This document shows positions 1-64,000 of a stretch of 64,000 bases of DNA, one piece after another. A program made the translations under genes and the position numbers. Position 1 is the first letter of the stretch, and every line of letters starts with the position of its first letter. The stretch comes from Plantactinospora mayteni (GTDB lineage: Bacteria > Actinomycetota > Actinomycetes > Mycobacteriales > Micromonosporaceae): assembly GCF_016862935.1 (NCBI RefSeq), contig NZ_BONX01000007.1, positions 124,001 to 188,000 on the forward strand, written 5' to 3'. The notes beneath the pieces were generated by a model that was not told the DNA's origin, did not search any database, and was given only the letters and a program-made list of their open reading frames with translations.

Positions 1-608
1 AGGCCGCCGTCGTCGCTGTAGAGCAGCACCCCGCCCTTGCGCCCGTTCGTCTGGTGGTTCATCCCGACCACCAGCCGCCCGTCGTGGTCGCCCCGGGTGA
101 GCTGGATGCCGTGCGCCGGCCCGGTGATCATGCTGCCCCAGCCGGGCAGCCGGGCCTGGTCGGAGATGTCGTCCGGGTCGGTCCAGGTCAGCCCGTCGTC
201 GGTGCTGTGCTGGAGCCAGGGGGTGCGGTAATCCTGGGTACTGAGCAGGCTGATCCGGCCGCTGTCGGCGTCCACCACCGGGGTCGGGTTGTGCCGGGTA
301 CTGCCGTTGCCGGCCGCGATCACCTGGAGCCGTTCCCAGGTACGCCCACCGGTGATGGAGCGGCGCAGCACGATGTCGATGTCGCCGGTGTCGCCACAGT
401 CCCCGTTGCGCCCCTCGCCGAAGGCGAGCAGCGTGCCGACGTCGGTGCGTACCACGGCGGGGATGCGGACGCAGGCGTACCCGCCGTCGCCGTCCTTGAA
501 CACCGTCACCGGCGCGGTCGCGGCCAGGCCGGGGGTTGCCGGCGGGAGACCCACCGCCAGCACGATCCCGGCCAGCGCGCCGGCCAGTCCTCTTCGGACA
601 CCCACCAT
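1..608 (-). CDS. Secreted exo-alpha-sialidase (BNR repeats), 3' truncated by window edge
   Basis: Glycoside hydrolase that would release terminal sialic acids outside the cell. The 202 visible N-terminal residues start with a signal peptide of about 29 residues ending near LAA. The sialidase RIP motif is at residues 48-50 (ACVRIPAVV), where the Arg normally binds the sialate carboxylate, followed by GDIDIVLRRS. Two Asp-boxes are visible, SITGGRTW (84-91) and STDDGLTW (135-142), and a third begins at the window edge (YSDDGG). This layout is that of bacterial GH33 sialidases with a six-bladed propeller. The remaining propeller and catalytic Tyr/Glu lie outside the window, so activity cannot be judged. 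The start is an ATG followed at once by a basic n-region. The gene is divergent from the flavin monooxygenase at 932. A non-sialidase BNR-repeat protein is the main alternative. Confidence 0.85.
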   Translation of the reverse strand, partial: MVGVRRGLAGALAGIVLAVGLPPATPGLAATAPVTVFKDGDGGYACVRIPAVVRTDVGTLLAFGEGRNGDCGDTGDIDIVLRRSITGGRTWERLQVIAAGNGSTRHNPTPVVDADSGRISLLSTQDYRTPWLQHSTDDGLTWTDPDDISDQARLPGWGSMITGPAHGIQLTRGDHDGRLVVGMNHQTNGRKGGVLLYSDDGG

Positions 609-931
609 CCAGGCTTCTCCCTAGCTCTCGGTGCTGCTCCCGATCCGGGTCCGGGCGCCGGTCCGGCCGGTCCTTCCTACGCCCCCGCGCTACCGCCGCC
701 CTATTCCGGTGCTACTCCGCCGCTACCGTTCGGGGAAGTTTCATCCCGTTCGTCGCGGGCACGCCAAGTCTGCCGGGATCGGCCAGGACCGTCGCTCCGG
801 GGCCGGTGGCGGCCGGGGTACCAGGGGTGGCGAGGGCGACCGGCGCGGTCCGGTGGAATAGTTGACTCGGCAAGCATGTTGTGCGGGGCGATCCGGGGGG
901 CTGGCGCCCGGGAGCGAGTGAGGAGCTGGCG
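609..931. other. Divergent intergenic region, no gene seen
   Basis: This 323-base spacer separates the divergent sialidase and flavin monooxygenase genes and should hold both promoters. A TTGACT hexamer lies at about 863-868, but no convincing -10 follows at normal spacing. An AGGAG ribosome-binding site precedes the ATG at 932. Open frames here lack coding character. Confidence 0.5.
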
Positions 932-2026
932 ATGCAGTTCGGGATCTTCAGCGTGGGGGACGTGACCACCGATCCGACGAACGGACGGGAGCCGTCCGAG
1001 GCGGAGCGGATCAAGGCCATGGTGACCATCGCGTTGAAGGCGGAGGAGGTCGGCCTCGACGTCTTCGCCACCGGTGAGCACCACAACCCGCCGTTCGTGC
1101 CGTCGTCACCCACCACCATGCTCGGGTTCGTCGCGGCCCGGACCAGCCGGCTGCTGCTCTCCACCGCGACCACCCTGATCACCACCAACGACCCGGTGAA
1201 GATCGCCGAGGACTACGCCATGCTCCAGCACCTGGCCGACGGCCGGGTCGACCTGATGATGGGCCGGGGCAACACCGGACCGGTGTACCCGTGGTTCGGG
1301 CAGGACATCCGGAACGGCATCCCGCTGGCGATCAACAACTACGACCTGCTGCGCCGGTTGTGGCGGGAGGACGTCGTCGACTGGGAGGGCAAGTTCCGCA
1401 CCCCGTTGCAGTCGTTCACCTCGACGCCCCGGCCGCTGGACGGCATCCCGCCGTTCGTCTGGCACGGCTCGATCCGCAGTCCGGAGATCGCCGAGCAGGC
1501 CGCGTACTACGGCGACGGGTTCTTCGCCAACCACATCTTCTGGCCCAAGGAGCACACCCAGCGGATGGTCGGCCTCTACCGGCAGCGGTTCGAGTACTAC
1601 GGCCACGGCGACGCCGACCGGGCCATCGTCGGCCTCGGCGGCCAGGTCTTCATGCGGCAGAACTCCCAGGACGCGGTACGCGAGTTCCGGCCGTACTTCG
1701 ACAACGCGCCGGTCTACGGGCACGGCCCGTCGCTGGAGGACTTCAGCCGGGAGACCCCGCTGACCGTCGGCAGCCCGCAGCAGGTGATCGACCGTACCCT
1801 CACCTTCCGGGACTACGTCGGCGACTACCAGCGGCAACTCTTCCTGGTCGACCACGCCGGACTGCCGTTGAAGACCGTACTGGAGCAGTTGGACATCCTC
1901 GGCGAGGAGGTCGTACCGGTGCTGCGGCGGGAGTTCGCCGCGCTCCGCCCCGCGCACGTACCCGAGGCGCCGACGCACGCGTCGATGAAGGCCGAGCGGG
2001 ACGCGGCGGCGGAGACGGTCCGATGA
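932..2026 (+). CDS. LLM-class flavin-dependent oxidoreductase (bacterial luciferase-like)
   Basis: A 364-residue FMN-dependent monooxygenase of the luciferase-like superfamily. The N-terminus MQFGIFSVGDV is the usual first TIM-barrel strand, followed by the FATGEHHNPPF segment typical of luciferase-like enzymes. Further family segments are AEDYAMLQHLADGRVDLMMGRGNTG, split here as AEDYAMLQHLADGRVD and LMMGRGNTG, and WHGSIRSPEIAEQAA. Such enzymes use FMNH2 and oxygen. The next gene overlaps by 4 nt (ATGA) and encodes a CE1759-type FMN reductase, so the pair probably works as oxygenase plus reductase in one operon. The substrate is unknown. The ATG was chosen because AGGAG sits about 8 nt upstream; an in-frame upstream extension to 881 lacks a ribosome-binding site. 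Confidence 0.93.
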   Translation: MQFGIFSVGDVTTDPTNGREPSEAERIKAMVTIALKAEEVGLDVFATGEHHNPPFVPSSPTTMLGFVAARTSRLLLSTATTLITTNDPVKIAEDYAMLQHLADGRVDLMMGRGNTGPVYPWFGQDIRNGIPLAINNYDLLRRLWREDVVDWEGKFRTPLQSFTSTPRPLDGIPPFVWHGSIRSPEIAEQAAYYGDGFFANHIFWPKEHTQRMVGLYRQRFEYYGHGDADRAIVGLGGQVFMRQNSQDAVREFRPYFDNAPVYGHGPSLEDFSRETPLTVGSPQQVIDRTLTFRDYVGDYQRQLFLVDHAGLPLKTVLEQLDILGEEVVPVLRREFAALRPAHVPEAPTHASMKAERDAAAETVR

Positions 2027-2637
2027 CGACCCGGAGCCTCGTGGTCGTCTCGGCCGGGCTGCGGGTGCCGTCCTCCACCCGGCTCCTCGCCGACCAGCTC
2101 GCCTCGGCCACCGGCGCCGAACTCGACCGCCGGGGCGTGCCGGTCCGGACCGAGGTGGTCGAGCTGCGCGACCACGGGCACGACGTGGTCAACCACCTGC
2201 TGGCCGGCTTTCCGTCGGAGGCGCTCAAGCGGGCCCTGGACACCGTTGCCGCGGCGGACGGGCTGGTCGTGGTGACGCCGATCTTCAACGCCTCCTACAG
2301 CGGGCTGTTCAAGGCGTTCTTCGACGTGCTCGGCGACGACGCCCTGGTCGACCGGCCGGTGCTGGTCGGCGCGACCGGCGGCACCGCCCGGCACTCGCTC
2401 GCGCTCGAACACGCGCTCCGGCCGATGTTCAGCTATCTGCGTGCGGTGGTGGTGCCGACCTCGGTCTTCGCCGCACCGGAGGACTGGGCCGGCGGCAGCG
2501 CGCAGGGCACGCTGCGCGGCCGGATCGACCGGGCCGCCGGGGAACTCGCCGAGCAGATCGCCCGCCGCGAACCGACCGAGGCCGCCGACCCGTTCCGGCT
2601 CACCACCACCTTCGACCAACTGCTGACCGGCGACTGA
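2023..2637 (+). CDS. NADPH-dependent FMN reductase, CE1759 family
   Basis: A 204-residue flavodoxin-fold reductase expected to supply FMNH2 to the luciferase-like oxygenase encoded just upstream. The N-terminus SLVVVSAGLRVPSSTRLLA is the first beta strand and phosphate-binding loop. VVTPIFNASYSGLFKAFFD is the canonical FMN-reductase segment, and GATGGTARHSLALEHALRP is characteristic of the CE1759 subgroup. The ATG overlaps the preceding stop (ATGA), implying translational coupling. The 3' end of this gene appears to be duplicated just past its stop codon (see the repeat at 2589-2664). Family identification is strong; physiological substrate is inferred only from the partner gene. Confidence 0.92.
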   Translation: MTTRSLVVVSAGLRVPSSTRLLADQLASATGAELDRRGVPVRTEVVELRDHGHDVVNHLLAGFPSEALKRALDTVAAADGLVVVTPIFNASYSGLFKAFFDVLGDDALVDRPVLVGATGGTARHSLALEHALRPMFSYLRAVVVPTSVFAAPEDWAGGSAQGTLRGRIDRAAGELAEQIARREPTEAADPFRLTTTFDQLLTGD

Positions 2638-2664
2638 GCGGCGCCGGCCCGTTCCGGCTCACCA
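2589..2664. repeat. Imperfect duplication of the FMN reductase 3' end, period 59 bp
   Basis: CCCGTTCCGGCTCACCA occurs inside the gene at 2589-2605 and again after its stop at 2648-2664. Similarity continues downstream of each copy (CCAACTGCTGA against CCAAACTGCCGA), so the last roughly 59 bases including the stop region were copied once into the spacer. Confidence 0.75.
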
Positions 2665-2749
2665 GGATCTCTGCCAAACTGCCGAGCGGTGCCGGCCCGG
2701 CTCGGGGTGCCTGGGACCGGGCCGGTGCGCCGTCCGGTTGAATGGGCTG

Positions 2750-3217
2750 ATGACCCCACCGGTGCCCCGGGCCATCACGCAGGCCACCGTCCGTGCCGTC
2801 GAGGCGGTCCGGGCGCAGGACCCGGACGCCCTCGACGAGGCGGTCGGCGAGCTGGCCCCGCTCCCCGCCGAGCAGGTCGGCCTGGTGCTCGGCGCGGTAC
2901 TGCGGCTGCTGCTGGAGCAGGCGCACCCGGACGGGCTGGCCGGGGAGGACGTGCAGGCCGTACTCGTGCGGTGTGCCCGGAGCAACGCGGGCTGGCTGCC
3001 AGGGCTGGACGTCGGGGTGTTGGCGCTGCTGCTGACCGGCGCGCTCGGCGTACACCAGATGGCGGACGAGGCGCCGCCGCCCGATCCGGCGGCGGTGGCC
3101 CGGCACGCCCCGCTGCTCGTCGCCGACCTGCTCGCCGTCACCGGCGGAACGGTCGGCGACTACCTGGCCGCCGCACTCTCCGAGATCGCCGTCGCGGAGA
3201 CGATGGAACTGCCGTAG
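2750..3217 (+). CDS. Conserved hypothetical protein, helical, about 155 aa
   Basis: I do not recognise this family. The predicted protein is acidic and Leu/Ala-rich with alternating helices, for example EQVGLVLGAVLRLLLEQ and LDVGVLALLLTGALGVHQ, and a C-terminal segment TVGDYLAAALSEIAVAETM. No transmembrane segment or catalytic motif is obvious. Codon use and frame stay like the neighbours through 155 codons, which supports a real gene. I chose the ATG at 2750; a TTG at 2738 in the same frame is an alternative, and neither has a good ribosome-binding site. It follows the oxygenase/reductase pair after 112 bases, so co-transcription is possible. Confidence 0.65.
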   Translation: MTPPVPRAITQATVRAVEAVRAQDPDALDEAVGELAPLPAEQVGLVLGAVLRLLLEQAHPDGLAGEDVQAVLVRCARSNAGWLPGLDVGVLALLLTGALGVHQMADEAPPPDPAAVARHAPLLVADLLAVTGGTVGDYLAAALSEIAVAETMELP

Positions 3218-3250
3218 CTCCGCCGGGGCCGGCTCTCGGACGGACCGGCA

Positions 3251-3278
3251 GACCTCCATATACTTCGATATGGAGGTC
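3251..3278. promoter_or_regulatory. Perfect 11-bp inverted repeat enclosing the Shine-Dalgarno site
   Basis: GACCTCCATAT (3251-3261), a six-base loop ACTTCG, then ATATGGAGGTC (3268-3278) form a perfect inverted repeat. The right arm contains GGAGG (3272-3276), which sits 8 nt before an in-frame TTG at 3285 of the flavoenzyme gene. In RNA the CCUCC of the left arm would pair with this Shine-Dalgarno site. It could also be a dimeric repressor operator in DNA. Confidence 0.6.
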
Positions 3279-4364
3279 GATTCCTTGGTCGGATCTGGCG
3301 GCGCACTCGGCCGGATGGTCGTGGTCGGGGCGGGTGCTGCCGGGCTCTCGGCGGCCTGGGCCGCGCTCGGCCTCGGCTTCTCGGTGACCTGCCTCGAAGC
3401 GCGTCAGGTCGGCCATCCCGCGGCGAGCTCGACCGGCTGGGCCAAGATCTTCCGGTACGCCTACGAGGACGCCGCCCTCGCCCACCTGCTGACCGAGACC
3501 GAGCGGCGGTGGCGGCGGCTGGAGGAGCTGAGTGGCCGCCGGCTGCTGCTGCCGTGTCCCGGTCTCAACATCGCCAAGGGCGGCGCGGACTCGCTGGCCG
3601 CGATCGTGCGCTCGCTGGAGGCGGCCGGGCGGACCCACCAGGTGATCCGCCCGGACAGCCGGCGTCTCGACCGGCTCGGCGTCCGGTTGCTTCCCGGCGA
3701 GGAGGCGATCCTCGAACCGGCCGCCGGACTCCTCCACCCGACGGCCGTGCTCACCGCGCTGGCCGGGGTGGTCCGGGCCGGCGGCGGCCGGATCGTGACC
3801 GGGGCGCGGGTCCGGGAGATCAGCGCCGGTACGGGCGATCTCCTGGTCCGGACCGAGCGGGGCAGCTATCCGGCGGACCGGGTGGTGGTGGCCGCCGGTC
3901 CCTGGGCGCCGGACCTGGTGCCGGCCGCGCCGCTGCGGGTCACCCGGCAGCACCAACTCGTCTACGCGACCGACCGGGCGATCGGGGCCGGCCGGCCACT
4001 CGCCTGGGTCGACCTCGACGGCGACGACGCCTACGGAGTCGTCAACGGTACGGCCGGGCAGCATCTGCTCGGCAGCCACGCGCCCGGCCCGGTCGGGACG
4101 CCGGAGCGGGCCACCCCGGCCGACGACGGGGCCGAGCCGCTGCGGGCCCAGCTCGACGGGGTACGCCGACGGCTCGGTGCCGGGATCCGGATCGCGCCGG
4201 TTCAGCGGCTGGTCTGCCACTACACCTCCACCGAGGACGGTCGGTTCCTCGTCGCGAACTGGCCTCGGATCCCCGGGGTCGTCGTGCTCAGCGCCTGCTC
4301 CGGGCACGGTTTCAAGTTCGTGCTGACCACCGGCCACCAGGCGGCCACGCTTGCCGCCGGTTGA
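3270..4364 (+). CDS. FAD-dependent amine oxidase, sarcosine / N-methyl-amino-acid oxidase (MSOX/MTOX) family
   Basis: A 364-residue flavoprotein predicted to oxidise a secondary or N-methyl amine to an imine with oxygen. A Rossmann motif VVVGAGAAGLSAAW lies at residues 17-30. The C-terminal part carries RLVCHYTS with Cys316 and CSGHGFKFV with Lys349. These match the covalent-flavin Cys315 and oxygen-activating Lys348 of monomeric sarcosine oxidase in place and context. The ATG at 3270 lies inside the inverted repeat at 3251-3278. A TTG at 3285 has the better ribosome-binding site (GGAGG, 8 nt), and ATG 3315 would begin directly at the Rossmann strand, so the start is uncertain. The stop codon lies in the first unit of a 20-bp tandem repeat. 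The exact substrate cannot be read from sequence. Confidence 0.88.
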   Translation: MEVDSLVGSGGALGRMVVVGAGAAGLSAAWAALGLGFSVTCLEARQVGHPAASSTGWAKIFRYAYEDAALAHLLTETERRWRRLEELSGRRLLLPCPGLNIAKGGADSLAAIVRSLEAAGRTHQVIRPDSRRLDRLGVRLLPGEEAILEPAAGLLHPTAVLTALAGVVRAGGGRIVTGARVREISAGTGDLLVRTERGSYPADRVVVAAGPWAPDLVPAAPLRVTRQHQLVYATDRAIGAGRPLAWVDLDGDDAYGVVNGTAGQHLLGSHAPGPVGTPERATPADDGAEPLRAQLDGVRRRLGAGIRIAPVQRLVCHYTSTEDGRFLVANWPRIPGVVVLSACSGHGFKFVLTTGHQAATLAAG

Positions 4365-4412
4365 CCGTTCTCGCGGCCGGTTGACTGTTCTCGGCGCCGG
4401 TTGACCATTCTC
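4353..4412. repeat. Three 20-bp tandem repeats starting at the stop codon
   Basis: Three adjacent units at 4353-4372, 4373-4392 and 4393-4412 follow the pattern GCCGCCGGTTGACCGTTCTC with few substitutions. The TGA of the flavoenzyme lies in unit 1 and each later unit repeats the TTGAC motif. This looks like slippage-type amplification of the gene's 3' end, though TTGAC repeats could also act as regulatory sites. Confidence 0.85.
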
Positions 4413-4478
4413 GGTGTCGGGGCCGGGCCCGCTCGGCCAGGTCTGCCCCGTTTGCCGCTCGCCGCCGGCCGACCGTTC

Positions 4479-4602
4479 CAAGCGCCGTGCAAGCGAGGCC
4501 GGGCGCGGACGCACTGGAAACCGTGCCGGCGGCGGTGGCGGCGTGTCCGCCCGGCCACCGCCGCCCGGAGCCGACAGAAAGTCCACAAGCGCCCTGCAAG
4601 CG
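4479..4602 (+). promoter_or_regulatory. Two SARP-like direct-repeat boxes upstream of the regulator operon
   Basis: CAAGCG occurs at 4479-4484 and 4490-4495, and again at 4586-4591 and 4597-4602. In both places the pair is spaced exactly 11 bases, one helical turn, within the near-identical block CAAGCGCCSTGCAAGCG. SARP regulators typically bind hexamer or heptamer direct repeats on one face of DNA with this period. The downstream gene at 4689 has a SARP-type winged helix, so autoregulation is a reasonable inference. The surrounding 4413-4688 holds no gene; GGAGGA at 4678-4683 serves the ATG at 4689. Confidence 0.6.
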
Positions 4603-4688
4603 TGCTGCGGGTGGTGGCGGCACAGAATGTAGCGTCAGAGCCATCTGCCCTCGCATCTGTCCAGGTCTCACGAACGCGGAGGACACCG

Positions 4689-5960
4689 ATGGAGCATGTG
4701 GCCAGCGTGCACCGGATCAGACTCCTCGGTGAGCTGGAGGTCTTCGCCGCCGACGGCACCGCCGTCGAACTGCCGGCGGATCGGGTCATGCAACGACTCC
4801 TCGTCGCCCTCGCGATGCGCGCCGGCCAGCCACGCCGGATCGACGACCTGATCGCGGTCGTCTGGCCCGGCTCCGACTCGTTCAACCGCGGCGCGAAGAG
4901 CCTGGAGAGCCCGGTCAGTCGGCTCCGTGGCAAGCTCGGGATGCCCATCCCACCGCGCCGGGGACAGGCCTTCTACCGGCTGGACCTGATCCGGCGGGAC
5001 GTGGACGCGCTCGACTTCATCGACGCCGTACAGGCCGACGAGCTGCCCGTACCCGAGCTGCTCCGGCTCGTCTCGCTCTGGCGCGGCGACCCGAGGGTGG
5101 TCTTCGGCTCGCTTCCGGACAGTGAGTGGAGCGCCCTGCAACGCGCGGTGGGCCGGCTCGCCGAGCACCTCGGGCGGCTCTCCGTCGAGGACGCCCGGGT
5201 GCTCCGGCCCGCGCTCGGCGTCTTCGGCGAGGTGTTTCCCGAGGTCGCGGAGGCGATCCGGCTCTCGGCCCCGGTGCCGGCACAGCGTCAGCGCCGACTG
5301 CTCATCGTGGAGAACGAACCCCTGGTGGCGAAGATGCTCGCCTCCATCCTCTACGACTACCAGACCGTCATCGCGATGAACCTGGAAGAGGCGATGCGGG
5401 TGGTCACCGAACAGCTCGCCGACGTCGACGGCGCCCTGATCGACCTGCACCTGACCGAGCGCCTCGACTCGGCCGGGCTGGAGGTGCTGGCGTACATCCG
5501 CGACCGGCGGCCCGAGTTGCCCCGGCTGCTCATCACGGCCAGTCCGCCGCCCGGGTCCCAGGAGCAGATGCGCCGCACGTACGGGATCGTCGACATCCTG
5601 GTCAAGGGCGCGGACGGCTACAGCGCGAGCGGCGTACGGGACGCCGTCGGAGTGATGTTCAACGAGTCCGAGGAGGCGGTCCGGCGGCGGTCCGTCGCCG
5701 AGTTCGAGTCGCACGCCGTGCAGATCCAGCGCCAGTTGCGGCAGCAGATCGTCACCGCCCGCCGGGGGATCCGCGCGGGCGAGCGCACCTCGTACGGTGA
5801 TCTCGAACGGGCGACCGACCGGATGGCGCGGTTCGAGGAGGAGAGCGACGAGCTGCGGGGCCGACTCGTCGCCGCCTCGACCGACGGGCTGGACGAGGTG
5901 ATCGTCGGGTTCGTCGCGCGATGGCCACTGGCGCAGCGCAGGGCGGAGAGCGCCGGATGA
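4689..5960 (+). CDS. Regulator with N-terminal OmpR/SARP winged helix and C-terminal receiver domain
   Basis: A 423-residue protein with domains in unusual order. Residues about 8-102 form a winged helix like that of SARP/AfsR proteins (RIRLLGELEVFA, then MQRLLVALAMRAGQPRRIDDLIAVVWP and SPVSRLRGKLG in sequence). A shortened BTAD-like stretch may occupy 103-195. Residues about 203-322 form a CheY-like receiver: RRLLIVENE (acidic E208 and E210), predicted phospho-acceptor D252 in ALIDLHLTE, T283 in LLITAS and K306 in ILVKGADG. A charged helical tail follows. Normal OmpR proteins have receiver first, output second. A PAS-GAF histidine kinase three genes downstream is the obvious partner (inference). 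The ATG is set by a GGAGGA ribosome-binding site; the stop overlaps the next ATG by 4 nt. Confidence 0.85.
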   Translation: MEHVASVHRIRLLGELEVFAADGTAVELPADRVMQRLLVALAMRAGQPRRIDDLIAVVWPGSDSFNRGAKSLESPVSRLRGKLGMPIPPRRGQAFYRLDLIRRDVDALDFIDAVQADELPVPELLRLVSLWRGDPRVVFGSLPDSEWSALQRAVGRLAEHLGRLSVEDARVLRPALGVFGEVFPEVAEAIRLSAPVPAQRQRRLLIVENEPLVAKMLASILYDYQTVIAMNLEEAMRVVTEQLADVDGALIDLHLTERLDSAGLEVLAYIRDRRPELPRLLITASPPPGSQEQMRRTYGIVDILVKGADGYSASGVRDAVGVMFNESEEAVRRRSVAEFESHAVQIQRQLRQQIVTARRGIRAGERTSYGDLERATDRMARFEEESDELRGRLVAASTDGLDEVIVGFVARWPLAQRRAESAG

Positions 5961-6937
5961 ACGCCGCCGACCTGCTCCGGTCCCCGTGCGGCTCGACGGC
6001 ACTGGTCGACGAGGCGGCGGCACTGGTCGACGACGAGACAGCGCTGGTGGACGGGACAGCGCTGGCTGGGGACGGGACGCTGGTTGGCGACGCGGCGCTG
6101 GTTGGCGGGGCGGCGCTGGCTGGGGGCCCGGCGCTGGCTGGCGGGGCGGCGGCCTGGCGTCAGCGGCAGGAGCGCTACTGGGACGGCATCTCGGACCACT
6201 ACAACGGGCTCTACGCCGGGCGGTGGAGCCGGCTGGAGGACGCCTGGGTGGAGCGGCGGCTGGGCTTCCTCCGGCGGCTGGCCGAGCCGACGGTGCTGGA
6301 CCTCGGCTGTGGCACCGGCCTGGGGCTGCGGATGGTCCGCCGGCTGAACCCGGCCGCCCGGTACGTCGGCGTCGACGTCTCGGCCCAGATGGTGCACGGG
6401 GTCGGCGACCCGCTGGCCACCCTGCACCTCGGCACGATGGACGACCTCTCGTTCCTGCCGGACGGCAGCGTGGACGTGGCCCTCGGGCTCTTCTCGTCGG
6501 TGTCGTACGGCTACGACACCGGGCGGGTCTTCGCCGAGGTGGCCCGGACGCTGCGCCCGGGCGGGTGGGCGTACCTGTCCGTGCTGAGTGACCGGGCGTT
6601 GAGCCGGGTCCGGGGCGGCGCACCGCTCGGGATGTACCGCACCCGGGGCGACCGCCGCCCGCAGGTGGCGGTGCCGGTGCGCCGGCTCGACGTCGCCCGG
6701 GTACGCGAACTCGCCCGCCGGTCCCGGCTCACCGTCGTCCGGTCCGCCGGCATGAACGTGCTCTCCGGTCTCTTCGAGCAGCCCGCGTTCTGGCATCTCG
6801 GGCGGCTCGCCGCGCGGCTTGCGCCGGATCGGGCGCACACCATCGAAACGTTGTTGAGGAAGGATCCAGATGTCGACCGCGTCACCCCGTACGGAGCACC
6901 GGCCCACGTCCGCCGGTCGCCCGCACGTCTCCGCTGA
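5957..6937 (+). CDS. Class I SAM-dependent methyltransferase with a repetitive N-terminal extension
   Basis: A 326-residue cytoplasmic methyltransferase. Residues 113-122 carry motif I (VLDLGCGTGL), D140 in YVGVDVSAQM is the usual SAM-ribose acidic residue, and DGSVDVALGLFSSVSYGYDT followed by TLRPGGWAYLSV are motifs II/III. Ahead of this fold, residues 14-65 form a low-complexity stretch of short repeats (ALVD, ALAG, LVGD units) that is not part of the family and probably arose by slippage. The gene overlaps its upstream neighbour by 4 nt and its downstream neighbour by 68 nt, so it belongs to the regulator operon. The acceptor substrate is unknown; the adjacent 2OG oxygenase suggests sequential tailoring of one small molecule or peptide (inference). 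Confidence 0.88.
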   Translation: MNAADLLRSPCGSTALVDEAAALVDDETALVDGTALAGDGTLVGDAALVGGAALAGGPALAGGAAAWRQRQERYWDGISDHYNGLYAGRWSRLEDAWVERRLGFLRRLAEPTVLDLGCGTGLGLRMVRRLNPAARYVGVDVSAQMVHGVGDPLATLHLGTMDDLSFLPDGSVDVALGLFSSVSYGYDTGRVFAEVARTLRPGGWAYLSVLSDRALSRVRGGAPLGMYRTRGDRRPQVAVPVRRLDVARVRELARRSRLTVVRSAGMNVLSGLFEQPAFWHLGRLAARLAPDRAHTIETLLRKDPDVDRVTPYGAPAHVRRSPARLR

Positions 6938-7580
6938 GCGCCTGCACACCGGCTTCCCGATCGTCCGGCTCGACTACCGGGGTCGGCTGCCCGCCGGCTG
7001 GCAGCGGCAGGTCGTCGACTGTGCGGAGACCTATCGGGAGTGGAGCCTGCTCGGCGGCGAGTCGGTCACCTCGCGGCAGCGGCAGCTCGGCAGCGCCGCG
7101 TCCTGCCCGGTCGGCGTGGTCACCGGCAAGGTGGTCGGCGCCGAGTTGTCCTGGCTGGACGCGCTCTATCGGGAGGAGCTGCTCGACCTGGCCAACGGGC
7201 TCGGGCTGGGCACGTTCGAGCCCTCCGCCGACGAGCGGTCCGCGATCAACGTCAACGTCCTGCCGCCGGGCAGCGAGTACGAGTGGCACGTGGACAGCAA
7301 CCCGGTCACCGCGCTGCTGTTCGGCACGGACCAGCCGGCCGGGACCGGGGGCGAACTCGTCTTCCGGCCCGATCCGGTGACCCGGCCGACCGAGGACTGG
7401 GAGTTGGCCGTCGTACCCCGGGCCGGCGACCTGCTGCTCTTCGACGGCCGCGAGGCGGCGCACTCGGTACGACCGGTGCGGGGCGCGACGGAGCGCCTCA
7501 CCGTACCGATGAACTTCTACTTCGCGGGTGCGGGCGTCACCCGCCCGGACGACCTCGACCGGTATCTGTACGGGGAGTGA
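6870..7580 (+). CDS. 2-oxoglutarate/Fe(II)-dependent oxygenase (prolyl-4-hydroxylase-like fold)
   Basis: A 236-residue non-haem iron oxygenase. The metal triad is visible as H140 and D142 in WHVDSN and H198 in AAHSVRPV, and R209 in ERLTVPMNFY is the likely 2-oxoglutarate carboxylate ligand. The segment GGELVFRPD matches the double-stranded beta-helix core of the family. It would couple decarboxylation of 2-oxoglutarate to hydroxylation or a related oxidation of an unknown substrate. GAGGAAGGA ends 5 nt before the ATG, which supports this start despite the 68-nt overlap with the methyltransferase. It sits between the methyltransferase and a sensor kinase in one operon, suggesting that product formation is tied to signalling. 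Confidence 0.85.
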   Translation: MSTASPRTEHRPTSAGRPHVSAERLHTGFPIVRLDYRGRLPAGWQRQVVDCAETYREWSLLGGESVTSRQRQLGSAASCPVGVVTGKVVGAELSWLDALYREELLDLANGLGLGTFEPSADERSAINVNVLPPGSEYEWHVDSNPVTALLFGTDQPAGTGGELVFRPDPVTRPTEDWELAVVPRAGDLLLFDGREAAHSVRPVRGATERLTVPMNFYFAGAGVTRPDDLDRYLYGE

Positions 7581-7621
7581 CCCGCACGGCGGCAGCGGCG
7601 GTGGACGGAGGCGAGCCAGGG

Positions 7622-9346
7622 ATGAACAGCTCCAGGGGCGCGTCGGCCCGGGGGAGGGCGCCGGCCGGCGTCGCCACCGAGCCGTTGGGCGACGCCGAGG
7701 TCAGTCTGCTGCTGGAGGTGCTACAGCAGGCCAAGCTCGCCGTCTGGGCGGCGGACAACTCCGACGCGGACTTCGCGATCCGGCTCTGGACCCAGGGCGC
7801 GCAGCGGATCTACGGGTTCCGTAACACCGAGGCGATCGGGCGGAACTATCTGAGCCTCTTCGTCAACCCGCAGGAGCGGGCGAAGGCGATCGAGGACCAC
7901 CAGCGCACCATTGAGACCGGCAAGGAGTTCGGCTGGAACTTCGCCGCCGACGACGTCACCAAGGACGGTACGGTCCGGACCATCCTCGGCAACTCGTTCC
8001 GGGTCTGGGATCCGCACCGTGAGCGCTACATCGTGGCCGAGGTCGGCATCGACATCTCCGACTTCGATGATCTGAGCCGCCAGGTCGAGCAGATGCGGCA
8101 GATGACGGTGTTGCAGGGCGACACGCGGCACCAGATGAAGATCCTCCGTGGCCTGAACGCGCTCAACGAGGCGATCGCGACCCTGAACCGCCCGGACGAC
8201 GGCGGGCTGGAACGGGTCGTACGCTCCATGCGGGAGGGCGTGCACGCGATGCTCTCCGGCGAGCCGCTCTGCCGGGTGTGGTTGTTCGACGACGCCGAGA
8301 CGCCCCGGCTGGCGCCGGGCTCCGACGAGCTGCCCGGCACCCCGGCGTTTCCGGAGACCAACCTGATCCTGACCCGGGACAGCATGAGTACTCCGCTGAC
8401 CATCGTGGCCGACGGTGAGCGGCTGGTCGACGACGGCGGCGACGGCTTCCGGTCGGCGATTGTCGCACCGCTGCGGTTCGGCACCGACCTGCGCGGCGCC
8501 CTGATCATGTTCTTCCGGGCCGAGTCGCCGATGCCGGAGCCCGACCAGGAGCTGATCCCGCACTTCAGCAGCTACGCCGCGGTCGCGCTGGTGATGGCCA
8601 GCCTGGCCCGGGAGCAGCAGCGGCGCCGGCACGAGGAGACCGAGCGGATCCGGCACGCCATCATCCAGTCCGTGCTGCACACCGTCGGCAACGAGGCCGG
8701 ACTCGCCAAGCTGGCCGTCGACTCGCTCAACGACGAACTGGTCGGCGTCGAGGGGATCACCGGCAAGGCGCGGCGCCGCCTGGAGCAGATCCAGGCTTCG
8801 GCGGACCGGCTCGGCCAGGTGATGGGGGAACTCATCAGGTTGAACGTCAACATCGACGAGCCGGCCATGCTGAACCTGTGCGAGTCGGTCCGGATCGTCA
8901 CCCGGATCGTGGAGCGGGACTACTACGACAAGATCGTCCTTGAGCACCGGATCGATCCGTCGGTGTCGGTGGAGGCCAGCGAATACCTGCTCCGGGAGGC
9001 GCTCGGCAACCTCGTCCGGAACGCGGTGCAGGCGATGATCGAGGCGGACGGCGGTGGCGACCTGCGGATCTCCGCGTACCCGATCGTGCGGGAGTGGGAC
9101 GGGAAGCCCCGACACATCGTGTGCCTGGACGTCGAGGACTCCGGCCCGGGCGTGCAGCCGGAGTTCCGCCAGCGGGTGTGGGAGTTCGGCTTCACCACCC
9201 GGGGCGAGGGTCACGGGCACGGCCTCTTCCACACCCGTGGCCTGGTCGGCATGTTCGGCGGCGCCGTCGAGCTGCTGGAGGGCGCCTCCGAGCTGGGCGG
9301 CGCGCACTTCCGGATGCTGCTGCCGGCGGGCCGGGTGGCGGACTGA
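7622..9346 (+). CDS. PAS-GAF sensor histidine kinase
   Basis: A 574-residue soluble sensor kinase with no membrane segment. Residues about 30-145 form a PAS domain (LWTQGAQRIYGFRNTEAIG, DGTVRTILGNSFRVWD). Residues about 165-325 look like a GAF domain. A helical dimerisation region with RHAIIQSVLHTVGNEAG supplies the probable phospho-His. The ATPase domain has an N-box (EALGNLVRNAVQAM), DSGPGV, FGFTTRGEG and GHGHGLFHTRGLVGMF. It ends the operon begun by the receiver-containing regulator at 4689 and is the natural candidate to phosphorylate D252 of that protein. The GTTGNEAG-like H-box is atypical for HisKA, so subfamily assignment is uncertain. The ATG follows a CCAGGG ribosome-binding-site-like stretch. 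Confidence 0.87.
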   Translation: MNSSRGASARGRAPAGVATEPLGDAEVSLLLEVLQQAKLAVWAADNSDADFAIRLWTQGAQRIYGFRNTEAIGRNYLSLFVNPQERAKAIEDHQRTIETGKEFGWNFAADDVTKDGTVRTILGNSFRVWDPHRERYIVAEVGIDISDFDDLSRQVEQMRQMTVLQGDTRHQMKILRGLNALNEAIATLNRPDDGGLERVVRSMREGVHAMLSGEPLCRVWLFDDAETPRLAPGSDELPGTPAFPETNLILTRDSMSTPLTIVADGERLVDDGGDGFRSAIVAPLRFGTDLRGALIMFFRAESPMPEPDQELIPHFSSYAAVALVMASLAREQQRRRHEETERIRHAIIQSVLHTVGNEAGLAKLAVDSLNDELVGVEGITGKARRRLEQIQASADRLGQVMGELIRLNVNIDEPAMLNLCESVRIVTRIVERDYYDKIVLEHRIDPSVSVEASEYLLREALGNLVRNAVQAMIEADGGGDLRISAYPIVREWDGKPRHIVCLDVEDSGPGVQPEFRQRVWEFGFTTRGEGHGHGLFHTRGLVGMFGGAVELLEGASELGGAHFRMLLPAGRVAD

Positions 9347-9349
9347 ACG

Positions 9350-9646
9350 TCAGCCGCTCTCGTCCGGCGGTGGTGGCAGCTCGGGCTGCTGCCCCACCTC
9401 GTCCGCCGCGCTCCCGCCGCCGAGCACGACGAGGATGATCCAGAGGACCCGGTGGTCCGGCTGCGGCCGGCCGGTCCGCGCCGCCAGCTCGGCCAGCTCC
9501 AGCCAACGCCGCAGGAACCGCTGGACCGTGTACTGGCGCCACCAGATCAGGCCGAGCTGGATGGTGCTGACGACTGCCGCCGCCAGGAAGGCGGCGACCT
9601 CCAGAGAACCGAGTTCCACGAGTACCTCCTCGACCAGGAGCTCCAT
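9350..9646 (-). CDS. Small membrane protein of unknown function, 98 aa
   Basis: I do not recognise the family. An N-terminal hydrophobic helix (EVAAFLAAAVVSTIQLGLIWW) is followed by a basic amphipathic segment (RQYTVQRFLRRWLELAEL), a second weaker hydrophobic stretch (VLWIILVVLGGG) and an acidic Pro-rich tail. It ends only 3 bases from the stop of the sensor kinase, convergently. No clear ribosome-binding site precedes the ATG. The hydrophobic pattern supports a real product. Confidence 0.55.
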   Translation of the reverse strand: MELLVEEVLVELGSLEVAAFLAAAVVSTIQLGLIWWRQYTVQRFLRRWLELAELAARTGRPQPDHRVLWIILVVLGGGSAADEVGQQPELPPPPDESG

Positions 9647-9759
9647 GAAACCGATGGTGGGCTCGTGTTCTTGGTGGGCACTTGCAGGCGGCTCTGCCTA
9701 ACGCTGGCACCTTGCCCTCGCACCGTGACGGGTCCGGTGTGGAACGGACGCGGGGACCG

Positions 9760-9885
9760 GTGGCCTCAGTGTCCGGTGGCTTCAGTGTGCGGTGGCTCGG
9801 TGTCTGTCCGCTCGGTGTCCGGCGGCTCGGCGTCCGGCCGATCAGTGGTCGGTGGGCTCAGTGGCCGGTGGTCTCAGTGGCCGGT
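9760..9885. repeat. About eight degenerate 15-16-bp tandem repeats at the 3' end of the aldo/keto reductase
   Basis: On the top strand the units follow GCTCAGTGGCCGGTG or GCTCGGTGTCCGGCG, roughly every 15-16 bases from 9760 to 9885. The stop codon of the minus-strand aldo/keto reductase (9874-9876) lies in the repeat unit closest to the gene, and the array then extends away from the gene. The rest of the spacer to 9646 shows nothing. Confidence 0.8.
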
Positions 9886-10713
9886 CGTGTCCGAGTCGGT
9901 GGCCGCCGCCTCGCCCCGGTCGAGCGCGGAGAGCGCGGCGACATCCTCCGGGGCGAGCGTGAAGTCGAAGACGTCGATGTTGCTCTTCATCCGCCCCGGC
10001 GAGGAGGTCTTCGGGATCGGGACGAGCCCCAGTTCGAGGTGCCACCGCAGCACGACCTGCGCGGGCGTCCGGGCGTACCGGTCGGCGATCCCGGTCACCA
10101 CCGGGTGGGCGAGGAGTTCGCCGCCGTGCCCGATCGGCCCCCAGGACTGGGTGACGATGCCGTGCTCCCGGTGGTACGCCCGGGCGGCGTCCCGGGTCAG
10201 CGTCGGGTCCAACTGGATCTGGTTGACGTCCGGGGTCACCTCGGTCGCGGCGCGGATCCGGTCGATGTGCGCCGGCTTGAAGTTGGACAGCCCGATGGCT
10301 CGTACCCGGCCCTCCCGGAGCAAGTCGGTGAGGCCGAGGAAGGCGTCGACGTACCGGTCCTGCCAGGGCATCGGCCAGTGGATCAGATAGAGGTCGAGGT
10401 AGTCGACGCCGAGCTTGCCGATGCTGTCCCGGAACGCCTCCCGCACCCTGTCCCGACCGTGCCACTCGCCGTTCAGCTTGCTGGTGACGAAGAGTTCCTC
10501 CCGGGGTACCCCGGAGACGCGCAGGCCACGGCCGACCCCCACCTCGTTGCCGTACTTGTAGGCGGTGTCGATCAGCCGGTAACCGGCCTCGATCGCCTCG
10601 CCGACGGCCCGCTCGGCCTCGGCATCGGTCAGCGGCCAGGTCCCGAAACCGACCTGCGGTATCCGGGCGCCGTTCGCCAGCGCCAGCGTCGGCACGGTCG
10701 GCTCTGCGTTCAT
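9874..10713 (-). CDS. Aldo/keto reductase (AKR5 / 2,5-diketo-gluconate reductase type)
   Basis: A 279-residue NADPH-dependent TIM-barrel reductase. The catalytic tetrad is present: Asp and Tyr in LIDTAYKYGNE, Lys in VTSKL and His in LIHWPMPW. LSNFKPAHI and VPIPKTSSPGRMKSN are the cofactor-binding segments, and GFGTWPL is the usual first-strand motif. Length is normal. The true start is the ATG at 10713, 7 nt after AGGAG; the longer upstream frame lacks homology to the family. Its stop codon sits in a tandem repeat. The neighbouring BTAD regulator ends 73 bases upstream on the same strand, so read-through transcription is possible. Natural substrate unknown. Confidence 0.93.
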   Translation of the reverse strand: MNAEPTVPTLALANGARIPQVGFGTWPLTDAEAERAVGEAIEAGYRLIDTAYKYGNEVGVGRGLRVSGVPREELFVTSKLNGEWHGRDRVREAFRDSIGKLGVDYLDLYLIHWPMPWQDRYVDAFLGLTDLLREGRVRAIGLSNFKPAHIDRIRAATEVTPDVNQIQLDPTLTRDAARAYHREHGIVTQSWGPIGHGGELLAHPVVTGIADRYARTPAQVVLRWHLELGLVPIPKTSSPGRMKSNIDVFDFTLAPEDVAALSALDRGEAAATDSDTTGH

Positions 10714-10786
10714 CTGGTTGATCTCCTGCGATCCAGTCCGCCCCGGCGGTACGGGCCGATGCGGTGCGACGTTCCTCCAGATCAAC

Positions 10787-13123
10787 CTACCCGCGCCGGC
10801 GTACCGACCGCCGAGGTGGCGGCGCCGGGGGAGTGAGCGAAGCTGCTCCGGCGCCCCCGGCCGATCCGCTACGCCGGGGACGACGCTGCGGGGGCGGAGG
10901 TCGGGTGTCGGCTCCCCGGGCACCCTCGGTGGCGGGTCGCCGGGGGCCGGTGGCGCGGGCAGCGCCCGCTCCGGGCACCGCACCGCCGCGCAGCGCCAGC
11001 CGGACCAGGTCGGGGAGGCGGAACCGGGGCATGCCCCGGTCGTCCCGGCCGGCGTACTGGACGAGGTGCCGATCCATCAGCCGGTGGACGAGGTCGTCGA
11101 CCGCCGCGGGTGGCAGGTCGAGTGCGGCGGCGGCCAGCCAGGTCGAGAAGGCTGGTACGTCCAGCCCGGCCAGCCGGCGGGCCGCGCCGGACAGTTCGGG
11201 GGCCAGCCGCCGCAGGTCGGCGTCCAGGACGGCCCGGAGATCCAGGTCGCCGATCCGCAGCTCGGCGAGCCGGTGCTCCGGATCGGCGAGCCGCTCGGCC
11301 AGCCGCGCGATCGACCAGTGCGGTCGGGCGGCCAGCCGGGAACCGGCGATCCGCAGTGCCAGCGGCAGTCCGGCGCAGAGTTCGACCAGCCGGCCGACCG
11401 CCTCCGGTTCCGCCGCGACCCGACCCGCTCCGGCGAGTACGGCCAGCAGGCGCACCGCGTCCGCCCCGGGCAGTACGTCGAGCCGGGTCTGCCGCGCGCC
11501 GGCCAACTCGGCGAGGTCGCGCCGACCGGTGACCAGGACCGCACAGCCGGGGCCGCCGGGCAGCAGGGGCCGGAGCTGAGCCACGTCGGCCGCGTCGTCG
11601 AGGACGACCAGGATCCGACGGTCGGCGGTGAGGGTACGGAACAGCCCGGCCCGATCGTCGAGGCCGGCCGGAACCGACCCCGGCGGTACGCCCAGCGCGC
11701 CGATCATCCGGACCAGCACGTCGGCCGGTGCCTCGGGCCGGTCCCGGCTGCCGTGCAGGGCGACGAACAACTGCCCGTCGGGAAAGGCGTCCCGGAGCAG
11801 GTGTCCCACCCGTACGGCGAGCGCCGTCTTGCCGACCCCGGGCTGCCCGCCGATGCTGCGAACGGGGAGCGGCGCACCGAGCGCCTTCGTCGTCCTCGTC
11901 GAAGCCGGGCGCGTCGAGCCCGCCTCCGGGCGCAGCTCGCCGACGATCTCCTCGATCTCCGCCCGCCGCCCGACGAAGTCACCGCCGCTGCGGGGCAGTT
12001 GTGCCGGCACTGCAGGCACCGCCGGCACTGCCGGCTCTGCGAGCACCGCCGGCATCGTGGGCTCTGCGGGCACTGCCGGCTCTGCGGGCACCGCCGGCAG
12101 GGTCGCCAGGTCCAGCGGGCGGGGGTCGGCGGGGCGAGCACCGTCGCCGTACTCCGGCGCGCCATGGCGCGGGATCGCCGGGCTGGCCGATGCGCCGGGG
12201 ACGGCGCGCGACCGGCCCGTACCGGTCGGCTCGGCACCGCCGTCGGAGAGGATCTCGCGCTCGATCCGCCGCAGCTCGGCGCCGGGCTCCAGGCCGAGTT
12301 CCGCGACGACGAGCTGGCGTCCGACCCGATAGGTCTGCAACGCCTCGGCGGTCCGGCCGACCGTGTGCAACGCGACCATGAGCTGACCGCGCAACCGCTC
12401 CCGCAGCGGCTCCTCGGCGACCAGCCCGGCCAGCCTCGGCAGCACCTCACGGTGCCGGCCGAGCCGGAACTCCACCTCCACCAGGCGTTCCGTCGCGTCC
12501 CACCGCAGCTCCGCCAGCCGTCGCGCCTCGGAGACGGCGAACGGTGCCGGCACGTCGGCGAGCGCGTCGCCCCGCCACAGCGCCAGCGCGGCGCGGAGCA
12601 GTTCCGCAGCCCGGGCCGGACGGTCGTCCCGCTCCCGGTCCGCCTCCCGGAGCAGCGTCTCGAAGCGCCGGGTGTCGAGTTGCCCCGGCTGGATCCGCGC
12701 CAGGTAACCCGGGCTGCGGGTCAGCACCAACCGGGGTCCCGTCCGGCGCTCCTGCTCGCCGAGCAGCCGCCGGATCGCGCAGACGACGGTCAGTACCTGC
12801 TGCCGGGCGGTGGCCGGCGCCGCGCCGGGCCACACGGACCCGACGAGATCGTCGACCGTGACGACGGTGTTGGCGCGGAGCAGCAGGGCGGCCAGCACGA
12901 CCCGCTGCCGGACGCCCTGCGGCGTCACCGGCCCGGTGCCACCCTGGATCTCCAGCGGTCCGAGCAGCCGGAACGACAGCGGCGACGCTGCGTCGCCGTC
13001 GCCGTCGCCGTCGCCGCTGTCGCTGTCGCCGTCGGTGGCCGGTGGGCGGTTCTCGCCGGCCTGTCCGGGCCGGGTGGCTCCGAGCCGGGCCGGCCGGGCC
13101 GGTCCGGTCGAGGAATCGATCAT
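10787..13123 (-). CDS. AfsR/SARP-family regulator: winged helix, BTAD, NB-ARC ATPase
   Basis: A 778-residue transcription regulator. After a Gly/Asp-rich low-complexity start (about residues 35-45) comes an OmpR-type winged helix (FRLLGPLEIQGG, DDLVGSVWPG), then a BTAD domain (FETLLREADRERDD to VVAELGLEPGAELRRIEREIL). A linker with PAVPAEPAVP repeats leads to an NB-ARC domain with Walker A GQPGVGKTALAVRV, Walker B ILVVLDDA and GLPLAL. No TPR domain follows; the C-terminus is a basic, Pro-rich tail, so the protein is shorter than AfsR itself. The ATG at 13123 is preceded by GGAGG; a start at 13192 is less likely. It may control the aldo/keto reductase downstream or genes elsewhere. Targets are unknown. 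Confidence 0.9.
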   Translation of the reverse strand: MIDSSTGPARPARLGATRPGQAGENRPPATDGDSDSGDGDGDGDAASPLSFRLLGPLEIQGGTGPVTPQGVRQRVVLAALLLRANTVVTVDDLVGSVWPGAAPATARQQVLTVVCAIRRLLGEQERRTGPRLVLTRSPGYLARIQPGQLDTRRFETLLREADRERDDRPARAAELLRAALALWRGDALADVPAPFAVSEARRLAELRWDATERLVEVEFRLGRHREVLPRLAGLVAEEPLRERLRGQLMVALHTVGRTAEALQTYRVGRQLVVAELGLEPGAELRRIEREILSDGGAEPTGTGRSRAVPGASASPAIPRHGAPEYGDGARPADPRPLDLATLPAVPAEPAVPAEPTMPAVLAEPAVPAVPAVPAQLPRSGGDFVGRRAEIEEIVGELRPEAGSTRPASTRTTKALGAPLPVRSIGGQPGVGKTALAVRVGHLLRDAFPDGQLFVALHGSRDRPEAPADVLVRMIGALGVPPGSVPAGLDDRAGLFRTLTADRRILVVLDDAADVAQLRPLLPGGPGCAVLVTGRRDLAELAGARQTRLDVLPGADAVRLLAVLAGAGRVAAEPEAVGRLVELCAGLPLALRIAGSRLAARPHWSIARLAERLADPEHRLAELRIGDLDLRAVLDADLRRLAPELSGAARRLAGLDVPAFSTWLAAAALDLPPAAVDDLVHRLMDRHLVQYAGRDDRGMPRFRLPDLVRLALRGGAVPGAGAARATGPRRPATEGARGADTRPPPPQRRPRRSGSAGGAGAASLTPPAPPPRRSVRRRG

Positions 13124-13723
13124 CGGCCCGCCTCCGTCGTCTGCCGGTACGCACAGCCTCCTGGCGCGGCGGGTGGTGGAACAGGTCCGCAACCGGACAT
13201 TGACCGGTCACTGGGCGTACGGTCGGCAGCGTCCACCTCGGGTGCCGTCGCAGGAGGCGGCCCGGAGTGGCGGTGACGGGCCTTCTTGGCCCCAGGCTGA
13301 CACCTGATGCTGGCCCCATTCGCTGGCGAGGCGCCCGATCTGTGGCAGTGCTACTTGGCCCCACCCGTGTCGGTTGTTGTCGATGGGCGTGTCGGCCGTA
13401 ACTGGCCCCAGGCTTGTTGGCAGGTGCTCGCCGAGTGAAGTCGGATCCTGGGCCGGGTGGACGCCGCCACAGCGTTGTGGAGGCGCTTCACTGGACGGCG
13501 TGGGTGTTGACGGGGAGCCGAAGGTGTATGGCAACTCCGACGACATGCCGGTCATCCCGATTTGACGTCGTTACTCCGAACTCGCGGTGCCTGTATCTTC
13601 GCTATCGGGAGATGTCCGGCGTTGCCGTGAGCGACGCCGCTCCTCGCCAGAAACCTCTAGTCCACTCAAGATTGGTCGATTCAGGCTCAGCTCAACGACT
13701 TGAAGATCCCGGGTCTGCCAGTC

Positions 13724-13759
13724 ACGGCGGAGAAGAGACGGCTGTCTCTTCTCCGCCGT
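13724..13759. terminator. Strong 16-bp hairpin, terminator of the S1 protease
   Basis: ACGGCGGAGAAGAGAC (13724-13739), loop GGCT, then GTCTCTTCTCCGCCGT (13744-13759) form a perfect 16-bp stem. It lies 21 bases past the stop of the minus-strand protease. No long U-run follows, as usual in actinobacteria. Confidence 0.85.
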
Positions 13760-13779
13760 AGTGATCAGTGTTGGCCGGC

Positions 13780-15054
13780 TCAGGGCAATAGTCTCGGTTC
13801 CACGTTGAGAGCAGCGTGGATGGCGCTCTGGTTGACGAAGAAGACCCGGGAAAAGCAGGTTCGATAGCTCCCGCTACTTGGATCCTTCCATGCGTACCAC
13901 GGGTTGCCGCCGTCCTTGGCGCAGTCCGCTGGGTGGCCTCCGCTTGCCGCCTGTACCATGCCGCCTAGGACGACGCGGCCGTTGTTGTATGCGATGGCGG
14001 GCGAACCGCTGTCACCCCTGCCGGCCACTGCCGTGACGCCGTCGACGCTGCGCCCGTAGAAGCCCGGTCCGGCTCCGTCCGGACCGACTGCGTCGATTTC
14101 TTCCACGCGCACGCTGCAGACCTCTCCGGACAGCGCGCCCTCGGCGCAGAACTCCGACCAGTAGGCCGGCTCGCGGGCCTCGTTGATGTCCCGGCCGCTG
14201 GTAGAGTTCCACGGGCCGACGTAGGTGGCGGGGTAGTAGCGCACACCGCTGATCAGCACGGAATCGGTGAGGGCATGTCCCGTACCTGACTGCCCCACGT
14301 ACAGGCCGTTGCTGTTGCCGCTGCCGCCCGCCGGGCTGCCCCAGGTGAACCAGGCCGCATTCTCGCCGCAATGCTGGGCGGTGACCATGGCACTGGTGTT
14401 GTCCGCCCTGCGGACCACCCATCCGGTCGAACAGATGCCGGCCCTCGCGGTGATGACTGATCCGCCATAGAAGTGCGGGGTATCGTCGTACCGCCCGATA
14501 AGGGGTACGTGGGCGCCCTCGTTTTCGACTATTTCGGTCGCCCCGAGAGCCCGCAGGGTTTCCTTCTGTACTGTGGTTGCGGTGCCTTCGAGCCGTACTC
14601 TCATGCCGGCAAAGTCGGGCGTCCTTCCGGCCGAGACCACAGGGATGCCGGCCTGCCTTGCCTGGGCGACCACCTCTCTCGCCGCAGCGACGAACTGCCT
14701 GCGATCCAATGCCACCGGGTGAATGGTCATCGCGGCCTGTGTCTCGGCGTGCCGCGCCGCCAGTTGGTGCAGTGCCGCCGGCGGGTCACCAGCCCAGAAG
14801 ATCCGCACAGTGCGACCGTCCGGTTCGTACCGGCCACCGGCGAATCCGCTGACCTTGGCGTTGTCCACAAAGTCGTTGACGTCGCGCCAGATGGCGTCTT
14901 GCCGCGATTGGTCCCACACGCCCGTCGGTGACGCTCCGGCAGTCGATGCGCCCGCCTGATCCTGAGCCACCACCGGAGAACCAACCGCGAGGCCGGCCAT
15001 CAGCACCATGATCACCGTTCCGGCCGCTGTGGCCAGCCGTCTTCTCTGTGCCAT
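13780..15054 (-). CDS. Secreted chymotrypsin-like (S1) serine protease with propeptide
   Basis: A 424-residue exported protease. A signal peptide (MAQRRRLATAAG then a hydrophobic core, cleavage near VVAQ) leads to a propeptide of about 150 residues with the style of alpha-lytic/streptogrisin pro-regions (LDRRQFVAAAREV). In the catalytic part, His is in MVTAQHCG, Ser in GRGDSGSPAIAY, and the Asp is probably in ALTDSVLISG. Several Cys (ICSTGW, QHCGEN, FCAEG, VCSV, DCAKD, TCFS) suggest three disulfides. GGAGGG precedes the ATG at 15054; an upstream in-frame extension to 15159 has no signal-peptide logic. It lies divergent from the bacteriocin-like gene in the island and ends at a strong hairpin. 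A role in maturing that precursor is only a guess. Confidence 0.9.
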   Translation of the reverse strand: MAQRRRLATAAGTVIMVLMAGLAVGSPVVAQDQAGASTAGASPTGVWDQSRQDAIWRDVNDFVDNAKVSGFAGGRYEPDGRTVRIFWAGDPPAALHQLAARHAETQAAMTIHPVALDRRQFVAAAREVVAQARQAGIPVVSAGRTPDFAGMRVRLEGTATTVQKETLRALGATEIVENEGAHVPLIGRYDDTPHFYGGSVITARAGICSTGWVVRRADNTSAMVTAQHCGENAAWFTWGSPAGGSGNSNGLYVGQSGTGHALTDSVLISGVRYYPATYVGPWNSTSGRDINEAREPAYWSEFCAEGALSGEVCSVRVEEIDAVGPDGAGPGFYGRSVDGVTAVAGRGDSGSPAIAYNNGRVVLGGMVQAASGGHPADCAKDGGNPWYAWKDPSSGSYRTCFSRVFFVNQSAIHAALNVEPRLLP

Positions 15055-15542
15055 GTAAGCGTTCCCTCCGCAAGGATTAAGGGCTAAGGGATGCAAGCAA
15101 CCCTTCCGTCCATGGTGGTTGGCCGCGCTTTCGCCCGGCTTACAACGACCTATCGTCATCCCTGCGCCAGCCGGCAGCAGGTAACCACCGCTCCATCAAA
15201 GCGGGGGAACTCACAGCGCGGACCTTTTCGGCCTCTTCGTGGCGGCCTTCCTTGCGACGCATCCCTCGGCGGCCAGTCGGGCCGCAGCCTCGCCGAGGAT
15301 CGCGGAGCACTGCCGGTCCCTGCCCGAGGCGTTGTCCGAGCTTAGCCACCGCGTCCGGATGCTGGTCCTGCCCGATGCTGTCCATACCGGCTCGCATCCC
15401 GCACCGTAACACCCATACCATCAAACGATCACGTGTTGAGCTACGGGCCATTAAGCGCATGATAGGTGCTTGAAAGGTGCTTGAAAGGCGACTCTGGCTA
15501 GGCTGCCCGAGTCCGACATTCAGAGATGCAGGAGGACAGTCG
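15055..15542. other. Divergent intergenic region with an 11-bp tandem repeat; possible gene remnant
   Basis: This 488-base spacer separates the S1 protease and the fulvocin-like gene. GGTGCTTGAAA is repeated in tandem at 15465-15475 and 15476-15486, giving two TTGAAA hexamers 57-73 bases before the start at 15543. A minus-strand frame ending at 15140 reads DAVAKLGQRLGQGPAVL and EGRHEEAEKVRA, which looks protein-like but cannot be assigned; it may be a small or decayed gene. AGGAGG at 15531-15536 is the ribosome-binding site of the downstream gene. Confidence 0.5.
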
Positions 15543-16541
15543 ATGAGCGGAGAGCAAACCTGGATTCTGGCCTTTGATGGTTCGTGTGCCACCTGCCGAG
15601 CCGTCTCCACCATCGTGGCACGCGAATGCGGTGACGTCCTCACCGTCAAATCGCTTGGTGACGGCGATGTCATTCGATGGCGGTCTTCCGCACTCGGCGC
15701 CGGCGCACCATCCGCGCCCACGCTCCTCCGCGTCCGCGGGGATCGCGTGGCGGCCTGGACCGGCATTCGCATGGGCGTTCGACTGGCGAAAAGGGTGGGC
15801 CCGCGCTCGGCACTACGGATTCTTCGCAACCTCGGCGAGGTAAAGAATCGCGAGGCACAGGCGAGGACTGGGATGGCGCGCAAGGATTTCCTCAAGCTGG
15901 CGGCGGGTGCCGGTATCGCGATGAGCATCCTCGGTTTCAACCGGTCACCGGCATTCGGTGACGGCGCACACTCCAGCCCCGCCGAGCAGTGGGTGAACGC
16001 CAACCTCGGCAGCTTGCCGACGGACTACGACAAGCTGAGCGCCTTCGACCCGACGTACCGGCGAGCGATCTACCGGGCTCTGCCACCGCCGAGCCGCAAG
16101 GAGCTGTGGGTCGAGCATCTGAGCCGGCACCGCGCGGAGATGACGAGCATGTCCGCCGACCAGCGGCGCGTTATCGACCGGGCGATCGCCCTGAGTAATG
16201 ACGAACAGACATTCGTCACACCGATCAGCGACGAACAACATGCCGTGCTCGAAGAGATCAGGGAAGCGGCCATTGCCGCATTCGGGCTGGAAAGGGCTCG
16301 CTCGATATTGGCGCAGCTCGGCACTTCCACTCCCGCAACGTCTCCTGCCTCCGCCGACGGCAGCGCGAGCAACTGCGGCGTTGGTGTCCCCGACTGCAAT
16401 TGCAGCTGCGTAAGCGACTACTGCGCCGGGCGCTTCTGTCTCTGCTGCGGAGCATGTAACAACTGCGGCACGTACTGCTGCTGCTCCGATTCTGGCTGTG
16501 GGTCGTTGTGGCTGTATGCGTGCACCGGCAAATGCCCTTGA
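15543..16541 (+). CDS. Fulvocin-C-related bacteriocin precursor with N-terminal DCC-like CxxC domain
   Basis: A 332-residue protein with three parts. Residues 1-105 resemble a thioredoxin-like DCC domain: WILAFDGSCATCRAV has the CxxC pair C15/C18, followed by PTLLRVRGDRVAAWTG. Residues 113-131 (RKDFLKLAAGAGIAMSILG) look like a Tat-type signal or membrane segment placed internally. Residues about 145-260 are the helical region of 'fulvocin C-related' proteins. The C-terminal 57 residues (276-332) hold 16 Cys. DCNCSCVSDYC and CGSLWLYACTGKC align, as I recall it, with the secreted Myxococcus fulvus bacteriocin fulvocin C (NCSCSTASDYC, GCGTGWVYCACNG). The start has AGGAGG at 7-nt spacing. No separate immunity or export gene is adjacent. 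Antibacterial function is inferred from this resemblance. Confidence 0.8.
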   Translation: MSGEQTWILAFDGSCATCRAVSTIVARECGDVLTVKSLGDGDVIRWRSSALGAGAPSAPTLLRVRGDRVAAWTGIRMGVRLAKRVGPRSALRILRNLGEVKNREAQARTGMARKDFLKLAAGAGIAMSILGFNRSPAFGDGAHSSPAEQWVNANLGSLPTDYDKLSAFDPTYRRAIYRALPPPSRKELWVEHLSRHRAEMTSMSADQRRVIDRAIALSNDEQTFVTPISDEQHAVLEEIREAAIAAFGLERARSILAQLGTSTPATSPASADGSASNCGVGVPDCNCSCVSDYCAGRFCLCCGACNNCGTYCCCSDSGCGSLWLYACTGKCP

Positions 16542-16586
16542 TCGTCACCACGGGAACCCGCACTGCGAAGGGAAAGAACCGCGAGA

Positions 16587-16763
16587 GTGACGGCTTTGGG
16601 TGACGGCGGGATCGATATGTGCGATCCTCCCACGGCAGTGAGCGTTGGCTCGCCGGCGACAGCCAAGACGGCAGCGCCGGCCGGTGAGAAGACGGCGTTG
16701 ACCGGCGAGGTCCCGCAGTCTCTGGTGGACCAGTCCCGGCAAGAGGCGGTTCGGTCAGGCTGA
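16587..16763 (+). CDS. Possible small protein or decayed fragment, 58 aa
   Basis: A GTG-started frame of 58 codons begins 45 bases after the bacteriocin-like gene. It contains an Ala/Thr-rich stretch (VGSPATAKTAAPAGEKTAL) and ends QSLVDQSRQEAVRSG. Style is compatible with the N-terminus of a mutator-type transposase or an unrelated small protein, but I cannot assign it. An internal ATG at 16617 is an alternative start. GAAGGGAAAG upstream is a weak ribosome-binding site. The surrounding 16542-16863 shows nothing else. Confidence 0.25.
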   Translation: MTALGDGGIDMCDPPTAVSVGSPATAKTAAPAGEKTALTGEVPQSLVDQSRQEAVRSG

Positions 16764-16863
16764 CCACCCGTGCGGCCCGGTCCGCCGCACACGGTTCCGG
16801 TTGCGTGTGGTTGTGGTTGAGTGGTCCGGGTCGTTGCTGGGCGCCCTTGCGGGCCCTCGACCG

Positions 16864-17160
16864 CTACCACGTCTGCGGTGGCGGTGCCGACGCGCAGGCA
16901 TGGATCCGCCGCGCCGTATGCCGCTGCTTCCTCGGCGCCGTCAGATCCGCCACCAACATCTGGGCGATGACCGACCGGATCGGATCCAGCTTCGGCGCCT
17001 GTGCCACCCGACGCTTGCGCGGCGCCGGCACCGCCGACGCCAGCGCCTGGCGGACCGTCCGTCGATGACCCCGTGCCACACGGCCAACGCCCGGATCGAC
17101 AGCTCCTCGCGGCGGGCGTCACGGCGGGATCGCCTTGAACAACTCCAGTCTCGGCCTCAC
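16864..17160 (-). pseudogene. istA: istA remnant (IS21-family transposase), frameshifted and truncated
   Basis: Read from a GTG at 17160 the fragments are RPRLELFKAI, then after a +1 shift near 17125-17129 RRDARREELSIRALAVWHGV, then after a second shift near 17066-17072 HRRTVRQALASAV, PAPRKRRVAQAPKLDP and TAPRKQRHTARRIHA. This order and wording match the N-terminal helix-turn-helix region of IS21 IstA proteins. Similarity stops after about 95 residues; the DDE catalytic part and istB are gone. About 80 bases upstream lies the IS21-like end at 17216-17243. The frameshifts and truncation show it is inactive. Confidence 0.85.
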
Positions 17161-17372
17161 CCGCCCCCACCAGACGGTCACGGATCACACACTCCGGAGC
17201 CTAGGACGTGATCAAGATGGGGCCAAGTATGACTGACACGACACACCGGACGAAACTGGGTTGGGCCAGATATAGCCGTCGCACCCATCAACACCCATAA
17301 CTGCGGCCGGGGCCGGCTACAACCGTCACCCCGGGGCCAACCAACTACGTCACAGCCAGCCCCGAGCGGTGC

Positions 17373-18362
17373 TCAGGCGGGTCCGTCGACCAGGTCGAGC
17401 AGGGTACGGGTCAGGGTGTTGCGGGCCAGCGGCACCTTGAAGGCGTTGCCCGGCAGCGGTACGGCCTCGGCGAGTTCCGCCTCGGCAGCCGCCCGGAACC
17501 GGTCCTCCCGGGCCGGGCCACCGCGCAGCAACTCCTCGGCCCGGCTGGCCCGCCACGGCTTGGGTGCCACCCCGCCGAGCGCGATCCGGACGTCCCGGAC
17601 GATCCCGTCCGTCATGTCGACCGCCGCCGCCACCGAGACCAGCGCGAAGGCGTACGAGGCCCGGTCGCGTACCTTGCGGTAGCGGGATCGGGTGGCGAAG
17701 GCGAGTGGCGGTACCTCGATCGCGGTGATCAGCTCCCCGTGTGCCAGCACGGTGTCCCGGTGCGGCTCGCCGCCCGGCAGCCGGTGCAACTCGGTGATCG
17801 GAATGCGCCGCCCGCCGTCGGGACCCTCGGTGTGCACGGTGGCGTCCAACGCGACCAGTGCGACCGCGAAGTCCGACGGATGGGTCGCGACGCACTCCGG
17901 CGAGGCGCCGAGGATCGCGAGTTCCCGGTGGTGCCCGTCGATCGCCGGGCAGCCGGTGCCGGGCTCCCGCTTGTTGCACGGGGTGGTGACGTTCTGGAAG
18001 TAGACGCAGCGGGTGCGTTGCAGCAGGTTTCCGCCGGCGGTCGCCAGGTTGCGCAGTTGGCCGGAGGCGCCGGAGAGCAGCGCCTGGGAGAGCACCGGAT
18101 AGCGGCTCCGGACCAGTGGATGTGCCGCCAGGTCGCTGTTCGGGGTGGCGGCGCCGATCCGGATGCCACCGTCGGGCAACTCCTCGACCTGGTCGGAGGT
18201 GAGCCGGCGTACGTCCACCAGCAGGTCCGGGGTGGCCACGTCGAGTTTCATCAGGTCGACCAGGTTGGTTCCGCCGCCGAGGAACGCGCCGTCCGGCGAC
18301 TCGGCGAGCAGCGCGACGGCACCGGTCACGTCGTCGGCGCGGGCGTACCGGAAGGGCCTCAT
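17373..18362 (-). CDS. yagS: Molybdenum hydroxylase FAD-binding subunit (YagS/CoxM type)
   Basis: A 329-residue FAD subunit of the xanthine dehydrogenase/aldehyde oxidoreductase family. FLGGGTNLVDLMK and TAGGNLLQRTRCVYF are the two FAD-binding segments (GGGT and AGGN). The segment VTTPCNKREPGTGCPAIDG is the Cys-rich 4Fe-4S loop characteristic of YagS-type subunits. The C-terminal CODH-FAD domain (FALVSVAAAVDM, RIALGGVAPKPW) is complete. Its ATG overlaps the stop of the 2Fe-2S subunit by 4 nt. The large molybdopterin subunit (YagR) normally follows, but 33 bases past this stop the IS21 scar begins and no such gene exists. Unless the large subunit is encoded elsewhere, the complex cannot be functional. 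Confidence 0.92.
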   Translation of the reverse strand: MRPFRYARADDVTGAVALLAESPDGAFLGGGTNLVDLMKLDVATPDLLVDVRRLTSDQVEELPDGGIRIGAATPNSDLAAHPLVRSRYPVLSQALLSGASGQLRNLATAGGNLLQRTRCVYFQNVTTPCNKREPGTGCPAIDGHHRELAILGASPECVATHPSDFAVALVALDATVHTEGPDGGRRIPITELHRLPGGEPHRDTVLAHGELITAIEVPPLAFATRSRYRKVRDRASYAFALVSVAAAVDMTDGIVRDVRIALGGVAPKPWRASRAEELLRGGPAREDRFRAAAEAELAEAVPLPGNAFKVPLARNTLTRTLLDLVDGPA

Positions 18363-18880
18363 CGGCGGGCGAGTTCCTCGATCGCCGGCACGATGTTCGC
18401 GTACGCGGCACAGCGGCAGAGGTTGCCGCTCATCCGTTCCCGGATCTCGTCGGCGTCCAGCCTCGCCCGGCTCCCGTCGCCGGCCGCGACACCGTCCAGG
18501 GTCACCGCGCTCGGCCAGCCCGCCTCGGCCTCGCGGAGCATCGCCACCGCCGAGACGACCTGCCCGGGCGTGCAGTAGCCGCACTGGAAGGCGTCGTACT
18601 GGATGAAGCACCGCTGCATCGGATGCAGTTCGCCGTCGGGTGCCAGGCCGGCCGCGGTGACGATCTCGGCCCCGTCGTGTGCCACCGCGAGGGCGAGGCA
18701 ACTGTTCACCCGCCGCCCCTCCAGCAGGATCGTGCAGGCGCCGCACTGGCCGTGGTCGCAGCCCTTCTTCGGGCTGGTGTTGCCCAGCCGCTCCCGCAGG
18801 GCGTCCAGCAGGGTGGTCCGGGTGTCGACGGTGACCCGGTGATCGGTCCCGTCCACTCGGAGGCTGACCTCGGCATCCAT
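18359..18880 (-). CDS. yagT: Molybdenum hydroxylase 2Fe-2S subunit (YagT/CoxS type)
   Basis: A 173-residue electron-transfer subunit. The plant-ferredoxin-type cluster ligands are C41, C46, C49 and C61 (GCDHGQCGACT, NSCLAL). The second cluster ligands are in FQCGYCTPG (C100, C103) and GNLCRCAAYANI. It would pass electrons from the molybdenum centre to FAD in the next subunit. No Tat signal precedes the domain at this ATG, unlike E. coli YagT; an upstream frame extends to 19060 but is not signal-like. It is the first gene of the operon, divergent from the BTAD regulator at 19069. The partner large subunit is missing from this locus. Confidence 0.93.
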   Translation of the reverse strand: MDAEVSLRVDGTDHRVTVDTRTTLLDALRERLGNTSPKKGCDHGQCGACTILLEGRRVNSCLALAVAHDGAEIVTAAGLAPDGELHPMQRCFIQYDAFQCGYCTPGQVVSAVAMLREAEAGWPSAVTLDGVAAGDGSRARLDADEIRERMSGNLCRCAAYANIVPAIEELARR

Positions 18881-19068
18881 CCTTCCGGCCTCCTCGGTGG
18901 GATCGAGTCGCGGACGAACACCCCCAAGGTAGCCATAGCAGTGTGTGGAAGGGGCGAAATGGGCAAAGCCCCCGGGAGTCCTGCGTGGGCACGCTGGACC
19001 GGTACGCCCGAGGGCTGCCGGTCGAGCGCGTGACGGTCGCCGGGCGGGGGTGGGCGACAATCGACGCC

Positions 19069-22000
19069 ATGCGGTTCGGCATCCTGGGCGCGACCGAGGT
19101 GTACGCGGGCGATGGCCGGCGACTCGTCGTCGGTGGCCCGCGCCTGCGCGCCCTGCTGGTGCTGCTGCTCCTCGACGCCGGCCGGGTGGTCTCGGCGGAC
19201 CGGCTGATCCAGGCTCTCTACGGCGACAACCCGCCGGCCCGGGCCGCGAACGCGTTGCAGTCCCAGGTCTCCCGGCTGCGCCAGGTGCTCTCCGGCGTCG
19301 ACGGGCCGGAGCCGCTGGTGGAGTTCCATCCGGCGGGCTACCGGATCGCGGTCGACCCGGAGGAGGTCGACCTGCACCGGTTCACCCGGCTGGTGGCCGA
19401 CGGCCAGCGCGCGTTGGCCGGCGGCGACCGGCGGTACGCGGTCGAGCTGTTGCGGTCGGCATCGCGACTGTGGCGCGGGGAGCCGCTGGCCGACGTCCGG
19501 GAGGCGCCGTTCGCCCGGGCCCAGGCGACCCGCCTCGACGAGCTGCGGCTGGCCGCCGTCGAGGAGCGCGTGACGGCGGAACTCGACCTGGCCGGAGCGG
19601 GGTCAGGCGGACCCTCGGTGGCCGAGCTGCGCGAGCTGGTGGCGGCGTACCCGCTGCGGGAGCGACTGCGCGGCCTGCTGATGCGTGCCCTGCACGCCGG
19701 CGGTCGCCGGGCCGAGGCGCTGGCCACCTTCGAGGAGGCCCGCCGGCTGCTCGCGGAGGAACTCGGCACCGACCCGTCGCCGGAACTGGCCGCGCTGCAC
19801 GTGGCCGTACTGCGCGACGATCCCGCCCTGCTTCCGCCCACCCCGCACCGCGCCGCCCCGCCCGGCGTGGCGCCCGCGGCTCCGGTCGCGGCCGATCCGG
19901 TACCGGCCGACGCGGCCACCCCGCTCGGCGAGCGGCCCTGTCCGGCCGACGCACCGGCCCGCCCGGCCGTCGCGCCGCCCACGTCCGACGTCGAGGTGTC
20001 GTCCGGTCCTGTCACGGTCGACGCCGAGGTGTCGTCCGGTTCGGCCGGCGGGCTGCCCGGGCAGCTCAGCAGCTTCGTCGGGCGGGAGGAGGAGCTGGGC
20101 CGGGTCGGCAAGCTGCTCGGTGAGGCGCGGTTGGTCACCCTGCACGGCCCCGGTGGCGCCGGCAAGACCCGATTGGCGATCGAGGCGGCCGGCCGGCAGC
20201 ACGGCGCGGTCTTCCTGGTCGAACTCGCGGCGGTGACCGCGGGCGCGGACGTCGCCTCGGCGGTGCTGGCCGCGCTGAACCTGCGGGACGCCGCGCTGCG
20301 TGCCCAGGGCGGCCCCCGGGACGCCGCCGACCGACTGGTCACGGCGCTCGCCGACCGCGACCTCCTGCTCGTACTGGACAACTGCGAACACCTGGTCGCC
20401 GACGCCGCCCGGCTCGTCGCCCGGCTGCTCGGTGCCTGTCCGAAGGTTCGGGTCCTGACCACCAGCCGGGAACCGCTCGGGCTCACCGGCGAGGCGCTGT
20501 GCCCGGTCTCCGGCCTGACCCTGCCGCCGGCCGAGACGACGGCCGAGGCCGCCCCGGCGTACGCGGCGGTCCGGCTCTTCGTCGAACGGGCCGCGGACGT
20601 GTCACCGGGATTCGCCCTCGGCCCCGACAACCTCCCGGCGGTACTGCGGATCTGTCGTACCCTCGACGGCCTGCCGCTCGCGATCGAGCTGGCGGCGGCC
20701 CGGCTGCGGGCCCTGCCGGTCGCGGAGGTCGCGGCCCGGCTCGACGACCGGTTCCGGCTGCTGACCCGGGGCAGTCGGGTCGCCCAACCCCGGCACCAGA
20801 CGCTGCGCGCGGTGGTGCAGTGGAGCTGGGACCTCCTGGACGAGGCCGAACAGCGGCTGGCCCGCCGGTTGACGGTCTTCGCCGGCGGCGCCGACCTGGA
20901 CGCCGTCGAGCGGGTCTGCGCACCACTCGACGCGGACGTGCTCGACGTGCTCTCCAGTCTGGTCGACAAGTCGCTGGTGGAGGCGGGGGGCGGGCGCTTC
21001 CGGATGCTGGAGACGGTGCGCGCGTTCGGCGCCGAACGGTTGGCCGAGGCCGGCGAGGCGGACGAGCTGCGGCGGGCGCATGCGGCGTACTTCCTCGAAC
21101 TGGCCCGTACCGCCGACCTGCGGCTGCGCGGCGCGGAGCAGTTGGACTGGCTGCGCCGGTTGGACGGCGACCGCGACGACCTGCACGCCGCGTTGCGCCG
21201 GGCGATGGCCGCCGGAGACGTCGGGACCGCGCTGAAGCTGGTCGCCGCGCTGTCGTTCTACTGGTGGCTGCGCGGCCTACGCGGTGAGGGGGCGGCGCTG
21301 GCCGCCCAACTCGTCGAGCGGGTCGGTGGCACCGCGCCACCCGAGCTGGCCGAGGAGTACGCGCTCTGCCTGCTGCACGCCTCGCTCGGCGGGTACGGCT
21401 CGGGCCCGCAGGGTGTCGAGCCGGTCGCCACGATCCTGTGGAGCCTGGGCCGGCCGCCCCGGCAGCCGTTCCTGCTCTACCTCTCCGGGGTCGCCAACGG
21501 TCCACCACCGGAGATGGTGGAGACCGTGCTCACCACCCCCGAAGGCTGGGTCGGACTGCTCGGTACCGACCCGTGGAGCCGGGCGCTGGGGGCGCTCGGC
21601 CTCGGAATGGTCTGGATGCTCGAAGGCCGGTACGAGGAGGCGCAGGTCAAGCTCGGCGAGGCGTTGGCCGACTTCCGGGCCATCGGAGAGCGCTGGGGCA
21701 CGATCCTGGTGCTGACGATCCTGACCGAGCTGGCCTACCGGCGTGGCGACCACAGCCACATGGAATTCGTCGACGAGGCGCTGCGGCTGGCCGACGAACT
21801 CGGCTCGAGGCTCGACATGGCCGAGTTGTTGCGTACCCGGGGGGACGGCCGGCTCAGCGTCGACGACCTGGTGGGGGCGAACGACGACTACCAGCGGGTG
21901 GTGGAACTGGCCCCGCCGGCCGGTGCGCCGGAACTGCTCGCCGCGGCCCACCTCGGGCTGGGCGAGATCGCCCGGCGGCGCGGCGACCTGGCTCGCGCGC

Positions 22001-22428
22001 GCCGGTTGTGCGAGCAGGCGTTGGCGGAGTGCCCGACCGGCTGGTTCGGGGCGGAGGGGATCCGGCTCGCCGTGCTCGTCGCGCTGGGGCAGATCCTGGC
22101 GGCGACCGGTGACCGGGTCGGGGCCCGCGCCCGGTTCCGGCAGGTGCTCGGTGCCACGGTCGGGGTCTGGGAACTGAGTACCCTCACCGTCGCGGTCGAC
22201 GGCCTGGTCGGACCGGTACTCCGGACCGGTGGCGCCGAACGGGCCGGCGTGCTGCTCGGCGCGATAGCGGTGTTGCAGAACGGTGTCGGCAGCGCCGGGG
22301 CGATCGACGCCGCGCCGGTCGCCGCCGCCACCCGGACCCGGCTCGGTGATCCGGCGTACCGGCGCGTGCTGGCCCGAGGTGCGGCCCTGACCCGGGAACA
22401 GGCGCTCGCCGCGCTCGACACCGCCTGA
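19069..22428 (+). CDS. Large BTAD transcription regulator with NB-ARC and TPR-like domains
   Basis: A 1119-residue AfsR-like regulator. An OmpR winged helix (MRFGILGATEVYAGDGRRL, DRLIQALYGDNPPARAANA) occupies about residues 1-95 and a BTAD domain about 100-245. A Pro/Ala-rich linker with two DVEVSSG-like repeats follows. The NTPase has Walker A LHGPGGAGKTRLAIEAA, Walker B LLLVLDNCEHL and sensor LTTSREPLGLTGEAL. An LRR/TPR-like helical C-terminus spans about 650-1119. This LuxR/AfsR hybrid type lacks a C-terminal LuxR helix-turn-helix. The ABC exporter 118 bases downstream on the same strand is a plausible target. The ATG at 19069 begins the winged helix directly, though no strong ribosome-binding site is seen. 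Divergent from the yagTS genes, sharing a 188-base promoter region. Confidence 0.9.
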   Translation: MRFGILGATEVYAGDGRRLVVGGPRLRALLVLLLLDAGRVVSADRLIQALYGDNPPARAANALQSQVSRLRQVLSGVDGPEPLVEFHPAGYRIAVDPEEVDLHRFTRLVADGQRALAGGDRRYAVELLRSASRLWRGEPLADVREAPFARAQATRLDELRLAAVEERVTAELDLAGAGSGGPSVAELRELVAAYPLRERLRGLLMRALHAGGRRAEALATFEEARRLLAEELGTDPSPELAALHVAVLRDDPALLPPTPHRAAPPGVAPAAPVAADPVPADAATPLGERPCPADAPARPAVAPPTSDVEVSSGPVTVDAEVSSGSAGGLPGQLSSFVGREEELGRVGKLLGEARLVTLHGPGGAGKTRLAIEAAGRQHGAVFLVELAAVTAGADVASAVLAALNLRDAALRAQGGPRDAADRLVTALADRDLLLVLDNCEHLVADAARLVARLLGACPKVRVLTTSREPLGLTGEALCPVSGLTLPPAETTAEAAPAYAAVRLFVERAADVSPGFALGPDNLPAVLRICRTLDGLPLAIELAAARLRALPVAEVAARLDDRFRLLTRGSRVAQPRHQTLRAVVQWSWDLLDEAEQRLARRLTVFAGGADLDAVERVCAPLDADVLDVLSSLVDKSLVEAGGGRFRMLETVRAFGAERLAEAGEADELRRAHAAYFLELARTADLRLRGAEQLDWLRRLDGDRDDLHAALRRAMAAGDVGTALKLVAALSFYWWLRGLRGEGAALAAQLVERVGGTAPPELAEEYALCLLHASLGGYGSGPQGVEPVATILWSLGRPPRQPFLLYLSGVANGPPPEMVETVLTTPEGWVGLLGTDPWSRALGALGLGMVWMLEGRYEEAQVKLGEALADFRAIGERWGTILVLTILTELAYRRGDHSHMEFVDEALRLADELGSRLDMAELLRTRGDGRLSVDDLVGANDDYQRVVELAPPAGAPELLAAAHLGLGEIARRRGDLARARRLCEQALAECPTGWFGAEGIRLAVLVALGQILAATGDRVGARARFRQVLGATVGVWELSTLTVAVDGLVGPVLRTGGAERAGVLLGAIAVLQNGVGSAGAIDAAPVAAATRTRLGDPAYRRVLARGAALTREQALAALDTA

Positions 22429-22431
22429 CCC

Positions 22432-22513
22432 GCGATCGGTGCGGGAACCGCCCCGGTGCCGCCGTCAGCGATCGGTGCGGGACCGCTCGGTGCCTCGGTC
22501 AGCGATCGGTGCG
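22432..22513. repeat. Three direct repeats of GCGATCGGTGCG before the ABC exporter
   Basis: GCGATCGGTGCG starts at 22432, 22468 and 22502, about 35 bases apart; the first two extend to GCGATCGGTGCGGGA. Each contains the palindrome CGATCG. They fill the 118-base spacer between the regulator's stop and the exporter start, so they could be operators or a third-party amplification of the gene's 3' flank. Confidence 0.75.
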
Positions 22514-22546
22514 TGGCCGGTCAGCGCGGTCGGCGACCGTCGGGGC

Positions 22547-23530
22547 ATGACAACGCAGACATCAGCGGTCGTGGCCGAGGGACTGCACAAGCGGTACGGC
22601 GAGACCCGGGCCCTGGACGGGTTCGACCTCGACGTCCCGGCCGGTACGGTGTGCGGGCTGCTCGGTCCGAACGGCGCCGGCAAGACAACGGCGGTACGGA
22701 TCCTCTCCACCCTGCTGCGCTTCGACGCCGGCCGGGCCTGGGTCGCCGGGTACGACGTGGTGCGGCAGCCCGACCAGGTCCGTGGGGTGATCGGGCTGAC
22801 CGGGCAGTACGCGGCGGTCGACGAGGTGCTCAGCGGACGGCAGAACCTGATCCTCTTCGGTCGGTTGCACCATCTGTCGGCCCGGGTCGCCCGGCGTCGC
22901 GCGGACGAGTTGCTGGAGCAGTTCGGGCTGACCGGCGCGGCCGGCAGGTCGGCGGCGGAGTACTCCGGCGGGATGCGCCGCCGGCTGGACCTGGCGGCCA
23001 GCCTGATCATGACGCCCCGGGTGCTCTTCCTCGACGAGCCGACCACCGGGCTCGACCCGCGCAGCCGCAACCAGCTCTGGTCCGCGGTGCGGAGCCTGGT
23101 CGCCGACGGCACCACGGTGCTGCTCACCACCCAGTACCTGGACGAGGCGGACCAGCTCGCCGACCGGATCCTGGTGGTCGACGCCGGGCGGGTGGTCGCG
23201 GAGGGCACCTCGGCCGAGTTGAAGGCGCGGATCGGAGCGGACCGGATCGAGGTGGTGGTCCGGCACGCGGCGGAACTCGGCACCGCCGCCGGGATCGTCG
23301 AACGTTCCTCCGCCGGGCCGGTGACGCTCGACGCGGAGATCCGGCAGCTCAGCGCCCCGGTCCTGGACCGGGTGGCGGCGCTCGGCGACGTGATGCGGGC
23401 GCTGCGGGACGCCGGGATCGCGGTCGAGGACATCGGGTTGCGCCGGCCGACCCTCGACGAGGCGTTCCTACACCTGACCGGGCACCGGTCCGGAGCGGCG
23501 CAGCCGACCGAGGCGGGGGTGCCGGCGTGA
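22547..23530 (+). CDS. ABC transporter ATP-binding protein, DrrA (daunorubicin resistance) family
   Basis: A 327-residue nucleotide-binding subunit. Walker A is LGPNGAGKTTAVRIL, the Q-loop region is LTGQYAAVDE, the signature is YSGGMRRRLDLAASL, and Walker B is VLFLDEPTTGLD followed by the H-loop LLTTQYLDEAD. The C-terminal extension (ELKARIGADRIEV to GLRRPTLDEAFLHLTG) is the diagnostic DrrA-family domain. Together with the permease 68 bases downstream it should form a drug or natural-product exporter at the cytoplasmic membrane. The start ATG has only a weak GGGG ribosome-binding site. Substrate unknown; the upstream BTAD regulator suggests link to secondary metabolism. Confidence 0.95.
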   Translation: MTTQTSAVVAEGLHKRYGETRALDGFDLDVPAGTVCGLLGPNGAGKTTAVRILSTLLRFDAGRAWVAGYDVVRQPDQVRGVIGLTGQYAAVDEVLSGRQNLILFGRLHHLSARVARRRADELLEQFGLTGAAGRSAAEYSGGMRRRLDLAASLIMTPRVLFLDEPTTGLDPRSRNQLWSAVRSLVADGTTVLLTTQYLDEADQLADRILVVDAGRVVAEGTSAELKARIGADRIEVVVRHAAELGTAAGIVERSSAGPVTLDAEIRQLSAPVLDRVAALGDVMRALRDAGIAVEDIGLRRPTLDEAFLHLTGHRSGAAQPTEAGVPA

Positions 23531-23597
23531 CCGGGCGGGACACGGGCCGGCCGGCCGGGCCGGGCGGGTACGACGACGATCGGAACGAGGTGGCGGC

Positions 23598-24470
23598 ATG
23601 ACCAGTACGTTGCAGGCGCAGCACCGGGCACCGGAGGTGTCTGCGGCCGGGCGGAGCGCTGGGCGGCCGGCCGGGCCGCTGACCCGGTTCCGCTGGGCGT
23701 TGGCCGACGGCCGGGTGATGACCGGCCGGAACATGGCGCACGTGATCCGGTCGCCCGAGGAGATCGTGATCTACTTCACCCTGCCGATCATGTTCGTGCT
23801 GGTCTTCGGCTACGTCTTCGGCAGCGGCATGGCGGCCGGCGCGGGAAACTACCGGGAGTACCTCCTGCCGGGTGTCTTCGTGATGACCATGCTGTACGGC
23901 CTGGGCGCCACCGCCAGCGGCATCGCGATGGACGTCAGCCGGGGCGTGGTGGACCGGTTCCGGTCCATCCCGATGGCCCGGACCGCGCTGGTCACCGGCC
24001 GGACCGGTGCCGACCTGCTCCGCGCGCTGCTGGAGATGACCATCCTGGTGGTCTGCGGGCTGCTGGTCGGCTGGCAGTGGCACAACGGTCTGCTCGACGC
24101 GCTCGCCGCGGTGGGGCTGATCCTGCTGCTGCGGCTCGCGCTCACCTGGGTCGGCATCTTCCTCGGCCTGATGGTGCCGAACCCGGACACGGTCGGGGTG
24201 ATCGTCTTTCCGCTGGCCTTCCCGCTGACCGCGCTCTCCAACGTCTTCGTCGCCCCGGACCTGATGCCGACCTGGCTCGGTGTGATCTCGTCGTGGAACC
24301 CGCTGTCCGCGACGGTGGCGGCCAGCCGTGAGCTGTTCGGCAACCCCGGGACCGGCGGGGACTCCTGGGCGGCGCAGCACCCGATGCTGCTGGCGGTCGG
24401 CTGGCCGCTGCTGCTGATCGTCGTCTTCGCGCCGCTGGCCGTGCGGCGCTACCAGCGGCTGAGCCGCTGA
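23598..24470 (+). CDS. ABC-2 type permease, DrrB family
   Basis: A 290-residue membrane subunit partner of the DrrA-like ATPase. A hydrophilic N-terminus of about 50 residues is followed by six predicted membrane helices, among them VIYFTLPIMFVLVFGYVFG, YLLPGVFVMTMLYGLGAT and VGVIVFPLAFPLTALSNVFV. The segments DRFRSIPMARTALVTGRTGAD and LGVISSWNPLSATVAASREL are the conserved cytoplasmic and extracytoplasmic motifs of ABC-2 exporters. The 68-base gap from the ATPase and the ribosome-binding site AGGTGGC suggest one operon, which ends at two hairpins downstream. Confidence 0.93.
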   Translation: MTSTLQAQHRAPEVSAAGRSAGRPAGPLTRFRWALADGRVMTGRNMAHVIRSPEEIVIYFTLPIMFVLVFGYVFGSGMAAGAGNYREYLLPGVFVMTMLYGLGATASGIAMDVSRGVVDRFRSIPMARTALVTGRTGADLLRALLEMTILVVCGLLVGWQWHNGLLDALAAVGLILLLRLALTWVGIFLGLMVPNPDTVGVIVFPLAFPLTALSNVFVAPDLMPTWLGVISSWNPLSATVAASRELFGNPGTGGDSWAAQHPMLLAVGWPLLLIVVFAPLAVRRYQRLSR

Positions 24471-24484
24471 CGGCGGACCACGTA

Positions 24485-24515
24485 CCGCCGCGCGCCGGGG
24501 GATAGCGCGCGGCGG
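24485..24515. terminator. GC-rich hairpin after the ABC exporter
   Basis: CCGCCGCGCGC (24485-24495) and GCGCGCGGCGG (24505-24515) form a perfect 11-bp stem with a 9-base loop, 14 bases after the permease stop. Confidence 0.75.
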
Positions 24516-24527
24516 TCGCTCGGGGGG

Positions 24528-24569
24528 ATCCGGCCCGTACCCGCACCTCTGGCGGGTACGGGCCGGATC
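24528..24569. terminator. Second, 18-bp perfect hairpin after the ABC exporter
   Basis: GATCCGGCCCGTACCCGC (24528-24545 less the loop boundary at 24545) pairs with GCGGGTACGGGCCGGATC (24552-24569), loop ACCTCTG. The 18-bp perfect stem is a strong rho-independent-style terminator and backs up the hairpin just before it. Confidence 0.85.
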
Positions 24570-24679
24570 TGTGTCGGGCAGCTCCCGGCCCCGAGGAAGA
24601 AGCCGATTTATCGGCGGCTTGACGCGAAATAGGTCCTCCTTTATCGTCGTGGCGACGAAAACAGGGGAGGGGGCGCGTC

Positions 24680-25735
24680 ATGGCCGACGTGACCAGGCGG
24701 CTGTTCCTGCGACACCTGCGCGGGGCGCCGACCATGTGGATCCGGCACTCCGTGCGGGGCAACGTGCGGCACGAGGGAATCGGGCAGTCGTTCTGGTACC
24801 GGCCGCTGGTCGGCGTACTGAGCGAGGTGCCGGTCGACGACCGGGAGCTTCCGCTGCTGTTCCATGCCCGGACCAGCGACTTTGCCGACGTCACCGTGCA
24901 GGCGACGGTGACGTACCGGATCGCCGACCCGGCGCTCGCGGCGAGCCGGCTGGACTTCTCGGTCGACCCGTACAAGGGCGTCGCCCGGGGCCGCCCGCTC
25001 GACCAGGTCGCCACGCTCCTCGCCGAGCTGGCCCAGCAGCCGGCGCTCGACCTGCTTGCCCGGGTACCGCTGGCCGAGGCGCTGACCGACATCGCCGCGG
25101 TCCGCGAGGCGGTCTCGGCGGCGCTGGGCGACGAGGGCCGGCTGACCGACGTCGGTGTCTCAGTGGTCAGCGCCCGGGTGGTGGCGGTGCGGCCCGAGCC
25201 GGAGCTGGAGCGGGCGCTCCAGACGCCGACCCGGGAGACGGTGCAGGTCGAGGCCGACCGGGCCACCTACGCCCGGCGGGCGCAGGCGGTCGAGCAGGAG
25301 CGGGCGATCGCCGAGAACGAGTTGCAGAACAAGATCGAGCTGGCCCGCCGGGAGCAGCAACTGGTGGAGCAGCACGGCGCCAACTCCCGGCGCAAGGTCG
25401 AGCTGGAGGCCGCGGCGGAGCTGGCGGTGGCCCAGGGCAAGGCCGAGCGGGAGAAGGTGGCGAACGCGGCAGCCGCCGAGCGGGCCCGGATACTCGCCGC
25501 CGCCGAGGCGGAGAAGGAGCGCACCCTCGCCGGAGCCAAGGCCGACGGGGTACGCCTGGTCGGGCTCGCCGAGGCCGAGGCGGAGGCGGCCCGGCTGGCG
25601 GCGTACCGGGATCTGCCGCCGGAGGTGCTGCACGCGCTCGCGCTCCGCGAGGTGGCCGGTCAGCTTCCCGAGATCGGCCAGCTCACGGTCACCCCCGACG
25701 TGCTGACGGGCCTGCTGGGCCGGCTGTCCCGGTGA
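24680..25735 (+). CDS. SPFH/band-7 domain protein (prohibitin/flotillin-like), no membrane anchor
   Basis: A 351-residue protein. Residues about 15-180 form an SPFH domain (ELPLLFHARTSDFADVTVQA, TVTYRIADPALAASRL, GVSVVSARVVAVRPEPEL). Residues about 190-310 are a long Ala/Glu/Arg-rich coiled coil (RATYARRAQAVEQERAIAEN, NAAAAERARILAAAEAEKER). The C-terminus is LPEIGQLTVTPDVLTGLLGR. SPFH proteins usually form oligomeric scaffolds on membranes, but no N-terminal hydrophobic segment is visible here. AGGGGAGGGGG precedes the ATG. The next gene overlaps by 4 nt and encodes an NAD-kinase-like protein, so the two are translationally coupled. The function of this pair is unknown. Confidence 0.85.
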   Translation: MADVTRRLFLRHLRGAPTMWIRHSVRGNVRHEGIGQSFWYRPLVGVLSEVPVDDRELPLLFHARTSDFADVTVQATVTYRIADPALAASRLDFSVDPYKGVARGRPLDQVATLLAELAQQPALDLLARVPLAEALTDIAAVREAVSAALGDEGRLTDVGVSVVSARVVAVRPEPELERALQTPTRETVQVEADRATYARRAQAVEQERAIAENELQNKIELARREQQLVEQHGANSRRKVELEAAAELAVAQGKAEREKVANAAAAERARILAAAEAEKERTLAGAKADGVRLVGLAEAEAEAARLAAYRDLPPEVLHALALREVAGQLPEIGQLTVTPDVLTGLLGRLSR

Positions 25736-26688
25736 GTGCCACCCTGGCGCCGAGGGTCGTGGTGGTGAGCCGGCGCAGCGAGCTGGACGAGCTGCTGGCC
25801 CACCACGGCACCCGGGCCGCCGCCGGTTACTACCTGCGGCAGCGGGGGCGCGACCTGGCCGAGGTGGTGACCCGGCACGAGACGCTCCAGACCGCGCTGA
25901 CCGCCGTCGGGGCGGCCATCCCGGCGGACTGGCGGCGGGGCCAGGCGGACCGGGACGACCTGGCCCGGTTCCCGTTCGCCCGGGAGGACATCGTGGTGGC
26001 GGTCGGCCAGGACGGGCTGGTCGCCAACGTCGCCAAGTATCTCGACGGGCAGCCGGTGATCGGGGTGGACCCGGAGCCGGGACAGAACGCCGGAGTACTC
26101 GTCCGGTTCGGGCCCGTCGCGGTCGCCCGGCTCCTGCCCACGGTGGTCGCCGGGCGTGCTCCGATCCGGGAGCGGACCATGGTCCGGGCCGCGCTCGACG
26201 ACGGCCAGGAGCTGATCGGGCTCAACGAGGTCTACGCGGGGCACCCCGGCCACCAGTCGGCGCGATACCTGCTCTCCACCGCCGACGGCCAGCGGGAACG
26301 CCAGTCCTCCTCCGGGCTGGTCGTCGGCACCGGGACCGGTGCCACCGGCTGGTGCGCCTCGATCGCCCGGGAACGCGCCGCCGCGCCGCCGCTGCCGGCG
26401 CCGGACGAACCGGCACTGTGCTGGTTCGTCCGGGAGGCGTGGCCGTCCCCGGCGACCGGCGCGTCGCTGACCGCCGGGCGGCTCGGCCCGGACGAGACGC
26501 TGGAGATCGTCGCCGAGCGGGAGCGGCTGGTGGTCTTCGCCGACGGGCTGGAGACCGACCACCTGACGATGGCCTGGGGGCAGCGGCTGACCGTCGGCCC
26601 GGCCGCCCGGCGGCTGCGCCTGGTCGAGCCGGCGTCCGCGCCGACCGACCACTCGCGGCACCCGTCGCGGCGCCGCCGTCGGCGCTAG
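25732..26688 (+). CDS. NAD(+)-kinase-family protein with altered GGDGT loop
   Basis: A 318-residue protein with the fold signs of ATP-NAD/diacylglycerol kinases. LNEVYAGHPGHQSARYLL and GLVVGTGTGATGWCASI match the NAD-binding NE motif and the glycine-rich GTGSTGW-like region of NAD kinases. The catalytic GGDGT loop appears as AVGQDGLVANVAKYLDG, so one Gly and the Thr are replaced while the Asp is kept. Starts at GTG 25732 with the previous stop overlapping as GTGA. The last residues are a basic RRRRRR tail. It may be an active kinase with unusual specificity or a nucleotide sensor; the coupled SPFH gene argues for a joint role. Confidence 0.75.
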   Translation: MSATLAPRVVVVSRRSELDELLAHHGTRAAAGYYLRQRGRDLAEVVTRHETLQTALTAVGAAIPADWRRGQADRDDLARFPFAREDIVVAVGQDGLVANVAKYLDGQPVIGVDPEPGQNAGVLVRFGPVAVARLLPTVVAGRAPIRERTMVRAALDDGQELIGLNEVYAGHPGHQSARYLLSTADGQRERQSSSGLVVGTGTGATGWCASIARERAAAPPLPAPDEPALCWFVREAWPSPATGASLTAGRLGPDETLEIVAERERLVVFADGLETDHLTMAWGQRLTVGPAARRLRLVEPASAPTDHSRHPSRRRRRR

Positions 26689-26748
26689 ATGTAGCGACCA
26701 TGAGCGTTGTTGACGGCGTGTCGGCTAGAGCCAGCCAGGCCGTTGGCG

Positions 26749-28002
26749 TCAGAAGGTCGCCTTCGGGACGCCCTGGCCGGGGCTGACCCGGGCCGGCCCG
26801 GCGGCCGAGGGGCGTACGTCGACGTCGAAGATCGCGGTCGGCAGGTAGACCGTCGCGCACGAGTTCGGGATGTCCACCACCCCGGAGAAGCGACCCTCGA
26901 TCGGGGCGGCGCCGAGGATCAGGTACGCCTGCTCCGAGCTGTAGCCGAACCGGGTCAGGTAGGAGATCGCGTGCAGGCAGGCGCGCTGGTACGCGAGCTG
27001 CGAGTCGAGGTAGCGCTGCTCCCCGTCGGTACTGACCGAGATGCCGGAGAAGGCCAGCCACTGGCTGTACAGCGGAGCCACGATCCCGGGCAGGAAGATC
27101 GCGTTCTCGGACACCCCGTACGTGCTCATCCCGCCCTTGATCACGTCCACGTGCAGGTCGAGGAAGCCGCCCATCTCGATCCCACCGCAGAAGGTGATCT
27201 CACCGTCGCCCTGGGAGAAGTGCAGGTCTCCCATGGACAGGTTGGCGCCGGGGACGTACACCGGATAGAAGACCCTGGTCCCCTTGGTCATGTTCTTGAT
27301 GTCCTGGTTGCCGCCGTTCTCCCGGGGCGGCGCGGTCCGGGCCGCCTCCGCCGCGACCCGGTCGAAGTCGGCGCCGGTCAGCGAGCCGAGGATCGCCCCG
27401 TCCGGCAGCGGCGGCAGCGACAACGGCGGTACCCGGTCCGGGTCGGTGGCCCGCAGCGCGCCCTCCCGCTCGTTCCACTTCGCCAGCAGTGCCGCCGACG
27501 GGGCGGTACCCATCAGCCCGGGGTGGATCATCCCGGTGAAGGTCACCCCGGGAACGTGCCGGGACGTCGCCTGCTGCCCGCTGAAGTCCCAGATCGCCTT
27601 GTACGCGTCCGGGAAGTAGTCGGTCAGGAAACCGCCACCGTTCTGCGTCGGGAAGATGCCGGTGTAGCCCCAGCCCTGTCCGGCGAGCGGGCCCGAGTCC
27701 TCCTGCGGGATCGGGCCCACGTCGAGGATGTCGACCACCAGCAGGTCGCCGGGCTCCGCGCCGCTGACCGAGAACGGGCCGCTGAGCGCGTGCACGATCG
27801 GCAGCGGCGCGTCCCGGACGTCCTCGGCCGAGTCGTCGTTGTGGATCGCGCCGTCGAACCACTCCCGGCAGTGCACCCGGAACGACTGGCCGGGCCGGAC
27901 GGTGACGACCGGCGGGATCTCCGGATGCCACCGGTTGTGGCCCATCAACGCCTGCTCGGTGAACTTCTTCGTCGAGTCCAGCGGAAACAACAGCTCGGGC
28001 AT
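26749..28002 (-). CDS. fmdA: Formamidase (FmdA/AmdA acetamidase-formamidase family)
   Basis: A 417-residue amidase converting formamide to formate and ammonia, or acetamide to acetate. The N-terminus MPELLFPLDSTKKFTEQALM, the segment MGHNRWHPEIPPV and REWFDGAIHNDDSAEDV are near-signature for the family, as are HPGLMGTAPSAALLAKWNER and GNQDIKNMTKGTRVFYPVYV. Length matches family members (about 410). AAGGGAAG precedes the ATG. A putative zinc-ribbon regulator (FmdB) is encoded 20 bases upstream on the same strand, the classical fmd arrangement. This locus probably lets the cell use small amides as nitrogen source. Confidence 0.95.
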   Translation of the reverse strand: MPELLFPLDSTKKFTEQALMGHNRWHPEIPPVVTVRPGQSFRVHCREWFDGAIHNDDSAEDVRDAPLPIVHALSGPFSVSGAEPGDLLVVDILDVGPIPQEDSGPLAGQGWGYTGIFPTQNGGGFLTDYFPDAYKAIWDFSGQQATSRHVPGVTFTGMIHPGLMGTAPSAALLAKWNEREGALRATDPDRVPPLSLPPLPDGAILGSLTGADFDRVAAEAARTAPPRENGGNQDIKNMTKGTRVFYPVYVPGANLSMGDLHFSQGDGEITFCGGIEMGGFLDLHVDVIKGGMSTYGVSENAIFLPGIVAPLYSQWLAFSGISVSTDGEQRYLDSQLAYQRACLHAISYLTRFGYSSEQAYLILGAAPIEGRFSGVVDIPNSCATVYLPTAIFDVDVRPSAAGPARVSPGQGVPKATF

Positions 28003-28022
28003 CGCGGCTTCCCTTTCACCCG

Positions 28023-28304
28023 TCAGGGTCGTGGCAGACGGGCGTGCCCGGGATGGACCGGCCGGGTCGCCCTGCCAGGTCGGCCGGGGATCCGGGACAC
28101 CACCTCCGGTGCTTCGGCGCTGCGGCCGGCCCGGTCGAGGGCCGCGACCAGTGGCCGCGGCATGGCGCGCAGCGACGGCGTCGAGAAGACCCGGGCGGCC
28201 TCCGCCGCGCAGGTCGCGCAGCGGTGCCGCGCGGGGGCCTGCCCGATCGGAAACCGGGCCGAGAAGATCCCGTCCCGGGGACACCGGTACTCGTACGTCG
28301 CCAC
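28023..28304 (-). CDS. fmdB: FmdB-family zinc-ribbon protein
   Basis: A 93-residue protein starting at GTG. The N-terminal ribbon MATYEYRCPRDGIF and HRCATCAAEAARVF carries the CxxxG and CxxC pairs of the FmdB/regulatory zinc-ribbon family (one of the first pair is a single Cys, so the ribbon is slightly degenerate). The rest is basic and Pro-rich. It precedes fmdA by 20 bases. In Methylophilus FmdB was proposed as a regulator of the formamidase gene, and the same is inferred here. Confidence 0.85.
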   Translation of the reverse strand: MATYEYRCPRDGIFSARFPIGQAPARHRCATCAAEAARVFSTPSLRAMPRPLVAALDRAGRSAEAPEVVSRIPGRPGRATRPVHPGHARLPRP

Positions 28305-28427
28305 GGCTTCAGGATCGGACCCGGTGCGGGGACTTCGCAGGCTAATGCCGCAAATGCCGACCTTTCGGTGCCGTCGTACGGTGGTGTCCGCCCCAGTCTC
28401 AAGGGGTGTGGCTGGGACGGTGGGGGA

Positions 28428-28712
28428 TCAGTCGACGACCGTGACGTCCTTCCAGAAGGCGACCCGGTCCCGGACCATCTCGGCGTCCGGCTTCGGCTCG
28501 GGGTAATACCAGACGGCGTCGGCGCTGCGCTGCCCCTCGTGCTCCAGCGTGTAGTACGACGCGGTGCCCTTCCAGGGGCAGAAGGTGTGCGTCTCCGAAT
28601 CCCGCACCAGGTCGTCGCGCAGGGACGTACGCGGAAAGTAGTGGTTGCCCTCGACCACGACGGTGTCGGCGCTCTCGGCGATGACCAGGTCGTTCCAGAT
28701 GGCTTTCGGCAT
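28428..28712 (-). CDS. DUF427 domain protein
   Basis: A 94-residue protein of the DUF427 family. The diagnostic segments are KAIWNDLVIAESADTVVVEG, HYFPRTSL, TFCPWKGTASYYTL and the C-terminal MVRDRVAFWKDVTV. The fold is a small beta-sandwich; biochemical function is not established. GGGGGG precedes the ATG. It is transcribed toward the formamidase operon, 123 bases from fmdB; a small CCCC/GGGG hairpin lies between. Confidence 0.93.
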   Translation of the reverse strand: MPKAIWNDLVIAESADTVVVEGNHYFPRTSLRDDLVRDSETHTFCPWKGTASYYTLEHEGQRSADAVWYYPEPKPDAEMVRDRVAFWKDVTVVD

Positions 28713-28895
28713 CCCCCCACACTATGTCGGCGGCCCGGTCGTGCCAGTGCCGAACGGGGGCGGGCCGGCGCGGCCGGTGCCGGAGGTCGTGGGCGGGTGG
28801 TCCGCGAGGGTGGCCCGGAACTCGCTCCCGGGAGGCTGCCGGAACTCGCTCCTGCGAGGGAGGTGCCGGCGGACCCGGCTGGCGATACTGGGGCG

Positions 28896-30020
28896 ATGCG
28901 CGCGTGGTGGGACCGGCTGGTCGAGTGGGGGCGGTCCAGGCCGCCGCTGGTCGTGGACGCGCTGGTGGCGATCGCCTGCTATCTGATCATCATCATCAAC
29001 GCGTTCTCGCATCAGCGCACCGAGTGGTGGGTGTTCCTGCTCGCCGGGCTGAACGTGACCCCGCTGGTCTGGCGCCGGCGCTATCCGTTCTGGGTCACCA
29101 CCGTGACCGGGATCGGCACCACCTGGCTGGCCCTGGCGGGTGCGCTCGGCAACGTACCGACCGCACAGTTGGTCGCCACCTACACGTTCGCCGCGCTCTG
29201 CCCGCCGGTGCAGCGGATCGTCCTGGTGGTCGGCACGCTCGTCGGGGTGGCCGTCTCGGTGGTACCGAAGGACGAGGTGCTGTCGTTCGGCCCGACCGCG
29301 ATCGCGTTCCTGGTCGCGTACGCGATGGGCACCAGTGCCCGGGCCCGCCGGGACCGGATCGCGATGCTGGAGGAGCGGGCCCACCGGCTGACCGAGGAGC
29401 AGGACGCCGCCGCCGCCCGGGAGCGGGAGCGGCTCGCCCGGGAGGTGCACGACATCCTGGCCCACTCGATGAGCCTGGTGGTGGTGCAGGCCGAGGCCGG
29501 GCCGGTGGTGGTCCGGTCCGACCCGGACAAGGCCGAGGAGGTCTTCGACACCATCTCCAGCACCGCCCGGGAGGCGCTGGTGCAGCTTCGCCGGGCGCTC
29601 GGGGTACTCCGCTCGGATGGGCCGGCCCGGGCGCCGCTGCCGGACCTGGACGCGGTACGGCCGCTGGTGGAGAGCGCCCGGCGGGCCGGTCTGGTCGCCA
29701 CCCTGGAGGAGCACGGGCAGCGCCGCCCGGTGCCGGCGGACCTGGGGGTGACGGCGTACCGGATCGTGCAGGAGTCGCTGACCAACACGCTGCGGCACGC
29801 GCGGGCCGGTGCGGTCCGGGTCCGGATGGACTGGGCCGACGCCGCGCTCCGGCTGGAGGTGAGCGACGACGGGCGCGGGCCGTCCGGCGACGGCCGGCCG
29901 GGCGGGCTCGGGCTGGTCGGCATGCGGGAGCGGGTCTCGGCGGCCGGCGGCACCCTCAGCACCGGCCCGGGGCCGGACGGCACGGGGTTCCGCGTAGCGG
30001 CGACGCTGCCACTACGGTAG
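28896..30020 (+). CDS. DesK/NarX-type sensor histidine kinase (HisKA_3)
   Basis: A 374-residue membrane sensor. About four membrane helices lie in residues 15-150 (VVDALVAIACYLIIIINAF, WWVFLLAGLNVTPLVW, IVLVVGTLVGVAVSVV, FGPTAIAFLVAYAMG). A coiled linker (DRIAMLEERAHRLTEEQDAA) leads to the phospho-acceptor RLAREVHDILAHSMS. The ATPase domain has ESLTNTLRHARAG and DDGRGPSG, then GLGLVGMRERV. It is followed 45 bases later by its cognate NarL-type regulator, and then by an MMPL transporter that may be the regulated output. Confidence 0.94.
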   Translation: MRAWWDRLVEWGRSRPPLVVDALVAIACYLIIIINAFSHQRTEWWVFLLAGLNVTPLVWRRRYPFWVTTVTGIGTTWLALAGALGNVPTAQLVATYTFAALCPPVQRIVLVVGTLVGVAVSVVPKDEVLSFGPTAIAFLVAYAMGTSARARRDRIAMLEERAHRLTEEQDAAAARERERLAREVHDILAHSMSLVVVQAEAGPVVVRSDPDKAEEVFDTISSTAREALVQLRRALGVLRSDGPARAPLPDLDAVRPLVESARRAGLVATLEEHGQRRPVPADLGVTAYRIVQESLTNTLRHARAGAVRVRMDWADAALRLEVSDDGRGPSGDGRPGGLGLVGMRERVSAAGGTLSTGPGPDGTGFRVAATLPLR

Positions 30021-30065
30021 GAACGCACCGCCGACGGCCGGTCAGCGCGCGGGGGGAAAAGGCAG

Positions 30066-30788
30066 ATGTCCGAGCGATCCACACTGCGGGTGCTCATCGC
30101 CGACGACCAGGCGCTGGTGCGGGACGGCTTCGGCATGATCCTGACCGCGCAGCCGGACATCACGGTGGTCGGCGAGGCCGCCGACGGCGCCGAGGCGCTG
30201 CGCCGGACCCGCGAGCTGAGCCCGGACGTGGTGCTGATGGACGTCCGGATGCCCCACATGGACGGTATAGCGGCGACCGCCCGGATCTGCGCCGAGACGT
30301 CGGCCCGGGTGCTCGTGCTGACCACCTTCGACCTCGACGAGTACGTCTACGACGCGCTGCGGGCCGGTGCCAGCGGCTTCCTGCTCAAGGACATGCGCCG
30401 GGAGGAACTGGTCAACGCCGTCCGGGTGGTGGCCGGCGGGGAGGCCCTGCTGGCGCCGACGGTCACCCGGCGGCTGATCGCCGACGTGGTCTCCCGGGAC
30501 CGTCCCGCCCGACGCGATCCCGCGCCGCACCGGCTGGCGGTGCTCACCACCCGGGAGACGGAGACGCTGCGCCAGGTCGCCCGGGGGCTCTCCAACGCCG
30601 AGATCGCCGCCGCGCTCTTCGTCAGCGAGCACACCGTGAAGACGCACGTCAGCAACCTGCTGGCCAAGCTCGGACTGCGGGACCGGGTGCAGGCGGTGGT
30701 GCTGGCGTACGAGTCGGGGTTGGTGCTGCCCGGCGATCTCGGCGTACCGGGTGAGGGCGGTCCGGCGGGGGCTCGCTCCCCGGAGTGA
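30066..30788 (+). CDS. NarL/FixJ-family response regulator
   Basis: A 240-residue regulator. The receiver has the acidic pair in LIADDQALVRDG, phospho-acceptor Asp in VVLMDVRMPHMDG, Thr in VLVLTTFDLDEY and Lys in GFLLKDM. A LuxR-type helix-turn-helix is at the C-terminus (LTTRETETLRQVARGLSNAE, FVSEHTVKTHVSNLLAKLGL). GGGGGGAAAAGG precedes the ATG. Partner of the kinase immediately upstream. Confidence 0.95.
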   Translation: MSERSTLRVLIADDQALVRDGFGMILTAQPDITVVGEAADGAEALRRTRELSPDVVLMDVRMPHMDGIAATARICAETSARVLVLTTFDLDEYVYDALRAGASGFLLKDMRREELVNAVRVVAGGEALLAPTVTRRLIADVVSRDRPARRDPAPHRLAVLTTRETETLRQVARGLSNAEIAAALFVSEHTVKTHVSNLLAKLGLRDRVQAVVLAYESGLVLPGDLGVPGEGGPAGARSPE

Positions 30789-30919
30789 GCCGTCCGGGGG
30801 CGACCCCACCCGCGCGACGGATCGCAGATCCGCTCCGTACGGCGATCCGGTCGGCCCCCCTCGCGGACCACCATCATGGCAGCTCCCGGAGGTGGGAGGA
30901 TCCATATTGGAGAGTTGCC

Positions 30920-33016
30920 ATGACACGTCTGATCACCGGGTACGCCATCCGGCGGCCCGTCGTCGTCCTCCTGCTCTGGGCGGCCGTCCTGGTCGGCGGC
31001 TTCGGGGTCGGGGTGGGAGTGTTCGAGCGCCTGACCGCCGACGTCGGCGGCGTACCGGGCAGCGAGTCCGACATCGCCCAGCAGCGGTTGGCCGACGCCC
31101 CGCCGGAGCCGGTCCGGATCACCGCCGTCGTCACCGGCCGACCCGCCACCGATCCGGCCGTCCAGGCCAGTGCCGCCGCCGCGATCGCCGAGGTACGCAC
31201 CATGCCGGGCATCGCCGAGGTCTCCGACCCGATCCCGTCGACGACGACCGGGCAGGCACTGCTGATCTCGGTCACCCTGGCTCCCGGCGACGACGAGACC
31301 GAGGCGGCCGAGGCGGCGGCGGCCCGGCTGCACCGGATCGAGGCACCGTCGGTGGTGGTCGGCGGCGGACCCATCAGCGACCAGGAGTTCAACTCGCAGG
31401 CCCAGCAGGACGTGGCCCGGGCGGAGGCTCTGAGCATGCCGGTGGTGCTGGTACTGCTCCTGCTGATCTTCGGTGGCCTGGTCGCGGCCGGGCTGCCGCT
31501 GCTGGTCGCCGTGGTCGGCATCGGCGGGACCTTCGGCCTGCTGTACGCCTTCAGCCTCGTCTCCGACGTCTCGGTCTACGCCGTCCAGGTCACCACGATG
31601 CTCGCGGTCGGGCTGGCGGTGGACTACGCGCTGCTGATGGTGAGCCGGTTCCGCGAGGAGCGGGTCACCGCGCCGGACGTGCCGACCGCGGTCACCCGGA
31701 CGGTCGCCACCGCCGGGCGTACCGTGCTGTTCGCCGGGCTGACCGTGGCGGTGGCGCTCACCGGCCTGCTGGTCTTCCCGGATCCGTTCCTCCGCTCGAT
31801 GGGGCTGGCCGGTGCCGCCGTGGTCGCGGTGGACATGCTGGCGGCGCTCACCCTGCTGCCCGCGCTGCTGGTACTGGTGGGCCGGCGGATCCCGGCCGCG
31901 AAGCCGCGTACCCGGGTCGGGGTGTTCGCCCGGGTGGCCGGGCTGGTGCAGCGCCGGCCGGTGCTGACCCTGCTCGCCACGGTCGGGTTGATGGGCACGC
32001 TGGCCGTACCGGTGCTGGATCTGCGGCTGTCGACCGGGGACCCCCGGCTGCTGCCGACCAGCACCCAGACCCGACAGATGTGGGACGCGTTCGGCACGCA
32101 CTTCCCGGACCGTACCGCCCCGGCCGACATCGTGGTGCTGGCCTCGGTGCCGGCCACCGACCCGGAGTTGGCCCGGTGGCAGGACCGGGTCGCCGCCGTA
32201 CCGGGAGTGACCCGGGTCGAGACGGTGCCGGCGGGTCCGAACCTGACCGTGCTGCGCGCGGCGCCCACCGCACCGCCCGAGGAGGCGGCGGCCGGGGAGA
32301 CGGTCACCGCCATCCGCGCGTTGCCGGCGCCGTTCGAGGTGGTGGTCACCGGCAACGCCGCCCGGCTGGTGGACTACCGGCAGATGCTCGCCGACCGGCT
32401 GCCCTGGGCGATCCTGGTGGTCGTACTCGCCACCCTGGTGCTGCTCTTCGCGCTCACCGGCTCGATATTGTTGCCAATCAAGGCCGTCCTCACCAACGTG
32501 CTCAGCCTCGGTGCCGCGCTCGGGGTGGTGGTCTGGGTCTTCCAGCAGGGCCACCTGGCCGGCCTGCTCGGCACGGTACGGCTCGACTCGACCCACCTCA
32601 CCGTGCCGGTACTGGTCGGCGCGATCGCGTTCGGGCTCTCGGTGGACTACGAGGTGTTCCTGCTGTCCCGGATCCGGGAACGCTGGCTCGCCGGCGCCGA
32701 TCCGCAGCGGGCGGTGGCCGAGGGGTTGCAGCGGACCGGTGCGATCGTCACCTCGGCGGCGTTGCTGCTGGTGGTGGTCTTCGCCGGGTTCCTGGTCGGC
32801 GGTTTCGCCCCGGTCAAGGCGATCGGGCTCGGCCTGGTGCTGGCGATCGCCCTGGACGCCACGGTGGTCCGGATGCTGCTGGTGCCGGCCACCATGACCC
32901 TGCTCGGCCGGTACAACTGGTCGGCGCCTGGGCCGTTGCGCCGGCTGCACGCCCGGATCGAGTTGCGGGAGGCCGAGCCGGCACCGCCGGCACCCGCCCC
33001 GGCCCTGATCCGGTAA
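30920..33016 (+). CDS. MMPL-family RND transporter
   Basis: A 698-residue inner-membrane transporter with the MmpL duplicated layout: helix 1 (VVVLLLWAAVLVGGFGVGVG), a periplasmic porter-like loop, five helices (MPVVLVLLLLIFGGLVAAGL onward), then a second loop and a second helix bundle. The proton-relay region contains VGLAVDYALLMVSRFREE and GLSVDYEVFLLSRIRERW, the paired GxxxDY motifs of MmpL proteins. A GGAG ribosome-binding site precedes the ATG. It lies 131 bases after the two-component pair on the same strand, suggesting regulated export of a lipid or a drug. Substrate is not deducible. Confidence 0.93.
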   Translation: MTRLITGYAIRRPVVVLLLWAAVLVGGFGVGVGVFERLTADVGGVPGSESDIAQQRLADAPPEPVRITAVVTGRPATDPAVQASAAAAIAEVRTMPGIAEVSDPIPSTTTGQALLISVTLAPGDDETEAAEAAAARLHRIEAPSVVVGGGPISDQEFNSQAQQDVARAEALSMPVVLVLLLLIFGGLVAAGLPLLVAVVGIGGTFGLLYAFSLVSDVSVYAVQVTTMLAVGLAVDYALLMVSRFREERVTAPDVPTAVTRTVATAGRTVLFAGLTVAVALTGLLVFPDPFLRSMGLAGAAVVAVDMLAALTLLPALLVLVGRRIPAAKPRTRVGVFARVAGLVQRRPVLTLLATVGLMGTLAVPVLDLRLSTGDPRLLPTSTQTRQMWDAFGTHFPDRTAPADIVVLASVPATDPELARWQDRVAAVPGVTRVETVPAGPNLTVLRAAPTAPPEEAAAGETVTAIRALPAPFEVVVTGNAARLVDYRQMLADRLPWAILVVVLATLVLLFALTGSILLPIKAVLTNVLSLGAALGVVVWVFQQGHLAGLLGTVRLDSTHLTVPVLVGAIAFGLSVDYEVFLLSRIRERWLAGADPQRAVAEGLQRTGAIVTSAALLLVVVFAGFLVGGFAPVKAIGLGLVLAIALDATVVRMLLVPATMTLLGRYNWSAPGPLRRLHARIELREAEPAPPAPAPALIR

Positions 33017-33226
33017 CCGCTGCCGCGCTGCTCCGACACCGTCCCGCCGTCGCCGACGCCACCTCGAATCCGGGGAAGGTTCGGCGGCGGCGGGGCGGTG
33101 AACGGGGTACCTCCGACGAATGAAGGAAACCGCCGAGCCTTAAAAGATCCTTGGAGGATGTTGACTTGTGATCGACAGGAAGCCATCCTCGTCGATATTC
33201 AACCCCCGCTCGGTATGGAGGACCCC

Positions 33227-33967
33227 ATGCTCAGACGTACCGTTCGAATACTCGCGGCGCTCACCATGGCTGCCGCGGCAACCCTCGTCGCGACCGTTGC
33301 CACGGCCGGCCCCGCCCAGGCCGACGGCTGCTACACCTGGGGCCGGACCCTCTCCGAGGGAATGTCCGGCGAGGACGTACGGCAGTTGCAGATCCGCGTC
33401 GCCGGCTACCCCGGCTACAACGCGGTACTCGGCATCGACGGCGCCTTCGGGCCGGCCACCCGGGCCGCGGTGGTCCGCTTCCAGCAGGCGTACGGGCTCG
33501 GTGCCGACGGCATCGCCGGCCCGCAGACGTTCGACCGGATCTACGCCCTCCAGGACGACGACTGCACCCCGGTCAGCTTCAGCTACGCCGAGTTGAACGA
33601 CTGCAACTCGGACTGGTCCGGCGGCGCCGTCTCGGCCGCCACCGCCCGAGCCAACGCACTGGTGAACATGTGGAAGCTCCAGGCCATGCGGCACGCCCTC
33701 GGTGACCAGCAGATCGTCGTCACCAGCGCCTTCCGCAGCCACGCCTGCAACAACGCCGTCGGCGGCTCGGCCACCAGCCGGCACCTCTACGGCGACGCGG
33801 TCGACCTCGGCGCCGGGCCGCACAGCCTGTGCCGGCTCGCCCAGCAGGCCCGCAACCACGGCTGGCGGGAGATCCTCGGCCCCGGCTACCCCGGACACAG
33901 CGACCACACCCACGTGGCGCACAAGTCGAGCCGTACCTGGTCGGCGAGCACCTGCGGCGTCTCCTGA
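33227..33967 (+). CDS. Secreted D-Ala-D-Ala carboxypeptidase, peptidase M15A with peptidoglycan-binding domain
   Basis: A 246-residue cell-wall enzyme. A signal peptide ends near GPAQA (about residue 32). Residues about 40-108 are a PG_binding_1 domain (EDVRQLQIRVAGYPGYNA, IDGAFGPATRAAVVRFQQ). Residues about 120-246 form the M15A catalytic domain, with zinc ligands His and Asp in SRHLYGDAVDLG and His in SDHTHVAH. Cys residues are spaced as in the secreted Streptomyces albus G zinc peptidase. GGAGG lies 6 nt before the ATG at 33227, which excludes longer upstream frames. It ends before a hairpin shared with the convergent operon. Confidence 0.94.
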   Translation: MLRRTVRILAALTMAAAATLVATVATAGPAQADGCYTWGRTLSEGMSGEDVRQLQIRVAGYPGYNAVLGIDGAFGPATRAAVVRFQQAYGLGADGIAGPQTFDRIYALQDDDCTPVSFSYAELNDCNSDWSGGAVSAATARANALVNMWKLQAMRHALGDQQIVVTSAFRSHACNNAVGGSATSRHLYGDAVDLGAGPHSLCRLAQQARNHGWREILGPGYPGHSDHTHVAHKSSRTWSASTCGVS

Positions 33968-34029
33968 CCGCACCGCCGGCCGCCCGTCGGCGGCGGGACG
34001 GGCAGCGGCGGGCCCACAACGCACGGCGA

Positions 34030-34059
34030 GGCTCCTTCCGGCCTAACCCGGAAGGGGCC
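34030..34059. terminator. Convergent hairpin terminator
   Basis: GGCTCCTTCCGG (34030-34041), loop CCTAAC, and CCGGAAGGGGCC (34048-34059) form a 12-bp stem with one T-G pair. It lies between the carboxypeptidase and the convergent sensor-kinase operon and can serve both. Confidence 0.8.
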
Positions 34060-34089
34060 CCGCCCTCAGGCCAGGGGACCGTCGAACCC

Positions 34090-35355
34090 TCAGGACAGCG
34101 GGGAGGACGACGGCGGCTCGGCGTCGTCGGTGCGGTCCGCCGCCGGCAGCCAGAGTACGAAGGTGCTGCCCCGGCCGACCGAGGAGAAGAGCGCCACCTG
34201 ACCGCCGTGTGACTCGGTGATCTGCCGGACGATCGCCAACCCCAGTCCGGTACGCCGCTCGGCCCTCGCCGCCGGATCCGTCCGACCGCGCCAGAACCGG
34301 TCGAAGACCCGGGACTGGTCGGCGGCGGCGATCCCCGGCCCCTCGTCGGCGACACCGACCCAGAGCCAGCCGCCGATCCGCCCGGCCGCCACCGTGACCG
34401 TACCGCCGGCCGGGGAGAGGCGTACCGCGTTGGAGAGCAGGTTGCCGACCGCTCGGCGCAACGCGTCGTGGTCACCGATCAGCAGCAGGTCGGGCCGGAC
34501 GTCGTACCGGACGAAGACCTGGCGGGCGGCGGCGACCGCGGCGAACTCCTCGCCCGCCTCACGGGCGACCTCGCCGAGCAGCACGTCGGTGTCGGCGAGC
34601 GCGTCGGCCCGGCGGCGTGCCGTGGCGAGCAGGTCCTCGACCAGCCGGGACATCCGGTTGGTGGCCCGGTCGATGACCGCGACCGCCCGGGTCCGTTCCG
34701 CGTCGGTGGCGTCCGGCGCGTCGAGCAGCGAGGCGTCCAGGTTGGCCCGGATGATCGCCAGCGGACTGCGCAGTTCGTGCGACGCGTCGTCGATGAGCTG
34801 GCGCTGGGTCCGGAACGCCTCCTCCAGCCGGTCGAGCATCGAGTCGATGGTGTCGCCGAGTTCGCGCAGCTCGTCCCGGGTACCGGCCAGCCGGATCCGC
34901 CGGGACAGATCGGTGGCCTGGATCTCCCGGGTGGTACGCGCGATCGCGCCCACCGGTCGCAGCGCCCGCCCGGACAACACCCAGCCGATGCCGAGACTGG
35001 CGACGAAGAGCCCGGCCAGCGCGATCAGCGAGTAGTTGCGCAGAGTCTCCAGGGTACGGAAGTTGACCTCCGACTCGATCTCGTCCACCTCGGCCACGGT
35101 CAGGGTCCCGACCGTCCGGCCGTGCTTCACCACGTCCGCCTCGTACTGGTTGGTGATCGGCTTCGGGTTGGTGCTGTATTCCACCGCCAGATAGGTGACG
35201 GCGAGCCCGGCCCCGGCCAGCGCGAAGAGCAGCGTGGAATAGAGCACGGTGAGCCGGAACCGGATCGACTGCACGAACGGCAGCCAGCCCCGCAACCGCC
35301 GACCCGGCGCGGACATCACGCCACCTCCCGTGACCACCGGTTCCGAGGTCGGCAT
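34090..35355 (-). CDS. HisKA-type sensor histidine kinase
   Basis: A 421-residue membrane kinase. Two helices (LTVLYSTLLFALAGAGLAVT at about 35-54 and YSLIALAGLFVASLGIGWVL at about 107-127) flank an extracytoplasmic loop of about 50 residues. A HAMP domain (RALRPVGAIARTTREI) and H-box (DDASHELRSPLAI) follow. The ATPase part has NLLSNAVRLSP, DEGPGIAAAD and TGLGLAIVRQI. The start used (35355) has GGGAGGTGG at good spacing; an equally good site precedes ATG 35316, because this segment is duplicated (see repeat). It is the last gene of the MoxR-VWA-HtrA operon and partner of the OmpR regulator just upstream. Confidence 0.93.
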   Translation of the reverse strand: MPTSEPVVTGGGVMSAPGRRLRGWLPFVQSIRFRLTVLYSTLLFALAGAGLAVTYLAVEYSTNPKPITNQYEADVVKHGRTVGTLTVAEVDEIESEVNFRTLETLRNYSLIALAGLFVASLGIGWVLSGRALRPVGAIARTTREIQATDLSRRIRLAGTRDELRELGDTIDSMLDRLEEAFRTQRQLIDDASHELRSPLAIIRANLDASLLDAPDATDAERTRAVAVIDRATNRMSRLVEDLLATARRRADALADTDVLLGEVAREAGEEFAAVAAARQVFVRYDVRPDLLLIGDHDALRRAVGNLLSNAVRLSPAGGTVTVAAGRIGGWLWVGVADEGPGIAAADQSRVFDRFWRGRTDPAARAERRTGLGLAIVRQITESHGGQVALFSSVGRGSTFVLWLPAADRTDDAEPPSSSPLS

Positions 35356-35413
35356 CAGGCCACCTCCCGCAGCCGTGGACAGCGGCCCGACATCAGGCCA
35401 CCTCCCGCAGCCG
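35314..35413. repeat. Duplicated end of the response-regulator gene creating extra ribosome-binding sites
   Basis: CATCAGGCCACCTCCCGCAG occurs at 35353-35372 and again at 35391-35410 (matching through 35375/35413), period 38 bp. A related CATCACGCCACCTCCCGTGA begins at 35314. The distal copy encodes the last residues and stop of the OmpR regulator. The proximal copies give GGGAGGTGG ribosome-binding sites to the two possible starts of the sensor kinase. Confidence 0.85.
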
Positions 35414-36073
35414 GTAGCCGCGTCCCACCACGGTCTCGATCGCCTCGCCGCCGAGCTTGCGGCGCAGCGTACCGACGGTGACCCGGACCGTCTGGGTGAA
35501 CGGGTCGGCGTTGGCGTCCCAGACGTGCTCCAGCAGTTCCTCCGCCGAGACCACGTGACCGGGGCGGGTCATCAGGTATTCCAGCACCCCGAACTCCTTG
35601 CGGGTCAGGTGCAGCCGGCTGCCGTCCCGGCTCGCCTCCTGCCGGGCCACGTCGAGCCGGAGCGGGCCGACCCGCAGCACCGCCGACCCACCGCCGGAGT
35701 CCCGGCGCAGCAGCGCGCGTACCCGGGCCAGCAGTTCGGCCAGGGCGAACGGCTTCACCAGGTAGTCGTCGGCGCCCTCGTCCAGCCCGCGTACCCGGTC
35801 GTGCAGCGCGCCCCGGGCGGTGAGCATCAGTACCCGCAGGTCGCTGCCGCCCTCGACCGGTACCTCGCCCCGGCGGATCGCGTGGCAGACCGCGAATCCG
35901 TCCCCGTCCGGCAGGTTCACGTCGAGCAGCATCAGGTCGTACGCGTTGACCGCCAACCGCTCGTACGCCTGCTCGACGTCGGTGGCGACGTCCACCGCGT
36001 ACCCCGCGCGGACCAGACCGAGCCGTACCGCGTCGGCCAGGTCCTCCTCGTCCTCCACCACCAGTAGCCGCAT
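35393..36073 (-). CDS. OmpR/PhoB-family response regulator
   Basis: A 226-residue regulator. Receiver: acidic pair in LLVVEDEEDLADA, phospho-acceptor in LMLLDVNLPDGDG, Thr in VLMLTARGALHD and Lys in DYLVKPFAL. Output: winged helix (HLTRKEFGVLEYLMTRPGHV, TVRVTVGTLRRKLGG, VGRGYRLREVA). It lies 9 bases after the HtrA gene stop and 37 before the kinase, consistent with operon expression. The coupling with an HtrA-like protease suggests envelope-stress sensing (inference). Confidence 0.95.
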   Translation of the reverse strand: MRLLVVEDEEDLADAVRLGLVRAGYAVDVATDVEQAYERLAVNAYDLMLLDVNLPDGDGFAVCHAIRRGEVPVEGGSDLRVLMLTARGALHDRVRGLDEGADDYLVKPFALAELLARVRALLRRDSGGGSAVLRVGPLRLDVARQEASRDGSRLHLTRKEFGVLEYLMTRPGHVVSAEELLEHVWDANADPFTQTVRVTVGTLRRKLGGEAIETVVGRGYRLREVA

Positions 36074-36082
36074 GATCCGACG

Positions 36083-36988
36083 CTATCCGCCGTTCCTGAT
36101 GATCCGCTCGGCCGCCCGCTGGGCCCGGTCGATCGGGATCGCGAAGCCGATGCCGATGTTGCCGCTGCCCTCCAGGGTGGCGATCGCGGTGTTGACCCCG
36201 ACGACCTCGCCCCGGGCGTTCACCAGCGGTCCGCCGGAGTTGCCCGGGTTGATCGAGGCGTCGGTCTGGATCGCGCTCTGCCGGGCACCGCTGTTGCCGA
36301 GCCGTACCTGCCGGTCGAGCGCGCTGACGATCCCGGCGGTGACGGTGCCGGAGAGCCCCAGCGGGGAGCCGACCGCGAGCACCGGTTCGCCGACCCGCAC
36401 GTCGGCGGCGGCGATCCGCAGCGGCTGTAGCACCCCGGCCGAGCTGACCCGGAGTACCGCGATGTCGCTGCCCGGGTCGCGGCCGACCACCTCGGCGTCC
36501 AGTCGTCGGCCGTCCTGGCCGACCACGCTCACCGTCGTCGCGCCGGCCACCACGTGGCTGTTGGTGATGACGTGCCGCTCGTCGACGGCGAAGCCGGATC
36601 CGCCGGCCCGGCCGGCCCGCACCGACAACACTCCCGGCAGTGCGGTGGCGGCGGCTCCGACCAGGTCGTTCGGCACGGTGCCGCCGCCGCTCGGCGCGGG
36701 CGCCGGCGACAGCGGGGTCGCCGGTGCGGGAGCGGCCAGTTCCGGTGCCGGCTCGTCCGCCGCGACGTATCCGCCGGCCACCGCCCCCGAGGCCGCCGAA
36801 AGGGCCACCACCGCCAGCCCGGCCAGCAACGTCCGCCGCCACCGCGCCGCTCCGGCCGCCGGCTCCTTTTCGGGTACGCCCACCGGGGCGGCCGGCCCCG
36901 GCCAGGCGTCCAGCGCGGGGGAGACGAAGCCCGGTCCCCGGGGCCGGCCCAGTCCCGGTGGTGCCGCCGTCACCTCTGCCTGCTCCAT
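36083..36988 (-). CDS. HtrA/DegP-like trypsin-type protease, membrane anchored, without PDZ domain
   Basis: A 301-residue protease. A cytoplasmic Pro-rich N-terminus is followed by a membrane helix at about 53-73 (TLLAGLAVVALSAASGAVAG) and a Pro/Ala linker. The catalytic domain has His in VITNSHVVAGA, Asp in GRDPGSDIAVLRV and Ser in INPGNSGGPLVNARGEV. The domain ends at residue 301 with no PDZ module, shorter than classical DegP (about 450) and similar to short actinobacterial HtrA/MarP forms. The ATG at 36988 has GGAGAG upstream. It lies between a VWA protein and a two-component system, all co-directional. Confidence 0.92.
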   Translation of the reverse strand: MEQAEVTAAPPGLGRPRGPGFVSPALDAWPGPAAPVGVPEKEPAAGAARWRRTLLAGLAVVALSAASGAVAGGYVAADEPAPELAAPAPATPLSPAPAPSGGGTVPNDLVGAAATALPGVLSVRAGRAGGSGFAVDERHVITNSHVVAGATTVSVVGQDGRRLDAEVVGRDPGSDIAVLRVSSAGVLQPLRIAAADVRVGEPVLAVGSPLGLSGTVTAGIVSALDRQVRLGNSGARQSAIQTDASINPGNSGGPLVNARGEVVGVNTAIATLEGSGNIGIGFAIPIDRAQRAAERIIRNGG

Positions 36989-37044
36989 CTCTCCGCCACT
37001 CCCTCCACTGTGGAAATCCGGGTGGAAATCCGTGCCGTGCCGGA

Positions 37045-38004
37045 TCACGGGATCCGGGCGAACCAGAACATCGACGCGGCGGCGGCGAGCAGCGCCAGGA
37101 TCAGGCCGATCCCGATGAACCGGGCGGAGACGTCCTGCCGCTCCAAGGTGTAGCCGACCGAGCTGCCGATGTCGGAGTAGACCGCCCGCAGTTCGTCGCT
37201 GCTGCCCGCCTCGTGGTAGCCGCCACCGGTCTGCTCGGCGACCATCCGCAGCGTCTCGCCGTCCACCGGTACGGTCATCGGTCGGCTGCCCTGCTCGATC
37301 ACCCCGTCCGAGGTGCCGAACGCGATGGCGTCCACCGGTACCCCGGCACTGCGGGCGTCGGCCGCCGCCTCCTCCGGATCGCTGCCGGAGGTGTTCGCGC
37401 CGTCCGAGAGCACCACCACCCGGGCCGGTGGTGGATCCTCGACGGCCTGCCCGTCCAGGGTGGCGATCGTCTCCAGCGCGGTGGCGATCGCGTCCCCGAT
37501 CGCGGTGCCCTGCTGCCCGGTGCCGCCCTCGACCAGCCGTTCGATGCCGGCGTCCAGCATCTGCCGATCCGTTCCCGGTGCGACGAAGACCGAGGCGTTG
37601 CCGGCGAAGGCGACCAGCCCGACGTTGAACTCCTCGGGCAGCCCGTCGACGAACTCCCGGGCCGCCGCCTTGGCCGAGCTGAGCCGGTCCGGCGGTACGT
37701 CGTCGGCGAGCATCGACAGCGACACGTCCACCGCGATCACCACGGTGGCCCGCTCGCGCGGCACGCGTACCTCGTCGGTGGGGCGGGCGAAGCCGACCAC
37801 CAGCAGCCCCAGCATGGCCAGGAAGAGGCTCGCCGGCACGTGCCGCCGCCAGCCCGGTCGGCTCGGCGCCACCCGGTCCAGCAGCCGAAGATTGGTGAAG
37901 CGGACCGCGTAGCGGCTGCGGCGGCGCTGCATCACCAGGTACGCCACGGCCAGCGCCGCCACGCCGGCCAGCAGCCACAGCCGCCCCGGACTCTCCAGCG
38001 TCAT
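37045..38004 (-). CDS. VWA-domain membrane protein (BatA-like)
   Basis: A 319-residue protein with two N-terminal helices (LWLLAGVAALAVAYLVM; VPASLFLAMLGLLVVGFA) and a C-terminal helix (FIGIGLILALLAAAASMFWF). The von Willebrand A domain between them has the MIDAS motif DVSLSM, the GTAIGDAI threonine loop and VVVLSDGANTSG. In the MoxR-Bat systems such proteins act with a MoxR ATPase in envelope or metal-centre maturation. It is separated by 10 bases from the DUF58 gene and by 56 from the protease gene. Confidence 0.94.
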   Translation of the reverse strand: MTLESPGRLWLLAGVAALAVAYLVMQRRRSRYAVRFTNLRLLDRVAPSRPGWRRHVPASLFLAMLGLLVVGFARPTDEVRVPRERATVVIAVDVSLSMLADDVPPDRLSSAKAAAREFVDGLPEEFNVGLVAFAGNASVFVAPGTDRQMLDAGIERLVEGGTGQQGTAIGDAIATALETIATLDGQAVEDPPPARVVVLSDGANTSGSDPEEAAADARSAGVPVDAIAFGTSDGVIEQGSRPMTVPVDGETLRMVAEQTGGGYHEAGSSDELRAVYSDIGSSVGYTLERQDVSARFIGIGLILALLAAAASMFWFARIP

Positions 38005-38014
38005 CGTTTCTCCC

Positions 38015-39025
38015 TCATGCTGCGCCGCCGGTCGGGCCGGGGGTGCGGGCTGCCGCCGCCAGGCGGCGCTGGGCGTACACGTGCCGGACGATGTCGGTCA
38101 CCCAGTCCCGGTCGGTACGCAGCGCCAGGTGTGCCGCGCCGGCCCGACGCAGTGCCGCCCGGACCAGTACGCGCTGCTGACGCGCCGCGTCGGCGTACCG
38201 CTCGCGCAGTCGCCGGCTCCCGGTGGAGACCTCGCGGCGCCGCCCGCTCTCCGGGTCGACCAGGGTGATCAGCCCGACGTCCGGCAGCTCCAGTTCGCGC
38301 GGGTCGGTCACCTCGACCGCCAGCACCTGGTGCCGGACCGCGAGCCGGCGCAGCTCGGTCTCCCACTCCGGTCGCTCCGTCTCCCACCCCGGCCGGTCCT
38401 TTGTGTCTAGACCCGGCACGCCGTCCGGCAGCCCGTCCAGCCAGTCGGAGACGACCACCACCAGACCCCGGCGCGGCGCCGCGCGGTGCAGCCCGGCGAG
38501 CGCGTCCGCCAGCGCCGGTGGCGGGGACCCGGCCGGGCCGCGCGGTGCGGCCAGCAGCGTGTGCAGCAGGCCGAGCAGATGCTCCCGGCCGGTACGCGCC
38601 GGAAAGCGCCGGATCCCGTCCGCGCCGAGCAGGTGCCCGCCGAGCCGGTTGCCGAAGTTCGCCGTCAGATAGCCGATCGCCGCCGTGGCAGCCACCGCCA
38701 GTTCCCGCTTCTCCAGCTCGGCGGTGCCGAAGTCCATGCTCGGGGTGGAGTCGACCAGCAGCCAGGTGGTCAGTTCCCGGTCGGCGTCCACCTCCCGCAC
38801 GTGCGGCACCCCGGTACGCGCCGTCACCGCCCAGTCCATCCGGCGCACCTCGTCCTCGCCGGGCCGGTACTCCCGACTGCCGGTCAGCTCGCTCCCGGCG
38901 CCCGGCAGCAGACCCAGGTGCTGGCCGTGCAGCAGCCCGTCGAGCCGCCGGGTGATCGCCAGTTCCAGCCGGCGCAACCGACGGTGCGGCGCGAGGTGAT
39001 GCACGGTGGCGTATCCCTCGTTCAT
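38015..39025 (-). CDS. DUF58 protein (MoxR-associated)
   Basis: A 336-residue DUF58 protein. The defining segment is GSELTGSREYRPGEDEVRRM followed by DWAVTARTGVPHVREVDADRE and LLVDSTPSMDFG, which resembles a VWA MIDAS (DSTPS). The C-terminus contains VVVVSDWLD. DUF58 proteins are constant neighbours of MoxR ATPases and VWA proteins, as here. The ATG at 39025 follows GAGGGGACGG; an upstream frame to 39121 overlaps the MoxR stop and looks non-coding. Confidence 0.92.
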   Translation of the reverse strand: MNEGYATVHHLAPHRRLRRLELAITRRLDGLLHGQHLGLLPGAGSELTGSREYRPGEDEVRRMDWAVTARTGVPHVREVDADRELTTWLLVDSTPSMDFGTAELEKRELAVAATAAIGYLTANFGNRLGGHLLGADGIRRFPARTGREHLLGLLHTLLAAPRGPAGSPPPALADALAGLHRAAPRRGLVVVVSDWLDGLPDGVPGLDTKDRPGWETERPEWETELRRLAVRHQVLAVEVTDPRELELPDVGLITLVDPESGRRREVSTGSRRLRERYADAARQQRVLVRAALRRAGAAHLALRTDRDWVTDIVRHVYAQRRLAAAARTPGPTGGAA

Positions 39026-39117
39026 CCGATCCGTCCCCTCCCGTTTCTCCGGTCCGTTCGGCGTGGCGGGCGGCGGGACCACCGCCGCCCGGCCCGCCCG
39101 CCGGTTCGACCTGCGCC

Positions 39118-40170
39118 TCACGCCGCCTGCCCCGCCTGCCGCGTCTGCTCGGCCTGCTCCGCCTGGCGCGTCTGCTCCGCCTGATGCGGGGCGATCTGCG
39201 GCGGTGGCACCGCGCCGACCAGCCGGCGTACCACGGAATCGGCCGTGACCCCGTCGGCGACCGCGTCGAACGACAGCACCAGCCGATGCGCCAGTACGTC
39301 GACCGCCAGCTCGGTGACGTCGGCCGGCAGCACGTACTCCCGGCCCCGCAGCAGGGCCAGTGCCCGGGCGGCGGCGACCAGCCCGAGGGTGGCCCGGGGA
39401 CTCGCCCCGTACGCGAGCCGCGCCGAGAGGTCGCCCGCGCCGAACCGGTCCGGATGCCGGGTGGCCACCACCAGCCGCACCACGTACTCGGCGATGGCGT
39501 GGTGCACGAACACCCCACGCGCCCGCTCCTGGAGGGCGCGCAGCCGGGCCGGGTCCAGCACCGTTCGGGGCTCCGGCCGGGTGGTGCCCATCCGGTAGAG
39601 GATGCCCAGCTCCTCGTCGTCGGTGGGGTAGTCGACGAGGATCTTCAGCAGGAAGCGGTCCCGTTGCGCCTCCGGTAGCTGGTAGACCCCCTCCGACTCG
39701 ATCGGGTTCTGGGTCGCCAGCACCAGGAACGGCTCCGGCACCGGATAACTCCGGCCACCGATCGACACCTGCCGCTCGGCCATCGCCTCCAGCAACGCCG
39801 ACTGCACCTTCGCCGGCGCCCGGTTGATCTCGTCGGCCAACACCAGGTTCGCCATCACCGGACCCAGCTCCACGTCGAAACTCTCCGCCGACGCCCGGTA
39901 GATCCGGGTACCCACGATGTCCGACGGCACCAGGTCCGGAGTGAACTGGATCCGCGAGAACGCCCCACCGACCGTGGTGGCCAGGGTCTGCGCGGCGAGC
40001 GTCTTCGCCACCCCCGGTACGCCCTCCAACAGGCAGTGCCCGTCGGCCAGCAACGCGGTGAAGAGCCGCTCCACCAACCTGTCCTGCCCGACGATCACCC
40101 GCTTGACCTCGAACATCGCCTGTTCGAGCGCGACGTGTGGTGCCTCCGGCCCGACTGCGGTGATGCTCAT
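39118..40170 (-). CDS. MoxR-family AAA+ ATPase
   Basis: A 350-residue ATPase. Walker A is EGVPGVAKTLAAQTL, Walker B is LVLADEINRAPAKVQSALLE, and ATQNPIESEGVYQLPEAQRD contains sensor 1 and the Arg finger region. MoxR proteins act as chaperone-like ATPases with VWA partners. The last 20 residues or so are a Gln/Glu/Ala repeat (AEQTRQAEQAEQTRQAGQ) beyond the usual family end, a likely slippage product. It starts 10 bases after the small secreted protein gene. Confidence 0.95.
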   Translation of the reverse strand: MSITAVGPEAPHVALEQAMFEVKRVIVGQDRLVERLFTALLADGHCLLEGVPGVAKTLAAQTLATTVGGAFSRIQFTPDLVPSDIVGTRIYRASAESFDVELGPVMANLVLADEINRAPAKVQSALLEAMAERQVSIGGRSYPVPEPFLVLATQNPIESEGVYQLPEAQRDRFLLKILVDYPTDDEELGILYRMGTTRPEPRTVLDPARLRALQERARGVFVHHAIAEYVVRLVVATRHPDRFGAGDLSARLAYGASPRATLGLVAAARALALLRGREYVLPADVTELAVDVLAHRLVLSFDAVADGVTADSVVRRLVGAVPPPQIAPHQAEQTRQAEQAEQTRQAGQAA

Positions 40171-40180
40171 CGGCGAGCCC

Positions 40181-40399
40181 TCACAGGCCGGCCTCGGCCG
40201 GCGTCTCGGCGCCCGCCTTCTCGGGGCAGTCCTCCGACACGTCCGCCGTACCGCCGAAGACGTTGCCGTTGTTCTCGGTGACGATCCGTACCGTCTTCTC
40301 CGAGGCCGGGTCGTCGGCGTACGCCGCGGTGGCGATGCCGACGGCCGCGACGGCCGCGGCACCGGCGAGGGTCAGCCCGGCGATCCGCTTGATCCGCAT
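40181..40399 (-). CDS. Small secreted protein, 72 aa, first gene of the MoxR operon
   Basis: The N-terminus MRIKRIAGLTLAGAAAVAAV and cleavage-like ATAAYA are a clear signal peptide; the mature part is about 44 residues, acidic, with one Cys (SEDCPEK). I do not recognise the family. GGAAGGAAC precedes the ATG, and only 10 bases separate it from the MoxR start, so it should be co-transcribed. It might be a substrate of the MoxR/VWA system or the sensed periplasmic factor (speculative). Confidence 0.7.
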   Translation of the reverse strand: MRIKRIAGLTLAGAAAVAAVGIATAAYADDPASEKTVRIVTENNGNVFGGTADVSEDCPEKAGAETPAEAGL

Positions 40400-40587
40400 G
40401 GTCCCTGTTCCTTCCGTCGAATGTGTTCTCCAGTGCGGGCGCCCGGCTCGGGGTTGAGTGGGAAGCCGGGCGCCCGACGGGAGCCATGACATCAGGCAGG
40501 ACCGAAAAGAAGCCGAAGGTAAGGCCCGCCCCGGGCCGCCAGAGGGGAAGGCGGCGACCCGGGGCGGGCCGGTCGGGTGATGAGGCG

Positions 40588-40839
40588 TCAGTTCTTCGGG
40601 GGCAGCCAGCCGAGGAAGTGTGCGGCCAGCGTGAGGGCGTCGGTGCGTGGCTGGTCGGCCAGTGCGGTCAGCAGCTTGCGGGCGAGGTGCAGCCGTAGTC
40701 CCTGGTGGTCGCCCTGATACATGGAGAGCAGGACGAGTCGTGCCGGTTGACATGGCCACTTCGCCCCGCAGGCCCGACAGAGGAAGAGCGGCCGGGTGTT
40801 GGTGTGCGGGCGGCGGCGAGCGAAAAGTGGCCGGCTCAT
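40588..40839 (-). CDS. Small actinobacterial protein with CxxCGxxWPC motif, 83 aa
   Basis: The sequence has LCRACGAKWPCQPARLVLL followed by an amphipathic helical tail (LARKLLTALADQPRTDALTL) and ends HFLGWLPPKN. Similar small proteins occur beside XRE-DUF5753 regulators in actinomycetes; I know no function. Three Cys in CxxCGxxWxC could bind a metal. It follows the next small gene by 25 bases on the same strand. Confidence 0.75.
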   Translation of the reverse strand: MSRPLFARRRPHTNTRPLFLCRACGAKWPCQPARLVLLSMYQGDHQGLRLHLARKLLTALADQPRTDALTLAAHFLGWLPPKN

Positions 40840-40864
40840 GGTGGGTCGCCGGGCTCGGGCCGGC

Positions 40865-41236
40865 TCACCGCCCCGCCCGCGCCGCGTGCCTGCCCCGGTC
40901 CGCGCGATGGGTCTGGGCCGGGGTCATCGCACCGGCCCGGCCGATCTCGTGCGAGCCGGTCGGCGAGTTCCAGAACGGAAACCGGCTGTTCGTGGCCCGA
41001 GCACGCGGCGGCGGAGGCGGCGGGTCCGGAGGACCGACCGCCGCGCGGACACCCGTCGGTGGCGGCTGCTCCGGAGGTACGACCACAGCCCGGCCGACGC
41101 TCGCAGGCGCCGGGTACGGCATCGGGACGAGTTCCACCGAGTCTGGGCACCGCCACCGCCACCCACAGCGGCAGTACCGCCAGAGCCGCCGCCAGTCCCG
41201 GCGATGGCGCGGCTTTGTTCGACCTACCGGAATCAT
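40865..41236 (-). CDS. Small actinobacterial protein with CRCGxxWxCPD motif, Pro-rich, 123 aa
   Basis: The N-terminal part RHRRDWRRLWRYCRCGWRW and RCPDSVELVPMP carries a CxCGxxWxC motif like that of its neighbour. The middle is Pro-rich (QPPPTGVRA, DPPPPPPRA), and the C-terminus has the NSPTGSHEIGRAG and GAMTPAQTHR segments. A GGGAGG ribosome-binding site precedes the ATG, which decides this frame over two other open frames here. Divergent from the XRE regulator. Function unknown. Confidence 0.65.
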   Translation of the reverse strand: MIPVGRTKPRHRRDWRRLWRYCRCGWRWRCPDSVELVPMPYPAPASVGRAVVVPPEQPPPTGVRAAVGPPDPPPPPPRARATNSRFPFWNSPTGSHEIGRAGAMTPAQTHRADRGRHAARAGR

Positions 41237-41491
41237 TGTTGCCTCCCTTCTCTGAAATGGAAGCGGGGGCGGTGCCAGGATCCGCTGTCCCTTCCGGCGC
41301 CACCCCCGCGGCAACCCCCGCCCGGCCTTATGATGCATTTCCATTTGCTTGGTTTCGAGCAGGGGCGCTTCCCTTCCACAATGGCCTGCCGACCCCTATC
41401 CTCGGAAGGCATCGCGTCGCATTGTGTCTGGTCAGGGCAGATCGTGTTTGGTGTGTGGCGCGCCGGTCGGACCTGTGGGGACGGTGTGATT

Positions 41492-42277
41492 ATGGATGAT
41501 CGAATTCGTTATCTGCTCGACGAGCTGCGCCTGACCCGGGACGCACGCGGAATGACCCAGGAGGATCTGGCCCGCCATATCCCGTGGGCGGCCTCCACAG
41601 TCGGGATGATCGAGAGTGGTCGACGCAAACCACCGCCTGGTTTCTGGGCGGCGGTTGACGGTGCTCTACAGACGGGGGGTGCGCTCGGCCGCCTCGCCGC
41701 CCGCCTCGGTTCGTCGCAGTGGTTTGTCGACTGGTGGACTGCCGAAGAGGGGGCAGTGGCGCTCCGGTCCTTCCAGGCTCTGGTCGTGCCCGGCCTGCTG
41801 CAAACCGAGGCGTACGCCCGGGCGGTGCTGACCGAGGCGGGGTTGACCAACCTTGAGGAGGCGGAACGCCGCCTCGCCATGCGCCTCGCCCGCAAGGCGC
41901 TGCTGACCCGGAACGACCCGGTGGACTTCACGGCCGTCCTCGACGAGGAACTGCTACACCGCCCTGTCGGTGGGCCGGCAGTCATGCGGGAACAGTTGGA
42001 CGAACTGGTCGCCGCGTCCGCTCTGCCCCACGTGCGGTTGCATGTCGTTCCGATATCGACTGGCGCGTACCCCGGGCTGAACGGACCATTCGCGATCGCC
42101 ACAGCGCGGGACCGGACCGAGACCGGCTATCTCGACAACCAGTTGGCTTGGCAGGTGATCGAAGACGCGGACGACCTGGCGGTACTACAGCGGGCATGGG
42201 AGGCCGTTCGGAGCCAGGCGCTTCCGCAGCGGCAATCTGCCGAGTTGATACGGGAAGTGGCGGAGAAGTGGATCTGA
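41492..42277 (+). CDS. XRE-family helix-turn-helix regulator with DUF5753 domain
   Basis: A 261-residue regulator. The helix-turn-helix is LTRDARGMTQEDLARHIPWA to STVGMIESGRRKPPP at about residues 14-47. DUF5753 follows: FQALVVPGLLQTEAYARAVL, RLARKALLTR, VLDEELLHRPVGG and the LHVVPISTGAYPGLNGPFAI segment. In actinobacteria such genes are usually followed by a DUF397 gene; here the partner is truncated. ATG chosen after GTGGGGACGG; GTG 41486 is an alternative. The 255-base divergent region upstream is AT-richer and probably holds both promoters. Confidence 0.93.
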   Translation: MDDRIRYLLDELRLTRDARGMTQEDLARHIPWAASTVGMIESGRRKPPPGFWAAVDGALQTGGALGRLAARLGSSQWFVDWWTAEEGAVALRSFQALVVPGLLQTEAYARAVLTEAGLTNLEEAERRLAMRLARKALLTRNDPVDFTAVLDEELLHRPVGGPAVMREQLDELVAASALPHVRLHVVPISTGAYPGLNGPFAIATARDRTETGYLDNQLAWQVIEDADDLAVLQRAWEAVRSQALPQRQSAELIREVAEKWI

Positions 42278-42342
42278 TCGGCGCAGAGTGGATCAAGAGC
42301 ACCCGGAAGCTGCGCTCGGGAACGGTCAGTAGGGCAGATTGA
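42268..42342 (+). pseudogene. Truncated DUF397 partner gene
   Basis: A GTG overlapping the end of the regulator starts a 24-codon frame: DLIGAEWIKSTRKLRSG then TVSRAD and stop. The opening matches DUF397 (W.KSTRS...G), but the remaining 35-40 residues with the CVEVA motif are missing, and the fragment runs into the convergent gene ending at 42326. I call it a remnant. Confidence 0.65.
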
Positions 42343-43141
42343 ACGTGCAGCCGTGCAGGTACGTGTGATCGCCGACCCGGACCGGGTGCCCCAGCGGCAA
42401 CCGTGGCTCCACCAGCCCCGGAACCTGCACCGTCGGCCACTCCTTCACATCGAGATCCACCAGGTCCAGCCGGGTCTCCAGCACACCATGCTGGTAGACC
42501 AACAACTCGGCGGCGTCGGGGCCATCGACGGCCTCGAGGGCCTCGGCGAACTCGGGTAAGAGGTGGTGGAGTGCCCACCTCATATCGGCGGGATCGGTCG
42601 CCACGATGGCCACTCCGACGGTATCGCCGCTGTTGCTGACCAGGATCTCGGACCGGAAGAGCAGGAAACTGAGCCCGGCTTCGGCTGGGTCCCACTCCCA
42701 CTCGTCATCGTCGCACCCCTGCAACATGAGCAGACTGCTCGCGGCAGCAGCACAGTCCGGGTGCGTGGCCAGGGCGCGGGCATACCGGCCAGCGGACTTC
42801 TCCCGAAAGTTGTCGGTCGGCCCGCCGAACACATCGGCGAACGCCGACATCCCGGTCCAGAGCCCCGCCAGCAAAACCAGCGCATCCGGATCGTCCGGCC
42901 GCTCCGCGACCACCCGCGACAGCCACCACTCCGGCTCCCACCGCTCCTCCCGCCCGAGGGGTCCGAGGCCATCCGACGCCAGGTCCTCCCACGCCGATCC
43001 GGTCAGGCTCAACAGCCGACCCAACTCCTGCGCGGCATCCACATCGCCCTGTTCCGCAGCCGACCGCAGTATGTCCGCCACGCCATCGAACTCACCGGCG
43101 GCCACCATCGCCCGCGCCCGCGAGACCACATCAGAGAGCAT
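42326..43141 (-). CDS. Hypothetical protein with Sel1/TPR-like N-terminus, about 271 aa
   Basis: I cannot name the family. The N-terminal VVSRARAMVAAGEFDGVADI and LRSAAEQGDVDAAQELGRLL resemble Sel1/TPR repeats. An acidic middle (CDDDEWEWDPAEAG) and a C-terminal segment ending GDHTYLHGCTFNLPY follow. No signal peptide or membrane helix is visible. The ATG at 43141 has AGGA upstream. Its 3' end overlaps the DUF397 remnant convergently by 17 bases. Function could be intracellular scaffold or immunity-like, but nothing in sequence decides. Confidence 0.75.
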   Translation of the reverse strand: MLSDVVSRARAMVAAGEFDGVADILRSAAEQGDVDAAQELGRLLSLTGSAWEDLASDGLGPLGREERWEPEWWLSRVVAERPDDPDALVLLAGLWTGMSAFADVFGGPTDNFREKSAGRYARALATHPDCAAAASSLLMLQGCDDDEWEWDPAEAGLSFLLFRSEILVSNSGDTVGVAIVATDPADMRWALHHLLPEFAEALEAVDGPDAAELLVYQHGVLETRLDLVDLDVKEWPTVQVPGLVEPRLPLGHPVRVGDHTYLHGCTFNLPY

Positions 43142-43180
43142 CCGGACATCCTGCCAGCACACACCGACAACGCCCGGCAG

Positions 43181-43726
43181 TCAGGTTCGGGCGTACCGGG
43201 CACTGGCGGGCAGCACCAGGAGGATCCCGGCGGTCAGCGCGAGCAGCAGCAGTACGGCGTCCGCGATCATCGACCCGCCCAGCAGCGCGGCTGCCAGGTC
43301 CGGTACCTCGCTGTTGCCCCTGGTGGCCCAGTCGCTGAGCGCCCAGATGATGAAGAAGAGTTCGGTGATGCTGTAGTTCACCACCGCGCCCGGTACGAAG
43401 CAGAACATCAGTATCGCCAGGCCGATCCGCCCAGTTCTGCTCCGCGCCCGGGTACGCCGGAGCAGCCAGAGAGTGCCGGCGAGCGCGACAACGCAGACGA
43501 TGGCCGGTACGGCGAGTGCGAGCAGCACCATCACGTAATCGTCGATGTGTTCGCGCCACGCCCAGATCGCGGTGAACAGGCCCACCGTGTTGGCCACCAG
43601 GTCGAGCGCGCCGATCACGACGCCGATCCAGACCAGCGCCAGTGCCACGGCGTACACCCTCGGGCGCGGTTCCGGTGGCGCGGGCGTCACCGCCGGCAGG
43701 TTCGGCTCGGCTCCAATGTCGACCAT
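43181..43726 (-). CDS. Four-helix membrane protein of unknown function
   Basis: A 181-residue protein with a Pro-rich cytoplasmic start and four predicted helices: VYAVALALVWIGVVIGALDL, VMVLLALAVPAIVCVVALAG, IGLAILMFCFVPGAVVNYSI and MIADAVLLLLALTAGILLVL. The pattern resembles small DUF4064-like or related actinobacterial membrane proteins, but I cannot assign it firmly. The start lacks a clear ribosome-binding site. It precedes the helical gene at 43141 by 39 bases. Confidence 0.7.
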   Translation of the reverse strand: MVDIGAEPNLPAVTPAPPEPRPRVYAVALALVWIGVVIGALDLVANTVGLFTAIWAWREHIDDYVMVLLALAVPAIVCVVALAGTLWLLRRTRARSRTGRIGLAILMFCFVPGAVVNYSITELFFIIWALSDWATRGNSEVPDLAAALLGGSMIADAVLLLLALTAGILLVLPASARYART

Positions 43727-43884
43727 GGCCCGAGACGGTACAGCGGATTCCCCTGCTCGGGGGGCCGGTTACCCCCGGGCAGCGTCGCGCCCCCGTCGGT
43801 CAACCGATGGACGGTGGTGGACGGGGGCGGGGCACCGGTCGGCTGTCCACCGTGGCTGGCAGGGCAGGTGTCCTCGGCAGCTAC

Positions 43885-43971
43885 CTACCTCTTGGAGAGC
43901 GCGGCCGTGAAATTGGGGCCGAGGTGGGTGCCGTAGGTGTAGGCGGCTTTCCCATCCGGCAACATCCGCAG
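43885..43971 (-). pseudogene. Duplicated C-terminal fragment of the membrane-anchored protein at 46342
   Basis: RMLPDGKAAYTYGTHLGPNF then TAALSKR and stop corresponds to RMLPDGRAAYTYGTHLGANF, TATLARR at the end of the gene at 46342-46974. DNA identity is also high from about 43877 to 43971 against about 46337 to 46429. The fragment has no start or N-terminal part. The rest of 43727-44164 holds no gene I can support. Confidence 0.8.
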
Positions 43972-44164
43972 ACTGCCGCCGGGCCTGGTCGAGGGCTCGA
44001 TCGGCACCGTCGACCCGGACCGGTCGTCGGCTTGCTGAAGGCGTATCTCGCCGCCTTCTTCGACCAGCACCTGCGCGGGCAGCCGCAGCCGCTGCTGCGG
44101 AACCCGTCGCCGGTAGGTTTTTCGGCACCAGCGAGCCAGGCACGGTATCGATCAGTAGCGTTGG

Positions 44165-45646
44165 TTACGTTGGCTCGGCGTCATCTGCCGCCGGTCTGGC
44201 GGGATTCGCTTGCCGGGAACTCCGTCCGGGCCGGCGCAGGCGGCGGATCAGGAGCACAACTGTCACGGGCGTGGCCGTCAGCAGGATAGCGACTGCGGCC
44301 GTCGTCACGAGCCAACCGGTCCGGACCGGGCGGACCGGTGCGTCCCCTCCGGGGCGTACGACGCCGTGGGCGAGTATGTTCTCGGCGATGTCGACCCCGT
44401 ACACGGTGTCGGGCAGGCTCAGCAACTCGCGGGAGCCGCCTCCGGTGGCCAGCGCCCGTACCTCGACACGGTCCACCTGTTCGTAGTAGTTGGGGAACCC
44501 CCACTGGTCGTGGTTGGGGTCGGCCGTAGCCGGATTCCACTGCGCAGAGGACCCCGGGTGTGGATAGAAGGCGGCGACGACCGCCTCACCAGAGGGCCAC
44601 CAGCCGATCAGCCGTAGCGCGGTCACGCCGCTGACCTCCGACAGGCTCCATCCCGGTCGTTCGGCTCCGGTGGCCGGGTCGAGTAGCCGGATCCGCCACT
44701 GGCTGGGGAAGCGACCCTGTCCCGGCTGGTCGCTGCAACATGCGGCTCGACTGACCACGGCGATCCACCTACCGTCCGGGGTGAAGGCGCCCTTGCCGGC
44801 CAGTTGACTGTCATGGCTCAGGACGAAGCTGCTCCAGGTTGTGGCGTCGCGGGTGAAAACAGTGATCTTGTCGCCGAACTGGACCGCCAACCGCGATCCG
44901 TCCGGGGTGAAGGCCGCCATGTGCGCTGGGGTGCCGAGATACGCGTCGAGTTGCGCGGTGACGTCGAGCAGCGGCCGGTAGTCGCCCGAGGCCAGATCGA
45001 GGAGTCCGACCGTGGCGGCCTCGGGTACGAGCCAATCTTTCCACCGTTGTCCGGTCTCCCGGATCACCGCGAGGGTGCCGCTGTCGGGTGCCCAGGCCAG
45101 CGGAACGAACTGGGTCGTGGCGTTGACGCCGGGCAAGGCGTATGACCGGCCGGTCACCAGGTCGTGCATGGCCGCGCCTTCGACGAGCCGGTTGCCGTCC
45201 GGGGACAGCAGCCCGTCGGCACCGAGTCGCATCCGGCCGCCGGAGTCGAGAGTCCGGTATGTGTTCGCGGTGGCGCCGACCGCCGCGATGGTGTCCTCCG
45301 GGAACGTGACCGACGAGGGCATCCCGAGTTCCTGGTTGATCAGTAGCGCCGCCGGCCCGGCCGGGGCCTGCTCGACCGTTGCCGTCCAGGGCCAGGATGT
45401 GCTGATCCGGTCGGGCAACGACGGGATGCCGCCGGCGGCGGGAAACTCGCCCGGCTCGGAGCCGGCACCAAGGAGCGCACCGGGCATTGCCACGGCGAGT
45501 AGCACCGCGATGGTCGCCCCGAGGGCGGCGCGGCCGTTCCGCCGACGGCGCAGTCGCCGGCCGTCGGCCAGGGCTTGTTCGTAGAGGTCCACCATCGGAG
45601 CCGCCGCACCCGCGTCGGCGAGGGCCCGTCGAAGCCGGTCCGTCAT
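44165..45646 (-). CDS. Membrane-anchored beta-propeller protein, probable anti-sigma factor partner
   Basis: A 493-residue protein coded with a 4-nt overlap (ATGA) after the sigma factor. The cytoplasmic N-terminus (about 38 residues, basic RRLRRRRNGR) leads to a membrane helix (ALGATIAVLLAVAMPGALLG). A large extracytoplasmic part has WD40/TolB-like repeats (PLAWAPDSGTLAVIRE, MAAFTPDGSRLAVQFGD, GKGAFTPDGRWIAVVS). A second helix near the C-terminus (VTTAAVAILLTATPVTVVLL) precedes a basic tail. Genes of this kind commonly follow SigE-family factors in Micromonosporaceae. Anti-sigma function is inferred from position; no zinc-binding ZAS motif is visible. Confidence 0.82.
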   Translation of the reverse strand: MTDRLRRALADAGAAAPMVDLYEQALADGRRLRRRRNGRAALGATIAVLLAVAMPGALLGAGSEPGEFPAAGGIPSLPDRISTSWPWTATVEQAPAGPAALLINQELGMPSSVTFPEDTIAAVGATANTYRTLDSGGRMRLGADGLLSPDGNRLVEGAAMHDLVTGRSYALPGVNATTQFVPLAWAPDSGTLAVIRETGQRWKDWLVPEAATVGLLDLASGDYRPLLDVTAQLDAYLGTPAHMAAFTPDGSRLAVQFGDKITVFTRDATTWSSFVLSHDSQLAGKGAFTPDGRWIAVVSRAACCSDQPGQGRFPSQWRIRLLDPATGAERPGWSLSEVSGVTALRLIGWWPSGEAVVAAFYPHPGSSAQWNPATADPNHDQWGFPNYYEQVDRVEVRALATGGGSRELLSLPDTVYGVDIAENILAHGVVRPGGDAPVRPVRTGWLVTTAAVAILLTATPVTVVLLIRRLRRPGRSSRQANPARPAADDAEPT

Positions 45647-46176
45647 GTCACCACCTGCCTGCTCTCGGAGTCGGGCGTCGCTTGCCCGGGTTCGTCCAAC
45701 AATTCGGGGGCGTCGGTCCGCAGCCGCTTGAGCGCGTCATGCTTCGCCCGTTTGACGGTCCCTGCCGTGACATCCAGTACCTCGGCAATCTGCACCTCGG
45801 TCAGGTCCTCGTAGAACCGCAGTACGATCACGGCCCGCTGCCGTGGTGGCAGCCGCGCCAGTGCCCGCAGCACGGTCAGCCTGAGCGTGGCGTCCGGCGT
45901 CGGATCGGAACCAAGATGAGCCGGCGGCTCGGCGGCCAGGGTCTCCGAAACCCGCCGTCGTCGCCACCCGGAGGCGTGCTCGTGATACAGCACCCGACGG
46001 ACGTACGCGTCCGGGTTACCGTCACGGATCCGCCCCCAGTGTGCGGCGGTCTTGGCCAGAGCCGACTGGAGCAGATCCTGCGCCAGGTGGAAGTCTCCGG
46101 TCAGCAGGTAAGCGACCCGGGACAGCGCAGCGGAGCGGCTGCCCACGAACTCGCGGAAACCCTCATAGCGATCCAC
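45643..46176 (-). CDS. SigE-family ECF RNA polymerase sigma factor
   Basis: A 177-residue ECF sigma factor. Region 2 includes RVAYLLTGDFHLAQDLLQSA (core-binding and -10 recognition) and region 4 includes LPPRQRAVIVLRFYEDLTEV with QIAEVLDVTAGTVKRAKHDA. This belongs to the SigE/ECF41-unrelated 'SigE family' common in actinomycetes. The start is GTG with GGAGGTGC upstream. It is translationally coupled to the propeller protein. Confidence 0.94.
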   Translation of the reverse strand: MDRYEGFREFVGSRSAALSRVAYLLTGDFHLAQDLLQSALAKTAAHWGRIRDGNPDAYVRRVLYHEHASGWRRRRVSETLAAEPPAHLGSDPTPDATLRLTVLRALARLPPRQRAVIVLRFYEDLTEVQIAEVLDVTAGTVKRAKHDALKRLRTDAPELLDEPGQATPDSESRQVVT

Positions 46177-46341
46177 CGCACCTCCGTCATCGAGACCGTC
46201 AACGAGTTCAAACGCAAGTTGCCGACCAAAAGGTTGAGTTACCCGATCTGGCCGTACGAAAGAACCTGTCGTGGTGGTGCCCGCTTAAGGTGTCGGAATC
46301 ACCCCGGTTACTCCCGGTACTGGGAGAAGCGTTGTCAGTGG

Positions 46342-46974
46342 CTATCTCCTGGCGAGAGTGGCCGTGAAATTGGCGCCGAGGTGGGTGCCGTAGGTATAGG
46401 CGGCTCTTCCATCCGGCAGCATCCGCAGATGTACCTCGGTGTGCACCGCACAGGAGGGTCCGCCGAGCGCTCGTGCGGTGCCGCTGGTCCGTTCCATCTC
46501 GAGTTCGAGGTCTTCCGGTTGGCTCCCCACCAGCTTCAGTTTCCCGGCGCACCACGTACCGTCGCTGTCCAGGACGTCGTGGCGGTACGTCCCGACCGTG
46601 GCGCCCTTGCCCTTGGTCGCCGTCAAGGTGATCTTCAGGGCGTACCTGTCGGTCCTCTTGTCCGTGTGGTAGGCGGTGCCGGTCCAGGTGCCGCGCAACG
46701 GGGCTGGCACCACCAGTTCCGCCGGGTCGTCGGGGATCTCTACGGGTGCGTCGCCAGCGGCTGGTCCGGTGGGCGGGGAGGCCGGGGCCACGGACGCGGA
46801 ACGGGAGGCGCCAGGTGTGGCACTGTCCGGGCCGTCACCGTCGAAAAAGCCACCGACCAGGCCCCAGATCCCACCGAACGCGGCAATCAAGATGAGGACT
46901 CCTCCGATGACGCCACTCAGCGCATGGGCCCGTCGGGTGAAGCGTGCCGATCGGGTCTCTTCGCTGTCCGCCAT
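46342..46974 (-). CDS. Membrane-anchored protein of unknown function, 210 aa
   Basis: A short cytoplasmic basic segment (SARFTRRAHAL) precedes one helix (SGVIGGVLILIAAFGGIWGL). A Pro/Ser linker and an extracytoplasmic domain follow: PLRGTWTGTAYHTDK, TDRYALKITLTATKGKG, LVGSQPEDLELEMER and the ending AAYTYGTHLGANFTATLARR. The domain looks like a small beta-barrel of the type seen after serine/threonine kinases or sigma factors, but I cannot name it. GGGGAGA supports ATG 46974 over 47028. Its C-terminal 30 codons recur as a fragment at 43885. A short CTCCC/GGGAG hairpin lies past the stop at 46311-46326. Confidence 0.75.
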   Translation of the reverse strand: MADSEETRSARFTRRAHALSGVIGGVLILIAAFGGIWGLVGGFFDGDGPDSATPGASRSASVAPASPPTGPAAGDAPVEIPDDPAELVVPAPLRGTWTGTAYHTDKRTDRYALKITLTATKGKGATVGTYRHDVLDSDGTWCAGKLKLVGSQPEDLELEMERTSGTARALGGPSCAVHTEVHLRMLPDGRAAYTYGTHLGANFTATLARR

Positions 46975-47105
46975 GGCCGTCTCCCCTGGCATCGGACCGT
47001 CGACATCAAAGGTAGGCGATGTCGGCATCCGGCCCGGCCAAGGGCGGCCAGGACAAACGGATCAGACGATCAGCGATGCGCGCCGAACGGCAGCGGCGGG
47101 CCGGG

Positions 47106-47882
47106 TCACGCCTCGACAAGGTCCTTGAGAAGCGCCTGTGGGGCGTCGTCGACCTCCCCGGGCGGCGGTGCCTGGGCGGTCACCGGCTCTCCCCAACTGT
47201 GGTAACTGAACCTGAGCATGGCCAGCTCCGGCACGACGCTCGGTACGTCGATCTCGATCCAGCTCCATCGGCCCTGAGGTTCGGTGAAGACCTCGAACGG
47301 AACCGCGGTCAACCGCTCGGTGAACTCGTTGAGCGCCCGCCCGCCGGCCCGTCCCGACCGGGTCAGGTCGATGGTGCCGAGGAAGGTGTGCCCGCCGTCC
47401 CGTTTCGCGTTGACGATGCTCTTCACCAGGGTGATGGCACCGCTCGGGTCGTCCTCCGGCATGAAATCCAGCGCACTGCCCTTCGCGACGCTCCCAGCCG
47501 GGATCCGCAGCCACTTCCGCGGCAGTCCTGGCAAGCCGGACAACCTTGTGTACTGGTCCTGCTCCACCCGGATCAGCTCGACCACCAGAGTCTCGCCGTC
47601 GACCTGGTCCAGTTCCATCCGCAGGGTGCCCTTCCGGCCGACCGGATCCAGCCTGGCCTCCGACGTCACTCCCGGCGCACGCATCGAGATTCCGATGGTC
47701 GTGGCGTTCATCCGCGCCGCCGACTCCGCCAGCTTCTCCAGTGCGGTGAGCTGCCTCGGGGTGGTCTCGACGGGCGCGGGTTGCCCGTCCGCCCGGCCCG
47801 AGAGCCCACAGCCATTGAGGGCCAGGGCGAGTGAGACGACGACCGCCGTCAGCGCCATAGAGGTATGCCGGCGAGTTCCCAT
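47106..47882 (-). CDS. Secreted lipoprotein, LppX/LprG-like
   Basis: A 258-residue lipoprotein. The signal (VVVSLALALNGCGLSG) has a lipobox with Cys25. The mature protein has segments typical of LppX_LprAFG-like proteins: SAARMNATTIGISMRAPG, RMELDQVDGETLVVELIRVE, YTRLSGLPGLPRKWLRI and GTIDLTRSGRAGGR. Such proteins bind lipids or act in envelope transport. GGAAGGAG precedes the ATG. It lies upstream of the membrane-anchored protein gene on the same strand, 131 bases apart. Confidence 0.85.
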   Translation of the reverse strand: MGTRRHTSMALTAVVVSLALALNGCGLSGRADGQPAPVETTPRQLTALEKLAESAARMNATTIGISMRAPGVTSEARLDPVGRKGTLRMELDQVDGETLVVELIRVEQDQYTRLSGLPGLPRKWLRIPAGSVAKGSALDFMPEDDPSGAITLVKSIVNAKRDGGHTFLGTIDLTRSGRAGGRALNEFTERLTAVPFEVFTEPQGRWSWIEIDVPSVVPELAMLRFSYHSWGEPVTAQAPPPGEVDDAPQALLKDLVEA

Positions 47883-47989
47883 CGAGGGGCTCCTTCCGCT
47901 ACCGCGCCCTCGGCGCTGGGACCAGGCGGCCCGGATCCTATCCCTGTGCGGGCTACCCGCTCGCTCTCTAGGGCGGAGAGGATGTCAGG

Positions 47990-48574
47990 TCAGTAACCCA
48001 CCGCCGATGGTACCGGCAGGCCCGCCTCGTATCCCACGGCGAAGGCTTCCAGCGCCGCGTCGGTGCCGGCCCGGTCCCCGGTGGCGAGCAGGTCGAGCAG
48101 CAGTCCCCGGATCACCGCCAGGCCGAGCCGGGCGTGCGTCCGGGCCACCTCGGCCGGTACGCCCCGGCGGGCGGCCAACTCGACGTTGAGGTCGAGCCAA
48201 CTGTCCACGACTCCCTCCAGTAGTGCCGTGGTGCCCGGATAGCCCTGCACCGCCTGCCCGTACAGCTCGAAGAAGAGCCGCTCGTACGGCCAGACTGCCG
48301 GATCGGCGAGCCGCCGCCACATGCTCCGGATCGCGTCCGCAGGCGCGGTGGCCGGGTCGAAGTCCACACTGGCCAGTGCGGCCCGCTGTCGGCGCTCGAT
48401 CTCCCGGACCACCTCGACGAGCAGTCCCTCCTTGGATCCGAAGTGGTAGATCAGCATCCGGTGGCTGGTGCCGAGGTCCGCCGCCAACCGGCGCAGGCTC
48501 AGCGCGCCGACGCCCTGTTCGGCGATCCGGTCGACGACGCGGGAGAGCAGTTCTTCCCGTACTCCAGCAGGCAT
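47990..48574 (-). CDS. TetR/AcrR-family repressor
   Basis: A 194-residue regulator. The helix-turn-helix is RVVDRIAEQGVGALSLRRLA and DLGTSHRMLIYHFGSKEGLL at about residues 12-52. The C-terminal ligand domain includes WPYERLFFELYGQAVQGYPG. The frame continues in the same direction for another 1.5 kb upstream only as a shadow. Two perfect 14-bp palindromes overlap and follow its start codon, so it should repress itself and the divergent SRPBCC gene. Confidence 0.94.
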   Translation of the reverse strand: MPAGVREELLSRVVDRIAEQGVGALSLRRLAADLGTSHRMLIYHFGSKEGLLVEVVREIERRQRAALASVDFDPATAPADAIRSMWRRLADPAVWPYERLFFELYGQAVQGYPGTTALLEGVVDSWLDLNVELAARRGVPAEVARTHARLGLAVIRGLLLDLLATGDRAGTDAALEAFAVGYEAGLPVPSAVGY

Positions 48575-48604
48575 GTACCATACGGTACACGTACCAGTTG
48601 GTAC
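48575..48604. promoter_or_regulatory. Two tandem 14-bp palindromic TetR operators
   Basis: GTACCATACGGTAC (48575-48588) and GTACCAGTTGGTAC (48591-48604) share GTACC-N4-GGTAC, 16 bases apart, between the divergent TetR and SRPBCC genes. The first abuts the TetR start codon at 48574, the second ends 21 bases before the SRPBCC start. Binding by the adjacent TetR is inferred. Confidence 0.82.
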
Positions 48605-48625
48605 AGGAGCGGAGGAGGGCGCGAC

Positions 48626-49075
48626 GTGGCACGGAAAGAGATCGACGTGCGGGTGCACACCACGGCCAGCCCGGCGGTGGTCTACGCGTTGCTCGTCGAC
48701 GGGGCCGGTTGGCCCGGCTGGTCCCCACTGGGCTCCTTCGAGTTGGAGCGCCCCGGCGCGGACGAGCCGGAGGGGGTCGGCGCGATCCGGGTCTTCCGGA
48801 CCGGCCGGACGACCAGCCGGGAGCGGGTGGTCGAGCGGGTGCCGGACCGCCGGTTCAGCTACGAACTCCTCTCCGGGCTGCCGCTGCGCGACTACCGGGC
48901 CGACGTCGACCTCACCCCGGAGCGCGGCGGCACCTCGATCCGCTGGCACTCCACCTTCTCCGCCAAGCTTCCCGGCACCGGCTGGTTCTACCGCCGGGTG
49001 CTCGGCCGGTTCATCGGCCAGGTCGCGGCCGGCCTCGCCGCGCACGCCACCGCCACGGCCACCCGCCCAAGCTGA
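48626..49075 (+). CDS. SRPBCC-family protein (polyketide cyclase/START-like)
   Basis: A 149-residue protein of the Bet v1-like fold. The start is GTG preceded by GGAGGAGGG. Family segments are IDVRVHTTASPAVVYALLVD, WPGWSPLGSFELER, ERVVERVPDRRFSYELLSG and WHSTFSAKLPGTGWFYRRVL. It likely binds a hydrophobic ligand; the divergent TetR probably senses a related compound. The stop lies in the first unit of a downstream repeat. Confidence 0.88.
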   Translation: MARKEIDVRVHTTASPAVVYALLVDGAGWPGWSPLGSFELERPGADEPEGVGAIRVFRTGRTTSRERVVERVPDRRFSYELLSGLPLRDYRADVDLTPERGGTSIRWHSTFSAKLPGTGWFYRRVLGRFIGQVAAGLAAHATATATRPS

Positions 49076-49172
49076 TCCCGCTCGGCCTGCCACGGCCACC
49101 CGCCCAACTGATCCCTGCGCCCAACCTGATCCCCGCCACGGCCCGCCACGGCCACCCGCCCAAGCTGATCCC
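49052..49172. repeat. Three copies of a 26-28-bp repeat across the SRPBCC stop codon
   Basis: GCCACGGCCACCCGCCCAAG followed by CTGATCCC starts at 49052, 49089 (lacking AG) and 49145. The SRPBCC stop (TGA in AAGCTGATCCC) lies in copy 1, so each copy repeats the stop codon. The spacer to 49233 holds nothing else. Confidence 0.85.
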
Positions 49173-49233
49173 CGCGCCGGGCCCGCAACGGTGCCGGTCG
49201 CCGGGCCGGATTCGGCCGGCCGCCGATCGTGCG

Positions 49234-52200
49234 TCAGTGGACCGTCCGCTGGACCGGGATCCCGGGCAACAGCGCGGCCACCCGATCCGCCGCCGGCTCG
49301 TTGTCGATCTGCCGGAACAGCGCGTACGCGGCGGACCACGCCGACCCGGCGGCCGGGTCGTCGTCCACAGTGGCGTACGCCTGTCCGAGTACGGTCAGCG
49401 CCCGCGCCCGGAGGAAGTGGAACCGTGGCTCCCCGAGCAGTTGGAGCACCCGGCGCAGCAACGCCACCGCCCGACGGGGACGGCCGTCGATCAGCTCCAG
49501 TTCGCCGAGCCCGGCCAACGAGATCGCCTCGCCGAACGCCAGCCCGTCGGCCTGACTGCGGGCCAGCGCCACCGCCAGGGTGTGCCGGGCGGACGGATGG
49601 CCGAGTACGGCGTAGAGCTGACCCAGCCGAGCCAGCGCGTACGTCTCCTGCACCTCGTCGCCGGTCTCCCGGGCGACCGCCACCGCCTGCCGAAGGTATT
49701 CCTGGCCCGGCTCGGGCCGGTCGAGTTCCCCGTACGTCAGGCCGAGCAGGGTCAGCGCGGTGCTCTCGTCCCGGCGGGCCCCCATCTGGCGAGCCAGGTC
49801 CAGGTATCGGTGCCCGAGGTCCCGGGCGACCTCGTCGCGTCCCTGTTCCCGGCTGATGATGGCGCGCTGCGCCAGCGCGTGGCACTCGCCGAGCTGGTAG
49901 CCGGCGGCGGTCGAGATCGACAGCGCCTCGGCGAGCAGCGGTGCCGCCTCCGCGTGCCGGCCGCTGACCCGGTAGACGTCGGCGCAGAGCCAGAGCGCGT
50001 CCGCCACCCCGCGCGGCTCGCCGACCAGCCGGAAGATCCGCAGCGCCGCCTCGGCCGCGTCGAGCTTGTCCCGCAGTTCGACGCCGGGCCGCGAGGTCCA
50101 CAGGTCGGCGAGGTTGCGCAGCAGTACCGCCTCACCGCGCAGTTCCCCGGCCCGCCGGCAGGCCCGCAGCGCCGCCTGGTGGAGCTGCCGCGCCTCGTCG
50201 TGCATGCCGCGCAGTTCGTAGCAGGGCTGGGTGGTCGCGGCGAGGTTCCAGGCGAGGTCGGCCAGGTCGAGCCCGGCGGCCTGCCGGATCGAGGCGACCA
50301 GCGCCGGCCGCTCGCGGTCGAACCAGCCGACCGGATCCGCCACCGGTCCGGCCGGGGCGGCCGGCGGCCAGCGGCGGGCCGGACCGGAGATCCGGGCCAG
50401 GGTACGGGTCGGCAGCCGCTCGTCCGCCGCCTCCGCCCGGGTCAGCCACGCCCCGAACGCCCGCTCCAGCGCGGCCCGCCGGACCTCGTCGGACTCCTCG
50501 GCGGCGGCCCGCTCCCGGGCGAAGAGCCGGACGAGGTCGTGCATCCCGTACCGGGGCTCGCCGCCGGCCGGGTCGAGCAGCTCCAGCAGGCACGCGTCGA
50601 CCAGCGACTCCAGCAGGCTCTCCGCCTGGACCGGCGGCACGTCGAGCATCGCGGCACCGGCCCAGGCCGGCACGTCGGGCGCGTCGAGCAGGCTCAGCAG
50701 CCGGAGCATCCGGCGGGCCGGCTCGGCCAGGGCCCGGTAGCTGAGCCCAAGGCTGGCGCGTACCTCCAGGTCGTCGGTGGCGAGTTCGTCGAGCCGGCCG
50801 AGTTCGTCGCGGAGCCGTTCGGCGAGCTGCCCGAGTCGCCAGTGCGGCCGGGCGGCGAGCCGGGCCGCGGCGATGCGTACCGCCAGTGGCAGGTATCCGC
50901 AGAGCCGGACGATCTCCGCCACCGCGTCGGGTTCGGTGCCGGCCCGGTCCGGCCCGACGATCCGCGCCAGCAGCTTGATCGCCTCGTCCGGCGCGAAGGT
51001 CGCCAACCCGAGGTGGGCGGCGCCCTCCAGCCCGGTCAGCCGAGCCCGGCTGGTGACGATGAGCGCGCCCGGAGCGCCGCCGGGGAGCAGCGGCCGGACC
51101 TGCGCGGCGGACCGGGCATCATCGAGTACGACCAGCAGCCGCCGATCGTGCACCGCGTCCCGGAACTGGCCGGCACGTTCCTCCAGACTGTCGCTGTGCA
51201 AACTGTCGGGGATCCCGAGGACCCGCAGAAAGCGCCCGAGTACGGCGAACGCGTCCGCCGGGTCCGGCCAGGTGCCCCGCAGGTCCGCGTAGAGCTGCCC
51301 GTCCGGGTACTCCCGGCGCAGCCGGTGCGCCACATACCAGGCCAGGCTGGACTTCCCGACGCCGGCCGGCCCGGAGAGCGCGACGACCCGCAGTCGGTCG
51401 GCCGGACCGGTGAGGCGGCTCTCCAGCCAGCCGACGGCATCGTCGCGGCCGGTGAAGTCGGCGACGGTCGGCGGCAGTTGGTGCGGGCGGGGCGGGGTCG
51501 ACACCGGCGGGGCGGCCTCGGTGCCGCCGCCGGACGGGCTGGCCAGTTCCGGGTCGGTGTGCAACATCCGCAGATGCAGCCGGCGCAGTTCCGGGCCGGG
51601 GTCGACGCCGAGGGTGTCGGCCAGCCGGTGCCGCAGCCGGGTGTAGTGCTCCAGCGCGTCGGCCTGCCGGCCGCTCCGGTACAGCGCGAGCATGAGCTGC
51701 CCGGCGACGCGCTCGTCCAACGGATGCTCACCGGCCCGCCGGGTCAGCTCCGGCAACAGCGTCGCGTGCCGTCCCTGGCGCAGCGCGATGTCGCAGCGGT
51801 CGAGTTCGGCGGCGAACCGCTCCTGCCCCAGCGCCGTACGCAGGGCGCTGAGCCACGGCGTCTCCAGGTGCGCGAACGCCTCGCCCCGCCACAGCCCGAG
51901 CGCCTCGTCGAAGAGCCCGAGCGCCCGGCCCTCGTCCGACGTACTCCGGGCCTGCCGGACCAGTCCCCGGAACCGGTGCAGGTCGACGGTGTCCGGCTCG
52001 ACGGCCAACTGGTAACCGGCCGACCGGCGCAGCACCGTGACGCCTCCGGCGGGGGAGAGGCAGGTGCGCAGCCGGGAGAGGTAGCTGTAGAGCGTCTCGC
52101 GGGCCCGCTGCGGGCGGCGGTCGCCCCAGACCCGGTCCAGCAGTTGGTCGACGGAGACGAGTTCGTTCGCCTCGACCAGGAGCGCGACCAGGACGCAGCG

Positions 52201-52278
52201 CTGTCGGGCCGGGCCCATCTCGATCCGGTGCCCGTCGACGCGGACGTCGATGTCGCCGAGCAGCCGAAACTCCAGCAC
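49234..52278 (-). CDS. AfsR-type regulator: winged helix, BTAD, NB-ARC and TPR
   Basis: A 1014-residue regulator starting at GTG 52278 (VLEFRLLGDIDV) with GGAGG upstream; a TTG at 52308 is an alternative. Winged helix (DQLLDRVWGDRRPQRARETL) about 1-90; BTAD (FRGLVRQARSTSDEG to LADTLGVDPGPELRRLHLRM) about 95-240. The NTPase has Walker A LSGPAGVGKSSLAWYVA, Walker B RLLVVLDDARSA and GYLPLAVRIAAARLA. From about residue 600 onward are TPR repeats (LLRNLADLWTSR, CHALAQRAIISREQ, TYALARLGQLYAVL). This full-length layout matches AfsR. Its target could be the exporter or unlinked biosynthetic genes; no biosynthetic cluster is visible here. Confidence 0.92.
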   Translation of the reverse strand: MLEFRLLGDIDVRVDGHRIEMGPARQRCVLVALLVEANELVSVDQLLDRVWGDRRPQRARETLYSYLSRLRTCLSPAGGVTVLRRSAGYQLAVEPDTVDLHRFRGLVRQARSTSDEGRALGLFDEALGLWRGEAFAHLETPWLSALRTALGQERFAAELDRCDIALRQGRHATLLPELTRRAGEHPLDERVAGQLMLALYRSGRQADALEHYTRLRHRLADTLGVDPGPELRRLHLRMLHTDPELASPSGGGTEAAPPVSTPPRPHQLPPTVADFTGRDDAVGWLESRLTGPADRLRVVALSGPAGVGKSSLAWYVAHRLRREYPDGQLYADLRGTWPDPADAFAVLGRFLRVLGIPDSLHSDSLEERAGQFRDAVHDRRLLVVLDDARSAAQVRPLLPGGAPGALIVTSRARLTGLEGAAHLGLATFAPDEAIKLLARIVGPDRAGTEPDAVAEIVRLCGYLPLAVRIAAARLAARPHWRLGQLAERLRDELGRLDELATDDLEVRASLGLSYRALAEPARRMLRLLSLLDAPDVPAWAGAAMLDVPPVQAESLLESLVDACLLELLDPAGGEPRYGMHDLVRLFARERAAAEESDEVRRAALERAFGAWLTRAEAADERLPTRTLARISGPARRWPPAAPAGPVADPVGWFDRERPALVASIRQAAGLDLADLAWNLAATTQPCYELRGMHDEARQLHQAALRACRRAGELRGEAVLLRNLADLWTSRPGVELRDKLDAAEAALRIFRLVGEPRGVADALWLCADVYRVSGRHAEAAPLLAEALSISTAAGYQLGECHALAQRAIISREQGRDEVARDLGHRYLDLARQMGARRDESTALTLLGLTYGELDRPEPGQEYLRQAVAVARETGDEVQETYALARLGQLYAVLGHPSARHTLAVALARSQADGLAFGEAISLAGLGELELIDGRPRRAVALLRRVLQLLGEPRFHFLRARALTVLGQAYATVDDDPAAGSAWSAAYALFRQIDNEPAADRVAALLPGIPVQRTVH

Positions 52279-52640
52279 CGTCCGCGAACCTCCGCCTGGT
52301 CGGGGCAACCCTGCCCGGTGTCGGGTTGGACGACCGGTTCAAGGATCACACAACGACCGTCCGTGGCGAATTCGCCGCTCGGGGTGTCCCGCATCCCAGT
52401 GAGGCCGGCGACGGACCCGGCTGGCGACCGAGCCGGCTGGCGACGGACCCGGCCGTGACGAGCCGGCTGTTGACGAGCCGGCTGCGACGAGCCGAAACCG
52501 GCTGGTCGGTGCGACGGGTCCGCGTGGTCGCCGTGCCGGGGTCATTTAGTATGGCGCCGGCTGTCCGGAGCGTATCCCCGGGCCAGGATCACCGGCGTCG
52601 CTCGGTTGTCGGCGCAGTGGGCATTTTCGTGGAGGATCAC
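52279..52640. other. Divergent spacer with GAGCCGGCTG repeats upstream of htpG
   Basis: This 362-base spacer lies between the divergent BTAD regulator and htpG. Between about 52422 and 52510 short degenerate repeats such as GACGAGCCGGCTG recur four or more times. A TTAGTAT stretch at 52546-52552 could be a -10 element for htpG. No coding frame is supported. Confidence 0.55.
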
Positions 52641-54554
52641 ATGAGCACCGGAACCGAAACCTTCGAGTTCCAGGCCGAGGCGCGTCAGCTACTCCAGCTG
52701 ATGGTCCATTCGATCTATTCGAACAAGGACATCTTCCTGCGGGAACTCATCTCCAACGCCTCGGACGCGCTCGACAAACTACGGTTGGCGGCGTTCGCCG
52801 ACAAGGAGCTGGCGGTCGACACCTCCGACCTGCACATCGCCATCGAGGTCGACCGGGAGGCGCGTACGCTCACCGTCCGGGACAACGGCGTCGGGATGTC
52901 CCGGGACGAGGTCGTCATCCTGATCGGCACCATCGCCAAGTCCGGCACGGCGGAACTCCTGGAAAAGATCAGGGAGACCAGGGACGCGGCCGGCTCGCAG
53001 GACCTCATCGGACAGTTCGGGGTCGGTTTCTACTCCAGCTTCATGGTCGCAGACAAGGTCACCCTGCTCACCCGGCGCGCGGGCGAGTCGACCGCGACCC
53101 GCTGGGAATCCGACGGCGGGGCCACCTATGCGGTCGAGACGGTCGACGAGGCGCCGCAGGGCACCTCGGTGACCCTGCACCTCCGGCCGGAGGACAAGGA
53201 GGACCAGCTCTTCGACTACACCGCCGAGTGGAAGATCCGGGAAATCGTCAAGCGCTACTCGGACTTCATCGCCTGGCCGATCCGGATGGCGGTCGAGCGG
53301 GCCGACGACGACGGCAAGACGACGAGCGAGACCGAGACGCTCAACTCGATGAAGGCGCTCTGGGCGCGGTCGAAGGACGACGTCAAGGAAGACGAGTACA
53401 AGGAGTTCTACCGGCACCTCAGCCACGACTGGACCGACCCGCTGGAGACCATCCACATGCGGGCCGAGGGGACCTTCGAGTACGAGACGCTGCTCTTCAT
53501 CCCGTCCCGCGCACCGTACGACCTCTTCATGCGGGGCGCCAAGCGCGGCGTGCAGCTCTACGTCAAGCGGGTCTTCATCATGGACGACTGCCAGGAGCTG
53601 ATGCCCGAATACCTGCGCTTCGTCAAGGGCGTGGTGGACGCGCAGGACCTGTCGCTGAACATCTCCCGGGAGATCCTCCAGAAGGACCGGCACATCCAGT
53701 TGATGCGCCGCCGCCTGGTCAAGAAGGTGCTCTCCACGGTCAAGGAGATGCGGGCCAACGACGCCGAGCGCTACAAGACCTTCTGGTCGGAGTTCGGCAA
53801 GGCGGTCAAGGAGGGCCTGCTCGACGACTTCGACAACCAGAGCACGATCCTGGAGATCTCCTCGTTCGCCTCCACCCACGACCAGGAGCAGTTGACCACC
53901 CTCGCCGAGTACGTCGAGCGGATGAAGGACGGGCAGACCGACATCTACTACTCCACCGGCGAGTCCCGCACCATGATCGAGAACTCGCCGCACATGGAGG
54001 CGTTCCGGGCCAAGGGCTACGAGGTACTGCTGCTCACCGACCCGATCGACGAGATGTGGGTCTCCTCGGTGCCGGACTTCGACGGGAAGAAGTTCCAGTC
54101 GATCGCCAAGGGACAGGTCGACCTCGACTCCGAGGAGGAGAAGGAGAACGCCGGCCCGGAGCGGGAGCAGCAGGAGAAGGACTTCGCCGACCTGCTCGGT
54201 TGGCTGACCAGCCAGCTCGCGGAGAACGTCAAGGAGGTGCGGCTGTCGTCCCGGCTGACCACCTCACCGGCCTGCATCGTCGGCGACGCCGAGGACATGA
54301 CCCCGACCCTGGAGAAGATGTACCGGGCGATGGGGCAGGAGGTGCCGGCGGTGAAGCGGATTCTGGAACTCAACCCCTCGCACGCGCTGGTGAGCGGGCT
54401 GCGGGAGGCGTACGGGCAGCGCAAGGACGACCCGACGGTCGCCGAGACCGCCGAACTGCTGTACGGGATGGCGCTGCTCGCCGAGGGCGGCGAACTCGGC
54501 GACCCGGCCCGGTTCACCCGGCTGCTCGCCGAGCGGCTCGCCCGTACCCTCTGA
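52641..54554 (+). CDS. htpG: Molecular chaperone HtpG (Hsp90)
   Basis: A 637-residue cytoplasmic chaperone. The GHKL ATPase has ELISNASDALDKLR, DNGVGM, LIGTIAKSGT and QFGVGFYSSFMVA. The middle domain contains YVKRVFIMDDCQELMPEYLR and NISREILQKD (the catalytic Arg region). The C-terminal dimer domain contains LELNPSHALV. Length is normal for bacterial HtpG (about 630). GGAGGATCAC precedes the ATG; upstream in-frame extension is spurious. It stands as a single gene followed by smpB after 210 bases. Confidence 0.98.
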   Translation: MSTGTETFEFQAEARQLLQLMVHSIYSNKDIFLRELISNASDALDKLRLAAFADKELAVDTSDLHIAIEVDREARTLTVRDNGVGMSRDEVVILIGTIAKSGTAELLEKIRETRDAAGSQDLIGQFGVGFYSSFMVADKVTLLTRRAGESTATRWESDGGATYAVETVDEAPQGTSVTLHLRPEDKEDQLFDYTAEWKIREIVKRYSDFIAWPIRMAVERADDDGKTTSETETLNSMKALWARSKDDVKEDEYKEFYRHLSHDWTDPLETIHMRAEGTFEYETLLFIPSRAPYDLFMRGAKRGVQLYVKRVFIMDDCQELMPEYLRFVKGVVDAQDLSLNISREILQKDRHIQLMRRRLVKKVLSTVKEMRANDAERYKTFWSEFGKAVKEGLLDDFDNQSTILEISSFASTHDQEQLTTLAEYVERMKDGQTDIYYSTGESRTMIENSPHMEAFRAKGYEVLLLTDPIDEMWVSSVPDFDGKKFQSIAKGQVDLDSEEEKENAGPEREQQEKDFADLLGWLTSQLAENVKEVRLSSRLTTSPACIVGDAEDMTPTLEKMYRAMGQEVPAVKRILELNPSHALVSGLREAYGQRKDDPTVAETAELLYGMALLAEGGELGDPARFTRLLAERLARTL

Positions 54555-54583
54555 TCCCGGCTCGGTTGGCCCGGCCGGCGCCA

Positions 54584-54610
54584 GGCCGCCGGGCACCACG
54601 CGGGGCGGCC
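54584..54610. terminator. Possible terminator after htpG
   Basis: GGCCGCC (54584-54590) and GGCGGCC (54604-54610) could pair as a 7-bp stem with a 13-base loop, 30 bases past the htpG stop. In this GC-rich spacer such pairing is weak evidence. Confidence 0.35.
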
Positions 54611-54764
54611 CGGGAGGCCAGGCACCAGCTTGGCGCCCCGGGCCGCTGGGCGAGACCAGCACCTGGCGCGTCGACCGTCCCCCTGTCAGGCGACCGGAAA
54701 ATCCGTCGATCCGGTGCTGACCTCTGCGTATAGTCTGGCTGCTCGGTACGGCCGGGCGGCCCGG

Positions 54765-55304
54765 GTGCCGGGTCGAGACGCTGGGGAGGTCGTCGCGTCC
54801 AGGGAAGTCGAGCGCAGGCTCATCGCCTCGAACAAGAAGGCGCGGCACGAGTACGCGGTCCTGAAGACGTACGAGGCGGGGATCGCGCTGCGCGGCACCG
54901 AGGTCAAGTCGCTGCGGGCCGGGCAGGCGTCGCTGGTCGACGCGTTCGCCCAGGAGCGCGACGGCGAACTCTGGCTCTACGGGCTGCACATCGCGGAGTA
55001 CGCCTACGGGACCTGGACGAACCACCAGCCGAAGCGGATGCGTAAGCTGCTGCTCCGGCGAGTGGAGATCAACAAGATCCTGGACCGGATCCACGATCCC
55101 GGCCTGACCCTGGTGCCGCTGTCGCTGTACTTCTCGAACGGCTGGGCCAAGGTCGAACTCGGCGTCGCGCGCGGCAAGCGGTCCTACGACAAGCGCCAGG
55201 CCCTGGCCGAGCGGGACGCCAACCGGGAGATCGCCCGGGAGTTGGGGCGCCACCTCAAGGGCATGTCCCGGCGGTCCCGGGCGTCCGCGCCGCCCCCGGC
55301 CTGA
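54765..55304 (+). CDS. smpB: SsrA-binding protein SmpB
   Basis: A 179-residue (as called) trans-translation factor that binds tmRNA and rescues stalled ribosomes. Signature segments: [60 protein letters not shown] and the tail KKGYDKRQ-like [20 protein letters not shown]. Homologues usually start about 10 residues before SNKKARH, whereas the only start codon found is the GTG at 54765, about 17 residues upstream, so the 5' end is uncertain. A TATAGT -10 candidate is at 54729-54734. No tmRNA gene is recognised in the window. Confidence 0.95.
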
Positions 55305-55306
55305 CC

Positions 55307-56491
55307 GTGCAGCTCTGGGCGACGAGCTGGGCGTCGATGCCGCAGCTCGCCGAGCCGCACAACATGCCGCCGCCACCATTCACCGAGCACGACCGGGTGC
55401 TCGCCGACAGCACGCTCCGGCAGACCATCCGGGTGTCGGCGGCCGGATCGCGGATCCGGTTGCGCCTCTCCAACGCGTTCGGCGGGGCGCCACTGCCGAT
55501 CACCGCCGCCACGGTGGCGCTGCCGGCGGGGGGCAGGGCCGGGGTCAGCGCGATCCGGCCCGGCAGCGCACGGCCGGTCACCTTCAGCGGTCGCGCGTCG
55601 GTGACCGTCCCGGTCGGGGCGCAACTCGTCTCCGACCCGGTCGACCTCGCCGTGCCGGCCCGGGCCAACCTCACCGTGACGCTCTATCTCGCCGAGGGGC
55701 AGGCGTCGGAGCGGGTCACCTCGCATCCCGGCTCCCGGACCACCTCCTACCTGCTGCGCGGCAACCACGTCGCGGAGTCGACGCTGCCCGGCGCCACCCC
55801 GGTCGAGCACTGGTACCTGCTCAGCGGCCTGGAGGTGCCGGCCGGGTCCGGCACCAGGGTCGCGGTGCTGCTCGGCGACTCGTTGACCGACGGGCGCGGC
55901 TCCACCACCAACGGGAACGACCGCTGGCCCGACCAGCTCGTGGACCGGCTGCACGGGTACCACCCGACCGGGGAGGTCGCGGTGGTGAACCAGGCGGCGG
56001 GGGGCAACCGGGTACTCGACGACGGGCTCGGGCCGAACGCGCTGGCCCGGCTGGACCGGGACGTACTGGCGCAGAGCGGCGTCGCCTGGCTAGTGGTGTT
56101 CGAGGGGGTCAACGACATCGGCACCGCCGAGGCCACCGAGTACGCCCAGCGGGCGGTCGGCGACGACCTGGTCACCGCGTACGACCAGATCGTCACCCGG
56201 GCGCACGCGCAGGGCATCCGGGTGTACGGCGCGACGCTGACCCCGTTCGGCGGCAACCCCGACTACGACGACCCGACCGGGCTTCGGGAGGCCACCCGCC
56301 AGGCGGTCAACGAGTGGATCCGCACCAGCGGCCGGTTCGACTCCGTGATGGACTTCGATCGTGCCGTCCGGGATCCGGTGCACCCCCGTCGACTGCTCCC
56401 GACCGCCGACACCGGCGACCACCTGCACCTCAACCCGGTCGGCTACCGGATGCTCGCCGACGCCGTCCCGGCCCACCTCTTCGAGTGCTGA
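55307..56491 (+). CDS. SGNH/GDSL-family esterase/lipase
   Basis: A 394-residue hydrolase. Block I is VLLGDSLTDGRGS with nucleophile Ser192; the Gly block is AAGGNRVLDD, the Asn block EGVNDIGTAEA, and the Asp/His block TGDHLHLNPVGY. An N-terminal beta-sandwich of about 180 residues (IRVSAAGSRIRLRLSNAFGG) is typical of this long SGNH subfamily. No signal peptide is visible. The start is GTG, 2 bases after the smpB stop. The substrate (an ester or acetylated polysaccharide) is unknown. Confidence 0.92.
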   Translation: MQLWATSWASMPQLAEPHNMPPPPFTEHDRVLADSTLRQTIRVSAAGSRIRLRLSNAFGGAPLPITAATVALPAGGRAGVSAIRPGSARPVTFSGRASVTVPVGAQLVSDPVDLAVPARANLTVTLYLAEGQASERVTSHPGSRTTSYLLRGNHVAESTLPGATPVEHWYLLSGLEVPAGSGTRVAVLLGDSLTDGRGSTTNGNDRWPDQLVDRLHGYHPTGEVAVVNQAAGGNRVLDDGLGPNALARLDRDVLAQSGVAWLVVFEGVNDIGTAEATEYAQRAVGDDLVTAYDQIVTRAHAQGIRVYGATLTPFGGNPDYDDPTGLREATRQAVNEWIRTSGRFDSVMDFDRAVRDPVHPRRLLPTADTGDHLHLNPVGYRMLADAVPAHLFEC

Positions 56492-56595
56492 ACCATTTTC
56501 AATCTCCCCTTTGCGGTTAGCCGGACCGCTAGGTCGGACGCGGTGCGTGCGCGCCACGCGGGTTCAGGGTGAAGAGGCTCGGTCACCTGGATCGT

Positions 56596-57621
56596 TCAGC
56601 GCGCGTCCTGACCGGGTGCGGGCTCGACGAGGGTCTCCAGCCAGGCGGCCGGCGCCGTCGTGTGTTCGGCGGCGATCGGGGTCGGCCCGCCGAGCGCCCG
56701 CTGCCAGTCGGGGGCGGTCGCGCCGCGTAGCGCCCGCTGCCAGGACACCGCCCGGCCGACCTTCGCCACCCGCAGCGCCAACCGGACCGAGTGTCGCAGG
56801 TCGGCGCGGTCCCGCAGGTCGGTCCAGGGTTCCAGGTATGCGTCCCGGAGCCGGGACAGTTCCGGACCGGCCGGGTCGACACCGAGTTGGTCGGCGGCGA
56901 CGCCGAGGGCGACGAGCAGACTGCCGAACGGGTGGGCCAGGCAGGCGTCGCCCCAGTCGAAGAACCGCATCCCGGCGGCGCCGACGAAGACGTTGCCGTC
57001 GTGCAGGTCGTCGTGCTGGATCGACGCCGGCAGCCCGTCGTTGGCCAGGTCGGCGCACCAGCAGTCGTACTCGGGCAGGAGCGTGACCAGGGCGGCCCGG
57101 TGCGGCTCCGCGAGCCGGACCGTCGGATCGGCCAGCAGCCCGGCCAGCGCGGCCGGCATCCGCGCCGGCCGCAGGTCCGGCACGCCGAGCCCGACCAGCC
57201 GGTCGGCGTGCGGGGCCACCGCACGTTGCAGACCGGCGTACGTCCGCAGCAGCTCCGCCCAGCGGACCGGGCCGGGCCGCCCCGCCGCCGTCTCCCGCAG
57301 GATCGTCCCGCCGTCCGGCCCGAGTAGCCAGCCCCGGTCCCGGTCCACGGCCAGCGGCGGTACGACCAGGTCCGGCACCCAGCCCGCCAGAGCCTCGACC
57401 ACGGCCGCCTCGAAGCCGTTGCCCGGCACGTTCGCCTTGAACCACATCCGGCCGGCGCTGGTCTCCACGCGCCGCACTATCGACCAGGCGCGGACCCGGA
57501 CGGTGTGCACCGGACCGGTGCCGGCGATGCCCCGCTCGGCCAGCCGGCCCGTGATCCAGGCGTCGCTCTCGGCCCGCCAGCCAGCGCCGAGCCGATCCTC
57601 CGCCGAGGTCTCCACCGTCAC
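56596..57621 (-). CDS. APH-like phosphotransferase
   Basis: A 341-residue kinase of the aminoglycoside-phosphotransferase/choline-kinase fold. The catalytic motif is IQHDDLHDGNVFV (Brenner-like HxDxxxxN) and the metal-binding motif MRFFDWGDACLAHP. WFKANVPGNGFEAAVVEALA holds the ATP-binding Lys and Glu. Members act on small molecules including antibiotics, but many have no known substrate. The start is GTG 57621. Not obviously an antibiotic resistance gene. Confidence 0.88.
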   Translation of the reverse strand: MTVETSAEDRLGAGWRAESDAWITGRLAERGIAGTGPVHTVRVRAWSIVRRVETSAGRMWFKANVPGNGFEAAVVEALAGWVPDLVVPPLAVDRDRGWLLGPDGGTILRETAAGRPGPVRWAELLRTYAGLQRAVAPHADRLVGLGVPDLRPARMPAALAGLLADPTVRLAEPHRAALVTLLPEYDCWCADLANDGLPASIQHDDLHDGNVFVGAAGMRFFDWGDACLAHPFGSLLVALGVAADQLGVDPAGPELSRLRDAYLEPWTDLRDRADLRHSVRLALRVAKVGRAVSWQRALRGATAPDWQRALGGPTPIAAEHTTAPAAWLETLVEPAPGQDAR

Positions 57622-57689
57622 GCCGTCACGCTAGTGCGCGGGGCGTCGCCGCGCACCGGGTTTCCCCGGTGGCAGACGGGGATGGTCGG

Positions 57690-58058
57690 TCAGGTGCCTG
57701 ACCAGCCGAAGTGTCCGACTGCGGCCACCGCCAGGCCCAGGAAGGCGAGGGGGAAGGCGATGTTGTGGAACACCCGCGCCCGGACGTGGGCGACAATCGC
57801 TCCGACGAAGAACAACACCAGCCCGACGGCAGCGGCCAGACCAAGCAGCGGCACTCCGAGGAGTCCGAGTACGAGTCCGGCGACGCCGGATCCCTCCAGG
57901 AACGCGAGGTAGGGGATCCAGCGCGGTTCCAGGCCGACCTCGGTGGAGTTCCGCATCACGAACTGTGCCCGGACGACCTTCGCGACCACCTCGAGGGCGT
58001 TGGCCAGGATGCAGCCGACGGTGGCGACGAGCAGCCCACCTTCGAGTACGGCGATCAC
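57690..58058 (-). CDS. DoxX-like membrane protein
   Basis: A 122-residue protein with four predicted helices: AVLEGGLLVATVGCILANAL, WIPYLAFLEGSGVAGLVLGL, GLAAAVGLVLFFVGAIVAHV and NIAFPLAFLGLAVAAVGHFG. The pattern YLAFLEGSGVAGLVLGL is typical of DoxX-like proteins. The start GTG overlaps the upstream stop as GTGA. Function unknown; paired with the small ABM-like gene upstream. Confidence 0.85.
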   Translation of the reverse strand: MIAVLEGGLLVATVGCILANALEVVAKVVRAQFVMRNSTEVGLEPRWIPYLAFLEGSGVAGLVLGLLGVPLLGLAAAVGLVLFFVGAIVAHVRARVFHNIAFPLAFLGLAVAAVGHFGWSGT

Positions 58059-58351
58059 CGGGAGTACCGCCCCAGCACGGTGAGCGGCTGCGGGGGTACC
58101 GGCGCACCCGCCCACTCCGCGACCCTGGTCCGGAACGCGAGGGTCGCCGGGATGTCGAGGAGCGGGTTGGCGTTGCTGTCTACGAGCCGCAGGGACAGCA
58201 AGAACTCGGCGCCGTCACCGACCCGCGCTGCGGTGTAGTGGATGCCGGTCGGAGCGGCTTCTTCGACTGCGGTGAACAGCTTCTTGATGGCGTCTTCGAC
58301 TTCCGGGATCCGTTCGGCATCGGTCCTGAAGCGGACGATTTGTACGCTCAT
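58055..58351 (-). CDS. Small protein, ABM/EthD-like fold, 98 aa
   Basis: MSVQIVRFRTDAERIPEVED and AIKKLFTAVEEAAPTGIHYT resemble the ferredoxin-like alpha/beta half of antibiotic-biosynthesis-monooxygenase-type small proteins; LLSLRLVDSNANPLLDIPAT follows. GGAGGAG supports ATG 58351. It is coupled to the DoxX-like gene by a 4-nt overlap. The exact enzymatic role, if any, is unknown. Confidence 0.75.
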   Translation of the reverse strand: MSVQIVRFRTDAERIPEVEDAIKKLFTAVEEAAPTGIHYTAARVGDGAEFLLSLRLVDSNANPLLDIPATLAFRTRVAEWAGAPVPPQPLTVLGRYSR

Positions 58352-58544
58352 GCGTGGCTCCTCCAGAAACGCGCTCGTCAGGTTGTTGGCCTCTCGCCCT
58401 CCTGACGCTGTGCACGCGCGAAAGGTGACCCCCCATCCGTGAGACACCGTTCCCCCCGCTGCGGCGGGCGGTCCGGCGGCGCGCGGGAATGTTCCAGCGA
58501 GTAGCGGCGAGTAGCGGCGGGACGGTTCGGGTATGGATCACGGC

Positions 58545-58925
58545 ATGAGTGAAGAGCCGAGTGACCGGGTCGAGAGCCGGGCCGCCCACCTGCTCCCGGA
58601 GGAAGCGGCCGTGGGCAGCGACGACCCGGAGGCGCAGGCCGCGGCCGTGCTGGCCGAGTCCGATCGGCGCGAGGCCGGCGCGGCGGTGCTGGCCGAGTCC
58701 GATCGGCGCGAGGCCGGCGCGGCGGTGCTGGCCGAGTCCGACCCGCGGACGACGGAGTCGGAGCGCCGGATCGCCGAGGCAGCCGCCGCCCCGGACTCGT
58801 TCCTGGAGCGGCGCAGCTCGGCCCAGACGGTGACCCCGGATCAGACGCCCGACTCGGATCAGACGCCCGACTTGGATCAGACGCCCGACTCGGAGCTGAC
58901 GGCGAACTCGGAGCCGCCGGACTGA
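58545..58925 (+). CDS. Small acidic protein with internal amino-acid repeats
   Basis: A 126-residue protein starting at ATG 58545 (alternative ATG 58533). RVESRAAHLLPEEAAVGSDD and PEAQAAAVLAESD are a conserved actinobacterial opening I have seen in hypothetical proteins, and SFLERRSSAQTV is its usual end. Between and after lie tandem repeats: AVLAESDRREAGA three times and DQTPDSD/L three times. It is probably cytoplasmic; function unknown. The repeats look like recent slippage, since the DNA copies are near-identical. Confidence 0.7.
   Translation: MSEEPSDRVESRAAHLLPEEAAVGSDDPEAQAAAVLAESDRREAGAAVLAESDRREAGAAVLAESDPRTTESERRIAEAAAAPDSFLERRSSAQTVTPDQTPDSDQTPDLDQTPDSELTANSEPPD
58647..58892 (+). 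repeat. Two in-frame tandem repeat arrays (39-bp and 18-bp units)
   Basis: Units of 39 bp start at 58647, 58686 and 58725, the first two near-identical over GTGCTGGCCGAGTCCGATCG. Units of 18 bp, GATCAGACGCCCGACTCG, start at 58839, 58857 and 58875. Both keep the reading frame. Confidence 0.9.
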
Positions 58926-58955
58926 CGGCGGGCCAGGATCACGTCCTGTCGACGT

Positions 58956-60716
58956 TCACCACGGCGCGGAGGTCAGCGGGAACTCGTCGAACAGCAGTAC
59001 CGGGGCGTCCGGGTCCCGGGTGTCGAACCGGTAGGACCGGACCACTCCGGCGGTCGAGTCGAGGATCGAGAAGACCGTGATGTCGTCGCTCGCCACGTAC
59101 GGCAGCGGGGCACCGGTCGGCCCGGTCAGCGGCGCGATCGTCGGGACGACCGGCACCAGCCCGCCCGGATCGCCCTGCCGGACGTTGTCCGGCCCCACCG
59201 GGAGGTCCCGGGCGGCACCGGACGACACGTCGTACGCGCCATAGTTGTTACCGACGTTCGAGGTCTCCAGCCAGTTGACCCCGGCCGGATTCCGGAACCG
59301 GTTCCACAGGTGCGCGTGCCCGTTGTGCACCAGGTGCACTCCGGTGGCGGAGAAGAGCGGTTCGAGGTCGCGCAGGATGTGGTCCTCGGCCAGCGGGTAC
59401 GCGTACCGGATCGCGGTGACCGCCCCGGTGGCCGGATCGCGCTCGACGGTCCGCACCGGGTCGGTGTACGGCGGCGCCGAGTTGCCACCGAGCCCGTGAC
59501 TGGGATGGTGGAACATCACCACCCGGAACCGTGCCGCACGGGCCTCGGCCGAGGTCAACTCCCGCTCCAGCCAGCGGTACTGCGCGGAGTCCCGGTGCAC
59601 CGGCTCGAAGATGAACTGGCCGTGTCCCCACCGCTCGGGGTGGGCCAGGTCGGCCACGTCCTCCTGGAACTTGCCCCGTCCGACCGACACGTGCGGGCGC
59701 CAGATCGACGTGACGAAGAGCGTCACCAGGTGTACGTCGCCGATCGTCCGGGACCACCAGCGCGGACCGCCCGCCGCACTGCGCGGGTACGGGAACAGTT
59801 CCTCGTACGTCGTGACGTCCCAGGACCGCCGCCCGAGTTCCACCTCGCCGAGCCCACCCGACCCGTCGAAGCCACCCGACCCGTCCGACCCACCAGACCC
59901 GTCCGAGCCGGTCGACTGGTATCGCTCGCGGGCCACGTCCCGGGGCTGCGGGTCGTTGAACTGGCTGTCCAGGCTGGCGGTCTCGGACCACCGGCCCATC
60001 ACCTCGTGGTTGCCGATCGCCGGGAAGATCGGGGTGTACTGCAACAGTGGCGCACCCCGGTAGGTCCGGCCGGCGATCGGTGTCTCGGCCCGCCCGGTCA
60101 TGCTGGCGAAGAAGGCGGGACCGGTGGCCGCGTCGAACCAGTCGCTGGCCCGGTCACCGACGTTGACCATGTCGCCGGCCATCAGCACCCCGTCCAGCCG
60201 TACGCCGACGGTCTCGGCCACCTTCTCCAGGTTCGCCGCCGTCATCGCCTTGAGCTGGTGGTCGCTGGTCAGCAGCAGCCGTACGCCCGCCCCGGCCAGC
60301 ACCGCCGGAGCGAGCGAGTACGCCCCCGTGACGGTGGCCCGACCCGGACCGTGCAGCGCCACCACCCGGTACGGCGTACGGCCGGGCGGCAGCCCGGTGA
60401 CCCGGGTCAGGTGCCGGTACACCGGTCGGCGGGTCACCGTCGGATAGCTCCGCCCCGGCACCCGGGACTCGGCATCCTCCCGGGTACGGGACAGCGGCCG
60501 GGTCTCCGCCACGAACCGCCGCCACCCCGGGCCGGACGGCTGGTCACCGGAGGCGGCGTCCCGGGCCTGCCGGGGCGACATCCCGGCCACCCCCGGGCCG
60601 ACCAGCACGAACCCGCCGCTGCCGGGCTCCTCGGTGTGCCAGACGACCCAGGCACCCTCCGGGCCCGGATCCAGCAGATACGGTTCACAGAGCAGCGGTG
60701 CCGAGTATTCCGTCAT
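58956..60716 (-). CDS. Calcineurin-like metallophosphoesterase (purple-acid-phosphatase type)
   Basis: A 586-residue phosphoesterase. The N-terminal part looks like a fibronectin-type domain (VYRHLTRVTGLPPGRTPYRV). Metal-binding motifs are LLTSDHQLKAM (Asp), VLMAGDMVNVGD (GDxxxxG), AIGNHEVMGR (GNH), VVMFHHPSHGL and VHNGHAHLWN. A Ser/Asp/Gly repeat insertion (GSDGSGGSDGSGGFDGSGG) sits in a loop. No signal peptide is visible. The substrate is unknown. Confidence 0.9.
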   Translation of the reverse strand: MTEYSAPLLCEPYLLDPGPEGAWVVWHTEEPGSGGFVLVGPGVAGMSPRQARDAASGDQPSGPGWRRFVAETRPLSRTREDAESRVPGRSYPTVTRRPVYRHLTRVTGLPPGRTPYRVVALHGPGRATVTGAYSLAPAVLAGAGVRLLLTSDHQLKAMTAANLEKVAETVGVRLDGVLMAGDMVNVGDRASDWFDAATGPAFFASMTGRAETPIAGRTYRGAPLLQYTPIFPAIGNHEVMGRWSETASLDSQFNDPQPRDVARERYQSTGSDGSGGSDGSGGFDGSGGLGEVELGRRSWDVTTYEELFPYPRSAAGGPRWWSRTIGDVHLVTLFVTSIWRPHVSVGRGKFQEDVADLAHPERWGHGQFIFEPVHRDSAQYRWLERELTSAEARAARFRVVMFHHPSHGLGGNSAPPYTDPVRTVERDPATGAVTAIRYAYPLAEDHILRDLEPLFSATGVHLVHNGHAHLWNRFRNPAGVNWLETSNVGNNYGAYDVSSGAARDLPVGPDNVRQGDPGGLVPVVPTIAPLTGPTGAPLPYVASDDITVFSILDSTAGVVRSYRFDTRDPDAPVLLFDEFPLTSAPW

Positions 60717-60817
60717 CGCGGACAGTCAACCATCCGCTCCCCGGCCGGCGAAGATCCGGTCCGCCTCCGCGCTCACCCGCAGTCGGAGCGGTCCCCGGCA
60801 CGGCGGGCCGGCGCGGA

Positions 60818-61396
60818 TCAGATGGCGGTGGCGCGGGACACCTTCCACTCCCCGCCGACCCGGCGCAGTTCCAGGACCACCCGGTTCTGGTCGACCTTCT
60901 CGCCGTCGGTGTTGGCGTTGCGCCGGTACTGGTTCAGGTAGACCAGCAGCTCCACCTCGGCCGTCTCCGCCCGGATGACCCCGCTGGCGGAGACCTCCGC
61001 GAGTACCACCGCCTGCTCGGAGACGGCCGTCGACTTCAGCGCCGAGGTCGTCTCGGCATACTCGTCGGCGAATGGGCCGGTCACGAAGGCACGTCCGTTC
61101 GCCACGCTCGCGTCGAAGCTGCGGTAGTCGTAGGAGAAGATCGCCTTCGCGGCGGGACCGGCGGTGGCCAGCGCCTGGCGTACCGCGGAGTCGCGTTGTT
61201 CGGCCTGGTGGTGGGCGTACCAGGCGGTGCCGGCCGCCGCGCCGGCGAGCACGGTGGCGACCGCGAGTGCGAGGTGCAGGCGGCGCCGCGCGGGGGCACG
61301 GTCGGAGCCCCGTTCCGCGCCGTCGGCCGCCGACTTTTCGGCGGTACGGCGTCCGGGGCGCAGCCGTCGGGCGAGCGTGGCGATGGTCGTTCGCAT
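60818..61396 (-). CDS. Mce-associated membrane protein
   Basis: A 192-residue protein with one helix (LHLALAVATVLAGAAAGTAW) and a C-terminal domain with FSYDYRSFDASVANGRAFVT and a final WKVSRATAI. These are the hallmarks of the Mce-associated (Mam) proteins encoded at the end of mce operons. It follows a second Mam gene and the last mce genes, 13 bases apart. It should stabilise the lipid-importing Mce complex. Confidence 0.9.
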   Translation of the reverse strand: MRTTIATLARRLRPGRRTAEKSAADGAERGSDRAPARRRLHLALAVATVLAGAAAGTAWYAHHQAEQRDSAVRQALATAGPAAKAIFSYDYRSFDASVANGRAFVTGPFADEYAETTSALKSTAVSEQAVVLAEVSASGVIRAETAEVELLVYLNQYRRNANTDGEKVDQNRVVLELRRVGGEWKVSRATAI

Positions 61397-61409
61397 CGGG
61401 AAACTCCTC

Positions 61410-62420
61410 TCAGCCGACGAACTGGAGCCGGGAAACGAGCCAGGTGTCGGAGTCGCCTTCCCTGGTCAGGTCGACCTGGATCCGGTAGTGCGCGGGCCGC
61501 CCGTCCGGGGCGTTAACGTTCTTGACGGTCGCGTCCATCGCCACCAGTACCACCGCGTGGCGCCGGTCGCCGGAGAGCAGACCGGCGCGCAGCACCGTAC
61601 CCCTCGACTCGACCTTGTTCTCCAGCACCGCCTCCCGCACCTTGGCCTGGCCCCGGACGAACTCCTCCTTGAACTCGCCGGTGGCGCCGGCCGTGATCCG
61701 CTGGAGGTCACCGTCCACGCTGGACGCGCTGACCGAGACGAAGTTGACTGTCGTCTGCCGTGCGGCGGCCAGGGCCTGCGCGTGGGCCCGCTCGACCGCC
61801 CGGTCCTCCCACCACCGGAAGCCGAAGACGCCGGCCAGGGCGAGTGCCGCACAGAGCGCGACGACGAGCGTGACCGTCGTCCCGAGCCGCCGACCCGCCC
61901 CCTTCCGCCCGGCCGCCCTCTCGTCGGTCGAGCCTGCCGCGTCGGTCGAGCCCGCCCTGCCACTCCTGGTCGTCCTGCGAGTGCTGCCCGTCCCGCCGCT
62001 CGTGCCCGCCTCGTCTGTCGAGCCCGCCTCGTCTGTCGTGCCCGCCTCGTCCCTCGCGGTCGCCTTGTCGGTCGTGGCCACCTCGTCCGTCGCGGTCGCC
62101 TCGTCCGTCGTGGTCGGGTTCGGGTCGTCCGTCGGGGTCGGCTCCCCGGTGTTCGGCGGCTTGTCGACCGGTTCCTGGTCGAGCCGCTCCAGGATCTCCT
62201 CCACCGGGTGCTTGACGGCCGGGAGCCGGCGGGTCACCGTACGCCGGGTCGCCGCTCGCCCACCCCGGCCCGGCTGCCGCGTCCCGTCGGCCGACCGGCG
62301 TGCCCCGCCGGCCAGGCCCCGTCCCTCGGCGGGTGCCTGCCGGGGGACGGCCGGAGTGCTCGGCTCGGCCGGTGCCGTGCCCTTTACCAGTTTCAACCTG
62401 CGTTCCTCACCGCTCGGCAT
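61410..62420 (-). CDS. Mce-associated membrane protein with long repetitive N-terminus
   Basis: A 336-residue Mam-type protein. The C-terminal 150 residues have the helix TTVTLVVALCAALALAGVFG and the domain VNFVSVSASSVDGDLQRITA and GEFKEEFVRGQAKVREAV typical of the family. The first 185 residues are low complexity, with Thr/Asp/Glu repeats (TDEATATDEVATTDKATARD, TTDEAGSTDEAG). Starts at ATG 62420 (GAGGAG ribosome-binding site); GTG 62444 with 4-nt overlap to the Mce gene is possible. Confidence 0.85.
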   Translation of the reverse strand: MPSGEERRLKLVKGTAPAEPSTPAVPRQAPAEGRGLAGGARRSADGTRQPGRGGRAATRRTVTRRLPAVKHPVEEILERLDQEPVDKPPNTGEPTPTDDPNPTTTDEATATDEVATTDKATARDEAGTTDEAGSTDEAGTSGGTGSTRRTTRSGRAGSTDAAGSTDERAAGRKGAGRRLGTTVTLVVALCAALALAGVFGFRWWEDRAVERAHAQALAAARQTTVNFVSVSASSVDGDLQRITAGATGEFKEEFVRGQAKVREAVLENKVESRGTVLRAGLLSGDRRHAVVLVAMDATVKNVNAPDGRPAHYRIQVDLTREGDSDTWLVSRLQFVG

Positions 62421-62440
62421 CGGTCGGCTCCTCGGATCGG

Positions 62441-63727
62441 TCACGGCGCGAGGCCGGCGAGTAGGAGTTGCTTCCAGGACTGGTCACCGGCTAGCTGGTA
62501 TTGCCCACCGGTCGAGCCGAACGAGAGCGGGCCGCCGGCCGGACCCAGCGCGACCCCGGTCGCGGGGTCGTAGCCGGCGACCGTGGCGGGGGAGACCGGC
62601 GGGGCGTCCTCGGCCGGCTCGTCCGACTCCGGCAGCGGCGACCCGTCGGGGCGCGGCGGCGCCGGGTCCGCGCCGCCGGGGCGGGGCGCCGCCGCGCTGC
62701 CCCGGACGCTGGAACCGCGGGCCGCCTCCGCCGACGTGCAGCGGGTGGAGCCGTCGTAGACGCAGGCAGGCGGGTCGGAGACGTTCACCACGAGTCCGAA
62801 GTGCACGGTACCGTCGCCGGGGGTGACGGTGAACGCGCCGTCCACCACCAGCGGATAGACCACCAGGAGTTGCTCGATGCCGGGCAGCCGCCGGGCGGCC
62901 ACCCCGTTCACCGCGACCAGGTTGCCCAGCAGGGTACCGATCGACGGGTCCAGGTCGCGCAGCAGACCGACGAGTTCGGTGGCGGCTGCCGGCCCGTCGG
63001 CGAGGATCCGTCGCAGGTCCGGATCGGCGGCCCGTACCGTCTCGGCGAGCCGGGCCAGCCCGTCCGCCCAGCGGCGCAGCGCGGCGGCGGACTCCTGCTG
63101 GGTACGCAGCACCGTGCGCGCGTCCCGGATCAGCGTCACCGTCTCCGGCAGTCGTACGGTCGCCTCGGCCAGCAGTGCGCCGCTCGCGTCGAGGATCCGG
63201 CGCAGCGCCGCCTCGTTGCCCTCGAAGGCGACCCCCAGCTCGTCGATCACCACCGCCAGGTCGTCCGGGTCGATGGAGCGGACCAGCGCGTCCAGGTTGG
63301 CCAGCAGGGTCTCCGGGGCCAGCGGGGTGCCGGTGCGGTCCTGCGGGATCACCGAGCCGTCCCGCAGCCAGGGGCCGGAGTCGCGCTCGGGGCGCAGGTC
63401 GACGTACTGCTCACCGACGGCGGACCGTTGCGAGACCACCGCGCGCAGCGCGTCGGGGACTCGTACCCCCTGGTCCAGCCGGAGGGTGACCCGGACCGCC
63501 CCGTCGTGCAGGTCGACCGCATCGACCCGGCCGACCGGAAATCCCCGGTAGCTGACCGACGCGTTCGGGAAGATGCCCCCGGCGTCGGCGAAGTCGGCGT
63601 GCACCAGATAGCCGCGTCCGAGCAGCCGGTCGCCGAGCCCGACGTAGCGGACCGCGACGTAGCTGATCCCGAGCAGGCTGACCACCAGGAACGCGAGCAC
63701 CTGGAGCCGGGCGGTACGTCCGATCAC
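62441..63727 (-). CDS. MCE-family protein (MlaD/MceF type)
   Basis: A 428-residue substrate-binding protein of an Mce lipid-import system. An N-terminal helix (VLAFLVVSLLGISYVAVRYV) anchors it. The MlaD domain is at about 40-120 (VHADFADAGGIFPNASVSYR, GFPVGRVDAV, VSQRSAVGEQYVDLRP). A long helical domain follows (LETVTLIRDARTVLRTQQES), and a Pro-rich tail ends the protein. GTG start, overlapping the upstream mce stop (TAGTGA). Confidence 0.93.
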   Translation of the reverse strand: MIGRTARLQVLAFLVVSLLGISYVAVRYVGLGDRLLGRGYLVHADFADAGGIFPNASVSYRGFPVGRVDAVDLHDGAVRVTLRLDQGVRVPDALRAVVSQRSAVGEQYVDLRPERDSGPWLRDGSVIPQDRTGTPLAPETLLANLDALVRSIDPDDLAVVIDELGVAFEGNEAALRRILDASGALLAEATVRLPETVTLIRDARTVLRTQQESAAALRRWADGLARLAETVRAADPDLRRILADGPAAATELVGLLRDLDPSIGTLLGNLVAVNGVAARRLPGIEQLLVVYPLVVDGAFTVTPGDGTVHFGLVVNVSDPPACVYDGSTRCTSAEAARGSSVRGSAAAPRPGGADPAPPRPDGSPLPESDEPAEDAPPVSPATVAGYDPATGVALGPAGGPLSFGSTGGQYQLAGDQSWKQLLLAGLAP

Positions 63728-64000
63728 TACAGCAACCCCCCGCCGAGTATGTCGAGCAGCCCGCCGGTCCGCCCGTTCGTCGCCCCGTCCGGCGGCGGCA
63801 GCAGGCAGCCGGGGGAGAGGATGGTGCCCAGCGGCAGTTTGGTGCCGGGCGGGAAGATGGTGCCCGGCGGCACCACCCCACCGGGTGGCAACAGCCCGCC
63901 CGGCGGCAGCAGTGATCCGGGGCGGAGCAGTTCACAGTCCGGTGGCAGTTCGCACTCGGGCAGCAGTGGGGGCAGCCAGTCGATCGGCAGCAGCCCGCCG
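63727..64000 (-). CDS. MCE-family protein, C-terminal part (5' end outside window)
   Basis: The last 91 residues of an Mce protein. The visible part is a Pro/Leu-rich tail (CELLRPGSLLPPGGLLPPGG then VVPPGTIFPPGTKLPLGTIL) ending LLDILGGGLL. Tails of this kind occur in MceE/MceD proteins. Its stop overlaps the next mce gene by 1 nt within TAGTGA. The rest of the operon, including yrbE permeases, must lie beyond the window. Confidence 0.75.
   Translation of the reverse strand, partial: GGLLPIDWLPPLLPECELPPDCELLRPGSLLPPGGLLPPGGVVPPGTIFPPGTKLPLGTILSPGCLLPPPDGATNGRTGGLLDILGGGLL

Follow-up and report, generated by a model that had tools for sequence, protein, structure and literature searches.

A probable bacteriocin-like precursor from Plantactinospora mayteni with a thioredoxin-fold front module that also precedes other cargoes

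The precursor gene listed in Table 1, which lies in the 64,000-nucleotide stretch of Plantactinospora mayteni DNA analysed here (the window), probably codes for a self-contained precursor whose product would be a secreted, bacteriocin-like peptide rich in disulfides, and we infer the following steps of export and release for it. The thioredoxin-like domain at the front would stay in the cytoplasm, and the signal segment would export the part downstream of it; a signal peptidase would cut near AFG/AxA; the helical domain would be a pro-domain and perhaps a self-immunity domain; and a further cleavage, within the linker, would yield a peptide of about 6 kDa that contains as many as eight disulfides. 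Most likely, the CxxC domain works in cis on the cysteines of the cargo, which it would hold, oxidise or isomerise either ahead of export or while export proceeds, and this is the least certain of the steps. The front module (fold plus signal) is common to proteins with other cargoes, and the fulvocin-type genes appear from their sequences to form a single branch within a larger group of modular design. The main grounds for the overall case are the shared leader and neighbours that match the cargo.

Table 1. Positions of the window gene, its parts and frames near leader genes of other loci
Feature	Location	Strand	Remarks
Precursor gene, 332 aa	window, 15543..16541	+	stop included; NF033852 match, homologues
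Leader domain, residues 1-108	window, 15543..15866	+	thioredoxin fold, LAFDxSCxxC motif (DCC-like), CxxC C15/C18
Signal/anchor-like segment, residues 112-138	window, 15876..15956	+	R113-K-D-F-L-K, then hydrophobic stretch to AFG
Helical domain, residues 146-256	window, 15978..16310	+	proposed pro/self-protection domain; AF2 pLDDT
Linker, residues 257-277	window, 16311..16373	+	low pLDDT from about residue 261
Cys-rich core, residues 278-332	window, 16374..16538	+	16 Cys
Upstream response regulator frames	L108 3844-4689; L114 4518-5204; L115 1564-2217; L116 4158-5030; L106 10223-12490		LuxR/NarL-like, by eye
S8-type serine peptidase frames	L104 2340-3740; L110 1758-3326; L114 8566-9963; L123 618-2678		near leader genes

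The ATG of the open reading frame is preceded by an AGGAGG-like site. The earlier note, made from the letters of the sequence, had pointed to C15xxC18, to an internal R113-K-D-F-L-K motif and to 16 Cys within the C-terminal 57 residues, all of which are present; a hydrophobic stretch follows the motif. Its fulvocin-C-related Cys-rich end was recovered by the NCBIfam model NF033852 (‘bacteriocin fulvocin C-related’), which matched residues 173-331 with 105.8 bits against a curated cut-off of 35; because this cut-off is passed, the peptide part belongs to a known family, and the Cys-rich end is already a named one. The Pfam scan of the window protein reached no family, so that, of these two libraries, NCBIfam alone names the protein, and does so for the fulvocin-type end only. 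An AF2 model built from a 26-row alignment (mean pLDDT 76.9, pTM 0.55) contains a confident thioredoxin fold at residues 5-108, which was the outcome of the structure prediction proposed in that note for the leader region, a confident helical domain at 146-256 and a disordered core. The architecture is retained across 23-row and 26-row alignments of relatives, in which the LAFDxSCxxC start, a Pro-Thr pair, one signal-segment Arg and the cysteines of the core are kept. A frame that lies head to head with this gene (13780-15159, minus strand) encodes, by eye, a secreted trypsin-like serine protease; Pfam gave no match for it, and it is absent from the 45 largest shared neighbour clusters.

The leader block of the model has pLDDT values of 79-97 to residue 100 and of 73 for residues 101-110. 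Among the best 50 of 832 Foldseek matches, the titles were those of thioredoxins, PDI domains or the like, with probabilities of 0.85-0.99 and E-values of 0.0095-0.045 (best E 0.0095, at probability 0.99); none of the 832 matches had E <= 0.001. In profile comparison with hhalign, the leader matched DCC1-like proteins of related genomes (P 1e-5, probability 62), and matched thioredoxins more poorly (P 0.14); a second run aligned only 36 columns, around the CxxC. The gathering score of the DCC1-like family PF04134 (27.8) was reached neither by the window protein, which gave no match, nor by the relatives, which scored 15.3, 15.3 and, at best, 19.4. The leader does have both features by which DCC1-like proteins were recognised, an N-terminal LxFDxxCxxC and a thioredoxin fold. 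A thioredoxin-like CxxC domain in front of the peptide is upheld by AF2 fold, Foldseek and profile comparison alike, and the label DCC is backed by motif, profile comparison and fold and not by any Pfam family. CxxC occurs in 69/69 leaders scored; since the start sites of these leaders were picked using the CxxC pattern, its independent support comes from the alignment columns, which are invariant in two leader alignments (one of them the 26-row alignment).

Behind the leader, R113 is invariant in two alignments (again including the 26-row one) and nearly so in the 23-row alignment. Positive charge precedes the hydrophobic segment, which argues for an orientation with the leader inside and the cargo outside. 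The Tat motif has a twin arginine in S-R-R-x-F-L-K; the window protein has R-K in its place. Of 67 leaders scored, whose motifs were selected by pattern and picked wrongly in L136 at least, 14 had R as the second residue of the signal motif, 15 had K and 38 had another residue. The Tat signal model TIGR01409 was passed by L108 only (17.6 vs 16.7), the Tat-type models TIGR02811, PF10518 and PF10399 gave weak matches among the relatives, and the window protein matched none of the Tat signal models in NCBIfam and Pfam. The motif is thus only Tat-like, the term already used for it, since the arginine pair is a minority form, and Tat export of the precursor is no more than possible.

The precursor might also stay intact and membrane-anchored, with the core displayed at the cell surface and acting by contact. 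The signal segment is indeed internal and ends in AFG in the window protein vs the usual AxA, and the 45 largest clusters of genes that neighbour the fulvocin-type copies include no shared protease gene; on the other hand, AxA follows the hydrophobic stretch, by eye, in most rows of the 23- and 26-row alignments, and a variable linker stands ahead of the core, so that we consider an anchored precursor unlikely and a released peptide the better reading.

Fulvocin C itself is Cys-rich, with eight Cys. Eight Cys are likewise invariant in a 20-row core alignment (built without L054, L056, L058, L061, L067 and L072), which gives the family frame C.C / C / C / C / GCG / C.GxC; in the 23- and 26-row alignments, this frame is broken in L042-L044 and L058. 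Counted by a script rule from the first Cys after an LG motif, 45 of the 46 distinct cores of the fulvocin type have an even number of Cys, related sequences among them not being independent, as do 17 of the 18 cores that have more than eight. A disulfide pattern differing from that of fulvocin C, as suggested earlier, is hence a reasonable expectation. By eye, the extra CxxC block inside the window core recurs in L065, L069 and L069b, contrary to a lack of homologues with the same Cys spacing, which had been named as grounds for refutation, although none of these three has exactly 16 Cys. AF2 gave a mean pLDDT of 49.3 for the core, whose fold is not predictable. A core profile compared with solved structures in the PDB returned two insignificant matches (E 0.24 and 0.62); a likeness to the Cys-rich subunits of the methylamine-dehydrogenase type was considered and dropped, as neither match is of that kind.

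Four members of the family have only four Cys in the core and yet retain both the leader and the helical domain; some of them have an altered signal motif. In L042, L043, L044 and L058, leader and helical domain are combined with a Cys-poor, decayed core. Outside the core, dN/dS is about 0.22 (0.122/0.555) for L043/L044, one pair of the four-Cys members.

Fulvocin-type genes are patchily distributed, with 4 positive genomes among 61 (own genome included), 13/394 in the class and 3/396 in the phylum, where the own genome alone was over the cut-off. A paralogue in the own genome (L032, contig C66) is 47-49% identical to the window protein (49% by the search, 47% in the 23-row alignment); it lies near a gene that by eye resembles cytochrome c biogenesis genes, and a thioredoxin-family match lies about 4.6 kb away. 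Homologues with 35-40% identity occur in ten Streptomyces plasmid records and are annotated there as fulvocin C-related. Searching named genomes with the leader only gave 27 loci, 23 of them with a full-length frame; the Cys-rich end is present in 22 of these 23, and the remaining one, from Amycolatopsis xylanica, has a decayed end. The design is not peculiar to this gene, the leader being present in 12 of the 13 class genomes that have the fulvocin-type family. The exception, G363, has a 128-aa ORF (L045 6171-6557) that consists of the helical domain alone, with no leader nearby and no Cys core, possibly an orphan protection gene. When neighbouring genes in the fulvocin branch were clustered and the 45 largest clusters inspected, the most widely shared, the frames of the gene itself aside, reached 7/47 loci, which indicates no common operon partner, and many of the remaining clusters comprise three close relatives only. 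A viral or phage origin was rejected, with no confirmed match of the leader in viral contigs and none in phages.

In Streptomyces NBC_00012, two tandem genes (the L026 pair) have nearly identical leaders and different cores: alignment columns 60-820 contain 2 mismatches, and identity breaks at residue 281, nine residues ahead of the first core Cys and in the region equivalent to the linker of the window protein, with dS of 0.047 in the leader vs 1.69 in the core. The single copy in NBC_00046 joins the start of the first NBC_00012 copy to the core of the second, as would be expected if the leader serves as a recombination arm. We compared 24 pairs in all; with three near-identical pairs left out, 21 remained, of which 14 had cores of lower similarity than their leaders. 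This was not so for the other 7, which include L032/L033, L052/L057, L038/L071 and the window gene vs L032. Given these counts, faster change of the core is evident in certain close pairs but is not general.

Searched alone, the leader was found in at least 17 of 396 genomes of the phylum and at least 18 of 388 genomes of the window's class (two of the 18 only at E 5e-4 to 7e-4), both figures being lower bounds because at most 10 candidates were scored per genome, and in 15 of 39 genomes of the class to which genome G458 belongs. Fifteen of the 17 phylum matches fall into one family, including Rubrobacter radiotolerans (plasmid NZ_CP007517), and a further leader is carried by a Thermomicrobium roseum plasmid. 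In Rubrobacteria, Actinomycetes and Thermomicrobium, the module of CxxC thioredoxin fold and RxxFL signal is joined to several sorts of Cys-rich hydrophobic peptides, to Cys-poor peptides (2-3 Cys) and to M23 peptidases. The M23 cargo of L120 (4606-6420) is above the Pfam cut-off (39.2 vs 28.7), and L121 (1282-3129) has, by eye, an M23-like cargo behind the leader; both are possible cell-wall-hydrolase cargoes. Genome G458 (loci L105 and L106) has four leader genes within about 20 kb, whose leaders resemble one another and whose cargoes are in part unrelated. Behind leaders identical at 94/99 and at 91/105 positions, the cargoes show no detectable similarity to each other (z -0.8 and 0.8, respectively); a weak relationship is seen in other cargo pairs of this genome (z 4.6 and 4.8), and we read the locus as a natural cargo array.

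By eye, frames of LuxR/NarL-like response regulators lie directly upstream of several Rubrobacter-type leader genes (Table 1), which suggests regulated production. Related S8-type serine peptidase frames, some of which carry this annotation in their records, were also seen near four leader genes of Rubrobacter-type genomes and Thermomicrobium, and are possible maturation proteases.

To characterise the cargoes, we used 24 non-fulvocin genes, leaving out L101 and the truncated, weak or partial L109, L115, L124, L138, L139, L140 and L144. All 24 have at least two Cys after the signal, which is in keeping with a domain that acts on cargo cysteines, as are the invariant CxxC columns and the even Cys numbers of the fulvocin cores. 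The thioredoxin-like domain could, however, be a trafficking or redox-gate module that controls export or silences the precursor and is not a catalyst of cargo disulfides, and the leader would therefore be common to cargoes with few cysteines, including peptidases. Four of the 24 cargoes (L116, L120, L111 and L121) indeed have only 2-4 Cys, 8/24 have an odd number, an M23 peptidase is among them, and leader similarity and cargo similarity are unrelated across the non-fulvocin genes (r = -0.09). We take a gating role seriously and still lean against it, with action in cis on the cargo cysteines as our preferred reading. The proposal that the peptide carries its own maturation oxidoreductase survives as one of two live readings, because the leader also precedes M23 and other cargoes and its use thus extends beyond the fulvocin peptide.

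A predicted small membrane protein, defined as an ORF of 50-260 aa with at least two hydrophobic segments and a start within 250 bases downstream, follows 19 of the 24 non-fulvocin genes. The same criterion was satisfied after 6 of 190 other frames of at least 250 aa in the same loci, some of which are perhaps not genes, and after 1 of 45 fulvocin-type genes (L025, L034 and the five near-duplicates L075-L079 left out; L051, with only 101 bases downstream, scored as a miss). Similarity of the membrane proteins followed that of the cargoes (r = 0.59) and hardly that of the leaders (0.13). Controlling for the leader, the partial correlation between cargo and membrane protein was 0.61 (0.60 without L121, whose membrane ORF is doubtful), and 0/10,000 permutations were as high, a test that does not fully remove shared ancestry. 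A matched pair from a Rubrobacter-type genome and the window's class (L108/L143) agrees at 38/123 for the membrane protein and 26/70 for the cargo. A membrane neighbour that tracks the cargo is the grammar of bacteriocin and immunity, with the membrane protein in a putative protective role. Shared leader, swapped cargoes and cargo-matched neighbours together suggest that the fulvocin genes belong to a group with bacteriocin-precursor grammar.

In the fulvocin branch, the helical domain may substitute for the immunity neighbour. Its AF2 block has pLDDT values mostly of 87-97, and from residue 173 it lies inside the NF033852 profile; as the branch lacks such a neighbour, this domain, which is compact, occurs once alone and is kept where the core decays, is the natural candidate for protection. 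Halocin C8 is reported in PMC8628083 as a precedent in which one precursor provides both peptide and immunity. Were the NCBI bacteriocin name misleading, the Cys-rich end could be a secreted redox, metal-binding or structural domain, as might be argued from the core's insignificant structure matches, from the lack of an immunity-like gene in 44/45 of the fulvocin branch and from the 7/21 pairs in which the core is not less alike than the leader. Such a role is improbable in view of the sharp leader/core junction in the tandem L026 pair, the NF033852 match and the sharing of the leader with cargoes whose membrane neighbours co-vary, and we retain the bacteriocin-like reading.

There is, in our judgement, an even chance that these genes constitute an unnamed bacteriocin-type precursor class of Actinomycetota and Thermomicrobiota, with a cis-acting CxxC domain of thioredoxin fold in the leader, interchangeable cargoes (fulvocin-type, other Cys-rich and peptidoglycan-peptidase-like) and protection by a cargo-matched membrane protein or, in the fulvocin branch, by the helical domain of the precursor. 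If so, searches with the conserved leader could uncover many antibacterial-type peptides and proteins that are as yet unannotated, along with their probable immunity genes, in soil as well as thermophilic bacteria, and the question is posed whether a redox domain within a precursor can ready the disulfides of the cargo fused to it ahead of export. A published study (PMC4591302) has reportedly mined a Rubrobacter genome; in the titles and passages of open-licence papers that were searched, we found no description of a cargo-swapping thioredoxin-fold leader.

Among known systems, polymorphic toxins have a conserved N-terminal module, an interchangeable C-terminal cargo and a neighbour gene that tracks the cargo, and the genes described here resemble them in these respects, in the last one through the putative protective neighbour of the non-fulvocin genes; they differ in that the constant module is a thioredoxin fold plus signal and that small peptides rich in Cys make up most of the cargoes. 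The thiol-disulfide oxidoreductases of the DCC1-like type (PF04134) share motif and fold with the leader, which differs from them in its fusion to signal and cargo. By eye, some Rubrobacter cargoes resemble halocin C8, which is not known to have a thioredoxin-like leader; an assignment of these cargoes to a halocin C8 type was rejected, no halocin model being among the NCBIfam matches of the Rubrobacter-type proteins scanned. The model of the NF033852 family does not include the leader, and its eight-Cys frame contrasts with the 16 Cys of the window core. Fulvocin C is the small Cys-rich bacteriocin for which the family is named, and the window core has twice its number of Cys; for fulvocin C of Myxococcus fulvus, PMC8708641 refers to Tsai and Hirsch 1981.
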